Assembly: GCA_035533015.1 (NCBI GenBank)
Contig: DATLUQ010000054.1
Span: 1-56,027, forward strand
Direction of reading: 5' to 3'
Length of the DNA stretch: 56,027 nt
From: Gemmatimonadaceae bacterium
GTDB lineage: Bacteria > Gemmatimonadota > Gemmatimonadetes > Gemmatimonadales > Gemmatimonadaceae
The notes under the pieces were generated by a model. That model was not told the origin of the DNA. It saw only the letters and a program-made list of their open reading frames with translations, and made no database searches. A program made the position numbers and the translations under genes. Shown in pieces: positions 1 through 56,027 of this stretch (its first letter is position 1; each line of letters begins with the position of its first letter).

Positions 1-390
1 CTGTCTGGAAAATACGGCGTCGCCGCGGGTCGGGTCGGGCCGACTGTGGCGGTCCTCCTGGACTCTGCTGAGCAGGCCGGATTGTTCCGAGTATCCGGAA
101 GTCGGAGCCGAATGGTCGAGCCGATTATTGGGCCCCCGGCGAAGGGGACTTCGTCCAGTACTCCTGCGGAATCGCGTAGCCCCCACGCCACTCCGTCTGT
201 TGACGCCGTACCACGCTCAGGTGGAAGCGCGATTTCTGGTGGGCTCAACGTTCCAGACGCGATCTTCGGGATCTTCAGGGACTTGCCTCCTGCGGACACC
301 CCGATCAGCACCAAGAAGCGAGCGGCGATGATCGCCGCGTTCACCGCGACCGTTAACTGGATCTATCCGGAGGAAGAAGCAGGGACCTAG
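1..390 (+). CDS. Unidentified protein, C-terminal part (runs off left edge)
   Basis: The frame is open from the first base of the window to a TAG at 388-390 and encodes about 129 residues. A GTG at 46 could start a 114-residue protein, but nothing shows that the gene begins inside the window. Third codon positions are G/C-rich in the last 50 codons, and an inverted repeat typical of a terminator follows the stop directly; both favour a real gene end. I recognise no domain. The middle is rich in Ser, Pro and Gly, and the C-terminus (about 40 residues, with Lys-Lys-Arg, a Trp and a Glu-rich end) looks more like folded protein. It could also be a spurious frame. Confidence 0.35.
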   Translation: MSGKYGVAAGRVGPTVAVLLDSAEQAGLFRVSGSRSRMVEPIIGPPAKGTSSSTPAESRSPHATPSVDAVPRSGGSAISGGLNVPDAIFGIFRDLPPADTPISTKKRAAMIAAFTATVNWIYPEEEAGT

Positions 391-395
391 AGACA

Positions 396-420
396 GAAAA
401 GCCCGCTCGCAGGCGGGCTT
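396..420 (-). terminator. Intrinsic terminator, possibly bidirectional
   Basis: Perfect 8-base inverted repeat AAGCCCGC (399-406) / GCGGGCTT (413-420) with a 6-base loop. On the minus strand the stem runs into TTTTCTGTC, a reasonable U-rich tail, so it would stop transcripts from the transposase and the small ORF. On the plus strand it lies 8 bases after the stop of the gene ending at 390 and could also terminate that gene. Confidence 0.6.
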
Positions 421-571
421 CCTGAAATAAGACCTACGGGGACCGTCTGATTTGGTGAGGTCGGCCGACCGATCTAATGACGACGAGCGCGAACGATTGC
501 AACGGGTGTAAGAGCCCGCCGAGTCGCAAGCTAAGCAGGTGCTGGGGTATACACCAGTACCTGCCCTCCCC
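421..571. other. Intergenic stretch with a 10-bp hairpin
   Basis: No gene is supported here. The notable structure is CAGGTGCTGG (536-545) and CCAGTACCTG (554-563) around an 8-base loop. It forms a 10-base-pair stem with one G-U wobble and lies just beyond the stop of the small minus-strand ORF. There is no T-tract, so it may stabilise the transcript end rather than terminate. Confidence 0.4.
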
Positions 572-772
572 CTAGGTCGCCCTTCTGCGTTTCCGCTTCT
601 TGGTCGGAGCAGTCATCTCCGACTTCTTCACGGCAATGATGCGCCGTGTCAGGTCCGCCATTCGATCAAGCGACGATGCCCCCGGCGTGGGTTGCGCCGG
701 GGGTTCGTTATTTCGGGTTCTTGCCACGTCGTCTCCGACCTCTGAGTAAGTGTGGCTTACTTCTTTTCTCAC
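572..772 (-). CDS. Small basic protein coupled to the transposase
   Basis: A 66-codon ORF whose GTG start (772-770) overlaps the transposase TGA in a GTGA arrangement, the usual sign of translational coupling. The product has a Pro/Ser-rich middle and a strongly basic C-terminus (residues about 57-64 include KKRKRRR), as in a nucleic-acid-binding tail. An internal ATG at 661 could give a 29-residue version. I recognise no family, and IS1595 elements usually carry one gene, so this could be a passenger ORF or read-out into flanking DNA. A GC-rich inverted repeat (678-703) lies inside the frame, which argues somewhat against it being a conserved protein. Confidence 0.4.
   Translation of the reverse strand: MRKEVSHTYSEVGDDVARTRNNEPPAQPTPGASSLDRMADLTRRIIAVKKSEMTAPTKKRKRRRAT
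678..703 (+). terminator. GC-rich hairpin, possible plus-strand terminator
   Basis: CCCCCGGCG (679-687) pairs with CGCCGGGGG (695-703) around TGGGTTG, followed on the plus strand by the moderately T-rich TTCGTTATTT. A second, smaller stem AGTAAG/CTTACT with a pyrimidine-rich tail lies about 40 bases further on. Both would act on plus-strand transcription, perhaps protecting the transposase from antisense readthrough. The first stem lies inside the small minus-strand ORF. Confidence 0.35.
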
Positions 773-1734
773 GTCGTAGCGGGTTGCATACCCCTGCCGA
801 TCAACTGCGCGTAGGTCAGGCGACGCCCCACAATATCCTTGACCACGGCGCTGAACCGTCCGTGCTCGCTCTCGCCCCGGATGTTGTACCGGAAGACGGC
901 CTCATGGACATACCGGAACAGGTGGAACGGGTCCACGCTGATGTAGGTGCCTTTGATTCCACGCTTCAAGACCGACCAGAAGTTCTCGACGCTATTGGTA
1001 TGGACGACGCCCCGGACGTATTCCTTGGCCCGGTGGTTCACGGTGTCGTGTTCGTACGCCTTCCCCAGTCCGCGCTGGTAGTTGTTGGACTCGTCGGTGT
1101 AGACGGTGGACCCCGGCTCGATCCGCTGGTGAATGGCGTTGCTGATCGGATAGGCGCCCACGAACCGCATCACCTCGGCATGCACGCGGCGCTTCCCGCG
1201 CACGGAATCCCGCTCGACGGCTCCGAAGACGCCGGTCTTGTTGGTCGGCCCCCGGCCCTTGATGACGCGGCGACGGCGCTTCTTGTGCATGTTCTCCGCA
1301 ATCCCGCCGACGTAGGTCTCGTCCATCTCCACGACGCCCTGCATCTTCTGGAAAGTTGGAGTCTGCATGGCGAGGCGGATACGTGCCAACATGAACCACG
1401 CGGTCTTCTGGGTGACCTTGAGGTCGCGGGCGAGTTCGTACGAGCTGATGCCGTTCCGGCAATTCGCCAACATCCACAGGGCGGGAAGCCACTTGTCCAA
1501 GCCAAGGGGCGAGTCCTCGAAGACCGTCCCGACCTTCACCGAGAACTGCTTTCGGCAGTCGCGGCACTTCCAGATGGAGCGGGACTTCAGGAAGGACGGC
1601 TTCTCGGCGTCGCAATGCGGACAGCGGACGCCAGCGGGCCAGCGCATCTCGACCATGAAGGCCAAGGCACGGTCCTTGTTGGCGAAGTACAGCACAGCTT
1701 CGCGGAGCGAGGTGGGCGATGTAGTATTGGTCAT
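769..1734 (-). CDS. IS1595 family (ISXO2-like) transposase
   Basis: A 321-residue DDE transposase, full length for the family. An N-terminal zinc ribbon is formed by Cys38, Cys41, Cys57 and Cys60. A helix-turn-helix-like region follows at about 95-120. The ISXO2-like catalytic domain carries Asp138 (in MDETYVGG), Asp214 (in YTDESNNY) and Glu250 (in HTNSVENFW), then the KRGIKGTY and FRYN motifs seen at the end of this family. No frameshift or internal stop is visible, so it may be active. It lies just upstream of ptsN in divergent orientation. Its promoter puts the transcript start almost on the ATG, so the mRNA may be leaderless. The gene is followed, with a 4-base overlap, by a small basic ORF. 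Confidence 0.93.
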   Translation of the reverse strand: MTNTTSPTSLREAVLYFANKDRALAFMVEMRWPAGVRCPHCDAEKPSFLKSRSIWKCRDCRKQFSVKVGTVFEDSPLGLDKWLPALWMLANCRNGISSYELARDLKVTQKTAWFMLARIRLAMQTPTFQKMQGVVEMDETYVGGIAENMHKKRRRRVIKGRGPTNKTGVFGAVERDSVRGKRRVHAEVMRFVGAYPISNAIHQRIEPGSTVYTDESNNYQRGLGKAYEHDTVNHRAKEYVRGVVHTNSVENFWSVLKRGIKGTYISVDPFHLFRYVHEAVFRYNIRGESEHGRFSAVVKDIVGRRLTYAQLIGRGMQPATT

Positions 1735-1740
1735 GCCTTG

Positions 1741-1769
1741 AATCTAGGGCGCAACCTTGGGTGTGTCAA
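1741..1769 (-). promoter_or_regulatory. Transposase promoter
   Basis: On the minus strand, -35 TTGACA (1769-1764) and -10 TAGATT (1746-1741) are separated by exactly 17 bases. A start about 7 bases beyond the -10 would coincide with the ATG at 1734, predicting a leaderless or nearly leaderless mRNA. No Shine-Dalgarno could fit. Confidence 0.7.
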
Positions 1770-1821
1770 GTATATTATTGCCCAAGCTAACGGCGCCCCG
1801 AAATGCGTGCAACGCCGCGAT

Positions 1822-1850
1822 TTGACACGACTTGGGCGATTCCGTTAACT
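1822..1850 (+). promoter_or_regulatory. ptsN promoter
   Basis: TTGACA (1822-1827), 17-base spacer, TTAACT (1845-1850). The start would be near 1857, giving a leader of about 68 bases to the ATG at 1925. The 13 bases around the -10 (1840-1852) recur exactly at the rpsO promoter. Confidence 0.6.
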
Positions 1851-1924
1851 TCGCAAGTTCACAACGTTACGCGCGTATCCGGCGCATCGGCGCCGATGCT
1901 CTTACCGTGCGGGGACTGGGGTCC

Positions 1925-2377
1925 ATGGAATTGCGCGAATTCTTCAGCGAAGACGCGATCAAGCTGGAAATAGAAGGCACCACCAAGGACGACGTGCTCA
2001 AGGAGCTGATCGGCCTCCTCAAGCTCGACGAGAAGTCCGACGGCATGCTCTTCAAGATGCTCAAACGGCGCGAGAATCTTGGCTCGACGGGGATCGGTCG
2101 CGGCATCGCCATCCCACACTGCCGCTCGCTCGTCGTCAACAAGCTGCGCGTCGCCTTCGGCCGCAAGCGCGAAGGGCTGGACTTCAAGGCGATCGACGAG
2201 AAGCCGGTCCATTTCTTTTTCCTGATCGTGGCGCCTCCGCTCGAGGTCTCCAATCAGTACTTGCCGGTGCTGGGAAAGATCGCCCAGTTCAGCAAGGAGC
2301 CCGACGTGCCGGGGCGTCTGATGGAGATCACCGAGCCCAAGCAGTTCCTGGCGCTGCTCGAAGAGAAGGGCGTCTAA
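1925..2377 (+). CDS. ptsN: PTS EIIA domain protein (fructose / nitrogen type)
   Basis: A 150-residue single-domain EIIA of the PTS mannitol/fructose-2 fold. His65 in the IPHCRS motif is the expected phospho-acceptor. The frame continues upstream to 1832, but family length and the ATG at 1925 after a G-rich stretch support starting here; the upstream codons include the -10 box of its promoter. No EIIB or EIIC partner is nearby, which suggests a regulatory EIIA-Ntr role rather than sugar uptake. Its stop is 4 bases from the convergent stop of the next gene. The exact subfamily (PtsN versus a fructose EIIA) is inferred. Confidence 0.85.
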   Translation: MELREFFSEDAIKLEIEGTTKDDVLKELIGLLKLDEKSDGMLFKMLKRRENLGSTGIGRGIAIPHCRSLVVNKLRVAFGRKREGLDFKAIDEKPVHFFFLIVAPPLEVSNQYLPVLGKIAQFSKEPDVPGRLMEITEPKQFLALLEEKGV

Positions 2378-2381
2378 GCCT

Positions 2382-3134
2382 TCAGCGGTTGGCGGGCGCC
2401 AGCAGCACCCACATCACCGCGAACACGGCGACGATCAGAAAAAGCGCGTAGACCACCCCGACCGCGGTGGTTCGCCATACCGCGGCGCGCTCGCTCACGC
2501 CGTACGCGGTCTGCACGCCGCGCACCAGGTTCCAACTGGTGTACACGAGGCCCCCCACAGAGGCCACGAAGCCGAGCAGGAACGACCCAGCGAAGCTCAG
2601 CAGCGCCAGCGCCGACAGCAGCAGAAACAGCGCGGAGTGCACCTCGAGCCCGTACACCCAGTTGGCGCGGAATCCCGGCATCTGTCGCCGGAACGCGGCC
2701 TGCATCAATCCGGCCGAGAGGGGCATGAGCAGCAACAGCGCGATGGGGAACGCAAAGGCCAACGCGCGCGTCAACGGCCCGGGGTCGCAGAGTACCTCGC
2801 TCGCTACGTGGAGAGCCCCGACCGCCTCGGGGGAGAGTCCGGCCGTGGTGCCCGGGGTGCCCGCGACCCCGAGCAGCGCAGACAGCCCGGACGCGTCACC
2901 CTTCGATCCGGCGCACGTCGCGGCGACGTCGGACGACGGCACCGCGGCCCTTCGCTGCTGGAGAGAGGTGAGCGCGAAGAAGGCCGTCGCCAACACGGGG
3001 AGCACCCAGACGAGCGGCAGGTGGTCCGCCGGGCGCCCCGCCAACTCCTCACGGGTGAGCGACCCCGGATGGAACACCAGCGCCCGCAGCGTCGCCGCGA
3101 CGCGCCCCCACCCCCGCGCGGGCTCGCCGGTCAC
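2382..3134 (-). CDS. Predicted membrane protein, DUF3667/Yip1-like
   Basis: A 250-residue integral membrane protein starting at GTG. An N-terminal cytoplasmic stretch carries a FHPGSLTREELAGR motif, resembling DUF3667-type proteins (roughly PG-x-x-REYL-x-GKR). About five hydrophobic segments follow near residues 40-60, 125-145, 165-185, 187-205 and 220-245. A Cys/Ser-rich soluble loop lies at about 65-120. It is the last gene of the long run that starts at mreB, 4 bases after guaA. Function is unknown; the family assignment is tentative. Confidence 0.6.
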   Translation of the reverse strand: MTGEPARGWGRVAATLRALVFHPGSLTREELAGRPADHLPLVWVLPVLATAFFALTSLQQRRAAVPSSDVAATCAGSKGDASGLSALLGVAGTPGTTAGLSPEAVGALHVASEVLCDPGPLTRALAFAFPIALLLLMPLSAGLMQAAFRRQMPGFRANWVYGLEVHSALFLLLSALALLSFAGSFLLGFVASVGGLVYTSWNLVRGVQTAYGVSERAAVWRTTAVGVVYALFLIVAVFAVMWVLLAPANR

Positions 3135-3138
3135 TCCC

Positions 3139-4683
3139 TCACTCCCACTCGATCGTGGCCGGGGGTTTGGAACTCACATCGTACGTCACGCGATTCACGC
3201 CACGCACTTCATTGATGATGCGATTGGAGATCCGCGCCAGCACGTCGTGCGGAAACGGAAACCAGTCGGCCGTCATGCCGTCGGTGCTGGTCACGGCGCG
3301 GAGCGCCACCACGTTCTCGTACGTGCGATAGTCGCCCATCACACCCACGCTGCGAATGGGCAGCAGCACCGCGAACGCCTGCCAGATCTCGTCGTACAGC
3401 CCGGCGGCGCGAATCTCCTCGAGGTAGATGGCGTCGGCCCGGCGAAGCACGTCGAGCGCTGGCTCGGTGACCGGTCCGAGGACGCGAATGCCCAGCCCAG
3501 GCCCCGGAAAGGGGTGGCGTCCCACCATCTCCTCGGGCAGCCCGAGCTCCCGCCCCACGTTGCGCACCTCGTCCTTGAACAGTTCCCGCAACGGTTCGAT
3601 GAGTTTGAACCGCATGTCGGGCTTGAGCCCGCCCACATTGTGATGCGTCTTGATCGTCACCGACGGGCCGCCGCTGGGGGAAGCCGACTCGATCACGTCG
3701 GGGTAGAGGGTGCCCTGCACCAGAAATTCGGCGCCCCTGGCGTGGAGGTCGGTGGCGTCCTCGAACACGTCGATGAACGTGTGCCCGATGATCGTGCGCT
3801 TCCGCTCGGGATCCTCGACGTTCGCGAGCGCGTCGAGAAAACGCCGCGACGCGTCAACGGTCACGAGATCGATGGCCATCTGGGCGCGGAAGGTGCGCTC
3901 CACCTGCTCGCGCTCGTGCTGGCGCAGGAGCCCGGTGTCCACGAAAACGCAGGTGAGCTGGTCGCCGATCGCGCGGTGCACGAGCGCCGCGGCCACTGCC
4001 GAATCGACGCCCCCGGAGAGCCCGCAGATCACGCGCGCGCCGCCCACGAGCTCGCGTACCCTGGCCACCTCATCCTCGATGAACGTGCCCGGCGTCCACG
4101 ACGCCTCGGCGCGGCAGATCGCGAACAGGAAGTTCGCGATGATGTCGGTGCCGCGCGCGGTGTGGGCCACCTCGGGATGAAACTGCACCCCGAACAGCGG
4201 GCGCGTGACATGCCGATACGCGGCGATCGGCGAGTTGGCGGTGCGCGCGATGGGCAGGAACCCCTCGGGCAACGCCGTGACCTGATCGCCGTGGCTCATC
4301 CACGCCGCAAACGACTCGGCGCGCGCGAACCCGGCGAACAGCCCCGTATCTTCGAGCACTGATACATCGGCCCGGCCGTATTCACGGTGCGGGGCGTGGG
4401 TGACCTCGCCGCCGGCGACGTGGGCGATGAGGTTCATGCCGTAGCAGACGCCGAGCACCGGGGCGATGTCGAGCACTGCGGGGTCGAGCGTGGGGGCGCC
4501 GGCATCGTATACCGAGTTGGGCCCGCCGCTCAGAATGATGCCCGTGGGATGCCACTCGCGGATCCACTCCGCGGTGCGCGTGGGCGGGTGGATCTCCGAG
4601 TACACCCGCGCCTCGCGCACTCGCCGCGCGATGAGTTGGGTGTACTGCGAGCCGTAATCGATGATCAGGATGCGGGAAGGCAC
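3139..4683 (-). CDS. guaA: GMP synthase (glutamine-hydrolysing)
   Basis: Converts XMP, ATP and glutamine to GMP. Taken as 514 residues from the GTG at 4683, because the recognisable domain begins at once ([14 protein letters not shown]); the extra 44 codons upstream overlap the preceding gene and have no family counterpart. The class I amidotransferase domain has nucleophile Cys80 in GVCYGMN and the His/Glu pair in VQFHPEV. The ATP pyrophosphatase domain has the [13 protein letters not shown]-loop, and the C-terminal dimerisation domain ends in PPATIEWE as in GuaA generally. It lies 32 bases downstream of a phosphoesterase gene and 4 bases before the DUF3667-like gene. Confidence 0.96.
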
Positions 4684-4715
4684 GGAGCGCTGGGTCGGGA
4701 CGAAGGTCGAAGGGG

Positions 4716-5225
4716 CTACCGCTTCCACTCGGCGGGATCGAGGGTCAGGAACTCCACGTTCTTGGTGTCGAGGTCGAGGATCGCCGCTTGGGGCGTGCCG
4801 TGCAACCATCCGCACGCTTCGCCAGGATTGAGGATGAGGGTATCCCCGCGCGTCTTCATCTCCTGCTGGTGCGTGGAGCCGTGCACGACGACGGTGTGCG
4901 ATTCGAGCGACCGCTTCTGGACGTCGCCGATGTCGTGCACGATCAGGATGCGCTGGCCGCCCACGTCGAAGCTGTGTGGCGATTCGAACAGTTCCAGGCC
5001 CAGTCCCGCGCTGGCGCGTGTGCGCAGGCCTTCGGGATCGCCGTCGTTCCGGCCGAACACGCCGGCCAACGTCACGTGCGCATCCTCGAACGGCTTGAGA
5101 ACGAACGGCGAGCAGAAATCCCCCGCGTGCAACACCATGCTCACGCCCGCCGACGCCATCTGACGCAGCAGTTCCGCCACCGCGGGTACGCGGTCGTGCG
5201 AATCGGCCATCACGCCTACGCGCAT
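4716..5225 (-). CDS. YfcE/MJ0936-type metallophosphoesterase
   Basis: A 169-residue calcineurin-like phosphodiesterase. The two-metal motifs are in order: ADSHD (Asp8, His10), HAGDF, GRNDGD, VHDIG and VHGSTH. This is the small YfcE/MJ0936 group, which hydrolyses phosphodiesters in vitro; the physiological substrate is unknown. The ATG at 5225 overlaps the lysA stop by one base (TGATG), so translation is probably coupled. Confidence 0.85.
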
Positions 5226-6505
5226 CACTGCCTCCAGTCTGGGTGGTCGACCTCGCGCCGCACGAGATCTTCGTACGATTCCCGTTCGGTGACCACGGCG
5301 AACCGGTCGCCGTCCACGAGCACTTCGGCCGGCCGCCGCCGGCTGTTGTAGTTGGATCCCATCACCGAGCCGTAGGCGCCGGCGTCGAACACGGCGAGCA
5401 GATCGCCCGCCGCCGGGTCGTCCATCGTGCGGTCGAGGGCCAGGAAATCCCCCGTCTCGCACACCGGGCCCACCACGTCCAGCACGCCCTGGCCGTCGGC
5501 CGGGCGCACCATCTCGATCCTGTGATATGCCTTGTAGTATGATGGCCGGATCAACTCGGTCATCCCGGCGTCGACCACCGCGTATTCCCGCCCGCCACTG
5601 TGCTTGCGGTAGAGCACACGGGTGAGCAGCACGCCGGCGTTGCCGACGATGAACCGCCCCGGCTCCACCACGAGATCGAGCGCGGTGGCCCGCGCCACGG
5701 GAAGCACCGCCGCCGCGAACTCGTCGAGGTCGATGGGCGTCTCGTCGGCGTAGCGTACGCTCAACCCGCCCCCCACGTCCAGGTGGCGCAGGGTGTCCAC
5801 CCCGGCGCCACGGACGGCGGCACAGAGCTCGGCCAGCCGCGCGGCCCCCGCGCGGTACGGTTCCACGTGCGTCAACATGGACCCGAGGTGCATGTCGAGC
5901 CCGGCCAGCGTCACGCGCGGCAACCCGGCCGCCACCCGCGCCACGCGCAGCGCCTCGTCGAACGGAATGCCGAACTTGTGACCGCGTTCCCCGGTCTTGA
6001 TGTAGTGGTGCGCGGCGTCCACGGTCACCTCGGGATTGACGCGCAGCGACACGCGCGCGTCGACCCGCAGTTCCGCGGCGATGCGGTCGATGGCCCGCAC
6101 TTCGGCCTCCGACTCGGCATTGATCAGCGCGACGCCGGCGGCCAGTGCCTCACGCAGTTCGTCGTCGGTCTTTCCCACCCCGCCAAAGATGATGTCATGG
6201 CCGGAGAACCCCGCCCGCAACGCGCGGTACAGCTCGCCCCCCGACACCACGTCCACCCCGCTCCCCATCTCGCGGAGCAGCCGCAGCAGGGCGAGGTTGG
6301 AATTTGCTTTGAGCGTGTAGTGCACGCGGTGCGCCACGGGGGAGAGCACCGCGTCCAATGCCCGGTACCGTTCACGCACCAACGCCGCGCTGTACACGAA
6401 CGCCGGCGTGCCCGCCTGTTCGGCGATGCGCGCCAGCGGCACGCCCTCCGCCAGGAGCGTCCCGTCGACGCGCGGAAAACCGGCGGTCAGTACGCCTTGG
6501 CCCAT
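5225..6505 (-). CDS. lysA: Diaminopimelate decarboxylase
   Basis: Last step of lysine synthesis: meso-diaminopimelate to lysine and CO2, PLP-dependent. 426 residues from the ATG at 6505, overlapping the end of proS by 19 bases; no nearer start codon fits. The alanine-racemase-like barrel carries the PLP lysine at Lys66 in HYTLKANSN. The C-terminal sheet domain has the substrate/PLP motif [11 protein letters not shown] and a late YNSR. The DAP-forming genes lie 40 kb away at 48877-54756, so the pathway is split over two loci in this window. Confidence 0.95.
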
Positions 6506-7956
6506 ACCGCCTCGGTGCTGGCCGGACGCCCGCACCGGAGACAGGTCTTCGGCGCGTCCGCCGATCGGAATTCCTCGTCCGGGAGCACCCGGATCGTCGC
6601 CTTGGTGTCGGCCTTGATCTGGGCTTCGCACGCCCCGTCGCCGCACCAGCCCGCGTACACGAACCCCCCTTCCCCCTCCATCAGCTCGCGGAACCGATCG
6701 TAGGTGATGGGTTCACGAATGCTGTGCTGCTCCCGCCGTTCCCGGGCCACGATGAGCATGTCAGCCTGGATGCGCGACAGCAGTTCGGCCACGTCCTCGC
6801 CCAGCGTGTCGAGCGAGGCCGGGCGCTTCTCGCGCGTATCGCGCCGCACGAGCACGACCTGGTTCTTGTCCAGGTCGCGGGGGCCGATCTCCATGCGCAC
6901 CGGGACGCCCCGCAGTTCCCACTCGAAGTACTTGGCCCCCGGCTTGATGCCCTCACGGGCGTCGACGTGTACCCGCAGGCGGCCAGGTTCGCGCTGCTCC
7001 CACGCGCCGAAACTCTCCACGATCCGGTCGGCCGCCTCGAGCACGCGCACGCGGTCCTCGTCGGTCTTGTAGATCGGAACGATCACCACCTCGATCGGCG
7101 CGAGCAGCGGCGGCACGCGCAGTCCGACGTCGTCCCCATGCGTCATCACCAACCCGCCGACGAGCCGCGTCGAGACACCCCAGCTCGTGTTCCAGGCATA
7201 TTCGATGCTCCCCGATTCACTCTGGAACTTGAGGTCGAACACCTTGGCGAAGTTCTGTCCGAGGTCGTGCGACGTGCCGGCCTGCAGCGCCTTGTTGTCC
7301 TGCATCATCGCTTCGCACGAATACGTGCGCACCGCCCCCGCGAACCGCTCCGAGTCGGTCTTGCGGCCGGTGACCACCGGCATCGCCATCCACCCTTCCA
7401 TGAAATCGCGGTAGACGCCCAGCATCTTGCGCGCCTCGGCCTCTGCCTCATCGTGCGTGGCGTGCGCCGTGTGCCCCTCCTGCCACAGGAACTCCAGCGT
7501 GCGCAGGAATAGCCGCGTGCGCATCTCCCATCGCACCACGTTGGCCCACTGGTTGATCAGCAGCGGCAGGTCGCGATAGCTGTGCACCCACTTGGAGAAC
7601 ATCTCGTAGATGATGGTCTCCGAGGTGGGCCGGATGACGAGCGGCTCGTCGAGCTTCTTGCCCCCGCCGTGCGTGACCACGGCCGTCTCCGGTGCGAATC
7701 CCTCGACATGCGCGGCCTCGCGCTGCAGAAAGCTCTGTGGGATGAGCAGCGGGAAGTAGGCGTTCTGGTGGCCCGTCGCCTTGAACTTGTCGTCCAGCGC
7801 ACGCTGCATCCGCTCCCAGATGCCGTAGCCGTTGGGGCGGATGACCATGCAGCCGCGCACCGGCGAGTAGTCGGCCAACTCGGCCTTGAGCACCGCCTCG
7901 TTGTACCACGCGCTGAAGTCCTCGGCGCGGGTCGTCAGCTTCTTGTCGTCAGCCAT
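6487..7956 (-). CDS. proS: Prolyl-tRNA synthetase, short (type 3) form
   Basis: 489 residues, well below the roughly 570 of the Escherichia coli type, because the INS editing domain between motifs 2 and 3 is absent. This is the Thermus/archaeal/eukaryal-like architecture. Class II motifs are visible: FPLLIPQS near motif 1, then IRPTSETIIYEMFSKWVHSYRDLP and RWEMRTRLFLRTLEFLWQEGH around motif 2 (each quoted stretch is part of one conserved block at residues 105-170). Anticodon-binding and C-terminal zinc-ribbon-like domains follow, ending in a Tyr. It lies 27 bases after hisS, so two synthetases are adjacent. Confidence 0.95.
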   Translation of the reverse strand: MADDKKLTTRAEDFSAWYNEAVLKAELADYSPVRGCMVIRPNGYGIWERMQRALDDKFKATGHQNAYFPLLIPQSFLQREAAHVEGFAPETAVVTHGGGKKLDEPLVIRPTSETIIYEMFSKWVHSYRDLPLLINQWANVVRWEMRTRLFLRTLEFLWQEGHTAHATHDEAEAEARKMLGVYRDFMEGWMAMPVVTGRKTDSERFAGAVRTYSCEAMMQDNKALQAGTSHDLGQNFAKVFDLKFQSESGSIEYAWNTSWGVSTRLVGGLVMTHGDDVGLRVPPLLAPIEVVIVPIYKTDEDRVRVLEAADRIVESFGAWEQREPGRLRVHVDAREGIKPGAKYFEWELRGVPVRMEIGPRDLDKNQVVLVRRDTREKRPASLDTLGEDVAELLSRIQADMLIVARERREQHSIREPITYDRFRELMEGEGGFVYAGWCGDGACEAQIKADTKATIRVLPDEEFRSADAPKTCLRCGRPASTEAVWAKAY

Positions 7957-7983
7957 GCGTGGGTTGCGGTGGAGGGAGCCGGC

Positions 7984-9249
7984 TCACACCAGCCGGCCTT
8001 CGGTCAATCTAACGGCTCGCTCTTCACCCGAGGCGAGGGACTTGAGGATCAGCGTGTGGTCTTCGCGCACGATCACGGCCTCCGGTGCTCCAGCCGCCGC
8101 GGCCGCCTTGAGCTGCCGCCCAAGCTGCTGGGCGCGGAGCGCGTATTCCACGCTCGCGCCGCCACGGCGGAGCACCTGGGCCACTCGCATCGCCTCGGCA
8201 AGCTGCGCCGGCTCGCCGTACGCCACCCAATAATCGGGCGCCGTCGATTCGGCTCGCATGAGTCCCCGGGCGCGGAGCAGTTCGCCCAACACCACGTCGC
8301 CCATGCCGAAGCCAAGCGCCGGCAGGTCCACGCCGCCCAGCGACTGGAGCAGCGTGTCGTACCGCCCACCGCCGCAAATCGCCCGGAACTCCCCGTGCGC
8401 GTCGAACAACTCGAAGACGATGCCGGTGTAGTACGCCAACCCGCGCACGATCTTGAGATCCAGATCCACCCAATCGGCCACGCCCATGGCGGCCAGGTAG
8501 CCAAAGTAGCGGTCCATCTCGGCGAGCCGCTCCGCCACCGCCGCGTCGCCGCCGTACTCGGATCGCAGACCGTCGATCGATACGCGCCCGCTTAGACCGA
8601 CCACGCGCTCAACGGGCCCCTCGGCGAGCCCGAGGCCGGCCAGCTTCTCGCGCGACACCTCCAGCGGCTGCCGCTCGATCTTGTCGAGCACCGCGAACAC
8701 CCCCGGGGTCTGGTCCTCGCTCACGCCGAGGGTGGCGAGCAGCGCGCGCAGCAGCCGGCGGTCGGACACGCGCGCCCGCACGTCGTTCTGCGTGAGGCCT
8801 GCCGTGCGCGCGATCTCGATGGCCACGGCGAGCAGTTCCGCATCGGCCGTCACGTCGGGCTCGCCCACCAGGTCCACGTTGAGTTGGAAGTGCTCGCGCA
8901 GCCGCCCCTTCTGCTGGCGCTCGTGGCGGAACAGCTGCGGCACGCTGAACCAGCGCACGGGTTTGCGCAGGGCGTTGGCCTTGGCGGCCACCATGCGCGC
9001 CAACGTCGGCGTCATCTCCGGCCGGAGCGCCACCTCGCGCCCGCCCTTATCGGTAAAATTGTATAACTGCCCGACGATCTCGTCCCCGCTCTTCTTGGTG
9101 TACAACTCGAGCGGCTCGAGCGGGGGCCCGTCGTACTCCACGAACGCGAACCGGCGGGCGACGTCCCGCCACGTGCGCAGGATGTACGCCCGTTCGGCGA
9201 ACTCTTGGGGGTAGAAATCCCGGAATCCGGGAAGGGCGCCTTTGGCCAT
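7984..9249 (-). CDS. hisS: Histidyl-tRNA synthetase
   Basis: 421-residue class II synthetase. The N-terminus GFRDFYPQEFAERAYILRTW matches the HisRS start, PPLEPLELYTKKSGDE is motif 1, and motif 2 lies near FRHERQQKGR. The histidine signature GLAYYTG is present, then GGGRYD; the C-terminal anticodon domain ends at ERAVRLTEGRLV. Starts 8 bases after folC ends, within the long minus-strand run. Confidence 0.96.
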   Translation of the reverse strand: MAKGALPGFRDFYPQEFAERAYILRTWRDVARRFAFVEYDGPPLEPLELYTKKSGDEIVGQLYNFTDKGGREVALRPEMTPTLARMVAAKANALRKPVRWFSVPQLFRHERQQKGRLREHFQLNVDLVGEPDVTADAELLAVAIEIARTAGLTQNDVRARVSDRRLLRALLATLGVSEDQTPGVFAVLDKIERQPLEVSREKLAGLGLAEGPVERVVGLSGRVSIDGLRSEYGGDAAVAERLAEMDRYFGYLAAMGVADWVDLDLKIVRGLAYYTGIVFELFDAHGEFRAICGGGRYDTLLQSLGGVDLPALGFGMGDVVLGELLRARGLMRAESTAPDYWVAYGEPAQLAEAMRVAQVLRRGGASVEYALRAQQLGRQLKAAAAAGAPEAVIVREDHTLILKSLASGEERAVRLTEGRLV

Positions 9250-9257
9250 TCCTAAAG

Positions 9258-10547
9258 CTATTGGGCAAGCGGAGATACGTGCAAGCGCGCCATGGCGTCG
9301 CCCACCGTGTGGAAGGACCCCGTGACCAGCACCGTTGCTCCCTGTTCCGCCCCCAGGGCCAGCGCCCGGTCGAAGTCCGGCTCCACGGCGAACGGCAGCT
9401 GTTCGCGACGCGCGAACTCCGCCACCTCCGCCAGGTCCCAGGCGCGGCTCTCCGGGGCCGTGGGCGCGTTGGTCAACACGAATCCGGCCACCTGAGCGCG
9501 CAGGGCCAGCAGCATGTCACGCCATTCCTTGTCGCGCAGGGCGCAAACCACCGCCACCACCGGCGTGGGGGGACGCACCCGGGACAGGGTCTGGGACAGG
9601 ACGCGCGCGCCGTCCGCGTTGTGCGCCACGTCGAACAGGTACCGGCCCAGTTGCTGGAACCGTCCGGGAATCGAGATCGCGGCCAGGTGCGCTTCGGCGT
9701 CCGCCAGCGACACCGCATAGCGCGGTCCGGCCGCGTCGAGCCACTCCAGCGTGAAGGCGAGGTTCGGCGCCTGGTGCACCCCGGTGAGCGGCGTGCGCAG
9801 CCGGCGCCGGTCGCCCAGCGCCGCGAGCGTGAACTCGGTGCCGTGCGCATCCACCCGCAGGTCGTCGATGCGTGTGCGTTCGGCCACCACCCGCACGCTC
9901 GAAGCACCAGCCTCCCGCGCCAGGCGGGCCAGCAGGGCGCGGATCTGCGGATCGGGCTCGCCGATCACCGCTGGACGCCCCGGCTTGAAGATCCCCGCCT
10001 TCTCGGCGGCAATCGCTTCCAGGGTGTCGCCCAGGTACTCCATGTGGTCGAACCCGATCGACACGACGCCGGCCGACACCGGATCGACCACGTTCGTCGT
10101 GTCGAGACGGCCACCCAACCCGGTCTCGATGAGCGCCACGTCCACCGCCTGTTCCCGAAAGTAGGCGAAGGCGAGTACGGTCGTCGCCTCGAAGAAGGTC
10201 GCGCCGATGCGCTCCACGAGTGGCGTCCACCGCTCCACAAACTCCACCACGCGCTCCCCGGAGATCGGCGCGTCGTCGGCCACGATGCGTTCGCGGAAGT
10301 CCACGAGGTGGGGCGAGGTGTAGGTGCCTACGCGCAGTCCCTTGGCACGCAGCAACCCGGCGGCCGTGGCCACGGCGCTCCCCTTGCCATTGGTTCCGGC
10401 CACGTGCAGCGCCGGCACGCCCCGATGCGGGTTGCCGAGCGCGTCGAGCAGTGTGAGGGTCCGCTCCAGGCCGAACTTGTATCCGCCGGTTGTGCGGGCA
10501 AAGAGATACTGGAGCGCGGCTTGGTACTGGGTCAGGTCGACGTCCAC
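9258..10547 (-). CDS. folC: Folylpolyglutamate / dihydrofolate synthase
   Basis: Mur-ligase-family enzyme that adds glutamate to (dihydro)folate; 429 residues. ATP-binding loop HVAGTNGKGS near residue 48, the TSPHL motif, the IETGLGGRLDTTN signature, and FDVAHNADGA in the C-terminal ligase domain. Its first 16 bases overlap the end of accD. This accD-folC order also occurs in Escherichia coli and many other bacteria. Whether it also has dihydrofolate synthase activity cannot be read from sequence alone. Confidence 0.93.
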   Translation of the reverse strand: MDVDLTQYQAALQYLFARTTGGYKFGLERTLTLLDALGNPHRGVPALHVAGTNGKGSAVATAAGLLRAKGLRVGTYTSPHLVDFRERIVADDAPISGERVVEFVERWTPLVERIGATFFEATTVLAFAYFREQAVDVALIETGLGGRLDTTNVVDPVSAGVVSIGFDHMEYLGDTLEAIAAEKAGIFKPGRPAVIGEPDPQIRALLARLAREAGASSVRVVAERTRIDDLRVDAHGTEFTLAALGDRRRLRTPLTGVHQAPNLAFTLEWLDAAGPRYAVSLADAEAHLAAISIPGRFQQLGRYLFDVAHNADGARVLSQTLSRVRPPTPVVAVVCALRDKEWRDMLLALRAQVAGFVLTNAPTAPESRAWDLAEVAEFARREQLPFAVEPDFDRALALGAEQGATVLVTGSFHTVGDAMARLHVSPLAQ

Positions 10548-11395
10548 CCCGAGGCCGCCGGTTTCCCGGTCATGTGACGGAGCAGCTGGCTCACCGTCTG
10601 CTTGAGTTCCTTGCGGTGCACGACCGTATCCAACATGCCGTGGTCGAGCAGGAATTCCGAGGTCTGGAACCCCTCCGGGAGATCCTGGCCGAGGGTCTGT
10701 TTGATGACGCGCGGGCCGGCGAATCCGATCACGGCGCCCGGCTCGGCGATGATCGCGTCGCCGAGCATCGCGTAACTGGCGCTCACGCCTCCCGTGGTGG
10801 GATTGGTGAGGACCGAGATGTACGGAATGCGCCGCTCGGCGAGTTGGGCCAGCATGGCCGCCGCTTTCGCCATCTGCATGAGCGAGAGCACGCCTTCCTG
10901 CATGCGCGCGCCGCCCGACGCCGAGACGATGATGAGCGGGTACTTGCGTTCGAGCGACCGCTGGCCGAGCCGGGCGATCTTCTCGCCCACCACCGAACCC
11001 ATCGACCCCCCCATGAACGCGAAGTCCATGACGCCCAGGTTCACCGGTGCGCCGTCCAGCATGCCGCTCGTGGCCAGCAGGGCATCGCTGTCACCGGCAT
11101 TCTTCGTGGCCTTCTTGAGCCGCGCCGGGTACTCGGGAAAGCCGAGCGGGTCGGTGGAGCGCAGATCGACTTCGAGTTCCTCGATCGTGCCGTCGTCGAG
11201 CAGGATGGCGGCGTACTCCTGGGCCCGGATGCGCCGGTGGTGGTCGCAGTTGGGACAGACGTTGAGATTCCGCACAAACTTCTCGCGGATGTCCGTATGG
11301 CCGCATGCTTCGCACTTCTCCCACGCGTCGGCTGGGATCTCGAGTTTCTCCCGCCGCGGCTGGCGGGCCTTCTTTTCCTTCCGGAACCAAGCCAT
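10532..11395 (-). CDS. accD: Acetyl-CoA carboxylase carboxyltransferase subunit beta
   Basis: 287 residues. The N-terminal four-Cys zinc ribbon (CEACGH...CPNCDHH) is typical of AccD and absent from the PccB-like protein at 43011-44561. The crotonase-like carboxyltransferase core has SASGGARMQEG and the GGVSASYAMLGD region. It acts with AccA, AccB and AccC in malonyl-CoA synthesis; accA is not in this window. Lies between rodA and folC, 45 bases after rodA. Confidence 0.95.
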   Translation of the reverse strand: MAWFRKEKKARQPRREKLEIPADAWEKCEACGHTDIREKFVRNLNVCPNCDHHRRIRAQEYAAILLDDGTIEELEVDLRSTDPLGFPEYPARLKKATKNAGDSDALLATSGMLDGAPVNLGVMDFAFMGGSMGSVVGEKIARLGQRSLERKYPLIIVSASGGARMQEGVLSLMQMAKAAAMLAQLAERRIPYISVLTNPTTGGVSASYAMLGDAIIAEPGAVIGFAGPRVIKQTLGQDLPEGFQTSEFLLDHGMLDTVVHRKELKQTVSQLLRHMTGKPAASGWTST

Positions 11396-11440
11396 TGGTC
11401 AAATCTGGTAGCGGTGGCGAGGGGGGGGAAGAGGCCCGCC

Positions 11441-12700
11441 CTAGAGAGCGATCTGCGCTTCCCCGCCCCCGCCCCGCCCCTCGCTCGATATCCGCGCCAG
11501 GACGCCCACCGCCAGCCAGCAGGAGAACATGAATGATCCCCCATAGCTGAAGAAGGGCAGCGGAATCCCAGTGACGGGGGTGAGGCCGAGCGTCATGCCC
11601 ACGTTCTCGACGACGTGGGTGAGCCAGAGCCCCAGCAGGCCGAAGGCGACGAGGCTGCCGTACGAATCACTGGCCCGGGCGGCCACGCGCACCACGCGGT
11701 AGAACAGGAACGCGAACAGGGCCAACGCGATGGTGACGCCCACGAACCCCAGTTCCTCGCCGACCACCGCGAAGATGAAGTCGGTGTGCTGCTCCGGAAG
11801 GAAGGCGAGGCGTTTCTGCGTGCCCATCGTGAACCCCTTGCCGAACCAGCCCCCCGACCCGATGGCTACCTGGGACTGGATCACGTGGTAGCCCGTGCGG
11901 AGCGGATCGCTGGACGGATCGAGGAACACGCGCAGCCGCGCCTGCCGGTACGGCTGGAGGTGGGCCCAGAGCAGCGGCGCGATTCCCCCCGAGACGACGT
12001 TCGCGCCCACCAGGAACACGCTCTCCCATACATAGGGCTTATACCAGATTACTAACGCCAACAGGAGCAGGAACCAGGCCCCCCAGAGGCTGGTGCTGAA
12101 CGCCAGGACGAGGCTGATCACGGGACTGGCAACGAGCACGAGCAGCTCCCAGCTCACGCCCGCCCAGAACAGCATCGTGAAGAAGATGCCGACGAATACG
12201 ATGCCGGTACCCAGGTCGGGCTGCAGCATGATCAGCACCCACGGAATGCCCACCACCAGCGCCGGCTTCCACAGCTCGACCAGCGACTTGGGGGCCTGAC
12301 GATTGGCCGCCAGCACCTTGGCGAGCATCATCACCACGGTGATCTTGGCCAGCTCCGAGGGCTGGCCCAGGCGCACGCCACCCATGGCCAACCAACTCCG
12401 GGAGCTGGCCGCCGTGCCCGATCCCTTGCCGACGAACAGGAGCAGCAGGAGCACGGCCGTCGTGGCGACGTACGCCGGCAGGGTGGCCCACTCGAGCAAC
12501 CGCACCGACGCGCGGCTCACGAGATAGGCGCCGCACAGCCCGAGCACGAACCAGGCAATCTGCTGGCGGTAGAGATGGGCCACCACCGTCGGCACGTCGG
12601 TCTGCCCCGCCGAATACACGATGGCGATGCCGTAGGTCGACAGCACGATCGCCGTTGCCACCAGGGGCCAGTCCAACCGGATGCGACCGCTGGTCCTCAT
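11441..12700 (-). CDS. rodA: SEDS peptidoglycan polymerase RodA
   Basis: 419-residue polytopic membrane glycosyltransferase that polymerises lipid II during cell elongation, paired with PBP2. About ten hydrophobic segments. SEDS landmarks include RSWLAMGGVRLGQPSELAK, LQPDLGTG, the QSQVAIGSGGWFGKG block, LPEQHTDFIFAVVGEELGF, and GIPLPFFSYGGS near the C-terminus. It overlaps mrdA by 4 bases. Assigned RodA rather than FtsW because it sits with mreBCD and mrdA. Confidence 0.95.
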   Translation of the reverse strand: MRTSGRIRLDWPLVATAIVLSTYGIAIVYSAGQTDVPTVVAHLYRQQIAWFVLGLCGAYLVSRASVRLLEWATLPAYVATTAVLLLLLFVGKGSGTAASSRSWLAMGGVRLGQPSELAKITVVMMLAKVLAANRQAPKSLVELWKPALVVGIPWVLIMLQPDLGTGIVFVGIFFTMLFWAGVSWELLVLVASPVISLVLAFSTSLWGAWFLLLLALVIWYKPYVWESVFLVGANVVSGGIAPLLWAHLQPYRQARLRVFLDPSSDPLRTGYHVIQSQVAIGSGGWFGKGFTMGTQKRLAFLPEQHTDFIFAVVGEELGFVGVTIALALFAFLFYRVVRVAARASDSYGSLVAFGLLGLWLTHVVENVGMTLGLTPVTGIPLPFFSYGGSFMFSCWLAVGVLARISSEGRGGGGEAQIAL

Positions 12701-14481
12701 CCCCCCGTCTCCACCAGCGTGGTGGGGGTGGTCTTGAGATAGTGGCCGATGATCGACGACGCAACGTGCGCCGCCCGCGTGCCGTGGCCGCCGTACTCGA
12801 GCATCACGGCCACCACGATCTGGGGGTCATCGGCCGGCGCGAAGCCGGTGAACCAGGCTTGATTGAGTTCGACCCCATTACGCCGGACGCCGCTCTGCGC
12901 CGTTCCGGTCTTGCCGGCCAGCACCACGCCCTTGATCTGCGCGCTGGCCGCCGTGCCTCCAGCCTCCACCACGCCCATCAGCGCCGCACGCAGCGCCTGA
13001 AGCTGCTCTGGCGGCAGCGAGAAGATGCGCGTGCGTTGCGGCGCCATCGTCCGGATTTCCGGCGTCGCCTCCATGCCGTCCTCAGCCAGGGCCGTGTAGA
13101 ACCTGGCCATGCCGAGCACGGTCTGCGAATTCTCGCCCTGCCCGATCGCCATGTTCATCACCGTGGCGCCCTGTGTCCAGCCGCGGGGCCCGTACTTCTC
13201 GTCGAAATACTTCACGCGGTCGGGGAACCGGGGGCGGCTGTCCTCGGGCAGGTCGATGCCGCTGGACCCGTTGAACCCCAGCTGCAGGCCGCCGGCGATC
13301 AGGCGGGTGAGCCCGATCCGCAGGCCCAATTGGTAGAAGTAGACGTCGCAGGACTTCTCGATTGCCTGGCTAAGGTCGAGCGCGCCGTGGCCCGAGGCCT
13401 CCCAGCAGGCCCAGTACCGGTCGCCGTACTTGAAGCGTCCGGTGCATGGCTGGGGCATGCGGCTGTCCATCGTCACCAGACTGTCTTCGAGTCCGATGAC
13501 GGCGGTGGCGAGCTTCCAGGTGGATCCCGGCGGGTAGGTGCCCTGCGTGGCCTTGTTGTAGAGCGGCGTCCGCGGGTTGGCGAGCAGAGAATCGTAATAA
13601 GCGATGGACACGCCGCCCACGAATCGATTGGGATCCCAGCTCGGTCCGCTGTACAGCGCGATCACGCCGCCCGTGCGGGGATCGAGCGCCACCACCCCGC
13701 CGCTCAGCGAGTCGCCAAACAGCTGCGCGATGTACTCCTGCAGGTCGAGGTCGATGTTCGTGTATAGGGGCGTGCCCTGCTGCGGCGCCAGATCCTCGCG
13801 CGCCCCCACCTCGCGGACCACTCGGCCGCGGGCATCCACCTCCACGAACCGGCTCCCCTCGCGGCCGCGCAGCGTGGTCTCGTACTGCCGCTCCAGCCCC
13901 TGCTTGCCCACGAGCTGCCCGGGCTTGTAGCCGGCAAAGGCCGGCGAGGCCAGCTCGGAATCGCTGACCTCGCCGATCGTACCGACGAACGCCGCCACCG
14001 CCGGGCCGTCCGGATAGTAGCGCTTCGGCGAGGACTGGATGATCAGATTGGGGAAGTCGATGCGGTGCTCCTCGAGCACCGAGATCTCCTCGAACGTGGC
14101 GTCGGGCAGGATCACGGTGGGCCGCACCGGGCTGCGCCGGTACCGCCGGACGGCCGCGTCCATCTCGCCGCGGCTCAGCGGCACCATCTCCGCCACGCGC
14201 TGCAGCGTGCCGCGCAGCGAATCGAGCGATTGCGGCAGGAGCGACACGGTGTAGCCCACCACGTTCTCGGCGATGATGCGTCCCGTGCGATCCACGATGT
14301 TGCCCCGCGGTGCCGGCAGCGGCACTTCGCGCAACCGGTTCTCTTCCGAGCGCAACGCCCATTCCTGGTTGCGGATGATCTGCGTGCGGAAGAACGCGGC
14401 CATGAGCACGGCGAACGCCCCACCCATGAACAGCAGCGCCACCCGCGCACGCCGCGCCACCTCGTTCGGGTGAAAACTCAT
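12697..14481 (-). CDS. mrdA: Penicillin-binding protein 2 (transpeptidase)
   Basis: 594 residues from the ATG at 14481, which overlaps the mreD stop as ATGA. The frame stays open upstream, but family alignment supports this start. One membrane anchor at about 14-34, a pedestal/dimerisation region, then the transpeptidase domain. The active-site Ser320 lies in STWK, an SCD motif follows in EKSCDVYF, and the KTG triad is at AGKTGTAQSG. It cross-links peptidoglycan in the elongasome with RodA. Confidence 0.95.
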   Translation of the reverse strand: MSFHPNEVARRARVALLFMGGAFAVLMAAFFRTQIIRNQEWALRSEENRLREVPLPAPRGNIVDRTGRIIAENVVGYTVSLLPQSLDSLRGTLQRVAEMVPLSRGEMDAAVRRYRRSPVRPTVILPDATFEEISVLEEHRIDFPNLIIQSSPKRYYPDGPAVAAFVGTIGEVSDSELASPAFAGYKPGQLVGKQGLERQYETTLRGREGSRFVEVDARGRVVREVGAREDLAPQQGTPLYTNIDLDLQEYIAQLFGDSLSGGVVALDPRTGGVIALYSGPSWDPNRFVGGVSIAYYDSLLANPRTPLYNKATQGTYPPGSTWKLATAVIGLEDSLVTMDSRMPQPCTGRFKYGDRYWACWEASGHGALDLSQAIEKSCDVYFYQLGLRIGLTRLIAGGLQLGFNGSSGIDLPEDSRPRFPDRVKYFDEKYGPRGWTQGATVMNMAIGQGENSQTVLGMARFYTALAEDGMEATPEIRTMAPQRTRIFSLPPEQLQALRAALMGVVEAGGTAASAQIKGVVLAGKTGTAQSGVRRNGVELNQAWFTGFAPADDPQIVVAVMLEYGGHGTRAAHVASSIIGHYLKTTPTTLVETGG

Positions 14482-14972
14482 CGCGGCCGCGCCTCGGCCG
14501 GGTCGAGCGGCCGCAGGATCGCCAACACCACCACACCCACCACCGCCGTGAACGCCGCCGACAGCACCGACCAGAGCAGGATCTGCGCGAGGGTCTGACC
14601 CAACGACATCGTGTGCCGGGCCAGCGCGTACAACACATCGAACGCCCACTTGCCGAGGAACAGGAAGGCCGCGTTGATCGCGAGGTTGTCGGCGAAGAAC
14701 ACCGCCTTGAGCCACGACGCGCCGAAGCCGACGATCGTCAGCGCGAGCGCCCCGGCGCCGAAGCCGCCCAGACTGAGCGAATCGGTGACGAGCCCGAGCG
14801 CGAATCCGAGCACGGCGGCTGACCCCGGTCGGATGCGCACCGCGGCATAGAGAAGGGCAATGACGAGGAAGTCGGGCGACACGCGCCACGGCATGAGCGG
14901 CTGAACGGCAAACTGCATGACCAGCAGCACGGCCACCACGATCGCGGTCCGGAACGCGGCGCCCACCGTCAC
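14478..14972 (-). CDS. mreD: Rod shape-determining protein MreD
   Basis: 164-residue membrane protein with about five hydrophobic segments, matching MreD in size and in its RVSPDFLVIALLYAAVRI-like region. GTG at 14972 overlaps the mreC TGA (GTGA); an in-frame GTG two codons later is an alternative start. The ATGA junction with mrdA follows. MreD is a low-similarity family, so order (mreB-mreC-mreD-mrdA-rodA) is the main support. Confidence 0.9.
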   Translation of the reverse strand: MTVGAAFRTAIVVAVLLVMQFAVQPLMPWRVSPDFLVIALLYAAVRIRPGSAAVLGFALGLVTDSLSLGGFGAGALALTIVGFGASWLKAVFFADNLAINAAFLFLGKWAFDVLYALARHTMSLGQTLAQILLWSVLSAAFTAVVGVVVLAILRPLDPAEARPR

Positions 14973-15997
14973 GACGGCCCCCCCCCAGGCGCCCGGGCGC
15001 GGCGCACGGAGTCGGCGCGCGCGCTGTCGGCCTTGATGCTGTCCGCCTTGATGCTGTCGGCCCGGGCAAGGCGCCGCGCCGCGTCCAATGCCGCCGCCCG
15101 CTTGGCCAGCGAATCGGCCGCGCCAAGCACGCGGCGCTGGGCCGACTCGGCGCTCGCCGGCAGCGCCCACACGTTGCCCACTCCCTGCGTCGCGCGGTAC
15201 GGCGTCATCACCATCACCGACGTGACGTTGGCGGGGTTCACGGCCGGCCGCAGCAGGTACGTGCGCGACCAACCCTCGGTGGTGTTGATCTCGGCGACCA
15301 CCCGGCCCACGGGAATGCCGCGCGGGAACACGCCGCCGAGCCCCGACGTGATGATCTGCGTGCCGGGCTTGAGCAGCGTGCTGAATACCACGTTGCGCAG
15401 CTCGAGCAGGTACCCGTCGCCGCCCGAGCCGGCGTGCGGATAGACGATCCCGAACACGCCGCCGTCGGCCGTCATGGCGCTCACGCGAAAATCCGGGTTC
15501 GAGAACAGCATGGCGATGCTCGTCGTCGGATCGGCGCTCTGCACCAGCCCGATCACGCCGTCGGGGCCGACGACCGGGCTGTACATCGCGATGCCCGCGT
15601 TGCTTCCCGCGCTGAGCACGAGCGACGTGATGACGTCGCCCGGCCGGGCCGTTGCCTGGAGCGCCTCCGCGGGCACAAACCCCCACTGCAGGCGGCTGCC
15701 CAGACCGAGGAGCGACCGCAGCCGGTCGTTCTCCAGGCGCAGGGCGTTGGCGTTCGCGGCGGCGAGCACGAGTGAGTCGTGGCCCAGCGCGAGACGCTCC
15801 GATTCCCGCCACGCTACGCGCCACTGCTCGGTGCCGCGCTGGACGGTCACGAGCGGGGCCATGACGGTGCGCCGCAGCGCGCCGGCCACCGGCGCCCGCA
15901 TCGGTTGTGGCAGCGCGAGCGTCAACAGCGACAGCACCACGCAGAGCACGAGGATCGCGATGTCGAATCGGGTGCCGGAACGGGCAGCGCGGGCCAC
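14969..15997 (-). CDS. mreC: Rod shape-determining protein MreC
   Basis: 342 residues: one N-terminal membrane anchor (about 13-30), a coiled-coil (about 60-95, containing LENDRLRSLLGLG), then the periplasmic beta domain with DVITSLVLSAGSNAGI and SGLGGVFPRGIPVG. The last 45 residues are an unusual Ala/Asp/Ser/Lys/Arg tail with the near-repeat ADSIK-ADSIK-ADSAR-ADSVR. MreC bridges cytoplasmic MreB and periplasmic PBP2. 8 bases after mreB. Confidence 0.95.
   Translation of the reverse strand: MARAARSGTRFDIAILVLCVVLSLLTLALPQPMRAPVAGALRRTVMAPLVTVQRGTEQWRVAWRESERLALGHDSLVLAAANANALRLENDRLRSLLGLGSRLQWGFVPAEALQATARPGDVITSLVLSAGSNAGIAMYSPVVGPDGVIGLVQSADPTTSIAMLFSNPDFRVSAMTADGGVFGIVYPHAGSGGDGYLLELRNVVFSTLLKPGTQIITSGLGGVFPRGIPVGRVVAEINTTEGWSRTYLLRPAVNPANVTSVMVMTPYRATQGVGNVWALPASAESAQRRVLGAADSLAKRAAALDAARRLARADSIKADSIKADSARADSVRRARAPGGGPS
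15009..15066 (-). repeat. 15-base repeats encoding the MreC tail
   Basis: Two adjacent copies of a 15-base unit are nearly identical (GCCTTGATGCTGTC at 15030-15043 and 15045-15058 on the plus strand), flanked by diverged copies. They encode the ADS(I/A/V)(K/R) pentapeptides at the MreC C-terminus and could expand or contract by slippage without a frameshift. Confidence 0.7.
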
Positions 15998-16005
15998 GGC
16001 CGCCC

Positions 16006-17046
16006 TCAGCTACTCAGGACCGACCAGTACTTCTCCTCGTCGTCGAGAATCCGCCCCGTACCGCGCACGACGCAGGTGAGCGGGTCCTCGTCCACGTGAA
16101 TGGGCAGGCTCGTTTCCTGGCTGAGGAGTAGGTCGAGTCCGCGGATCAACGCGCCCCCGCCCGTCATCACGATGCCGCGATCGACGATGTCGCTGGCCAA
16201 CTCCGGCGGCGTGATCTCGAGCGCCCGCCGCACGGCGTCGACGATCTGCTGCACCGGCTCCTGGATGGCCTCGCGAATCTCGCTCGAGTGCACGCGGACC
16301 GTCTTGGGAATGCCCGAAACCAGGTCGCGCCCCTTCACATCCATCTCGCGCTCGTCACCCACCGGCGCGGCCGAGCCGATCTGGATCTTCACCTGCTCGG
16401 CCGTGGGCTCGCCGATCAGCAGGTTGTAATTCTTGCGCAGGAACTGCACGATGGCGATATCCAGTTCGTCGCCCCCCGTGCGGATCGACGTGTCGCTCAC
16501 GATGCCCGACAGCGCGATCACGGCGATCTCCGTCGTGCCCCCACCGATGTCGATCACCATGTTGCCGGTGGGCGTCTCCACCGGGAGCCCCACCCCGATC
16601 GCCGCCGCCATCGGCTCGGCCACCATGAACACCTCCTTGGCGCCCGCCCCCATGGCCGAATCGCGCACCGCGCGCTTTTCTACTTCCGTAATACCCGACG
16701 GCACGCACACGATCACCCGCGGCTTCACCTTGAATACGTGATTCTCGATGATCAGCGTCAGGAAGTAGCGGAGCATCTTTTCGGTGACGTCGAAGTCGGC
16801 AATCACGCCGTCCTTCATCGGCCGCACGGCGATCACGCCGTCGGGCGTGCGGCCGAGCATGCGCTTGGCCTCCAATCCCACGCCCTTGATCTTCTTCGTC
16901 TCGCGGTCCATCGCCACCACCGACGGTTCGTTGAGCACGATCCCTTCGCCCTTCACGTAGATAAGGGTATTCGCCGTGCCAAGATCGACACCGATCGCGT
17001 TGGCGGGAAACAGCGATCCCGCTCTGAAGAAAGGCCAGCGCATCAA
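16006..17046 (-). CDS. mreB: Actin-like rod-shape protein MreB
   Basis: 346 residues of the actin/Hsp70 ATPase fold. Phosphate 1 motif [16 protein letters not shown], connect region, phosphate 2 motif [18 protein letters not shown], and adenosine motif [13 protein letters not shown]. It forms membrane-associated filaments that position the RodA/PBP2 elongasome. First gene of the run, preceded by 265 bases to ald. I found no convincing sigma70 promoter there. Confidence 0.97.
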
Positions 17047-17233
17047 CCGGTTATTCGGACCCGAGTCGGGGGAAAGAAGGACGGTGCACCAAGGGCTGCC
17101 AGCGGCGGTGGAAGGTGAAGGTGTCGCGGCAACGCTACGCCACCAAGATATTGACTGGCTTTAACCTACGCCACTGCGGAAGGTCGAAGAGACCGAGACC
17201 ATGGCGGACGGCGGACCCGGACCCCCGTTGCCA

Positions 17234-17268
17234 GAGTCCGCGGCGATCCGACCTCGGCCGCTGGACTC
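17234..17268 (-). terminator. GC-rich hairpin downstream of ald
   Basis: GAGTCC-GCGGC (17234-17244) can pair with GCCGC-T-GGACTC (17257-17268), an 11-base stem with one bulge, about 45 bases beyond the ald stop. It has no T-tract, so it may be a weak or Rho-assisted terminator or a processing hairpin. Confidence 0.35.
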
Positions 17269-17311
17269 CGCGGTCCGGAAGTCTGGGGCCCGCAGTCTTC
17301 ACTCCACCCGT

Positions 17312-18427
17312 TTACCCCACGAACTTCTCCGCCGGCACGTACGGCAACCCGAACGCATCGGCCACCGCCTTGTACGTCACCTGTCCGTCGGCGGCGTTCA
17401 GCCCCTTGAGCAGCGCCTGATTCTCCTTGAGCGCCCGTTTCCAGCCTTTGTTCGCCAGCTGCAAGGCGTAGGGAAGCGTCGCGTTGGTGAGCGCCAGCGT
17501 GGACGTCCGCGGCACCCCGCCGGGCATGTTGGCCACGCCGTAATGGATCACACCGTCCACCACGTACGTCGGATTCTCGTGCGTCGTGGCGTGAATGGTC
17601 TCCACGCAACCACCCTGGTCGATGGCCACGTCCACGATCACCGAGCCGGGACGCATCCGCTTGAGATCCTCGCGCCGGACGAGCTTGGGCGCCTTGGCCC
17701 CCGCAATGAGCACCCCGCCCACGACGAGGTCCGCCGTTTCGATGGCCTCGAGGATGTTGTGCCGGTTGGAGTGGATGAGCTGCACGTTGGCCGGCATCAC
17801 GTCGCTCAGGTAACGCAGCCGCTCCAGCGACAGATCGAGGATGATGACCTTGGCCCCCATGCCGGCGGCCATCTTGGCAGCGTTCGTCCCCACCACGCCG
17901 CCGCCGAGCACCACCACCTTTGCCGGCGCCACACCCGGCACGCCGCCCAGGAGGACGCCGCGTCCGCCGTAGAGCTTCTCCAGATACTTGGCGCCTTCCT
18001 GCACGGCCATCCGCCCCGCCACCTCCGACATGGGCGTCAGCAGGGGCAGTTCCCGGTTCGGGAGTTCGACGGTCTCGTAGGCCACGCACACCGCGCCGCT
18101 GTCCAGGTGTGCCTTGGTGAGCTTCTCGTCGGCTGCGAAATGGAAGTACGTGAAGATGAGTTGCCCCCGCCGCATGTGCTTCCACTCACGCTCGATCGGC
18201 TCCTTCACCTTCATGATCATCTCGCTGTCGCGCCACACCGTGGCGGCATCAGCAGCGATCCTGGCCCCCACCGCCGTGTACATCTCATCGCCAAAGCCGC
18301 TGCCTTCGCCGGCCCCAGCCTCGATCAACACTTCGTGGCCGGCGCCCACAAGCGCTTCAGCCCCTGCGGGAACGAGCGCGATGCGGTTCTCGTTCGTCTT
18401 GATTTCCTTCGGAACGCCAACTTTCAT
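17312..18427 (-). CDS. ald: Alanine dehydrogenase
   Basis: NAD-dependent interconversion of L-alanine with pyruvate and ammonia. 371 residues, the normal family length. N-terminal catalytic motif [18 protein letters not shown]; the active-site His region is [12 protein letters not shown] (near residue 96). The Rossmann domain at about 168-200 has [15 protein letters not shown]. The C-terminal end ALQLANKGW...ALLKGLN is typical. It stands alone between mreB and an M16 peptidase gene with 156 bases upstream. Confidence 0.96.
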
Positions 18428-18583
18428 GGCTCGAATGGTTGCAAGATTGTCTGACCGGCCGGTCGCGCCCCTATGCGGAATCCGGCTGAAGGTCGCAGGG
18501 AAACTTAAGGCGACCGCGACCCGGGTGCATCGGGGGCGGTGCGCGCCGGGCCCCCGCCCGGGCGTTCCCCGGCGAGACCCGCC

Positions 18584-19852
18584 TCAGTCGGTGGTCTCGG
18601 GCCCGAGCGACAACACCGTCTGGACCGCGGGCGCGAAGAACTCGGCGGCCACCTGCCGCACCGTCGCCTCGTCCACGGCGTCCACCTGGGTCAGCAGCTC
18701 GTCCAGCGTCCGATACGGCTCGTCGTAGAGCGCCACCGACGCGGCCCGGTACATCCGCGCTCCGGGGCTCTCCAGCGACAGCACGAGCTGTCCCTTGAGC
18801 TGCTCCTTCCCCATGGCCAGGTCCTCGCTGGACAGCCCCTCTCTGGCGACCCGCTCCAGCTCGACGATGATCGCCTCGTGAGCGCGCTCGGCGCTCTCGG
18901 GCGCCGTGCCCACGTACACGCCGTGCGCCCCCGCGTGCTCGTGGAGCGACTGGAAGGTGTACACCGCGTAGGCCAGTCCCAGTTCCTCGCGCACCCGCTG
19001 GAAGAGGCGCGAACTCATGCCCCCGCCCATCAGCATGCTCACCAGCACGAGCGCGTGGCGGCGGGGATCCCCGTGGCGGACGGCTCGCGTGCCCACCACG
19101 ATGTGCGTCTGGGCCCCCTCGCGTGCCACGTGGCGCGACGTGGGCGGCACGAGGTCCACCGGGGGAGCGGTCGGCCGCGGGGTCCCGCCGGCTGGGCGGC
19201 CGGTCCACCCCGTGCGCTCGAGGACCTCCAGCAACTGTTCGTGCTCCACGTTGCCGGCCGCCGCCACGACGATGTGTTCGGGGTGGTACGCCCGTTCGTG
19301 CAGAGCGCGCAGATCGGCCGTGCCGAGGCGCGCCACGGTCTCTCGGGTGCCGAGGATGGAGTAGCCCAGCGGGTGTCGCCCCCACAGGGCTTCGTTGTGC
19401 AACTCGAACACGAGATCATCGGGGGTGTCGTCCACCATCGCGATCTCTTCGAGGATCACGCGGCGCTCGAGCGCCAGGTCCTCCTCGCGGAGCGCCGGGT
19501 GGAAGACCATGTCGCCGATCACGTCGGCTGCCAGATCGAGGTGCGCGTCGAGCACCCGCGCCTGGTACACCGTGTGTTCACGCGACGTATAGGCGTCGAG
19601 CGCTCCGCCCACCGCTTCGAGCGACAGCGCGATCTCGGCGGCCGACCGCCGCGACGTGCCCTTGAACACCATGTGCTCGAGCAGGTGCGACAGCCCCATC
19701 TCCTCCACGCGCTCGTGCACCGAGGCCGACCGGATCCAGGCCCCGAACGAGACCGACCGCACTCCGGGCATATGCTCCGAGAGTACGGTCAGGCCATTCG
19801 AGAGAACGGTGCTTCGGAACCCGGATTCGGCGCGCCGCGCCGGCCCGCTCAC
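18584..19852 (-). CDS. M16 family zinc peptidase (pitrilysin type)
   Basis: 422 residues. The inverted zinc motif HLLEH is at 56-60 (His56, Glu59, His60), with the distal glutamate in the ERRVILEEI helix around 130-138. This size with one intact active domain matches the YmxG/PqqL-like soluble group related to mitochondrial processing peptidase. Natural substrates are unknown. The ATG overlaps the pnp stop (ATGA). Peptidases of this type often follow pnp in bacteria, which supports the assignment. Confidence 0.93.
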   Translation of the reverse strand: MSGPARRAESGFRSTVLSNGLTVLSEHMPGVRSVSFGAWIRSASVHERVEEMGLSHLLEHMVFKGTSRRSAAEIALSLEAVGGALDAYTSREHTVYQARVLDAHLDLAADVIGDMVFHPALREEDLALERRVILEEIAMVDDTPDDLVFELHNEALWGRHPLGYSILGTRETVARLGTADLRALHERAYHPEHIVVAAAGNVEHEQLLEVLERTGWTGRPAGGTPRPTAPPVDLVPPTSRHVAREGAQTHIVVGTRAVRHGDPRRHALVLVSMLMGGGMSSRLFQRVREELGLAYAVYTFQSLHEHAGAHGVYVGTAPESAERAHEAIIVELERVAREGLSSEDLAMGKEQLKGQLVLSLESPGARMYRAASVALYDEPYRTLDELLTQVDAVDEATVRQVAAEFFAPAVQTVLSLGPETTD

Positions 19853-22053
19853 GACCTGCGGGAACGGTCGCCGTGGCGCCCGCCGCGGCGTTCTCCACGA
19901 TCCTCGCGCTCCGCGCGCGGCTCGGCGCCGTTGCCTTCGACGGCCGGCGCTTCGTCCGGCGTGCCTTCGGGCTTGGGCTGGAGCGCCTTCATCGACAGGC
20001 GGAGGCGACCGCGTTCGTCACGCTCGATGAGCTTGACCTTCACGCGGTCACCCTTCTTGACCACGTCTTCGGTCTTCTCGGTGCGGCCGTGGCGCATCTC
20101 GGAGATGTGGAGCAGACCCTCGGTGCCGGGCATGATTTCGATGAAGGCACCGAACGCCGTCGTCGACTTGACGGGGCCTTCGTACACCTCGCCCACCACC
20201 GGCTCGGCGGTGACCGCCTGAACCATCTGGCGCGCCCGCTCCATGGCCTCGCCGCCGACGGCGGCGATGGTGACCAGCCCGGAATCGTCCACCGTGAGTT
20301 CGGCGCCGGTCTCGTCCTGGATGCCGCGGATGGTCTTGCCTTTGGGCCCGATGAGATCGCCGATCTTCTCGGGATTGATCATCATCGTGACGATGCGCGG
20401 GGCATACGGCGACAGGTCGGCGCGCGGTGTCGCAAGCGCCTTCTCCATTTCGCCAAGGATGTGCAGGCGGCCTTCGCGCGCCTGGGCCAGGGCTTCCTTC
20501 ATGATCGAGAGGTCGAGCCCTTCGATCTTGATGTCCATCTGGATGGACGTGATGCCCTGCGCGGTGCCGGCCACCTTGAAGTCCATGTCGCCGAGGTGGT
20601 CCTCGGTGCCGAGGATGTCGGTGAGGATCGCGTATTTCTTGCCTTCCTTGATCAACCCCATCGCCACGCCGGCCACGGCGGCGCCCATCGGCACGCCGGC
20701 GTCGAACAGGGCCAGCGAGCCGCCGCAGATCGACGCCATGGACGACGACCCGTTGGACTCTAGCACATCCGACACGACGCGAATCGTGTACGGGAACTCT
20801 TCGAACGGGGGAAGCATGGCCTGCAGTGCGCGCTCGGCCAGGTTGCCGTGGCCGATCTCGCGGCGCGACGTGCCGCGCATGGGCCGCACTTCACCGGTCG
20901 AGAACGGCGGGAAGTTGTAGTGCAGCATGAACGACTTGGTCGATTCCGACGGTTCGTCGATCGAGTCCAGCCGCTGTACGTCGTTGGCCGTGCCGAGCGT
21001 GACGCTCACCAGGGCCTGCGTCTGACCGCGGGTGAACAGCGCAGAGCCGTGGGCCCGCGGCAGCACCGGCGTGTCGATCGTGATCGGCCGCACCTCGGTG
21101 GCCTTGCGGCCATCGACGCGCAGCTTGGTGTCGAGCACCTGCGAGCGGAGGGAGTCGTACTCGACGTCGCCGAGCACCGCTTTCACGTCGCCGCCGTTGT
21201 CGGGATACTCCTCCTTCAACTGCTCGGCGACCTCATCCTTCACGCGTTCGACGGCCTGTACGCGGGTGTGTTTGTCCTTCTGGTTGATCGCCTCGGCGAC
21301 CTTGGGCTCGGCGATCTTCTTGACGCGGGCTTCGAGGCCCTCGGGAAGCTCCGCCTTTTTCCAGGCCATCTTGGCCGGCCGGTCGATCTTGGCGAGCAAT
21401 TCTTCCTGCGTCGCGATCAGTTCCTGGATGCCGCCGTGCGCCACCTGCAGCGCCTCGACGACGTCGTCTTCCGACACCTGCAATGCGCCGCCCTCGACCA
21501 TGACGATCGAGTCGGATGAGCCGGCGACGACCAGGTCCAGATCGCTGTACTCGAGCTGCTGGAAGGTGGGATTGAGTACCCACTTTTCCTGCACGCGGCC
21601 CACGCGAACGCCGGCGATGGGTCCCATGAACGGGATGCGCGATGCGTTGATGGCAAACGACGCGGCGACGAGTGCCAACACGTCAGCGTCGTTCTCCTGG
21701 TCGGCCGACACGACGTAGATGAAGACCTGGACCTCGTTCTTGAACCCTTCCGGAAAGAGCGGGCGGATGGAGCGGTCGATGACCCGTGCGGCCAGGATTT
21801 CGTGGTCGTGGGGGCGCCCTTCGCGCTTGATGAATCCGCCGGGGATCTTGCCGGCGGCGTAGGTCTTCTCGCGATACTCGACGAGCAGCGGGAAGAAGGG
21901 GAGCGTGGTTTCCTTGTCGCTCACCGTGCACGCGGCGATCACCATCGTGTCGCCGAACTGGACGACGGCCGAGCCGGACGCCTGCTTCGCCATCCGCCCC
22001 GTCTCGATGACGAGCTTGCGGCCGGCGAAGGTTTTCTCGATGCGTTGCATCAT
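19849..22053 (-). CDS. pnp: Polyribonucleotide nucleotidyltransferase
   Basis: 3'-5' phosphorolytic exoribonuclease, 734 residues. Two RNase PH domains (about 15-145 and 320-460) are separated by an alpha domain. A KH domain (IGDLIGPKGKTIRGIQDETG, near 565) and an S1 domain (GPVKSTTAFGAFIEIMPGTEGLLHIS, near 635) follow, ending in a basic, Arg/Gly-rich tail. An ATG-ATG pair starts the gene at 22053. It lies 78 bases after rpsO, behind an intrinsic terminator, as in many bacteria where rpsO-pnp readthrough controls PNPase level. Confidence 0.97.
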   Translation of the reverse strand: MMQRIEKTFAGRKLVIETGRMAKQASGSAVVQFGDTMVIAACTVSDKETTLPFFPLLVEYREKTYAAGKIPGGFIKREGRPHDHEILAARVIDRSIRPLFPEGFKNEVQVFIYVVSADQENDADVLALVAASFAINASRIPFMGPIAGVRVGRVQEKWVLNPTFQQLEYSDLDLVVAGSSDSIVMVEGGALQVSEDDVVEALQVAHGGIQELIATQEELLAKIDRPAKMAWKKAELPEGLEARVKKIAEPKVAEAINQKDKHTRVQAVERVKDEVAEQLKEEYPDNGGDVKAVLGDVEYDSLRSQVLDTKLRVDGRKATEVRPITIDTPVLPRAHGSALFTRGQTQALVSVTLGTANDVQRLDSIDEPSESTKSFMLHYNFPPFSTGEVRPMRGTSRREIGHGNLAERALQAMLPPFEEFPYTIRVVSDVLESNGSSSMASICGGSLALFDAGVPMGAAVAGVAMGLIKEGKKYAILTDILGTEDHLGDMDFKVAGTAQGITSIQMDIKIEGLDLSIMKEALAQAREGRLHILGEMEKALATPRADLSPYAPRIVTMMINPEKIGDLIGPKGKTIRGIQDETGAELTVDDSGLVTIAAVGGEAMERARQMVQAVTAEPVVGEVYEGPVKSTTAFGAFIEIMPGTEGLLHISEMRHGRTEKTEDVVKKGDRVKVKLIERDERGRLRLSMKALQPKPEGTPDEAPAVEGNGAEPRAEREDRGERRGGRHGDRSRRS

Positions 22054-22076
22054 TGCTTTGTAGCCTCGTGGAATAC

Positions 22077-22113
22077 AAAAAGCGCGCGGGCCACTGTGTG
22101 GCGCACCGCGCGC
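22077..22113 (-). terminator. Intrinsic terminator between rpsO and pnp
   Basis: On the minus strand GCGCGCGG (22113-22106) pairs with CCGCGCGC (22089-22082), an 8-base perfect stem with a further inner CCAC/GTGG pairing, followed by TTTTTG (22081-22076). It lies 19 bases after the rpsO stop and would attenuate entry into pnp. Confidence 0.85.
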
Positions 22114-22131
22114 GTGCTCATCACGCCAATC

Positions 22132-22392
22132 TTAGTAGCGTAGGCCGAGATCCTGCACGAGCTGCCGATAGCTCTCGACATCGGTCCGCCGCAGATAATT
22201 CATCAGCCGCTTGCGCTGGCCGACCATCTTCAGCAGGCCTTGCCGGCTGTGATGGTCTTTCTGATGCGTGCGGAAATGCTCGGTCAGGTAGTTGATGCGC
22301 TCGGTGAGCACAGCCACCTGCACCTTGGTCGAGCCGGTGTCGGTCTCGTGGGCCTTGTACTTCGCGATCTCGGGCGACTTCAGAAAGGACAT
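22132..22392 (-). CDS. rpsO: 30S ribosomal protein S15
   Basis: 86 residues from the ATG at 22392. Earlier in-frame codons extend to 22452, but S15 length and its [12 protein letters not shown]-like start place initiation here. The [22 protein letters not shown] block and the [19 protein letters not shown] block (two conserved S15 regions) are intact. A promoter is visible upstream and a terminator downstream. Confidence 0.96.
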
Positions 22393-22456
22393 GACGTGAT
22401 GATCCCCGCCCCAATGGCGGATGTGACGATTGAACCGAATTATTTGCAGCAAATGA

Positions 22457-22484
22457 AGTTAACGGAACTTCTGAGCGCTGTAAA
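22457..22484 (-). promoter_or_regulatory. rpsO promoter
   Basis: Minus strand: TTTACA (22484-22479), 16-base spacer, TTAACT (22462-22457). Predicted start near 22450, leader about 58 bases. The bases surrounding the -10 are a 13-base exact match to the ptsN promoter. Confidence 0.6.
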
Positions 22485-22529
22485 GGGTGCGCCGGGGCCG
22501 CACCCCTGCGCCTCGCCTCCGCCCGCCCT

Positions 22530-23933
22530 CTAGAAGAACCGCCCCAACCACGCCCTCATATCATTCCACATCACGATGGCGAACAGCAGCCCGATGGCCA
22601 GGAGTCCGAAGCGCAGGATGTACTCCCGGGTACGAGCGCTGAACGGGCTCCCCTTGGCGCTCTCGATCACGTTGATGACGATCTGGCCGCCGTCGAGAAT
22701 CGGGATCGGGATCAGGTTCAGCACGGCCACGTTGATGCTCAACAGGGCGATGAGATAGAACAGGGTCTCCATCCCGCTCCGCGCCGCCTGCACCGAGGCC
22801 CGCGTGATGGCGATCGGCCCGCCCAGCTCGGTCACCGACACCTTCCGCACGATCAGATCGTGGACGGTGCCCACCACTGCCCCGCCCATCATCCAGGTCA
22901 AGCGGGCACCGTTGATCACCGCTTCGCTCACCGTGAGCCGCTCGCGCTGCACCTCGTCGCGCTGGGCCACGCCGATGCGGCCGAGGGTGTCGACCTTGCC
23001 GGTCACCGGATCGGTCACCGGAGTGGGCCGCGGTGTGATGTGCAGATCCAGCGTCCGGTCACCGCGCCGCACGCGGAACACCAGCGGCGAATCGGCCGCC
23101 GCGCTCACCCGATCCACCAGCTCGGCAAAGCCCGGCATCTGCTGGCCATCGACGGCAACGATGCTGTCCCCCCGTTGCAGCCCGCCCGCCGCCGCGGCCC
23201 CGTCGGGCACCACGGAATCCGCCACCGGCGGCACGCGGTACTCCACGGCCTGGGCCACGTCGGACGGCGTGACCGAGTCGCTCAGCGGCACGATCACGTT
23301 GCCATGCTGCGTCGTGAAGACCACCTGCGTGCGGCTGGACGCGAGGCCGCCCAACACATCCGACCAGTCGCGCACGGTGTCGCCGTTGACGGCGAACAGC
23401 GTATCGCCGGCGTGCAGACCGGCAAGCGCCGGTGCCGCCGTGATCGCGTGCACCGCCCCCACCACTCGGGTGGCGACCACCGTGCGCCCGAAATGCACCG
23501 ACAGGCCGATGGAGACGACGAGGGCGAGGAGCGCGTTCATCGTGACGCCGGCCAGAAGGATGAGCACGCGCGCGGGAAGCGGTTTGGACTCGAACCACCG
23601 GTTCTCCGGCACCGGTCGAGGTCCGAAGGGCACCATCGCCTCGGGGTCGTAGTCCGGGTCGCCCTCGCGCAACCCGCTCCGCTCCTCGCTCCCACCTTCG
23701 AGGAAGGCGGCCGTCTCGTCGTGCCGCGAGGCCATGCGGACGTAGCCGCCGAGGGGCAACAGGGCGAGCACGTATTCGGTCTCGCCGCGCCGCTTCTTCC
23801 ACAGCGCCGGGCCGAAGCCGATCGAGAAGCGGGGCGCGTACACCCCCATGGCCTTTGCGGCCACGAAGTGCCCGAACTCGTGCACGAAGATCACGACGCC
23901 GAACACGAGAATCGGGGCAAGGAGCGCTAGCAT
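22530..23933 (-). CDS. rseP: Site-2 intramembrane zinc protease, RseP type
   Basis: 467 residues. HEFGH at 18-22 in the first membrane segment supplies the zinc ligands, and the second catalytic motif NLIPIPILDGGQ lies near 415. Two PDZ domains lie between (about 160-200 and 235-285). RseP enzymes cut membrane-bound anti-sigma factors and signal-peptide remnants. The N-terminal loop (about 65-110) is longer and more acidic than in Escherichia coli RseP. It overlaps dxr by 7 bases, in the common order uppS-cdsA-dxr-rseP. Confidence 0.95.
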   Translation of the reverse strand: MLALLAPILVFGVVIFVHEFGHFVAAKAMGVYAPRFSIGFGPALWKKRRGETEYVLALLPLGGYVRMASRHDETAAFLEGGSEERSGLREGDPDYDPEAMVPFGPRPVPENRWFESKPLPARVLILLAGVTMNALLALVVSIGLSVHFGRTVVATRVVGAVHAITAAPALAGLHAGDTLFAVNGDTVRDWSDVLGGLASSRTQVVFTTQHGNVIVPLSDSVTPSDVAQAVEYRVPPVADSVVPDGAAAAGGLQRGDSIVAVDGQQMPGFAELVDRVSAAADSPLVFRVRRGDRTLDLHITPRPTPVTDPVTGKVDTLGRIGVAQRDEVQRERLTVSEAVINGARLTWMMGGAVVGTVHDLIVRKVSVTELGGPIAITRASVQAARSGMETLFYLIALLSINVAVLNLIPIPILDGGQIVINVIESAKGSPFSARTREYILRFGLLAIGLLFAIVMWNDMRAWLGRFF

Positions 23934-25060
23934 CCGAATCGAGCTCTCACGAAGTGGCGCGCTGCGGCATCGGCCGCCTCCAGCGCATTGCGGGTGTCGC
24001 CCGGCAGCGCGCCGAACGCGTCGAGCGCGCCGCCGATCGCGGCGGAGATCTCGGGAAACGGGATGCCCCCATCCAGAAAGATGGCAACGGCTTGCTCGTT
24101 CGCCGCATTGTACACCGCTGGCGCGGCGCCCCCGGCACGGCCCGCCGCCACGCCCAGGGCGAGCGCCGGGAAGTCGTCCAGGCGCACGGATTCGAAGGTG
24201 AGTGGCGAGTTGCCCACGGGATCGAAGGGCGGAACCCCGCGATCCGTCACGCGATCGGGGTGCGTGAGCGCGTACAGCACCGGCAGCTCCATCGTGGGCA
24301 CGCCGAGTTGCGCGAGCACGCTCCCATCCACGAATTCGACGAACGAGTGCACGATGCTCTGCGGATGCACGACCACATCGATGCGGTCATACGGAAGCCC
24401 GAACAGGTGGTGGGCCTCGATGACCTCCAGCGCTTTGTTGGCGAGGGTCGCCGAATCGACCGTGATCTTGCGCCCCATGCTCCACGTGGGGTGCCGCAGT
24501 GCGTCGGCCACGGTGGCCGCGCCCAGCCTGTCCCGCGACCACTCCCGGAACGGCCCGCCGGACGCGGTGAGAATGATGCGGCGCACCTCGATGCCCGGGC
24601 GCCCCGCGATGCACTGGAGCACGGCGCTGTGTTCGCTGTCCACCGGCACGATCTCGCCACCACCCCGCTGCGCGGCGGCGGCCACCAGGTGTCCGCCCAT
24701 GACGAGCGACTCCTTGTTGGCCAGCGCCACGCGCTTGCCGCATTCCAGCGCGGCGAGCGTGGCGTCGAGTCCGATGGATCCGACGACGGCGTTGAGCACG
24801 ATGTCCACGTCGTCCCGCACCGCCGCTTGCGTCAGGCACGACGGTCCCCGTTGCCAGCGCGGATCCGAGCCGGCGCCGTGCTCCACGAGCCCGACGAATG
24901 TGGGTTCGAATTCCGCCGCCTGCTGCTCGAGCAGCGCCGCATTGCGGTATGCCGTGAGCGCGGACACGCGGAACCGGTCGCCCTGGCGCGCGAGCACGCG
25001 AAGCGCGGTCGTCCCGATCGAGCCGGTCGACCCGAGAATGGCCACCCCGCGATGCGTCAT
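23927..25060 (-). CDS. dxr: 1-deoxy-D-xylulose 5-phosphate reductoisomerase
   Basis: First committed step of the MEP isoprenoid pathway: DXP to MEP with NADPH. 377 residues from the ATG at 25060, which overlaps the cdsA stop (ATGA). NADPH-binding GSTGSIGTTALRV at 10-22; catalytic-domain motifs include the ANKESLVMGG block, PVDSEHSA, TASGGPFR and MGRKITVDSATLANKALEVIEA (a single conserved stretch near 220). The frame stays open upstream, but only this start agrees with the family. Confidence 0.96.
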   Translation of the reverse strand: MTHRGVAILGSTGSIGTTALRVLARQGDRFRVSALTAYRNAALLEQQAAEFEPTFVGLVEHGAGSDPRWQRGPSCLTQAAVRDDVDIVLNAVVGSIGLDATLAALECGKRVALANKESLVMGGHLVAAAAQRGGGEIVPVDSEHSAVLQCIAGRPGIEVRRIILTASGGPFREWSRDRLGAATVADALRHPTWSMGRKITVDSATLANKALEVIEAHHLFGLPYDRIDVVVHPQSIVHSFVEFVDGSVLAQLGVPTMELPVLYALTHPDRVTDRGVPPFDPVGNSPLTFESVRLDDFPALALGVAAGRAGGAAPAVYNAANEQAVAIFLDGGIPFPEISAAIGGALDAFGALPGDTRNALEAADAAARHFVRARFGC

Positions 25061-25953
25061 GCGGGCGCGGGAACGAGCAGCAGGCCGAGCAACAGGTACG
25101 CCACGGGCAGCACGAAGATCAGGCTGTCGACGCGATCGAGCAGCCCGCCGTGGCCGGGGATCAGACTCGAGCTGTCCTTGACCCGGGCCTCGCGCTTGAG
25201 CAACGATTCGAACAGATCCCCCACCTGCGCCGCCACGCTGGCGAGCACGCCGAACGTCACGATGCCCAGCGGCGTCAGGCCGAGCTGGGCCACCGGGCGC
25301 AGGACGTACCAGGTGAGCGCCCACGTCACGACCACGCTCGCCGCCACGCCACCCACCGCGCCGGCCACGGTCTTGCCCGGGCTCACCGACGGCATGAGCT
25401 TGCGCCGTCCGAAGGCGCGGCCGAAGGCGTAGGCCCCGATGTCGGTGGCCCAGGTGGCGAGCACCGGGAGGGCGACGAGGACCCCGCCGGCGGCGATCAG
25501 CACGGACACGCCGCCCACTTCGACCTCGCGTCCACCCATGGCGTACGGGTGGTAGCGCAGGGCGTACGCGAAGGAGAGCGTGCCCCCCGTGTACAGCGCG
25601 CCCAGGAGCGTGATGCCGAGCGACGCCATCGGCTGGCCGTTCGAGCCGCGCATCCAGAGGATCAGGGTACACACGATGAGCACCACCACGACCACATCCA
25701 CGGGGCGCGTGGCGTAGAGGCCGAGATAGCGGGCGTGCACGGCGAGCGGCGTGAGGCCGGCGATGCCGATGCCGATGTCGTCGAGCGGCTGGTTGCCGGC
25801 GCAGCGGGCGAGGCGGAAGAACTCCCAGGCACCGATGGCGGCCGCAACGGCGAGCAGCGCCGCCAAGGGCGCGCCGCCCCACAGCAGGATGCCGAGGACG
25901 ATCGGCGCGGCGACGATGGCGAACAGGAACCGGCGGGCGAACTCTCCCATCAT
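25057..25953 (-). CDS. cdsA: Phosphatidate cytidylyltransferase
   Basis: Makes CDP-diacylglycerol for phospholipid synthesis. 298 residues from the ATG at 25953, giving an ATGA overlap with uppS; the ATG at 25950 is equally possible. About eight hydrophobic segments. The CdsA signature is near the C-terminus: SPGKTVAGAVGG, then LFESLLKREARVKDSSSLIPGHGG and LLDRVDSL, with the metal-binding Asp residues typical of the family. Confidence 0.93.
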   Translation of the reverse strand: MMGEFARRFLFAIVAAPIVLGILLWGGAPLAALLAVAAAIGAWEFFRLARCAGNQPLDDIGIGIAGLTPLAVHARYLGLYATRPVDVVVVVLIVCTLILWMRGSNGQPMASLGITLLGALYTGGTLSFAYALRYHPYAMGGREVEVGGVSVLIAAGGVLVALPVLATWATDIGAYAFGRAFGRRKLMPSVSPGKTVAGAVGGVAASVVVTWALTWYVLRPVAQLGLTPLGIVTFGVLASVAAQVGDLFESLLKREARVKDSSSLIPGHGGLLDRVDSLIFVLPVAYLLLGLLLVPAPA

Positions 25954-26702
25954 ACGCCGACCTTGCCGAACCGGCGGTCGCGGGCCTGGAATGCCACGAT
26001 GGCCTCGTAGAACTGTCCGCGTCGGAAGTCGGGCCACTTGACCGGCGAGACGTACAGCTCGGTGTAGGCCAGCTGCCAGAGCATGAAGTTGGAGATGCGC
26101 AGTTCGCCGGACGTTCGGATGAGGAGGTCGGGGTCCGGCATGCCGGCGGTGTAGAGCCGGCCGGCGAACGCGTCTTCGGTCACGTCGGCGGGGGACAGGC
26201 GGCCGGCGGCCACGTCCTCGGCCAGCGCGCGGGCGGCGCGCACCAATTCGGCACGCGCGCCGTAGGAGATGAACAGGTTGAGATCGAGCCGCGAATTGGC
26301 GGCCGTCTGGACCGTGACGCGGCGGACGGCGTCGGCGGCGGCGCGCGTGAGGCGGTCCGTCTCTCCGAACACGCGCACGCGCACCCCGTTGTCGTGAAGC
26401 GCGTCGGCCTCGCGCTGGATGTACTCCTCGAGCAGCGACATGAGCGCCGATACTTCGGGCTTGGGGCGCTGCCAGTTCTCTTTTGAGAACGCGAATAATG
26501 ACAGCGCGCCGACGCCCACCTCGATCGCACCCTCGACCACGTCGCGCACCGACTGCATGCCGGCCCGGTGCCCGAACGTGCGCGGCATGACGCGCTCGCG
26601 CGCCCAGCGGCCGTTGCCGTCCATGATGACAGCCACGTGTCGCGGAATCCGGCCGTGCAGCCGGATGCGACCCAGCAGCTCGTCGCTCGTCAGGTCCGGC
26701 AC
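25950..26702 (-). CDS. uppS: Undecaprenyl diphosphate synthase
   Basis: cis-Prenyltransferase making the C55 carrier for peptidoglycan. 250 residues. Catalytic aspartate in VAVIMDGNGRWA (near 28), the LFAFSKENWQRP block, and C-terminal DLLIRTSGELRISNFMLWQ and WPDF motifs. It joins dxr and cdsA in an envelope-lipid cluster, 16 bases after frr. Confidence 0.96.
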   Translation of the reverse strand: MPDLTSDELLGRIRLHGRIPRHVAVIMDGNGRWARERVMPRTFGHRAGMQSVRDVVEGAIEVGVGALSLFAFSKENWQRPKPEVSALMSLLEEYIQREADALHDNGVRVRVFGETDRLTRAAADAVRRVTVQTAANSRLDLNLFISYGARAELVRAARALAEDVAAGRLSPADVTEDAFAGRLYTAGMPDPDLLIRTSGELRISNFMLWQLAYTELYVSPVKWPDFRRGQFYEAIVAFQARDRRFGKVGV

Positions 26703-26718
26703 CGCCCCGTCCCTCTCG

Positions 26719-27273
26719 TCAGACTTCCATGATCTCGGCTTCCTTCGCCTTGATCAGCTCGTCAATGTGGTGGATGTAGTCGTCATGAAGCTTCTGGACA
26801 TCCTTCTCGGCGTGCTTCACCTCGTCCTCCGACACACCCGACAGCTTCTTGAACCCCTCCCGGGCGTGACTGCGGGCGTGGCGCACGGCGATGCGGCCGT
26901 CCTCGGCGAACTTGTGCACGATCTTCACCAGCTCACGCCGGCGCTCCTCGTTCATCTGGGGCAGCGGCACGCGGATGATGGCGCCCTGGTTCGACGGCTC
27001 GAGCCCCATGCCCGAATCGCGGATCGCCTTCTCGATCACCTTGGCCTGGCTCTTGTCGAACGGCGTCACGATGAGCAGCCGCGGTTCGGGCGACGACACC
27101 GTGGCCACCTGGTTCATCATCAGCAGCGACCCATACATCTCCACGCGCACCGTGTCGAGCATGTTCGGCGACGCCTTGCCCGAGCGGACGCTGGAGAATT
27201 CCTTCTTCGTGCCGTCCATCGCCTTGTCCATCGCGGCGCGGCATTCCTTCTGGAGGTCCTGGATGGTGCTCAT
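26719..27273 (-). CDS. frr: Ribosome recycling factor
   Basis: 184 residues, the standard length. With EF-G it splits post-termination ribosomes. Core motifs SVRSGKASPNMLDTVRVEMYGS, then IRDSGMGLEPSNQGAIIRVPLP and NEERRRELVK (positions about 27-130). Start ATG overlaps the pyrH stop by 4 bases. Confidence 0.97.
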   Translation of the reverse strand: MSTIQDLQKECRAAMDKAMDGTKKEFSSVRSGKASPNMLDTVRVEMYGSLLMMNQVATVSSPEPRLLIVTPFDKSQAKVIEKAIRDSGMGLEPSNQGAIIRVPLPQMNEERRRELVKIVHKFAEDGRIAVRHARSHAREGFKKLSGVSEDEVKHAEKDVQKLHDDYIHHIDELIKAKEAEIMEV

Positions 27274-27983
27274 TGAACGAGTGTCCCCTCGCGCTCCCCG
27301 CGCACGGCACGCGCGATCGCGCCAGGTCGATGAATGTTGAGAACGATGAGCGGCAGCCGATTCTCCTTGCAGAGCGTGACCGCCGTCTGGTCCATCACCT
27401 TCAGCTCCTCGATCATCACGTCCCGGTAGCTGATCTCCTCATACAGCGTGGCGTGGGGATCGGTCTTGGGATCGGCCGAATACACGCCGTCCACGTTCGT
27501 CGCCTTGATGATCACGTCGGCCTTGATCTGGATGGCGCGGAGGACGGCAGCCGTATCGGTGGAAAAATAGGGATTCCCGGTGCCCGCGGCAAAGATCACG
27601 CTGCGCCCCTTCTCGAAGTGGCGCAGGGCGCGCCGCCGGATGTACGGCTCCGCGAGCTCCTCCATCCGGATGGCGGTCATGACCCGGGTGGCCATGCCCT
27701 TGCGCTCGAGCACGTCCTGCACGGCGAGGGCGTTGATCACGGTGCCCAACATCCCCATGTAGTCGGCCGTGACGCGGTCCATTCCCATCTTGGAGAGGAT
27801 GGTGCCGCGCACGAAGTTCCCGCCGCCGATCACCATGCCGACCGTCGTCCCGAGCCCGATGACCGCGACCACCTCATCGGCCAGCCGGTCGATGGTCTCG
27901 AAGTCAAAGCCGAACCCCGCCTTTCCGGCAAGGGCCTCGCCCGAGAGCTTGATCAGGACGCGCGGATAGCGGAGTTCGGCCAT
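27270..27983 (-). CDS. pyrH: UMP kinase
   Basis: Bacterial amino-acid-kinase-fold UMP kinase, 237 residues. N-terminal RVLIKLSGEALAG, GGGNFVRG, the DYMGMLGTVINALA block, and FAAGTGNPYFSTDTAA. It is 5 bases after tsf, in the conserved rpsB-tsf-pyrH-frr order. Confidence 0.97.
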   Translation of the reverse strand: MAELRYPRVLIKLSGEALAGKAGFGFDFETIDRLADEVVAVIGLGTTVGMVIGGGNFVRGTILSKMGMDRVTADYMGMLGTVINALAVQDVLERKGMATRVMTAIRMEELAEPYIRRRALRHFEKGRSVIFAAGTGNPYFSTDTAAVLRAIQIKADVIIKATNVDGVYSADPKTDPHATLYEEISYRDVMIEELKVMDQTAVTLCKENRLPLIVLNIHRPGAIARAVRGEREGTLVQ

Positions 27984-27988
27984 GGCGT

Positions 27989-28588
27989 TCAGACCTCGCC
28001 GAGTTGGAAGCGCACGAAGCGGCGGACCTGGATGTTCTCGCCCGTCTTCGCGGAAACTTCCTTGACGAGGTCGCCGATCGTCTTCTTCGGCTCGCGCACC
28101 CAGGGCTGAGCGAGCAGCGTCGCGTCCTTGTAGAACGCTTCGATCTTGCCGTCGACGATCTTCTGGATCATGGCCTCGGGCTTGCCCGACGCACGCGTCT
28201 GTTCTTCGGCGATGCGGCGCTCCGACGCGATCGTCTCGGGCGGGATGCCGTCCTTGTCCACGGCCAGCGGAGCGGCCGCGGCGATGTGCTCGGCGAGCGA
28301 GCGGGCGAGGTCCTTGAAGTCGTCGGTGCGCGCCACGAAGTCCGTCTCGCAGTTCAGCTCGACGAGCGTGGCCAGCTTGCCGTTGTGGTGAAGGTAGTGG
28401 CCGATGATCCCTTCGCTGGTCGTGCGGCCGGAGCGTTTCTCGGCCTTGGCGACGCCACGTTTGCGGAGGTTCTCGACCGCCAGGTTGATGTCCCCCGACG
28501 TCTCTTCCAGGGCCTTCTTGCAGTCCATCATCCCCGCGCCGGTGCGCTGGCGCAGTTCCTGGACGTCTTTTGCGGTGATCGTTGCCAT
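27989..28588 (-). CDS. tsf: Elongation factor Ts, short form
   Basis: Nucleotide exchange factor for EF-Tu. 199 residues from the ATG at 28588; close to the Thermus protein (about 196) and much shorter than the 283 of Escherichia coli, so most of the second core subdomain is missing. ITAKDVQELRQRTGAGMMDC and KKALEETSGD form the N-terminal UBA-like region, and VELNCETDFVARTDDF is the core signature. A leader of about 119 bases with a terminator-like hairpin separates it from rpsB. Confidence 0.96.
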   Translation of the reverse strand: MATITAKDVQELRQRTGAGMMDCKKALEETSGDINLAVENLRKRGVAKAEKRSGRTTSEGIIGHYLHHNGKLATLVELNCETDFVARTDDFKDLARSLAEHIAAAAPLAVDKDGIPPETIASERRIAEEQTRASGKPEAMIQKIVDGKIEAFYKDATLLAQPWVREPKKTIGDLVKEVSAKTGENIQVRRFVRFQLGEV

Positions 28589-28618
28589 GTCTGCTTCCGT
28601 CCTAACGGTCTGAGTCGT

Positions 28619-28648
28619 GGAAACGCCGCCAGCGGAAGCCGGCGGCGT
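28619..28648 (-). terminator. Attenuator-like hairpin between rpsB and tsf
   Basis: Minus strand: ACGCCGCC (28648-28641) pairs perfectly with GGCGGCGT (28630-28623), loop of 10, followed by TTTCC. The T-run is short, so it probably lets part of the transcription through from rpsB into tsf rather than terminating fully. Confidence 0.5.
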
Positions 28649-28707
28649 CTGTCGAAGGTACTGCGGCAGGCGCCGCAACCGCGCGGCCGGGGGCCGCCGA
28701 TCGGGAG

Positions 28708-29619
<912 letters not shown>

Positions 29620-29778
29620 GGTGCGAGACTTCCCGTGACTGTGGTTGTGATCGTCCGCTTCCGTCAACGCCCACCGCGAACCGGCGAACCGGCACCCGCG
29701 AGGGCTCAGAAAGCGTGTGAGATGAACTACCCGCCAACCGCGCCGGCAGGGGCCGCGAGGGCCGCCGCCGGCAATCGG

Positions 29779-30174
29779 TTAGCGCTTGCTGAACTGGAAC
29801 CGCTTGCGTGCCTTGGGACGACCCGGCTTCTTGCGCTCCACGGCCCGCGCATCGCGCGTGAGAAGGCCCAGGTCGCGAAGCTTGCGGCGGTGCTCCTCGT
29901 CGATCTTGACGAGGGCGCGGGCCACCGCGAGTCGGAGCGCGCCGGCTTGGCCGTTCTGGCCGCCGCCTTCGCACTTCGCCTTGACGTCGAAGCGGCCGAG
30001 CGTGTCGGTCGCCGTGAACGGCTGCTGGATGGCCGACACCAGCGTCGGCCGCGGGAAGAAGTCGCCGAGCGTGCGCCCGTTGACGTCCCACTTGCCCGAA
30101 CCGGGCTTGAGGTAGACGCGGCACACCGCCTCTTTGCGGCGGCCGATCGCGTGGATCGTGGTCGTGTCGGCCAT
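29779..30174 (-). CDS. rpsI: 30S ribosomal protein S9
   Basis: 131 residues. IHAIGRRKEAVCRVYLKPGSG at the start, GGGQNGQAGALRLAVARAL in the middle, and the basic C-terminus ending KKPGRPKARKRFQFSKR, whose tail reaches the ribosomal P site. Start overlaps the rplM stop by one base (TAATG). A GC-rich inverted repeat built on GCCGGC (29742-29772) follows the stop but lacks a T-tract. Confidence 0.97.
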   Translation of the reverse strand: MADTTTIHAIGRRKEAVCRVYLKPGSGKWDVNGRTLGDFFPRPTLVSAIQQPFTATDTLGRFDVKAKCEGGGQNGQAGALRLAVARALVKIDEEHRRKLRDLGLLTRDARAVERKKPGRPKARKRFQFSKR

Positions 30175-30623
30175 TACTTCGTCTCGCTCTGCTTGAAGGT
30201 GAGCGGCGTCGGCTGCTGCGCCACGTGCGGGTGATCGGCGCCGGCATAGACGCGCAACTTGCGACGCAGGACCTGGCGCCCCAGTGCGGTCTTGGGGAGC
30301 ATCCCGTGCACCGCCTTCTCGATCACGCGCTCGGGGTGCTTGGCCAGCATGCTCGCAAACGGCGTGTGCCGCTCGTGGCCCATGTACCCGGTGTGCGCGA
30401 AGTACGTCTTCTGTTCGGCCTTGCGGCCCGTGACCTTCACCTTGGATGCATTGATCACGATGACGTTGTCACCGGTATCCATGTGCGGCGTGAAGATCGG
30501 CTTGTGTTTGCCGCGGATGACCTTCGCGACCTCGGAGGCGAGGCGCCCGAGGATCATCCCCTCGGCATCCACGATGAACCACCGCTGCTCGATGTCGCGC
30601 GGGGTGGCGCTGAACGTCTTCAT
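30174..30623 (-). CDS. rplM: 50S ribosomal protein L13
   Basis: 149 residues. Characteristic blocks: [41 protein letters not shown], and [20 protein letters not shown], then [11 protein letters not shown]. It begins the rplM-rpsI pair and has a clear promoter 96 bases upstream of its ATG. Confidence 0.97.
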
Positions 30624-30718
30624 TGACTGCCCTGACGTGCGATGTGGGTGCTGCGCCTCACCGGTGCGGGTTGCAACCCGGGTCTCGGCCGCCGTAACGG
30701 CGTTTTGTACAGACTTGT

Positions 30719-30747
30719 AAGCTACGCAAGCACTTAGCGCCTGTCAA
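30719..30747 (-). promoter_or_regulatory. rplM-rpsI promoter
   Basis: Minus strand: TTGACA (30747-30742), 17-base spacer, TAGCTT (30724-30719). Predicted start near 30712, leader about 88 bases. The -10 and next base (TAGCTTA) are the same as at the rpsA promoter. Confidence 0.65.
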
Positions 30748-30752
30748 CGCGG

Positions 30753-31991
30753 TCACTCACTCGCGACATCCCCGGCTCCCGGCTCGAACACCACCCCGCG
30801 TGCTTCCGGACCCACTGCCGTCAGGAACGCGATGGCCACCGCCATGATGGCGGCCACGATGGCCAGCGCCGTTCCATAGTCTCCGCCGCGTCGCTCGGCA
30901 ATCGAGGCCTGGATGATCGCGTTGCCCGAGGCGAGGAAGTTCCCGAGCTGGTAGGCAAATCCCGGGAAAGTGCCGCGGACCTCGTTGGGGGAGAGTTCAT
31001 TGAGGTGCGCCGGAATCACCCCCCACGCCCCCTGCACCGCCACCTGCATGAAGAAGGCGCCCACGGCCAGAAGCATCGGACCGCCGGCCAGACTCCAGAG
31101 CGGGATGATCAGGAGCCCGAACAGCGACGCGAGAACAATCGCCGTTCGGCGTCCGATCCGCTCCGAGAGCGTCCCGAAGAAGATGCCGCCCATGATGGCC
31201 CCGACGTTGGCCACGATCGCGATCAGACTCACCGTTCCGGTGCTGAAGTGGTGCTGCGCCTGGAGGAACGTGGGATAAAGATCCTGTGTGCCGTGGCTGA
31301 AGAAGTTGAACGCCGTCATCAGCACCACGACGTACAGGAAGAGCTTCCAGTTCTGGGCCACCGACTCCATCAGGCTTCGCTTGGGCCGCTCGCGCAGCTT
31401 GGTCCACACCGGCGACTCTTCGACGTTGCGGCGGATGTACATGACGAGCAGCGCGGGCATGACCCCTACGGCAAACATGCCGCGCCACCCGATGCGGTCG
31501 AACAGCAGCCCATACACCACGGCGGCCAGCAGATAGCCGAAGGCGTAGCCTTCCTGGAGAATACCCGATACGAGTCCGCGCGCCTTGGCGGGAATCGATT
31601 CCATGACCAGCGACGCCCCGATCCCCCATTCACCGCCCATTGCGAAGCCGAATGCCGCGCGGAGCACCATCAGCACGACGAGAGACGGCGCGAACGCCGA
31701 GGCGAGTTCGAGCACGCTGAACAGCAGGATGTCGATCATCAGGATCGGCCGGCGGCCATAGCGGTCGGCCAGCAAGCCGAACGCGAGGGCGCCGAGGGGA
31801 CGCATGGCGAGGGTCAGCGTCACCGCCACGGCGACCGTCTTCACATCGGTGCCGAACTCCTGCGCGATGGCGCGGAGCATGAACATCATGAGGAAGAAGT
31901 CGAACGCGTCCAGAGTCCAGCCGAGGAAGCTGGCCAGGAACGCACTGCGCTGCCGCCGGTCGAGCTGCGCCAACTCGGTGAACACACCCAT
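30753..31991 (-). CDS. MFS carboxylate:proton symporter (Jen1/SHS-like)
   Basis: 412 residues with 12 predicted membrane segments and the MFS loop motif GLLADRYGRRP at 72-82. Residues 229-241 read NFFSHGTQDLYPT, which fits NxxSHxS/TQDxxxT, the signature of the Jen1 lactate/pyruvate permease group in the sialate:H+ symporter family. A short-chain monocarboxylate such as lactate or pyruvate is therefore the best guess for substrate; sialate or another organic acid remains possible. GGAGG lies about 9 bases before the ATG. It is divergent from the phosphate operon and not obviously part of it. Confidence 0.85.
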   Translation of the reverse strand: MGVFTELAQLDRRQRSAFLASFLGWTLDAFDFFLMMFMLRAIAQEFGTDVKTVAVAVTLTLAMRPLGALAFGLLADRYGRRPILMIDILLFSVLELASAFAPSLVVLMVLRAAFGFAMGGEWGIGASLVMESIPAKARGLVSGILQEGYAFGYLLAAVVYGLLFDRIGWRGMFAVGVMPALLVMYIRRNVEESPVWTKLRERPKRSLMESVAQNWKLFLYVVVLMTAFNFFSHGTQDLYPTFLQAQHHFSTGTVSLIAIVANVGAIMGGIFFGTLSERIGRRTAIVLASLFGLLIIPLWSLAGGPMLLAVGAFFMQVAVQGAWGVIPAHLNELSPNEVRGTFPGFAYQLGNFLASGNAIIQASIAERRGGDYGTALAIVAAIMAVAIAFLTAVGPEARGVVFEPGAGDVASE

Positions 31992-32014
31992 GCGGGCCTC
32001 CAGGAGACGGCGCC

Positions 32015-32043
32015 AGCGTAGCCCCCGACACGCGCGCCGTCAA
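32015..32043 (-). promoter_or_regulatory. MFS gene promoter
   Basis: Minus strand: TTGACG (32043-32038), 17-base spacer, TACGCT (32020-32015). The leader to the ATG at 31991 would be about 17 bases and contain the GGAGG ribosome binding site. Confidence 0.45.
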
Positions 32044-32116
32044 TGAAGCGCGCCGATTCTCGCCGTCGGGAGGGACGCCGCCGGACGCCGGAGCGGCGCC
32101 ACGGTGCCCGGGGGCC

Positions 32117-32150
32117 TTTACCCGGCCGTTACGAACCCCGACCGGCATCG
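32117..32150 (+). promoter_or_regulatory. PHO-box-like promoter of the porin-pst operon
   Basis: TTTACC (32117-32122) and GTTACG (32128-32133) form a direct repeat with an 11-base period, the spacing of PhoB/PhoP half-sites. CATCGT at 32145-32150, 11 bases further, could serve as -10. The same arrangement, TTACnCGGCCGTTAC, recurs upstream of pstC. No phoB or phoR is in the window, so the regulator is inferred. Confidence 0.5.
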
Positions 32151-32238
32151 TGACAGGCGCCGCCTACGCTTCACGACGCAGGGTCGGACCCGCCGCCCCT
32201 GCGTCGCTCACCCGCATCCATTCTTCCTGCGAGCACAC

Positions 32239-33339
32239 ATGCGATTCCTCTCTCGTCTGGCCACCGCGCTTGCTCTCGTCGCCGTCGGCGCGACCGGCGC
32301 CGCAGCGCAAGCCGCGTCCGGTACTCCGCTCAAGTTCTCGGGCGTCCTCTTTCTCGATTGGCAGAACGGCGGTACAAAGGCGCAGCGCGCGATGAACAAG
32401 TTCGATCTCACGCGCGCGTACCTGAACTTCATGATGCCTGCCGGGGACAATGTCACGATCCGCGTTACGACGGATGTGCTCCAGAACACCGCTCCGGGCA
32501 CGTACTACGCCGGTTGGACGGCGCGCATGAAATACGCCTTCATGGAGTGGTCGGCGTGGAAGGACACGGGCAAGGACCCGGCGGCGCTCACCCTGCGGTT
32601 CGGACTCACGCAGACGCCCGAGATCGACATGATGGAGAGCTTCTGGCAGCGAGGCATCACCAACACGCCGATTGACTACCTCGGGTTCGTACCGTCGTCC
32701 GACATCGGTGCCGTGGCCATCGTCACGCTCCCCGGGAAGCAGGGGCAGATCATGGCGGGGGTATACAACGGCAGCGGCTACGGCGCGGCGGAGACCAACC
32801 GGTTCAAGGACGCGAGCGCCCGCCTGAGTTGGACCCCGTTGGCGAGTTCCAGCGACGCCGGGATCTTTCAGACGCTGGCGATCAGCCCGTACTACTGGAA
32901 GGGGTACAACACGAACGCGTTCGACGCCAACGCCGCAGGGTTGCAGAAGGATCGTTGGGGCCTGCACGTGGGGATCAAGGATCCGCGGTTGACCGTCGTG
33001 GGCGAGTACGACAGCCGCACCGACGGCACGAATTCGACCACCAATGCGAACATCACGACGACCACGGGAGCGGTCACGTCGGCGTTCACGATCGTGCGGC
33101 CACTCGCGTTCATCAACGGCACGAAGACCGACCCGTGGTCGCTAGTGCTGCGCGCCGACCAGTACAAACCGAACAACAGCGTTGCCGCCTACCAGCGTTA
33201 CCTCATCGGTGGGGTGGGCTACGACATCAGCAGCAAGGCGACGGTCTACGCCGATTTCCAGGACGTCGAGGGGCACAACTACACCGCCAACGCGCCGGAC
33301 TCGAAGGCGTTCTACTTTCATTTCGTGATCGGCTTCTAA
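32239..33339 (+). CDS. Outer-membrane beta-barrel porin, probably phosphate-related
   Basis: 366 residues from the ATG at 32239. A signal peptide of about 23 residues (RFLSRLATALALVAVGATG, cleavage near AAAQA). The rest alternates polar and hydrophobic residues as in a beta-barrel and ends in Phe, the usual outer-membrane signal (FVIGF). It looks like a porin of the OprP/OprO or general porin fold; I cannot name the family precisely. Position directly before pstS and behind a PHO-box-like site suggests phosphate entry through the outer membrane. The open frame extends further upstream, but the signal peptide fixes the start. Confidence 0.78.
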   Translation: MRFLSRLATALALVAVGATGAAAQAASGTPLKFSGVLFLDWQNGGTKAQRAMNKFDLTRAYLNFMMPAGDNVTIRVTTDVLQNTAPGTYYAGWTARMKYAFMEWSAWKDTGKDPAALTLRFGLTQTPEIDMMESFWQRGITNTPIDYLGFVPSSDIGAVAIVTLPGKQGQIMAGVYNGSGYGAAETNRFKDASARLSWTPLASSSDAGIFQTLAISPYYWKGYNTNAFDANAAGLQKDRWGLHVGIKDPRLTVVGEYDSRTDGTNSTTNANITTTTGAVTSAFTIVRPLAFINGTKTDPWSLVLRADQYKPNNSVAAYQRYLIGGVGYDISSKATVYADFQDVEGHNYTANAPDSKAFYFHFVIGF

Positions 33340-33371
33340 TCACAACAACGCACACCGAGGAGCACCGAACC

Positions 33372-34397
33372 ATGAAGCGTTTTCTCCTGGCAGCAGCCGC
33401 TCTCCTCGTCGGCGTCACCGCCGGCGCGCAGGGCGCAGACCTCACGGGCGCGGGCTCGACGTTTGCCCAACCCATCTATTCCAAGTGGGCGAATGCGTAC
33501 GCCGCCAAGACGGGCATCAAGATCAACTACCAGTCCATCGGATCCGGCGGCGGCATCCAGCAGCTCTCCGAATTGACCGTCGATTTCGGCGCCACCGACG
33601 CCCCGATGACCGATGAGCAGCTCGCGCAGGTCAAGGGCGGCCCGATCTTCCACATTCCGACGGTGATCGGAGCGGTGGCGATCAGCTACAACCTGCCGAC
33701 CGTCCACGTGCCGCTCAAGATGGACGGCCCTCTGCTCGCCGACATCTATCTCGGCAAGATCACGAAGTGGAACGACGCGCGAATCCAGAAGCTGAATCCG
33801 GGCGTGAACCTTCCCAACGACGATATCCTGGTCGTCCACCGTTCCGAGGGCAGCGGCACGACGTACATCGTGACCGACTATCTATCGCACGTCAGCCCGG
33901 AATGGGCCAAGGGCCCAGGCAAGAGCATCTCGATCGAGTGGCCCGTGGGCATCGGGGCCAAGGGCACCGAGGGCGTGGCCGGTCAGATCAAGCAGGTCGT
34001 CGGGGCGATCGGCTACGTTGAGCTCGCGTACGCGACCCTCAACCACCTGCCGTATGCCCTCATGAAGAACGCCGACGGCACGGCCTATCTGGCCCCGTCG
34101 CTCGAAGGCGCGACGAATGCCGCGGCCGGCACGGCGGCGAGGCTGCCCAAGTCCACGGATTTCCGGATCTCGATCGTGAACGCGCCCGGGGCCAAGTCGT
34201 ACCCGATCTCCTCGTTCACCTGGATCGTGCTCTACAAGAACCAGTCGAACGCCGTGAAGGGGAAGAAGCTGCTCGACTTCCTTCGGTGGGCGATCAACAG
34301 CGGCGAGGGGATGGCCGAGTCGCTGCAGTACGCCCCGATGCCCAAGAACATGCAGACGATGGTGCTGGCGCGCCTGAACGAGGTGACGCTGAAGTAG
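33372..34397 (+). CDS. pstS: Phosphate-binding periplasmic protein PstS
   Basis: 341 residues with an N-terminal signal peptide (about 1-22). Phosphate-pocket motifs GAGSTFAQPIYSKWA near 27, IGSGGGIQQL near 57, FGATDAPM near 74 and HRSEGSGTTYI near 157 match PstS. It delivers phosphate to PstCA. GAGGAGC before the ATG is a good ribosome binding site. It lies 32 bases after the porin. Confidence 0.97.
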   Translation: MKRFLLAAAALLVGVTAGAQGADLTGAGSTFAQPIYSKWANAYAAKTGIKINYQSIGSGGGIQQLSELTVDFGATDAPMTDEQLAQVKGGPIFHIPTVIGAVAISYNLPTVHVPLKMDGPLLADIYLGKITKWNDARIQKLNPGVNLPNDDILVVHRSEGSGTTYIVTDYLSHVSPEWAKGPGKSISIEWPVGIGAKGTEGVAGQIKQVVGAIGYVELAYATLNHLPYALMKNADGTAYLAPSLEGATNAAAGTAARLPKSTDFRISIVNAPGAKSYPISSFTWIVLYKNQSNAVKGKKLLDFLRWAINSGEGMAESLQYAPMPKNMQTMVLARLNEVTLK

Positions 34398-34409
34398 CCG
34401 ATCAGGGGT

Positions 34410-34442
34410 GTTACACGGCCGTTACAGAGCGGTCAGCATGTT
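34410..34442 (+). promoter_or_regulatory. Second PHO-box-like site, upstream of pstC
   Basis: GTTACA (34410-34415) and GTTACA (34421-34426) are perfect repeats with an 11-base period, and CATGTT (34437-34442) lies 10 bases on as a possible -10. It closely resembles the site before the porin and would give pstCAB-phoU a promoter of their own. Confidence 0.5.
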
Positions 34443-34467
34443 GTGGTTCCGGACGGCGAGCCTTCAC

Positions 34468-34498
34468 GTTCACTTAGGATGCTGCACCTAAGGCGAAC
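34468..34498 (+). terminator. Hairpin between pstS and pstC
   Basis: GTTC-A-CTTAGG-A-TGC can pair with GCA-CCTAAG-GC-GAAC, a long interrupted stem around a very small loop. There is no T-tract. Between a highly expressed binding-protein gene and its permease genes, such a stem commonly protects the upstream mRNA 3' end or attenuates transcription. Confidence 0.45.
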
Positions 34499-34546
34499 GT
34501 GGAGGCTCTGCCGTTGGAACATTCCGAAGGGTCCGAGGATGTCACG

Positions 34547-35488
34547 ATGTCTCGGGCCGCGCCGCACATGGCCGGGGCCGTCGTGGGCGACCGGATCTAC
34601 CGGTGGCTGACGACGCTCGCCGCCCTCATGGTCCCGGCCCTTCTGCTGTTCATCGGGATCGAGGTATTCATCGCCGGATGGCCGGCGTTCCGCCTCGCTG
34701 GATTCTCGTTCTTCACGACGAGCCGCTGGGACCCCGTCCACAGCGTGTTCGGCGCGGCGCCGGCGATCTTCGGCACGCTCGTCTCGTCTGCCATCGCGCT
34801 GCTGATCGCCACCCCCCTCGCGGTCGGGGCCGCGGTCTTCCTGGCCGAACTCGCGCCGCGGTGGCTGCGCCAGCCGATGTCGTTCCTCGTCGACCTGCTC
34901 GCCGCGATCCCGAGCGTGGTGTACGGGCTGTGGGGGATCTTCGTGCTCGCGCCGATGATGCGGCAACACATCGCGCCGTTCATCAAAGAGACCCTTCATC
35001 TGGGGAACCTCCCGATCTTCAGCGGACCGGTATACGGGCCCGGCATGCTGACGGCGGGCATCATTCTCGCCATCATGGTCCTGCCGTACATCTCCGCGGT
35101 CACGCGGGAGGTCCTGATGGCCGTGCCGCGCTCGCAGCGCGAGGCGGCGCTGGCCCTCGGCGCCACGAAATGGGAGATGATCCGCGATGCGGTGATTCCG
35201 GGCGCGCGCTCCGGGATCGTGGGCGGGATCGTCCTCGGGCTGGGGCGCGCGCTGGGCGAGACGATGGCGGTCACGATGGTAATCGGGAATACTCCGAAGA
35301 TCTCGGCGTCGGTGTTCGCCACCGGCTACACCATGGCATCCATCATCGCCAATGAATTCAACGAGGCCGTGAGCAATGAGCACGCCTCGGCCCTGATGGC
35401 CGTGGGCGCGTCGCTGATGGTCATCACCTTGGTGGTCAACATCATCGCCCGGTGGCTGGTGGCCCGCGTGGGGGCGCGCGCCGCATGA
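34547..35488 (+). CDS. pstC: Phosphate ABC transporter permease PstC
   Basis: 313 residues from the ATG at 34547, chosen because GAGGAT lies 9 bases upstream. GTG at 34499 and TTG at 34514 (with GGAGG 8 bases before it) are alternatives adding up to 16 residues. Six hydrophobic segments; the inner-membrane permease motif EAALALGATKWEMIRDAVIPGARSG (residues about 195-220, the EAA loop) contacts the ATPase. ATGA overlap with pstA. Confidence 0.95.
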   Translation: MSRAAPHMAGAVVGDRIYRWLTTLAALMVPALLLFIGIEVFIAGWPAFRLAGFSFFTTSRWDPVHSVFGAAPAIFGTLVSSAIALLIATPLAVGAAVFLAELAPRWLRQPMSFLVDLLAAIPSVVYGLWGIFVLAPMMRQHIAPFIKETLHLGNLPIFSGPVYGPGMLTAGIILAIMVLPYISAVTREVLMAVPRSQREAALALGATKWEMIRDAVIPGARSGIVGGIVLGLGRALGETMAVTMVIGNTPKISASVFATGYTMASIIANEFNEAVSNEHASALMAVGASLMVITLVVNIIARWLVARVGARAA

Positions 35489-36324
35489 TTCGCCGAAAGA
35501 TCGCCAACGTGGTGATGCTCGCGCTGATGTGGCTGGCAGCGGCGCTGGTGCTGCTGCCCCTGGTGCTGATCCTCGGACGCCTCATCGTCCAGGGCGCATC
35601 TTCCCTCAACGGCGACTTCTTCACCAAGATGCCCCTCCCACCGGGGAGCACCGGCGGCGGAATGGCGAATAGCATCGCCGGCACGCTGGTGCTCCTGCTC
35701 ATCGCGTCCGTCGCCGGCCTGCCCGTGGGAGTCGGCGCCGGGATCTATCTCGCCGAGCACCGCTCGGCCAAGACCGCCAGCGTCGTGCGGTTTCTGGCCG
35801 ACGTGCTGAATGGCGTGCCGTCGATCGTGGTGGGCATCTTCGCGTGGGAGATTCTCGTCAAGCCGCTGCACCACTTCTCCGCGCTGTCCGGCGGGATCGC
35901 GCTCGGAGCGATGATGATCCCGCTCACGGCGCGGACCACGGAGGAGATGATCCGCACGGTCCCGAATTCGCTGCGCGAGGCGGCGCTCGCGCTCGGCTAC
36001 ACGAATTGGCGGACCTCGCTGTCCATCGTCACGCGGACCGCGCTGCCCGGCATCGTCACCGGCGCTCTCGTTGCGTTGGCGCGCGTAGCCGGTGAGACGG
36101 CCCCGCTCCTGTTCACCGCGCTCGGAAATAATTTCTGGTCGCTCCGCTTGTCGCAGCCGATCGACGCGCTGCCCCTGCGGCTGTTCCTCTACGCCACCAG
36201 CCCGTACGACGACTGGAACCGCCAGGCATGGGCCGGCGCTCTGGTGCTGATCGCGCTCGTACTCATCATCGGCATCGCGGCGCGCTACGCGGCGCGTCCG
36301 AGATTCGGAAAGGCGGTGGACTAG
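35485..36324 (+). CDS. pstA: Phosphate ABC transporter permease PstA
   Basis: 279 residues from the ATG at 35485, overlapping the pstC stop (ATGA). Six membrane segments; EAA loop [14 protein letters not shown] near 170, and the [16 protein letters not shown] motif typical of PstA. Forms the membrane channel with PstC. The stop is directly followed by the pstB1 ATG. Confidence 0.96.
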
Positions 36325-37206
36325 ATGACGGCTCCGACGCCATTCCAGACGCCGATGCCTCTTCCGGCACCCTCCCAGTTGCCCACGTCGCGGCCGATCG
36401 CCACGACGGTGCGCGCTCCGCAGCCGATGGAGGAGCCGGGCAAGGTCCTGCTCGACATTTCGGGGCTGAATGCCTACTTCGGGGCGCTGCATGCCGTGCG
36501 CAACGTGACGCTCGGGTTCCGGGAGCGCGAAGTCACGGCGATCATCGGCCCGTCGGGGTGCGGCAAGTCCACCTTGCTGCGTTGCCTGAATCGGATGCAC
36601 GAGACGGTACCTCTTGCGCGGGTCACCGGCCGCATCGAATTCCACGGCCAGGACCTGTACGCCCCCGAAGTGAATCCGATCGAGGTGCGGCGCCACATCG
36701 GCATGGTGTTCCAGCGCCCCACCCCGTTCCCCACGCTCAGCATCCGCGACAACGTATCGGCCGGACTGCGCACGGTGAGCCGCGGCCGGCGGCCGCCCAA
36801 GGCGGAAGTCGAACGTATCGTGGAGCAGGCCCTGCGCGCCGCCGCCCTGTGGGACGAGGTGAAGGACCGGCTCGACACGAGCGCCGTGGGCATTTCCGGC
36901 GGACAACAACAGCGGCTGTGCATCGCCCGCGCCCTGGCCACATCGCCATCGGTGCTCCTCCTCGACGAGCCCACCGCCTCGCTCGACCCTCTCAGCACGC
37001 AGAAGATCGAGGAACTGGTATACGCCCTCCGCACGAAGGTCACCGTCATCATCGTGACCCACAACATGCAGCAGGCGGCCCGGGTGTCCGACCGTACGGC
37101 GTTCATGCTCGACGGCGAACTGGTGGAAGTGGCGCCCACGGACAAGCTGTTCACGACGCCCTCCGATCCGCGCACGGAAGCCTACGTCACCGGACGGTTC
37201 GGATGA
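36325..37206 (+). CDS. pstB1: Phosphate ABC transporter ATPase, copy 1
   Basis: 293 residues. About 40 residues of Pro/Thr-rich N-terminal extension precede the ATPase. Walker [10 protein letters not shown] (75-83), Q-loop VFQRPTPFP, signature SGGQQQR, Walker [13 protein letters not shown]-loop VTHN. It is immediately followed, with an ATGA overlap, by a second pstB, so the transporter may use a PstB heterodimer, or the copies may be alternative subunits. Confidence 0.95.
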
Positions 37207-37958
37207 CCGGAGAGATCCAGGCCGAGCAGTTCTCCTTCTGGTACGGGGAGACGCAGGCACTCAAGAATGTCACGATCAGCGTGCCGGCGGGACAGATCAC
37301 GGCACTCATCGGGCCGTCGGGGTGCGGCAAGTCGACGTTTCTGCGCTCGATCAACCGGCTGCAGGAAATCATCCCGGGTACGCGACACGAAGGCGAGCTC
37401 CGCCTGGACGGGACCGAGATTCACTCCCCCGGGGTGGACGTCGTCGCGCTGCGCCGGCGGGTGGGCATGGTGTTCCAGCGGTGGAACCCGTTTCCCCGAA
37501 CGATCTACGGGAACGTGGCCTACGGCCCGCGCATCAACGGCGCCCGCGATACGTCCAAGCTCGACGAGATCGTTGAGACGTCGCTCCGCCGAGCCGCGCT
37601 CTGGGACGAGGTCAAGGACCGGCTGCGCCAGAGCGCCCTCGGGCTTTCCGGTGGCCAGCAGCAGCGGCTGTGCATCGCCCGCGCCCTGGCCAACCAGCCG
37701 GAGGTCCTGCTGCTCGACGAGCCGGCCAGCGCGCTCGATCCCCTCTCGACGCAGAAGATCGAAGAACTGTTGTTCGAACTGCGGGGATCGTTGACCGTCG
37801 TCATCGTCACGCATAATCTGCAACAGGCAGCACGCGCTTCGGACCACACGGCCTTTTTCTTTCTCGGCGAGCTGATCGAGGTCGCGCCGACGCAAACCAT
37901 TTTCACGGCGCCTTCGGACGAACGGACCGAAGCATACATCACGGGGAGGTTCGGATGA
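37203..37958 (+). CDS. pstB2: Phosphate ABC transporter ATPase, copy 2
   Basis: 251 residues from the ATG at 37203, the normal PstB length without an N-terminal extension. Walker [11 protein letters not shown]-loop VFQRWNPFP, signature SGGQQQR, Walker [12 protein letters not shown]. It is clearly homologous to copy 1 ([11 protein letters not shown] and RTEAY-TGRFG ends shared) but well diverged, so the duplication is not recent. Overlaps phoU by ATGA. The frame is open far upstream, but that part is antisense-like shadow over pstB1. Confidence 0.95.
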
Positions 37959-38755
37959 GCCCAGCCGACGCATCCGGCACGTATCGCCACTTTCACGAAC
38001 AGCTCGCCGAACTCACCCAGCGGTTGCTCGACATGTCCGACCGCGCCACGTCGCTCATCGACCTCGCGGTGGACGGCCTGCTCTCGCGGGACCCGAGCGC
38101 CGCCGAAGCGGTGCTGGCTGGAGACCGTGAATTGGACGCGATGGAACTCGAGATCGAGGATCGCGCCGTAGGGCTGCTCGCCCTGCAGCAGCCGATGGCC
38201 CGCGACCTGCGGTTCCTCGTGAGCGCGATCAAGGTCTCGAGCGACCTCGAGCGGGTGGGCGACCACGCCGTGAACATCGCCCAGAGCACGCTCCGGCTGG
38301 CCGCGATGCGCACGCGCATCACGCCGGACCCCGAGATCGCCGACATGGCGCGCCGGGCTCGCCGCATGCTCGGCGACGCGCTCACCGCCTTCGTGCGTGC
38401 CGACGGCGCGCTGGGCCGCGCGGTCTGCCAGGCCGACGACGCCGTGGACTCGCTCCACGACTCGATGTTCCGCATCCTGCTCACGCACATGATGGCCGAT
38501 CCGCACACCATCAACGCGTCACTCGAGTTGCTGCTCGTGAGCCGCAACCTGGAGCGCGTGGCCGACCTGGCCACCAACATCGGCGAGGACGCCGTGTTCC
38601 TGGCCGAGGGCAAGCAGATCAAGCACCACGCGGAGAGGCGGACGGACGGAGGCTGGGGTCCGCCCGCGGAACGCAAGGCGAATGCGCCGGGGCCCGCAGC
38701 CGCGCCCCCCGACCAGTCAGACTCGGGGGCGACCCCCGACTCCACCGGGAACTAG
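37955..38755 (+). CDS. phoU: Phosphate signalling protein PhoU
   Basis: 266 residues. Two three-helix PhoU repeats, with the metal-binding (D/E)xxxD-type motifs in [15 protein letters not shown] and [17 protein letters not shown]. The last 45 residues are a Gly/Pro/Ala-rich tail without counterpart in the core. PhoU links Pst transport to the PhoR/PhoB system. Its end overlaps the convergent beta-propeller gene by 4 bases. Confidence 0.95.
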
Positions 38756-39651
38756 TTCTTGACCGGCTCGGCTACCACGGCGAGCCATTCCCCGTCGGGG
38801 CTCAGCGCGAGACGCGAGAGGTTGCGCAGCCCTTCTTCCTTGAAGTCGGCGATCGGCGTCCACTGGGCGCTGGCGCCGGCCGACAGATCAAGACGGAGAA
38901 TGTCGGTGCCGGTGGCGGTGAGCACGGCCGTCGGCGACTCCCACACCACGTAGTCCGCGCCGCGGGGCATGGCGGTCACGCGCTGGATGGCGCCGTCGCT
39001 CGCTGCCGGGTCGGCAGTCTCGAGATACCAGGCCCCGTCCACGCGGTGCAGGAACGAGAAGCGGGAACCACCCGGCACTCGCTGCAGCGATCTGCCGATG
39101 TCGTGCGCGATCGCGTGCGCGTCGCCCGTCTGCGTGTCGGCAATCTCCAGCGAATTCGGATTGCCCAGGACGAACAGGGCCAACGTGCGATCGTCCAGCC
39201 AGAGGTGGTAGCCCACCGGCGCGATGCCGGGCAGGAGCAGCACCGGCGCGGCGCCGCTGTCGTTGAACGCCCAGAGGCGCTGGGTGGAGTCCATCTCCAC
39301 ACGCACCACGCTGAACCCCGTGCCCGTTGGCAGCGGCGTGGGCGAGTACTCGCTCTCCGGAGTGTTGGTAACGCGCGTGACGGCCCGCGACGCGAGGTCG
39401 ATGCGGTAGACGTCGGCCTGCCCGCCTTCGTGGATGGATGTGAAGAGAATGGAGCGGCCGTGCGGCGTGAACGCCGGCTCGTTGTCGTAGCCGGCGCGGT
39501 TCGTGAGGTTCACCGGGGGATCGCTGATCGACGTGCCGCCGCTGCCACGCAGCCGCACGAGATAGATGTCGGTGCTCGGCGGCGCACTCTGCGCTGCGAG
39601 CGCTGAGGCCGCCAGAGTTGCCGCGAGTGCCAAACCGATCGACCGTGCCAT
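38752..39651 (-). CDS. Secreted beta-propeller protein, TolB/PD40-like
   Basis: 299 residues with a signal peptide (about 1-20). Several PD40/WD40-like blades can be read: NEPAFTPHGRSILFTS near 60, SEYSPTPLPTGTGFSV, and LALSPDGEWLAVVAE near the end. These repeats occur in TolB and in TolB-like periplasmic proteins. No catalytic domain is visible. It is 29 bases downstream of the biotin carrier, so it may share the acyl-CoA carboxylase transcript; a functional link is not evident. Confidence 0.8.
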   Translation of the reverse strand: MARSIGLALAATLAASALAAQSAPPSTDIYLVRLRGSGGTSISDPPVNLTNRAGYDNEPAFTPHGRSILFTSIHEGGQADVYRIDLASRAVTRVTNTPESEYSPTPLPTGTGFSVVRVEMDSTQRLWAFNDSGAAPVLLLPGIAPVGYHLWLDDRTLALFVLGNPNSLEIADTQTGDAHAIAHDIGRSLQRVPGGSRFSFLHRVDGAWYLETADPAASDGAIQRVTAMPRGADYVVWESPTAVLTATGTDILRLDLSAGASAQWTPIADFKEEGLRNLSRLALSPDGEWLAVVAEPVKN

Positions 39652-39680
39652 GTCCGTCCCCCCGGGCTGTTTGCCGTGCG

Positions 39681-40181
39681 CTATTCCATCTCCAACAGTA
39701 CGGTTCCCTTCTCCACCGCCGCGCCTACCGTCACGAGCACCGCCCTCACCCTGGCCGTCGTCGTGGCGCGGAGCTCATTCTCCATCTTCATGGCCTCCAT
39801 CACCACCAGCCCCTGCCCGGCCTGCACCTGGTCTCCCGCTTTGGCGTGGATGCGAACGATCAGCCCCGGCATCGGCGCGACCAGCGGGGCCGGGCCGGCG
39901 GCGGCGGCCGAGGCGCCCGACAATTCGCGGATCGTACGGCCCCGTTCGTCGAGCGCATCCACCTCGTAACGGTGGCCGTCGATCGACAGGGTATAGACGC
40001 CACGCCGCGCTCCCCGCCGCACGAGCACGCGGTGCACCGCATCGCCGATCGTCACCAGCCGCACCGGCGTGCCCTCGACGTCGGCCACGTGCGCCCGGAC
40101 GTCGCGGCCGTCCACGTGCACTCCCTCCCCGTCGAGCATCACCTCGTGCTCCTCGCCGTTCACGGTCACGAAGTACTTCAC
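39681..40181 (-). CDS. Biotin carboxyl carrier protein of acyl-CoA carboxylase
   Basis: 166 residues from the GTG at 40181 (GTGA overlap with the methyltransferase stop). The C-terminal biotinyl domain has the MEAMKMEN motif with Lys132 as the biotinylation site. The N-terminal part (1-85) is a small beta domain of the kind placed before the carrier in decarboxylase/carboxylase gamma subunits and PccA. It is a stand-alone carrier subunit to the carboxylase and transferase proteins upstream. Confidence 0.93.
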   Translation of the reverse strand: MKYFVTVNGEEHEVMLDGEGVHVDGRDVRAHVADVEGTPVRLVTIGDAVHRVLVRRGARRGVYTLSIDGHRYEVDALDERGRTIRELSGASAAAAGPAPLVAPMPGLIVRIHAKAGDQVQAGQGLVVMEAMKMENELRATTTARVRAVLVTVGAAVEKGTVLLEME

Positions 40182-41427
40182 GCCGGCGTGCCCTCCAGGC
40201 GCAGTTCGCACACGGTCTCGACGTGCGCCGTCTGCGGAAACATATCGAAAGCCGTGACCGACGATACCCGATAGGAGGGCAGCCGGCCCACGTCGCGGGC
40301 GAGCGTGGCGGGGTCGCAGCTCACGTAGATGATCGATGCCGCTCGTGGCACCGCGGCCTCGAGTGCCCGGGTGACCGCGTCGGCCACGCCGGCCCGCGGA
40401 GGATTCAGGAGCACGAGATCGGCCGGCAACAGCCCGGGGAGCGATCCCTCCACCGTTCCAGCCACGGCACGCGACCCTGCCGGCAGCCGCGCCGCGCACG
40501 CGCGGCTCGCGTCGCGATCCAGTTCGATGGCTACTACGTGGGCTCCTTCGCGCGCGATCGGCTCTGCAGTGTCACCCACGCCGGCATAGGCGTCCACCAC
40601 GCGCCGTGGAGCGCGCGACCGCACCAGGGCCAGCACGTGCGCGCGCATCATCTCGGCCACTTCGGCGTTGACCTGCGTGAACGACGCCCCGTACTCCTCA
40701 CCCGGTCCGCGGCCAGCCATATACCTCCGCTTGCCGAGGGCACCGTCTCCCTCGGGCACCCACCAGACGGCCACGAGCGACGGGACCGCCTCGAGCAGGT
40801 CCGCAGCCCGCTCCCACGCCGAGCCACCCTGGACCACGAACGCGGCCCCGTCGCCGAGCAGGCGCACCGACCCGCGCAGCGATGGCGCGTCGGGAAGCAA
40901 CACGCCGTGCGCGAGCACGTCACGCCACACCGCCAGCACTCGCTGATCGGTAATGGGGCAGTCGTCGAGCGCGAAGACCGCGGCCGAATCGTCGAACCGG
41001 TGCAGGCCGCCGGTCCAGCCGCCGGATGTACGACGCAGGGCGAGCGTGAGTTTGGCGCGGTACCGCCAGGGCGAGCGGCCGTGCCGCACCTCGGGCAGGT
41101 CGAGCGGACGCTTGGCGATCCGCGTGAACGCATCGCGGATCATCCCCGCCTTGGCCCGGCGCTGCGCGCCATCGCTCAAATGTTGCAACTGGCAGCCGCC
41201 GCACGCGTCCCCGTCGTAGTGCCGGCAGGCCGGCGCTACGCGGTCGGAGGATGGCGTTAGTATTTCCGTATGACTTGCGCGAGCGAACCGCTTGCCGCGT
41301 TCGATGGTGGCCCGCACGTGATCGCCCGGCGCCGTACGCGGAGCGAATACCACCAGCCCGTCCACGCGCCCCACGCCGTCACCGCCGGCGGCGATGGCGT
41401 GGATGTCCAGTTCGACGGTCTCCGGCG

Positions 41428-41431
<4 letters not shown>
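40178..41431 (-). CDS. rlmD: 23S rRNA (uracil-5-)-methyltransferase, RlmD/RumA type
   Basis: 417 residues from the GTG at 41431 (GTGA overlap with the biotin carboxylase). N-terminal TRAM-like domain. Likely [4Fe-4S] ligands Cys69, Cys77, Cys80 (HYDGDACGGCQLQHL) and Cys158 (DDCPITD). The SAM methyltransferase domain has DAYAGVGDTAEPIA, the catalytic Cys in YVSCDPATLARD, and LNPPRAG. It is close to the family in length. RlmD and RlmC cannot be told apart from sequence alone. Its position between two subunits of a carboxylase is odd. Confidence 0.88.
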
Positions 41432-44561
<3,130 letters not shown>

Positions 44562-44926
44562 GGAGCCAAAAGGTAGCTCGCGGATGCGGCAGCTTCCAGA
44601 CGCTGGTGCGCCCGCGGCTGGGCAACGGTGCACCCGCATTCAGCCCGTTTAGAGAACGGGGCGCCGTGCCGTGCGGACCAGAGGCTCCGGATCTGGCGCA
44701 TGCTCCGGATCGAAACCGCGGGGAAGGACGCCTTACCATGAAGAAGAGAAGGGGAACCACTCCGCCATCGAGATCGCGAACGAGCCGCGATGGCGGTGTA
44801 GTCCCCCCTGGTTCTTTCGCTTCTTGCGGCGTCCTATGGTCGCATCCGGAGCATCCGCACATCAAGCGCGGGGAGTTGCCCTGGAGTACCCCGCCGCGCG
44901 TCGCGCGCCGACCTCGATTCCGAGGC
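44562..44926. other. Intergenic region, mostly one large palindrome
   Basis: 365 bases between pccB and rpsA. It contains the 155-base palindrome described separately, the small hairpin CCCGTT-TAGAG-AACGGG (44644-44660), and two direct copies of GCTCCGGATC (44684-44693 and 44702-44711). I see no supported ORF and no convincing promoter for the carboxylase operon; it should start here. Confidence 0.6.
44700..44854. repeat. 155-base imperfect palindrome (MITE or structured RNA?)
   Basis: Matching blocks, from outside in: ATGCTCCGGAT (44700-44710) with ATCCGGAGCAT (44844-44854), 11 of 11; GGACGCC (44727-44733) with GGCGTCC (44828-44834), 7 of 7; AAGAAGAGAA (44741-44750) with TTCGCTTCTT (44816-44825), 9 of 10; then 44751-44770 with 44788-44807, 17 of 20. 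The loop is 17 bases (44771-44787). The right arm has an extra 8-base segment. At least 44 pairs can form, so an RNA from either strand would be one long hairpin. No ORF and no T-tract. Confidence 0.75.
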
Positions 44927-46759
<1,833 letters not shown>

Positions 46760-46877
46760 AAGAATTGAAAAATCTCCAAATTCGCGGATGGGTCGCTCGC
46801 CGCGGCGAGGTTGAGGGTGACGACAACGAGTGCCAGATCGCCATCTTCTACTGATAGCGGTCCGAGCCGAATCATAT

Positions 46878-46906
46878 AAGCTAGTTTGGACAGAACGTGA
46901 CGTCAA
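46878..46906 (-). promoter_or_regulatory. rpsA promoter
   Basis: Minus strand: TTGACG (46906-46901), 17-base spacer, TAGCTT (46883-46878). The -35 lies in the last codons of cmk. Predicted start near 46871, leader about 110 bases. The -10 is followed by A as in the rplM promoter. Confidence 0.55.
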
Positions 46907-47604
46907 CCGTCGGAAGTGACGTCCTCGCGGTGAGTTACGGCCCTGGCCAGCGCCACGATCCGCTCCACCTGCTCTTCCTGCGTGATGTAGGTCGTATCCA
47001 CCACCACGGCATCGCGCGCCGGTACGGTCTGCGTCGCGTCCTTCGCGTCGCGCTGCACCAGCCGGTCGGTCTCCTCGGCCACCTCGGTGTCGGTGGGCGA
47101 ACGCCCCAGCCGCTGCACCAGCCGCCGGCGGGCCCGCTCCCACGGGTCGGCCACCAGAAACACCTTGAGTAGCGCCTCGGGGAACACCGCGGTCCCCATG
47201 TCCCGACCGTCCACCACCACGTCGTGGTCCCGGGCCGCATTCCGCACCTGCCCGTTCACCCAAGCCCGAACGCCCGGCATCTGAGCCACCAACGACACCG
47301 CGCGCGTCACCTCAGGCGAGCGGATCTCGTCGCCGACCGCTCGACCGTCGATGAGCGGCAGGAACGAACCGCCACCGGCCGGCTCGAGGGTGACCCTCGG
47401 GGCGTGGGTCAGCACGTCGGTCTCGCTCCAGGCCTCGGGGGCCGGGTCGGCCGCCAGCGCGGCAACCGTGACCGCGCGGTAGAGCGATCCGGAATCCACG
47501 TGCCGGAAGCCGAGTCGGTCGGCCACCCACCGGGCGGTGGACGACTTGCCAGCGGCCGCCGGACCATCAATGGCGATCACCAATCGAGGCGTCCCGACGC
47601 TCAT
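46903..47604 (-). CDS. cmk: Cytidylate kinase
   Basis: 233 residues from the ATG at 47604, overlapping the aroA stop (ATGA). P-loop IDGPAAAGKSSTA near 12-24, DSGSLYRAV, VDGRDMGTAVFP, and the LVAD...RARRR lid region. Phosphorylates CMP/dCMP. The aroA-cmk-rpsA order is widespread in bacteria. Confidence 0.96.
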   Translation of the reverse strand: MSVGTPRLVIAIDGPAAAGKSSTARWVADRLGFRHVDSGSLYRAVTVAALAADPAPEAWSETDVLTHAPRVTLEPAGGGSFLPLIDGRAVGDEIRSPEVTRAVSLVAQMPGVRAWVNGQVRNAARDHDVVVDGRDMGTAVFPEALLKVFLVADPWERARRRLVQRLGRSPTDTEVAEETDRLVQRDAKDATQTVPARDAVVVDTTYITQEEQVERIVALARAVTHREDVTSDG

Positions 47605-48860
47605 CCGGATACCACCCCAGCCAGCAGGCCCCAGAACCCGGGGAACGACACGTCCACGCACGAGCGGTCGTCGATCTCCACTTCGGCCCCGTCGGACGCA
47701 CCGAGCACGCCGAACGCCATCGCGATACGGTGGTCGCCGCGCGTGGTCACCGCCCCGCGGAGCGGCGCACGTGTGCCGTTGATGACCATGCCGTCGGGAA
47801 GCTCCTCGGCGTCCACGCCAAGGGCTCGCAGGTTCTGCACGACGGTCGCGATGCGGTCGCTCTCCTTCACTCGCAGCTCCCCGGCTCCGGTGATGCGCGT
47901 GGTGCCCTCGGCGCGCGCGGCCAGACACGCGGCCAGTGGCAGCTCGTCGATCATACTCGGGACCTCGTCGCTGCCGATGTCGGTTCCGACGAGCGCGCCC
48001 GCGGTCACGCGGAGTGTGGCCACGGGCTCCCCCCCACGCACGGTCTCCTCGACAAACTCGACGCGCGCCCCCATGCGGCGCAACAGTTGGAGGAACCCGG
48101 TGCGGGTGGGATTCACGCAGACGTCGCGCAGGAGCAGCTCGCCGCTGTCCGCCATCGCCGCGAGGGCGGCGAAGAAAGCGGCCGACGACGGATCTGCCGG
48201 CACGTCGACGTCGGCGGCGGGAAGCGAGGTCACGGGTTCCAATGACACCCCGTGGTCGCCCGTACGGACCGGGACGCCGCGCGCGGCGAGCATCCGTTCG
48301 GTATGGTCGCGAGAGGCGAGCGGTTCACGCACCGACACGGGCACCCCGGCCACGAGACCGGCGAGCAGGACGGCGCTCTTCACCTGCGCGCTGGCCACCT
48401 CGGTGTACCAGTCCACGCCGTGCAGCATCGCACCATACACGACCATGGGCAGGCCGTCGCCGCGCTCGCAGTGCACGCGGGCACCCATCGCCTCCAGTGG
48501 GCGGATGATGCGCCGCATCGGGCGGCGGCTGAGGCTCTCGTCTCCCACGAAACGGGAGGTGAATGGACGGGCCGCGGCCACGCCGGCCATGAGGCGTGTC
48601 GTGGTGCCGCTGTTGCCGCAGTCGAGATCGCCCGGCGGAGAGCGCAGGCCGGCCGGGCCCACGCCGGCGATGGCAATGCTCGGCCCGAGCGCGGGCACGT
48701 CCACTCCCAGGGCGCGGAGTACCGTCGCCGTGGAGCGCACGTCGTGCGAATCGAGGATGCCCCGCACGAGCGACGTGCCGGCTCCGAGGGCGGACAGGAT
48801 GAGCGCGCGGTGCGAGATCGACTTGTCGCCCGGGACGCGGACACTCCCGCGAACGTTCAT
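47601..48860 (-). CDS. aroA: EPSP synthase (3-phosphoshikimate 1-carboxyvinyltransferase)
   Basis: 419 residues. PEP/shikimate site motifs: GDKSISHRALILSALG near 12, CGNSGTTTRLMAG near 80, DESLSRRPM near 107, and RVKESDRI near 330. Sixth step of the shikimate pathway. It follows dapD by 16 bases. Confidence 0.95.
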   Translation of the reverse strand: MNVRGSVRVPGDKSISHRALILSALGAGTSLVRGILDSHDVRSTATVLRALGVDVPALGPSIAIAGVGPAGLRSPPGDLDCGNSGTTTRLMAGVAAARPFTSRFVGDESLSRRPMRRIIRPLEAMGARVHCERGDGLPMVVYGAMLHGVDWYTEVASAQVKSAVLLAGLVAGVPVSVREPLASRDHTERMLAARGVPVRTGDHGVSLEPVTSLPAADVDVPADPSSAAFFAALAAMADSGELLLRDVCVNPTRTGFLQLLRRMGARVEFVEETVRGGEPVATLRVTAGALVGTDIGSDEVPSMIDELPLAACLAARAEGTTRITGAGELRVKESDRIATVVQNLRALGVDAEELPDGMVINGTRAPLRGAVTTRGDHRIAMAFGVLGASDGAEVEIDDRSCVDVSFPGFWGLLAGVVSG

Positions 48861-48876
48861 GGCTGGCGGTGGCCGA

Positions 48877-49728
48877 TCACCGGAGCCACGCTTCGAGCGC
48901 CGTGGCGAGATCGGTCTTCTCGTCGCGGTACTTCACGATCATCGGCGCCTGGAGCGCGAGCCCGTGGTCGGCCCCCCACCCTGCCGTGACCGCGCGGGCT
49001 CCGGGCACGACGACGGCGCCGGCGGGAATCTCGAGGGGGTCGTCGCCGAGGGCGCGGTACACCGTCTCGCGCACGAGGTCGAACACCGGCGTGCCGCGCG
49101 TGAGCACCACGCCCGCCGCGAGCACTGCCCGCTCGCGCACGACGGTGCCTTCGTACACGCCGCAGTTGCCCCCCACCAGCACGTCGTCTTCGATCACCAC
49201 GGGGCTGGCGTTCACGGGTTCGAGCACGCCCCCGATCTGGGCGGCCGCGCTCAGGTGCACGCGTTCGCCGATCTGCGCGCACGATCCCACGAGCGCGTGC
49301 GAATCGATCATCGTGCCGCTGCCCACCCACGCACCGACGTTCACGAACATCGGTGGCATGCACACCACGCCCGGCGCGACGTACGTGCCGCGGCGGATGC
49401 TCGAGCCTCCCGGGACCACCCGTACGCCATCGGCGGGGGCGAAGGTTCGCGCGGGAAACGTATCCTTGTCCACGAAGCTGAAGCGGACGCCGGCCCCCTC
49501 GGGAACGGACATGTCGGCGATCTTGCCGGCCCGGAAGCCGAGCAGGATGCCGCGCTTGACCCAGGGCACGGCGCGCCACCGCCCGCCAGCGTCGCGGTCC
49601 GCCGCGCGCACGGCGCCGAGTTCGAGCGCGTCGAGCAACTCGCGCACCACGTCGCGGGCGTGCGCGGGGAGTTCCATGCCCGCGGGCGTGGCGGCCAACT
49701 CGTCGATCCGTTCGGCGAGCGTGGGCAT
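48877..49728 (-). CDS. dapD: Tetrahydrodipicolinate N-succinyltransferase
   Basis: 283 residues; the left-handed beta-helix of hexapeptide repeats runs about 105-230 (for example GTYVAPGVVCMPPMFVN, then VGSGTMIDSHALVGSCAQIG, then VVIEDDVLVGGNCGVYEG). Succinyl-CoA-dependent step after DapB. Its presence indicates the succinylase branch to diaminopimelate. ATG overlaps the dapA TGA by one base. Confidence 0.93.
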   Translation of the reverse strand: MPTLAERIDELAATPAGMELPAHARDVVRELLDALELGAVRAADRDAGGRWRAVPWVKRGILLGFRAGKIADMSVPEGAGVRFSFVDKDTFPARTFAPADGVRVVPGGSSIRRGTYVAPGVVCMPPMFVNVGAWVGSGTMIDSHALVGSCAQIGERVHLSAAAQIGGVLEPVNASPVVIEDDVLVGGNCGVYEGTVVRERAVLAAGVVLTRGTPVFDLVRETVYRALGDDPLEIPAGAVVVPGARAVTAGWGADHGLALQAPMIVKYRDEKTDLATALEAWLR

Positions 49729-50618
49729 CAGGGCAGCGCGCCGGCGTGTTCGAGGGCCGCGCGGACGGCGGCGGCGTGCTTGGCATCGAGCGGCACGAGC
49801 GGCAATCGGAGCACGTTCTGGATGCGCCCCATCATGGCCAGCGCGGCCTTGGCGGCGAGCGGGTTGGATTCGATGAACGCGGCGCGCATCCAGGGCAGCA
49901 ATGTGAAGTGGACGTCGCGCGCCGCGGCGAAGTCGCCGGCTGCGGCGCGCTCGCACAGCTGCGCCATGAGCCGCGGGGTGGCGTTGGATACGACGGAGAT
50001 GATGCCGTCGCCGCCGGCGGCCATGATGGCCAGCGTCATCTCGTCGTCGCCCGAGAGCACGCTGAACGACTCCGGCCGCGCGGCCAGGATGTCGGTGATC
50101 TGGCCGAGATTGCCCGACGCTTCCTTGACGGCCGTCATGCTCGGGTGTTGGGCGAGGGCCAGCGTGGTCTTTGCCTCGACGTTGCTGCCGGTGCGGCCCG
50201 GGACGTTGTAGATGACGATGGGGAGCGAGGTCTCGCGGGCGATGGCCTCGAAGTGCGCGATGATGCCCCGCTGCGGCGGCTTATTGTACATCGGCGAGGC
50301 GTGCAGCAGATGCGTCGCGCCGGCGGCCTCCATCTCTCTCGACAGGGCAATCGCCTTCTTCGTGTCGTTGGACGCCGCACCGGCCACCACGGGGACGCGG
50401 CCGTTCACCTGCTCGACGACGATCTCGACCACGCGGCGGTGCTCGTCCACCGTCATCGTCGCCGCCTCGCCGGTGGATCCGCAGGGGACGAGAAAATGGA
50501 TTCCCTCGACGATCTGCCATTCCACGAGGCGGCGGAGCGCCTCCTGGTCCACCGCGCCGGCGGCGGTGAACGGGGTGACGAGTGCGGTGCCGCACCCGGT
50601 GAGTCTGGCGGCGGTCAT
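49728..50618 (-). CDS. dapA: 4-hydroxy-tetrahydrodipicolinate synthase
   Basis: 296-residue TIM barrel of the DapA/NAL family. GSTGEAATM near 47, the catalytic Tyr in IYNVPGRTG near 133, and the Schiff-base Lys in AVKEASGN near 161. The GTALVTPF start matches DapA. ATGA overlap with dapB. Confidence 0.95.
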   Translation of the reverse strand: MTAARLTGCGTALVTPFTAAGAVDQEALRRLVEWQIVEGIHFLVPCGSTGEAATMTVDEHRRVVEIVVEQVNGRVPVVAGAASNDTKKAIALSREMEAAGATHLLHASPMYNKPPQRGIIAHFEAIARETSLPIVIYNVPGRTGSNVEAKTTLALAQHPSMTAVKEASGNLGQITDILAARPESFSVLSGDDEMTLAIMAAGGDGIISVVSNATPRLMAQLCERAAAGDFAAARDVHFTLLPWMRAAFIESNPLAAKAALAMMGRIQNVLRLPLVPLDAKHAAAVRAALEHAGALP

Positions 50619-51319
50619 GTGGACGAGCCTCCGGTATCGGTGAGGACATCGCGCAGCGCGTAGATGCCGCGACGCCCGACGAGCCACTTGGCCGCGAGCA
50701 GGGCGCCCTCGGCGAACACGCGCCGGTCGCGCGCCGTGTGGACCAGGCGGATCTGCTCGAACTGGGCGTCGAATATGAGTTCGTGGATACCCGGCACCGA
50801 GCCGGTGCGCACGCTGGTGATCGGCACGTCGTGCCCGAGCTTGGCAGCCGCCACCTGCGCAAGAGCGATCGCGGTGCCCGACGGCGCGTCCTGCTTCTGC
50901 GCGTGGTGGGTCTCGATGAGGTGCACGTCGAAGCCCGGGGCGAGGCGCATGGCCCCGGCCGCCGCTTCGACGGTGAGCATGAACGCCGCCACGCCGAGCG
51001 AGAAGTTGGGGGCCGCGAGGAGCGCGCCGCCGACCTCGCGGACGAACCGCTCCACGGCGGGTCGTTCCGCGTTCCACCCCGTAGTGCCGACCACAATGGG
51101 ACAGCGCGCGGCAGCGGCCACGCGGATGTTCTCGGGCGCCGCCTGCGCGGTGGTGAACTCCACCGCCACCTCCGCGCCGTTGAGCGTTTCGGCGGTGACC
51201 TCGCGGGCGTCGCCCCCCGACTTGTCGATGCGGGCCACGACCTCGAACCCATGCGCCGGCGCGAGCTGTTCCACCGCCCGGCCCATCTTGCCCATGCCGA
51301 TGATCGCCAGGCGCGTCAT
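50615..51319 (-). CDS. dapB: 4-hydroxy-tetrahydrodipicolinate reductase, short form
   Basis: 234 residues from the ATG at 51319, shorter than Escherichia coli DapB (273). NAD(P)H loop IIGMGKMGRAV near 6-16; substrate motif ETHHAQKQDAPSGTA near 140, the DapB signature. Between lysC and dapA with ATGA overlaps on both sides. The upstream frame is open, but it is shadow over lysC. Confidence 0.93.
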   Translation of the reverse strand: MTRLAIIGMGKMGRAVEQLAPAHGFEVVARIDKSGGDAREVTAETLNGAEVAVEFTTAQAAPENIRVAAAARCPIVVGTTGWNAERPAVERFVREVGGALLAAPNFSLGVAAFMLTVEAAAGAMRLAPGFDVHLIETHHAQKQDAPSGTAIALAQVAAAKLGHDVPITSVRTGSVPGIHELIFDAQFEQIRLVHTARDRRVFAEGALLAAKWLVGRRGIYALRDVLTDTGGSST

Positions 51320-52680
51320 GACCCGTTCCCCCCTCCGAAGAATTCGGCGTGAAGCCGCCGCATCACCGGGTTCACCTGATCGTCCTCCACCACGATCGTC
51401 AGGTTGATGCCGGTGGCGCTCAACGACAACATGTACACCCGCACGTCTCCCAGCGCCTGCAACGCGCGCGACATCGACAGGCCGCCGTCGCTCAGCCCGG
51501 CGCCGACCACGGCGACGATGCCGCGATTCCGCTCGATGGCCACGTCGCCCAACGCGCGCAGATCGACGATCAACGCGTCGAGATGGGACGCGTCGTCCAC
51601 GGTGAGCGATACCGACACCTCCGACGTGGCCACGACGTCGACCGACGTCTTGTGACGCTCGAACACCTCGAACAGGGTGCGCAGAAACCCCTCGGTGAGC
51701 AACATGCGGGGCGACCGCACCTTCACCAGGCTCACCCCGCTCTTGCCCGCGATGGCCGTGACCGGCCGGCGCGGCGCGTCGAACGTGATCATCGTGCCGG
51801 GTGACTTCGGATGGCGCGCGTTGAGCACGTACACGGGAATGCCCAAGCGCACGGCGGGTGCAATCGTACTCGGGTGCAGCACCTTCGCGCCGAACGAGGC
51901 CAACTCCGAGGCCTCGTCGAACCCCACCCGCTCGATGAGTTTCGTCCCCTGTACGACGCGCGGGTCGCCGGTGAGCATGCCGTCCACGTCGGTCCAGATC
52001 TCGATGGCCTCGGCCTGCAGCGCGGCGCCGAACAGGGACGCACTGTAGTCCCCGCCCCCACGCCCCAGCGTGGTCGTGACGCCGGTGCTCCTGCACGACC
52101 CGATGAATCCGCCGAGCACCGGGATCTCCCCATTGCGCACCACCGGCGCGACCACGCGTTGCGCGGCTTCCGCGATCGCGTCGGGGTCCGGCTCGGCCTT
52201 GGTGAACGTGTCGTCGGTGATCATCACGCGCCGAGCTTCGACGTGCGCGGCCGGCAGCCCGGCGCGACAGAACGCGGCGGTGCAGAGTAGCGACGAGAGT
52301 TGCTCGCCGACGGCCGCGATGGCGTCCTGGCTGCGCGGCGTCAGATCGCCGAGCACCGAGAGCGCCCCGGCCAGACTGGCCAGTTCGTCGAACATGGCGC
52401 TCATCTCGCCCATCACGTCGTTGGCCTCGCGACCGGTGCCGAGCAGCGCTTCGGCTTCGTCGAGATGCCGCTTGCGCAGCGCCTCGACGCTGCGCAGGGC
52501 GATGATGAGCTGTCCGCGCGCCGACTGGTCGGCGATCTCGAGCAGCAGGTTGGTGGCCCCCGCCAGCGCCGACACGACGACGATCGGCGCGCGCCCGCGC
52601 CGCGTTTGTACGATCGCGGCGGCGCGCCGGATCGCCGCGGCATCGGCCACGGACGTGCCCCCGAACTTGAGGACGATCAC
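51316..52680 (-). CDS. lysC: Aspartate kinase
   Basis: 454 residues. Kinase domain starts MIVLKFGGTSVADAAA; LGRGGGDYSA and WTDVDGMLTGDPR are the aspartokinase motifs. Two C-terminal ACT domains (about 300-370 and 380-450) suggest feedback control by lysine or threonine. A stand-alone kinase with no homoserine dehydrogenase domain. Overlaps asd and dapB by ATGA. Confidence 0.95.
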   Translation of the reverse strand: MIVLKFGGTSVADAAAIRRAAAIVQTRRGRAPIVVVSALAGATNLLLEIADQSARGQLIIALRSVEALRKRHLDEAEALLGTGREANDVMGEMSAMFDELASLAGALSVLGDLTPRSQDAIAAVGEQLSSLLCTAAFCRAGLPAAHVEARRVMITDDTFTKAEPDPDAIAEAAQRVVAPVVRNGEIPVLGGFIGSCRSTGVTTTLGRGGGDYSASLFGAALQAEAIEIWTDVDGMLTGDPRVVQGTKLIERVGFDEASELASFGAKVLHPSTIAPAVRLGIPVYVLNARHPKSPGTMITFDAPRRPVTAIAGKSGVSLVKVRSPRMLLTEGFLRTLFEVFERHKTSVDVVATSEVSVSLTVDDASHLDALIVDLRALGDVAIERNRGIVAVVGAGLSDGGLSMSRALQALGDVRVYMLSLSATGINLTIVVEDDQVNPVMRRLHAEFFGGGNGS

Positions 52681-53750
52681 GGCCGCCCGAGCAGCCCGCG
52701 CGCAGCCATGAGTTCGGCGTTCAGCACCGACGCGCCGGCCGCTCCGCGGATGATATTGTGGGCCATCGCCACCAGCTTCACGTGGAACACCGGATCGCGC
52801 CGCACGCGGCCCACTACGACCGCCATGCCGTTGCCCTCCATCCGGTCGCGCCGCGGTTGCGGGCGGTCGGGCTCATCGCGCAGCACGAGGGCGCGCGCGG
52901 GCGAGGTGGGCAGATGGCGGGCCTCCTCGGCGCCCGTCCATTCGCGCAGCACCGCCTTCACCTCGTCCGGGCCGGCGCTCTGCTCGAACTCCACCGACAT
53001 GCAGACGGTATGCCCGTGCTCCACCGGCACCCGATTGGCGTGCGCGGTCACGGCGAATGGCGCCGGCCGGATGGCGCCCTGGCTCACGTGGCCGAGCATC
53101 TTGTTCACCTCGATCTCGATCTTCGGCTCCTCGTCGCGTATGAACGGGATGACGTTGCCAAGGATGTCGAGGCTGGGCACGCCCGGATAGCCGGCCCCCG
53201 AGACGGCCTGCAGGGTGGCCATGAACAGCCGCCGCACGCCGAATTTCTGGTGCAGGGGCGCCAGGACCATCGCGGCGGGAATGGAGGCGCAGTTCGCGTT
53301 GGTGACGATCGCCCCCGTCCAGCCGTGGCGATCGCGCTGCGCCGGCAGCACCTCGAGGTGGTGCGGGTTCACCTCGGGGATGAGCAGCGGCACGTCCGAC
53401 TCCATCCGGTAGTTCTTGGCGTTGCTCAACACGATGCGCCCGGCGCGGGCGAACGCCGGTTCCACCTCGCCGGCCGCTGTGGCATCGAGCGCCGAGAACA
53501 CCAGTTCGGCGTCCAGCGCCGCTGGGTCGCACGGCAGCACCGGCATGCCCGCCACGCCGGCCGGCGGCGCATCGTCGCCCACCCAACGTACGGCTTCCGC
53601 GTAGGACTTCCCGGCCGAACGCTCCGAGGCAGCGAGCGCGGCGATCTCGAACCAGGGGTGATCGGCGAGCAGTCGGACGAAGGCCTGGCCGACGGCGCCG
53701 GTGGCGCCGAGAATGGCCACGCGGCGCTTCTGCGAGGGAGCGGAGGTCAT
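52677..53750 (-). CDS. asd: Aspartate-semialdehyde dehydrogenase
   Basis: 357 residues. NADP loop AILGATGAVGQAF near 12-24; catalytic Cys154 in NANCASIPAAM, and the active-site His is in the HANRVPVEHGHT stretch. The NCAS form and overall layout match the archaeal/fungal-like Asd group. Second step of the aspartate pathway, shared by lysine, threonine and methionine. Confidence 0.94.
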   Translation of the reverse strand: MTSAPSQKRRVAILGATGAVGQAFVRLLADHPWFEIAALAASERSAGKSYAEAVRWVGDDAPPAGVAGMPVLPCDPAALDAELVFSALDATAAGEVEPAFARAGRIVLSNAKNYRMESDVPLLIPEVNPHHLEVLPAQRDRHGWTGAIVTNANCASIPAAMVLAPLHQKFGVRRLFMATLQAVSGAGYPGVPSLDILGNVIPFIRDEEPKIEIEVNKMLGHVSQGAIRPAPFAVTAHANRVPVEHGHTVCMSVEFEQSAGPDEVKAVLREWTGAEEARHLPTSPARALVLRDEPDRPQPRRDRMEGNGMAVVVGRVRRDPVFHVKLVAMAHNIIRGAAGASVLNAELMAARGLLGRP

Positions 53751-53760
53751 GGGCGGCGGG

Positions 53761-54756
53761 TCAGGACTGCAGGAGCGCGCGCGTCATGCGCGCGTAGGCG
53801 TCGACGGCACCGCGGAGTTCCGCGACGTCCACGAATTCGTCGGGCGTATGGGCGACGGTGATCGATCCTGGCCCATAGAGCAATGGCGTTCCCCACCGAT
53901 CGAGGAGCGGGATGTCAGACGTGTAGGAAACCGCCGCCGTCTCGAATCCAGGAAGCGTGTGAAAGCGCTGCGGCGGGATGTGCGATCCCCAGTCGAGTTC
54001 GGCCCTGTCCTTGGCCCATCGTTCGACCTGGGCGCGCAACGGCGTCACGTCGCCCACGAGCCGGAACATGATCTCCACCTCGCACAGCGCGGGAACGATG
54101 TTGGCCTCGGTCCCGCCGTGAATGGTGCCGATGTTGAACGTGCTGGCGCCGAGCACCGGATCGGACGCGAGTTCGAGATCGTGAATCGTCGCAAGCAGAC
54201 CGAGCATGGGCTCGATGGCCGACTGGCCCAGGTGCGCGTACGCCGAGTGTGCGGCGCGCCCGCGGGTGCGGATGATGACGCGCTGCGAGCCCTTGGCGCC
54301 GCTGGCGAGCTTGCTCTCGGTGGGTTCGCCGTTGATCAGCCAGTTGCTGGTGGCGGGCAGATGGTTGGCGGCGCGCGCGCCGTCGGAGTTCTTCTCCTCG
54401 CCCACCACGAACAGCAGATCCACCCGGTGCTCGCCTTCGTCGGCGAGCTGCTGGGCCGCGACCATCATGGCAGCGGCGATGCCCTTGGCGTCGCAGGCGC
54501 CGCGACCATAGAGGCGGTTGCCTTCGAGCCGCGGCGACACGTAGGGTGGCACGGTATCGAGGTGCGTGGACAGGGTGACGCCCTGACCCGACCGCGCTGC
54601 CCAGACGTTCGCGCGTCCGGGCGCGACTTCCTGCAATTCCACGTTCCAACCGCGGGCCACGAGCCAGCGGGAAACGAAGTCGACGGCGCCGGATTCGGCG
54701 CCGCTGGTCGATTGGATGGCCAGCAATTCGGCGGCGAGGGCGACGACGTCGGTCAT
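53761..54756 (-). CDS. M20 metallopeptidase, probable DapE
   Basis: 331 residues. M20 zinc motifs: STHLDTVPP (His65, Asp67), GRGACDAKG (Asp89) and VGEEKNS (Glu120, Glu121). A dimerisation domain lies about 160-260 (RGRAAHSAYAHLG). Because dapD is here and the succinylase route needs a desuccinylase, and because the gene is 10 bases before asd, succinyl-diaminopimelate desuccinylase (DapE) is the likely role. It is shorter than typical DapE (about 375), and ArgE- or LysK-type deacetylases have the same motifs. Confidence 0.72.
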   Translation of the reverse strand: MTDVVALAAELLAIQSTSGAESGAVDFVSRWLVARGWNVELQEVAPGRANVWAARSGQGVTLSTHLDTVPPYVSPRLEGNRLYGRGACDAKGIAAAMMVAAQQLADEGEHRVDLLFVVGEEKNSDGARAANHLPATSNWLINGEPTESKLASGAKGSQRVIIRTRGRAAHSAYAHLGQSAIEPMLGLLATIHDLELASDPVLGASTFNIGTIHGGTEANIVPALCEVEIMFRLVGDVTPLRAQVERWAKDRAELDWGSHIPPQRFHTLPGFETAAVSYTSDIPLLDRWGTPLLYGPGSITVAHTPDEFVDVAELRGAVDAYARMTRALLQS

Positions 54757-54791
54757 CCGCCAAACTTATCAGGTTGGAGGCGCCACGGGAG

Positions 54792-55598
54792 CTACCACCC
54801 CGCCGCTATCCCGAACAGCATCTGGCCGTCGTTGTACGAGTGGGCGCCGCGGGCAAGGGCCCCGCTGTCGTAGTTGTCGGTGAAGGCCAGCGAAAGCGAG
54901 ACCGTCCCGTTCATCTTCTCCCGCAGTTCCGTACTCGAACTGACCAGGAACTGCGAGACTCCCGTGGCGCTCGGTTGCCAGGACGTGGCGTGGGTAATCT
55001 GCACCCGGTCGTCGAAGGCGTGGTGGTACTTGGCCAGCCAGGAAAAGCGGGCGATCCGCTCGTCGGGAAAGTGGACACTGCTGTCCAGCGGGGTGGTCTG
55101 CTCCGCGGACAGCGACAGGCTGAGGCTCGCGGCGCTGGCGGGGGTTTGCTGGATGTTCCATTTGGCGCCCGCGCCCAGGCTGTACCGGGACGCGATGCGT
55201 TTCTCGAGGTTCGACTCGAAGGTCGTGGTGACGAAGCTCGAGAAGGGCGCGAGGGGGCGGAAGGTCATGGCCACCGTGCCGAGCCAGAGCCGCTTGATGA
55301 CCGTGCGGGGACCCGATTGGACAGAGGCTTCGCCGTACTGGGTCTGCAACTCGGCACTGACGCCGAGCGCGGAGTCGACCCGGGCCAACCTGCCATCGGC
55401 GCCGAGCACCTGTTGCTGCGTGTTGCCGAAGAAGATGCTGGCGTTGGCCAGGGCGCCGCCCGACCAGAGCTTGGGGAGTTTCGCGGACGGTTTGGGCGTC
55501 GGCGTCAGGGCCACGGCAGGCGCGACGGGGACAGTGCTCAGCAGCACAAAGGCCAGTGCGGATGCGCCGGCCTGACGGAGTTCGAGGAACGACGGCAT
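54792..55598 (-). CDS. Predicted outer-membrane beta-barrel protein
   Basis: 268 residues from the ATG at 55598 (ATG at 55625 possible). Signal peptide about 1-32 (GASALAFVLLSTVPVAPAVA). The rest alternates hydrophobic and polar strands with aromatic residues, and the C-terminus is a Trp after GIAAGW. It is like the DUF481 group of small outer-membrane proteins, but I cannot assign the family firmly. Isolated, 35 bases before the M20 gene, and next to the tRNA remnant. Confidence 0.65.
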   Translation of the reverse strand: MPSFLELRQAGASALAFVLLSTVPVAPAVALTPTPKPSAKLPKLWSGGALANASIFFGNTQQQVLGADGRLARVDSALGVSAELQTQYGEASVQSGPRTVIKRLWLGTVAMTFRPLAPFSSFVTTTFESNLEKRIASRYSLGAGAKWNIQQTPASAASLSLSLSAEQTTPLDSSVHFPDERIARFSWLAKYHHAFDDRVQITHATSWQPSATGVSQFLVSSSTELREKMNGTVSLSLAFTDNYDSGALARGAHSYNDGQMLFGIAAGW

Positions 55599-55668
55599 TT
55601 CGAAAAATACGCGCGGCGGCCGCAAGGGGTACCCCGCGATGGAGAGTTACGTAGTCGTGACATGGGAA

Positions 55669-55722
55669 TGCCGGGGCCGGGTCTCGAACCCGGATGGGGT
55701 TGCCCCCAAGGGATTTTAAGTC
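55669..55722 (-). tRNA. tRNA-Leu(UAA), 3' fragment only
   Basis: Minus strand, 3' side intact: anticodon loop CTTAAAA (55720-55714, anticodon UAA at 55718-55716), the 3' anticodon-stem strand TCCCT, a long class II variable arm built on GGGG/CCCC, the T-arm CCGGG-TTCGAGA-CCCGG (55693-55677), and the acceptor strand CCCCGGC plus discriminator A (55669). The 5' side fails: TCTGA cannot pair with TCCCT beyond two bases, and no GCCGGGG acceptor strand occurs upstream. It is therefore not a working tRNA gene; it looks like the duplicated end of an attachment site. Confidence 0.7.
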
Positions 55723-55724
55723 AG

Positions 55725-56027
55725 ACGGACCCCACCCATCGCGATGCGGCGAGTTGCGCCACTTTCGCGCTTCTTCATCCGTCGTCGCAGGGGGCCGCGA
55801 TACCGGTGGCCTGACCACGACCCACCGCGATGCGCCGCTGTTGGACGGCGAAATCCGCCTCGGTTTTCCACGCAATTTTCCCCGCGAGGTCGAGACCGCA
55901 ATTCGCTTTGCGGCCGACCGATTACTGGCCCGGGGACGCTCCCGGCAATCCCCGCAATGTCACAAAATCTTAGTGGCGTTTGGCTTCTCGCTGGCAGTCC
56001 AAGTAGGCCTCCCTGTGCGAGGACCGC
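55725..56027. other. Unassigned right-edge sequence, candidate end of an integrated element
   Basis: Beyond the tRNA fragment the G+C content is somewhat lower and no gene is recognisable. Short open frames exist on both strands (for example a 61-codon minus-strand frame whose stop is the anticodon TAA), but none has a domain or coding signal I trust. If the tRNA fragment is an attachment site, this is the start of the integrated DNA. Confidence 0.45.

What the first reader, a model, noticed from the sequence alone, without database searches (positions are those of the whole stretch)
55669..55722. tRNA-Leu(UAA) 3' half: likely attachment site of an integrative element beyond the window
The fragment runs from the anticodon region to the discriminator base and is intact in the T-arm, variable arm and acceptor strand, but its 5' side is unrelated sequence. 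Many tyrosine-recombinase islands and phages use tRNA genes this way: one end rebuilds a whole tRNA, the other keeps a short 3' duplicate. Here chromosomal genes lie on the 3' side, so the element should lie to the right, with a complete tRNA-Leu(UAA) at its far end.
Basis: partly seen in the sequence, partly recalled or inferred. Interest (0 to 1): 0.6.

Follow-up and report, generated by a model that had tools for sequence, protein, structure and literature searches.

The report
Mobile element swaps essential leucine tRNA
A mobile DNA element has cut this bacterium's only leucine tRNA(UAA) gene in two at the anticodon and brought along its own different copy, so the host probably now depends on the invader to read one codon; the trick is known from actinobacterial phages but not, as far as I found, from this phylum.

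Summary
In detail: window 55669-55722 (-) is the 3' part of tRNA-Leu(UAA), identical over 54 bases to the intact same-genus gene. The window is a whole contig that ends 305 bases beyond it. The missing 5' half lies 417 bases from the end of another contig of this genome (C13:214042-214082). The halves share only GACTTAAAATC (11 bp); joined, they give a perfect tRNA-Leu(UAA), and three same-genus genomes have the uncut gene between the same neighbours. So an element did integrate, to the right. Instead a different, complete tRNA-Leu(UAA) sits 129 bp inside the element and is the only intact one in the assembly. This is the layout of 'tRNA-dependent lysogeny' of actinobacteriophages (PMC10865867). 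Three more genomes of the family are cut at the same gene; in two, the element's replacement tRNA carries a group I intron, and in one (G178) the whole 3.3-kb relict with both tRNA halves is on one contig. Function of the replacement tRNA, the integrase and the element's nature (phage or other) are inferred: its interior is not assembled.

The parts
55669..55722 (-). 3' half of the host's native tRNA-Leu(UAA) gene (att junction on the 3' side)
   Evidence: 100% match to positions 31-84 of the same-genus intact gene, E 4.9e-22; read directly
55712..55722 (-). 11-bp common core GACTTAAAATC shared with the 5' half at C13:214072-214082 and with the element's own tRNA
   Evidence: only three occurrences in the genome
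55723..56027 (.). 305 bases of the element's end; no match elsewhere in the genome and no recognised gene (Pfam)
   Evidence: absent from the empty sites of three same-genus genomes
54795..55598 (-). Chromosomal neighbour on the 3' side: DUF481 gene
   Evidence: PF04338 E 1.2e-15; homologue directly 3' of the intact tRNA-Leu in G001-G003, 68-74% identity
53761..54756 (-). Chromosomal neighbour: M20-family peptidase gene
   Evidence: PF01546 E 1.2e-21; 87-90% identity in G001-G003, 74% in G178, where it lies beyond the 3' half

Best explanation
A site-specific integrative element, probably using a tyrosine recombinase, crossed over inside the anticodon loop of the single-copy tRNA-Leu(UAA) gene. 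Element and host share only an 11-bp core there, so both junctions leave a broken tRNA: the 5' half on contig C13 and the 3' half in the window. The element carries its own, sequence-divergent tRNA-Leu(UAA), 129 bp inside the 5'-half junction on the opposite strand. I infer that this gene replaces the lost host tRNA and thereby makes the host dependent on keeping the element. This is the arrangement called tRNA-dependent lysogeny in actinobacteriophages. Shown: the split, the core, the empty sites, the foreign ends, the element-borne tRNA as the only intact tRNA-Leu(UAA) in the assembly, and the same replacement layout in two relatives. Inferred: expression and function of the replacement tRNA, the integrase, and whether the element is a prophage, an ICE or a relict.
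For: 5' half at C13:214042-214082 directly after tRNA-Gly, followed by foreign sequence. Joined halves fold as tRNA-Leu(UAA); the actual junction does not. Three same-genus genomes have the uncut gene at 98-100% identity, with tRNA-Gly on its 5' side and homologues of the window's genes on its 3' side. The element's tRNA-Leu(UAA) is complete (ARAGORN; Rfam 62.2 bits) and the only intact one among 48 tRNAs. UUA codons occur in 78 of 561 called genes, so the tRNA is needed. The same gene is cut in three other genomes of the family: G013 has 5' half, integrase, then intron-bearing tRNA-Leu(UAA); G178 has the whole relict on one contig with a 7-bp core; G082 has tRNA-Gly, 5' half, and the start of a related integrase. 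The known system has 8-17-bp cores, no rebuilt tRNA and a cognate element tRNA (PMC10865867).
Against: The two contig ends are not joined, so the element's interior, its integrase and its size are unknown. No sigma-70 consensus promoter was found upstream of the element's tRNA. The genome is a draft (95.2% complete), so a further intact tRNA-Leu(UAA) could be missing from it.
Confidence: 0.87

Rival explanations
1. Canonical tRNA island: the element rebuilds the tRNA at one end and leaves a displaced 3' fragment at the other.
For: Canonical islands at this gene exist in the family: G019 has an intact tRNA-Leu(UAA) plus displaced 3' fragments 10.6 and 15 kb away.
Against: In the window's genome the 5' half is itself broken, after GACTTAAAATC. 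No further copy of the core and no rebuilt gene exists in the assembly.
Confidence: 0.04
2. Split or intron-bearing tRNA: the two halves belong to one working gene joined by self-splicing or trans-splicing.
For: Group I introns do sit in the anticodon loop of tRNA-Leu(UAA), including in the replacement tRNAs of G013 and G178.
Against: The two sequenced element ends show no intron family at E up to 1 and contain a tRNA gene on the opposite strand. Pairing between the sequence after the 5' half and that before the 3' half is little more than one standard deviation from shuffles (-77.6 against -70.0, sd 6.2).
Confidence: 0.04
3. Assembly or binning artefact, or a chromosomal rearrangement inside the tRNA gene rather than an insertion.
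For: The halves are on two contigs of a draft genome, and both contigs end a few hundred bases beyond the break.
Against: Contig ends in this assembly overlap by 141 bases, so the assembler joined on long words, not 11 bp. Both breaks fall on the same 11 bp and both flanks are syntenic with intact relatives. In G178 the complete layout is on one contig.
Confidence: 0.05

Closest known systems
tRNA-dependent lysogeny of actinobacteriophages (Fionnbharth, LeBron, Gaia and others; PMC10865867)
   Same: Integration in a host tRNA gene with a core too short to rebuild it (8-17 bp there, 11 bp here), and a cognate tRNA gene on the element.
   Different: Host is Gemmatimonadaceae; target is tRNA-Leu(UAA), which is not in that paper's table; phage nature and integrase are not shown for the window's element; in two relatives the element's tRNA has a group I intron.
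Canonical tDNA genomic islands (Islander type; PMC4383910)
   Same: Target gene, displaced 3' fragment, chromosomal genes on the fragment's 3' side.
   Different: No rebuilt tRNA at the other end; the replacement is a separate gene inside the element.
Lactobacillus johnsonii prophage Lj965 (cited in PMC10865867) and Sinorhizobium prophages discussed in PMC11476347
   Same: Reported as prophages in tRNA genes where the host tRNA is not rebuilt or is substituted by a phage-borne one.
   Different: Other phyla; not compared at sequence level here.
tRNA-Leu(UAA) group I introns of cyanobacteria and plastids (PMC4476775)
   Same: The replacement tRNAs of G013 and G178 have a group I intron in tRNA-Leu(UAA).
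   Different: The window's element tRNA has none; in the relatives the intron is on an integrative element next to an integrase gene.

Membership tests
tRNA-dependent lysogeny | Integration inside a host tRNA gene | tested here: met
   Both halves found; uncut gene in three same-genus genomes
tRNA-dependent lysogeny | Short common core that cannot rebuild the tRNA | tested here: met
   11 bp; junction does not fold as a tRNA, joined halves do
[quoted passage not shown]
   Complete tRNA-Leu(UAA) at C13:214212-214292, inside the insertion
tRNA-dependent lysogeny | Disrupted host tRNA is single-copy and needed | tested here: met
   No other intact tRNA-Leu(UAA) in the assembly; UUA in 78 of 561 called genes; draft genome, 95.2% complete; need itself is inferred from codon use
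tRNA-dependent lysogeny | Tyrosine integrase encoded by the element | tested here: inconclusive
   Not in the sequenced 417 and 305 bases of the window's element (P0001 no hit in G000); present next to the junction in G013 and as a remnant in G178
tRNA-dependent lysogeny | Element is a temperate phage | not testable with these tools
   Element interior not assembled; its tail has no match beyond the tRNA in phage records and viral-contig pattern scans were empty
tRNA-dependent lysogeny | Element tRNA required for stable integration | not testable with these tools
   Needs a genetic experiment
Canonical tDNA island | Target tRNA rebuilt at one junction | tested here: not met
Intron-bearing tRNA-Leu(UAA) | Group I intron between the halves | tested here: not met
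   No RF00028 match at E up to 1 in the sequenced ends

The most novel reading that the evidence does not exclude
Gemmatimonadaceae host a recurrent class of integrative elements that replace the sole tRNA-Leu(UAA) gene with their own. Some replacements carry a self-splicing group I intron that splits the recombination core of the new gene and so could shield it from the integrase. Some elements have lost their integrase and persist as immobile relics because the host can no longer do without their tRNA (as G178 suggests).
Probability: 0.4. Interest if true: 0.72.

Novelty: new member of a known kind. Interest (0 to 1): 0.55.

Why it matters
tRNA-dependent lysogeny was described in actinobacteriophages, and its authors asked how prevalent it is elsewhere. 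Here four genomes of one Gemmatimonadaceae family have the same tRNA gene cut, three of them with a replacement gene visible on the element. It means a core translation gene can be swapped by a mobile element, and it gives a molecular reason why such elements would be kept even after they can no longer move. The intron-bearing versions offer a testable link between group I introns in tRNA-Leu(UAA) and mobile elements.

Tried and rejected
(1) 5'-half-only BLAST hits in G049, G084, G023, G069, G063, G131, G110 and G140 were intact, diverged tRNA-Leu(UAA) genes; G039 was tRNA-Leu(UAG). (2) G313 and G390 matched the 'cut' pattern but are intact. (3) Two identical copies in G001 come from two strains binned together (contigs 82% identical), not from an island. 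(4) Contig-end overlaps to extend C13 or C54: none in the bin. (5) Own-genome integrases as candidates: five PF00589 hits; the one near the end of C28 is an integron integrase (TIGR02249, 409.7 bits); none could be tied to the element. (6) No relatives of the element's tail beyond the tRNA itself in 396 genomes, phages or plasmids. (7) The G013 integrase is not in IMG/VR by peptide patterns and has one weak hit in phage records (22% identity). (8) A search for the 3' half in G013 hit only unrelated sequence. (9) Arm-type repeats around the attP implied by the two junctions: nothing convincing.

Full report
What is there. The window is one entire contig (G000:C54, 56,027 bases) of a 66-contig draft genome of 3.03 Mb. 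Two genomes of the same family are public MAGs titled Gemmatimonadaceae bacterium Bin_122_2R (G013) and Gemmatimonadetes bacterium RYN_359 (G178), so the window is most likely from Gemmatimonadaceae. At 55669-55722 on the minus strand lies the 3' part of tRNA-Leu(UAA), from GACTTAAAATC in the anticodon arm to the discriminator base. It is 100% identical over 54 bases to positions 31-84 of the intact gene (E 4.9e-22). No tool calls it a tRNA, because it is incomplete.

The other half. GACTTAAAATC occurs three times in the genome. One is the window fragment. The second is C13:214072-214082, the end of GCCGGGGTGGCGAAACTGGTAGACGCGAGGGACTTAAAATC, a perfect 5' half that follows tRNA-Gly(GCC) by about 60 bases and then runs into foreign sequence (GCTCACTGG...). 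The third is inside a complete, different tRNA-Leu(UAA) at C13:214212-214292 on the opposite strand, 129 bases beyond the core. C13 ends 417 bases after the core, C54 305 bases after it.

The empty site. The two halves joined through the shared 11 bp give a textbook tRNA-Leu(UAA) (acceptor GCCGGGG/CCCCGGC, anticodon stem AGGGA/TCCCT). The three same-genus genomes G001, G002 and G003 have exactly this gene, 98-100% identical, uncut. On its 5' side lie tRNA-Gly(GCC) and a homologue of the C13 gene (72-73% identity in the longer matches); on its 3' side lie homologues of the window's DUF481 gene (68-74%) and M20 peptidase gene (87-90%). The window's genome therefore has an insertion between C13 and C54. 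Assembly artefacts are unlikely: neighbouring contigs in this assembly overlap by 141 bases, far more than the 11-bp core.

Not a canonical island. In a canonical tRNA island the element supplies the missing 3' half and rebuilds the gene; G019, in the same family, shows this mode at the same gene (intact tRNA plus displaced 3' fragments). Here neither junction is a tRNA. The genome has 48 tRNA genes by Rfam, with Leu anticodons UAG, CAA, CAG, GAG and one UAA, and that UAA gene is the one in the element. It scores 62.2 bits, differs from the native gene in acceptor stem, anticodon stem and variable arm, and has no close relative in the same genus. UUA codons are rare (0.38 per 1000) but occur in 78 of 561 genes called by a simple ORF method, and by standard wobble rules (established knowledge) only the UAA anticodon reads them. 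So the insertion should be lethal unless the element's tRNA works.

Relatives with the same event. A pattern search for cut 5' halves in 396 genomes, followed by a search with the integrase found in the first hit, gave three more cases in the same family. G013: tRNA-Gly, cut 5' half, a 433-aa integrase (PF14659 E 8.7e-6; PHROG integrase E 1.1e-36), then a tRNA-Leu(UAA) interrupted by about 250 nt; removing the insert after U34 gives a perfect tRNA-Leu(UAA), and the insert matches the group I intron model, though below Rfam's cut-off (27.7 bits, E 3e-5). G178: everything on one contig, namely end of tRNA-Gly, cut 5' half, an integrase remnant lacking its N-terminal part and with broken frame, intron-bearing tRNA-Leu(UAA) (RF00028 51.3 bits, above cut-off), a Fic-family gene (PF02661 E 2.3e-16), then the 3' half and, further on, the same peptidase gene as in the window. 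The two copies of its 7-bp core TAAAATC are 3,314 bases apart. G082: tRNA-Gly, cut 5' half and the first 66 residues of a 78%-identical integrase at a contig end. G178 shows that the layout is not an artefact of broken contigs. The window's element is of another make: no integrase within 417 bases of the 5' half, replacement tRNA on the opposite strand, no intron.

Comparison with the known. Guerrero-Bustamante and Hatfull (PMC10865867) describe tRNA-dependent lysogeny: an integrase uses an attB in a tRNA gene, the core is 8-17 bp, the host tRNA is not rebuilt, and the phage encodes the same isotype, which they show is required for lysogeny. Their cases target tRNA-Lys(TTT), tRNA-Ile2(CAT) and tRNA-Leu(CAA) in actinobacterial hosts; they note one Lactobacillus prophage and leave prevalence elsewhere open. 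A later paper suggests a case in Sinorhizobium (PMC11476347), while phiLM21-like prophages there rebuild the tRNA (PMC12429752). A literature search for Gemmatimonadaceae with prophage, tRNA and integrase returned one paper, a species description, which I did not open. The window's element meets every sequence-level feature of the kind that could be tested; integrase, phage nature and functional requirement remain open. I therefore call it a new member of a known kind, by layout, with the mechanism inferred.

Limits. The element interior is not in the assembly. Four small contigs read as N and could not be inspected. The replacement tRNA's promoter was not found by a sigma-70 consensus scan. 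For G013 and G082 the 3' halves were not located.

Noticed in passing
L208:2667-2958 (Stappia sp. MMSF_3263) and L210:4358-4650 (Breoghania corrubedonensis): The same type of group I intron interrupts tRNA-Leu(UAA) in two alphaproteobacteria; in Breoghania it directly follows relaxase-like, TraG-like and M48-peptidase-like genes (recognised by eye), as at the end of a conjugative element. Suggests transfer of the intron-bearing tRNA between phyla.
   Followed up: partly
L205:9058-12440 (G178:C364): Complete 3.3-kb relict of the element class with integrase remnant, intron-bearing tRNA-Leu(UAA), Fic gene and a further remnant: an apparently immobile element that may be kept for its tRNA.
   Followed up: partly
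G000:C28:108011-109021 (L127:8012-9022): Integron integrase gene (TIGR02249, 409.7 bits) about 1 kb from a contig end: possible chromosomal integron in this genome.
   Followed up: no
G019:C34:128946-144040 (L094, L196): Two displaced 3' fragments of tRNA-Leu(UAA) after one intact copy: tandem canonical islands at the same gene.
   Followed up: partly
G000:C11:11636-12190: Tyrosine-recombinase gene about 260 bases from tRNA-Ser(UGA): possibly another tRNA-targeting element.
   Followed up: no
window 55735-55750 and 55821-55835: Similar short stretches CATCGCGATGCG and CACCGCGATGCG lie on the element side of the core; could be recombinase arm sites or chance.
   Followed up: no
G126:C3:439-488 (L096): A 3' half of tRNA-Leu(UAA) at a contig start in another family of the order, besides an intact copy on C12.
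   Followed up: no
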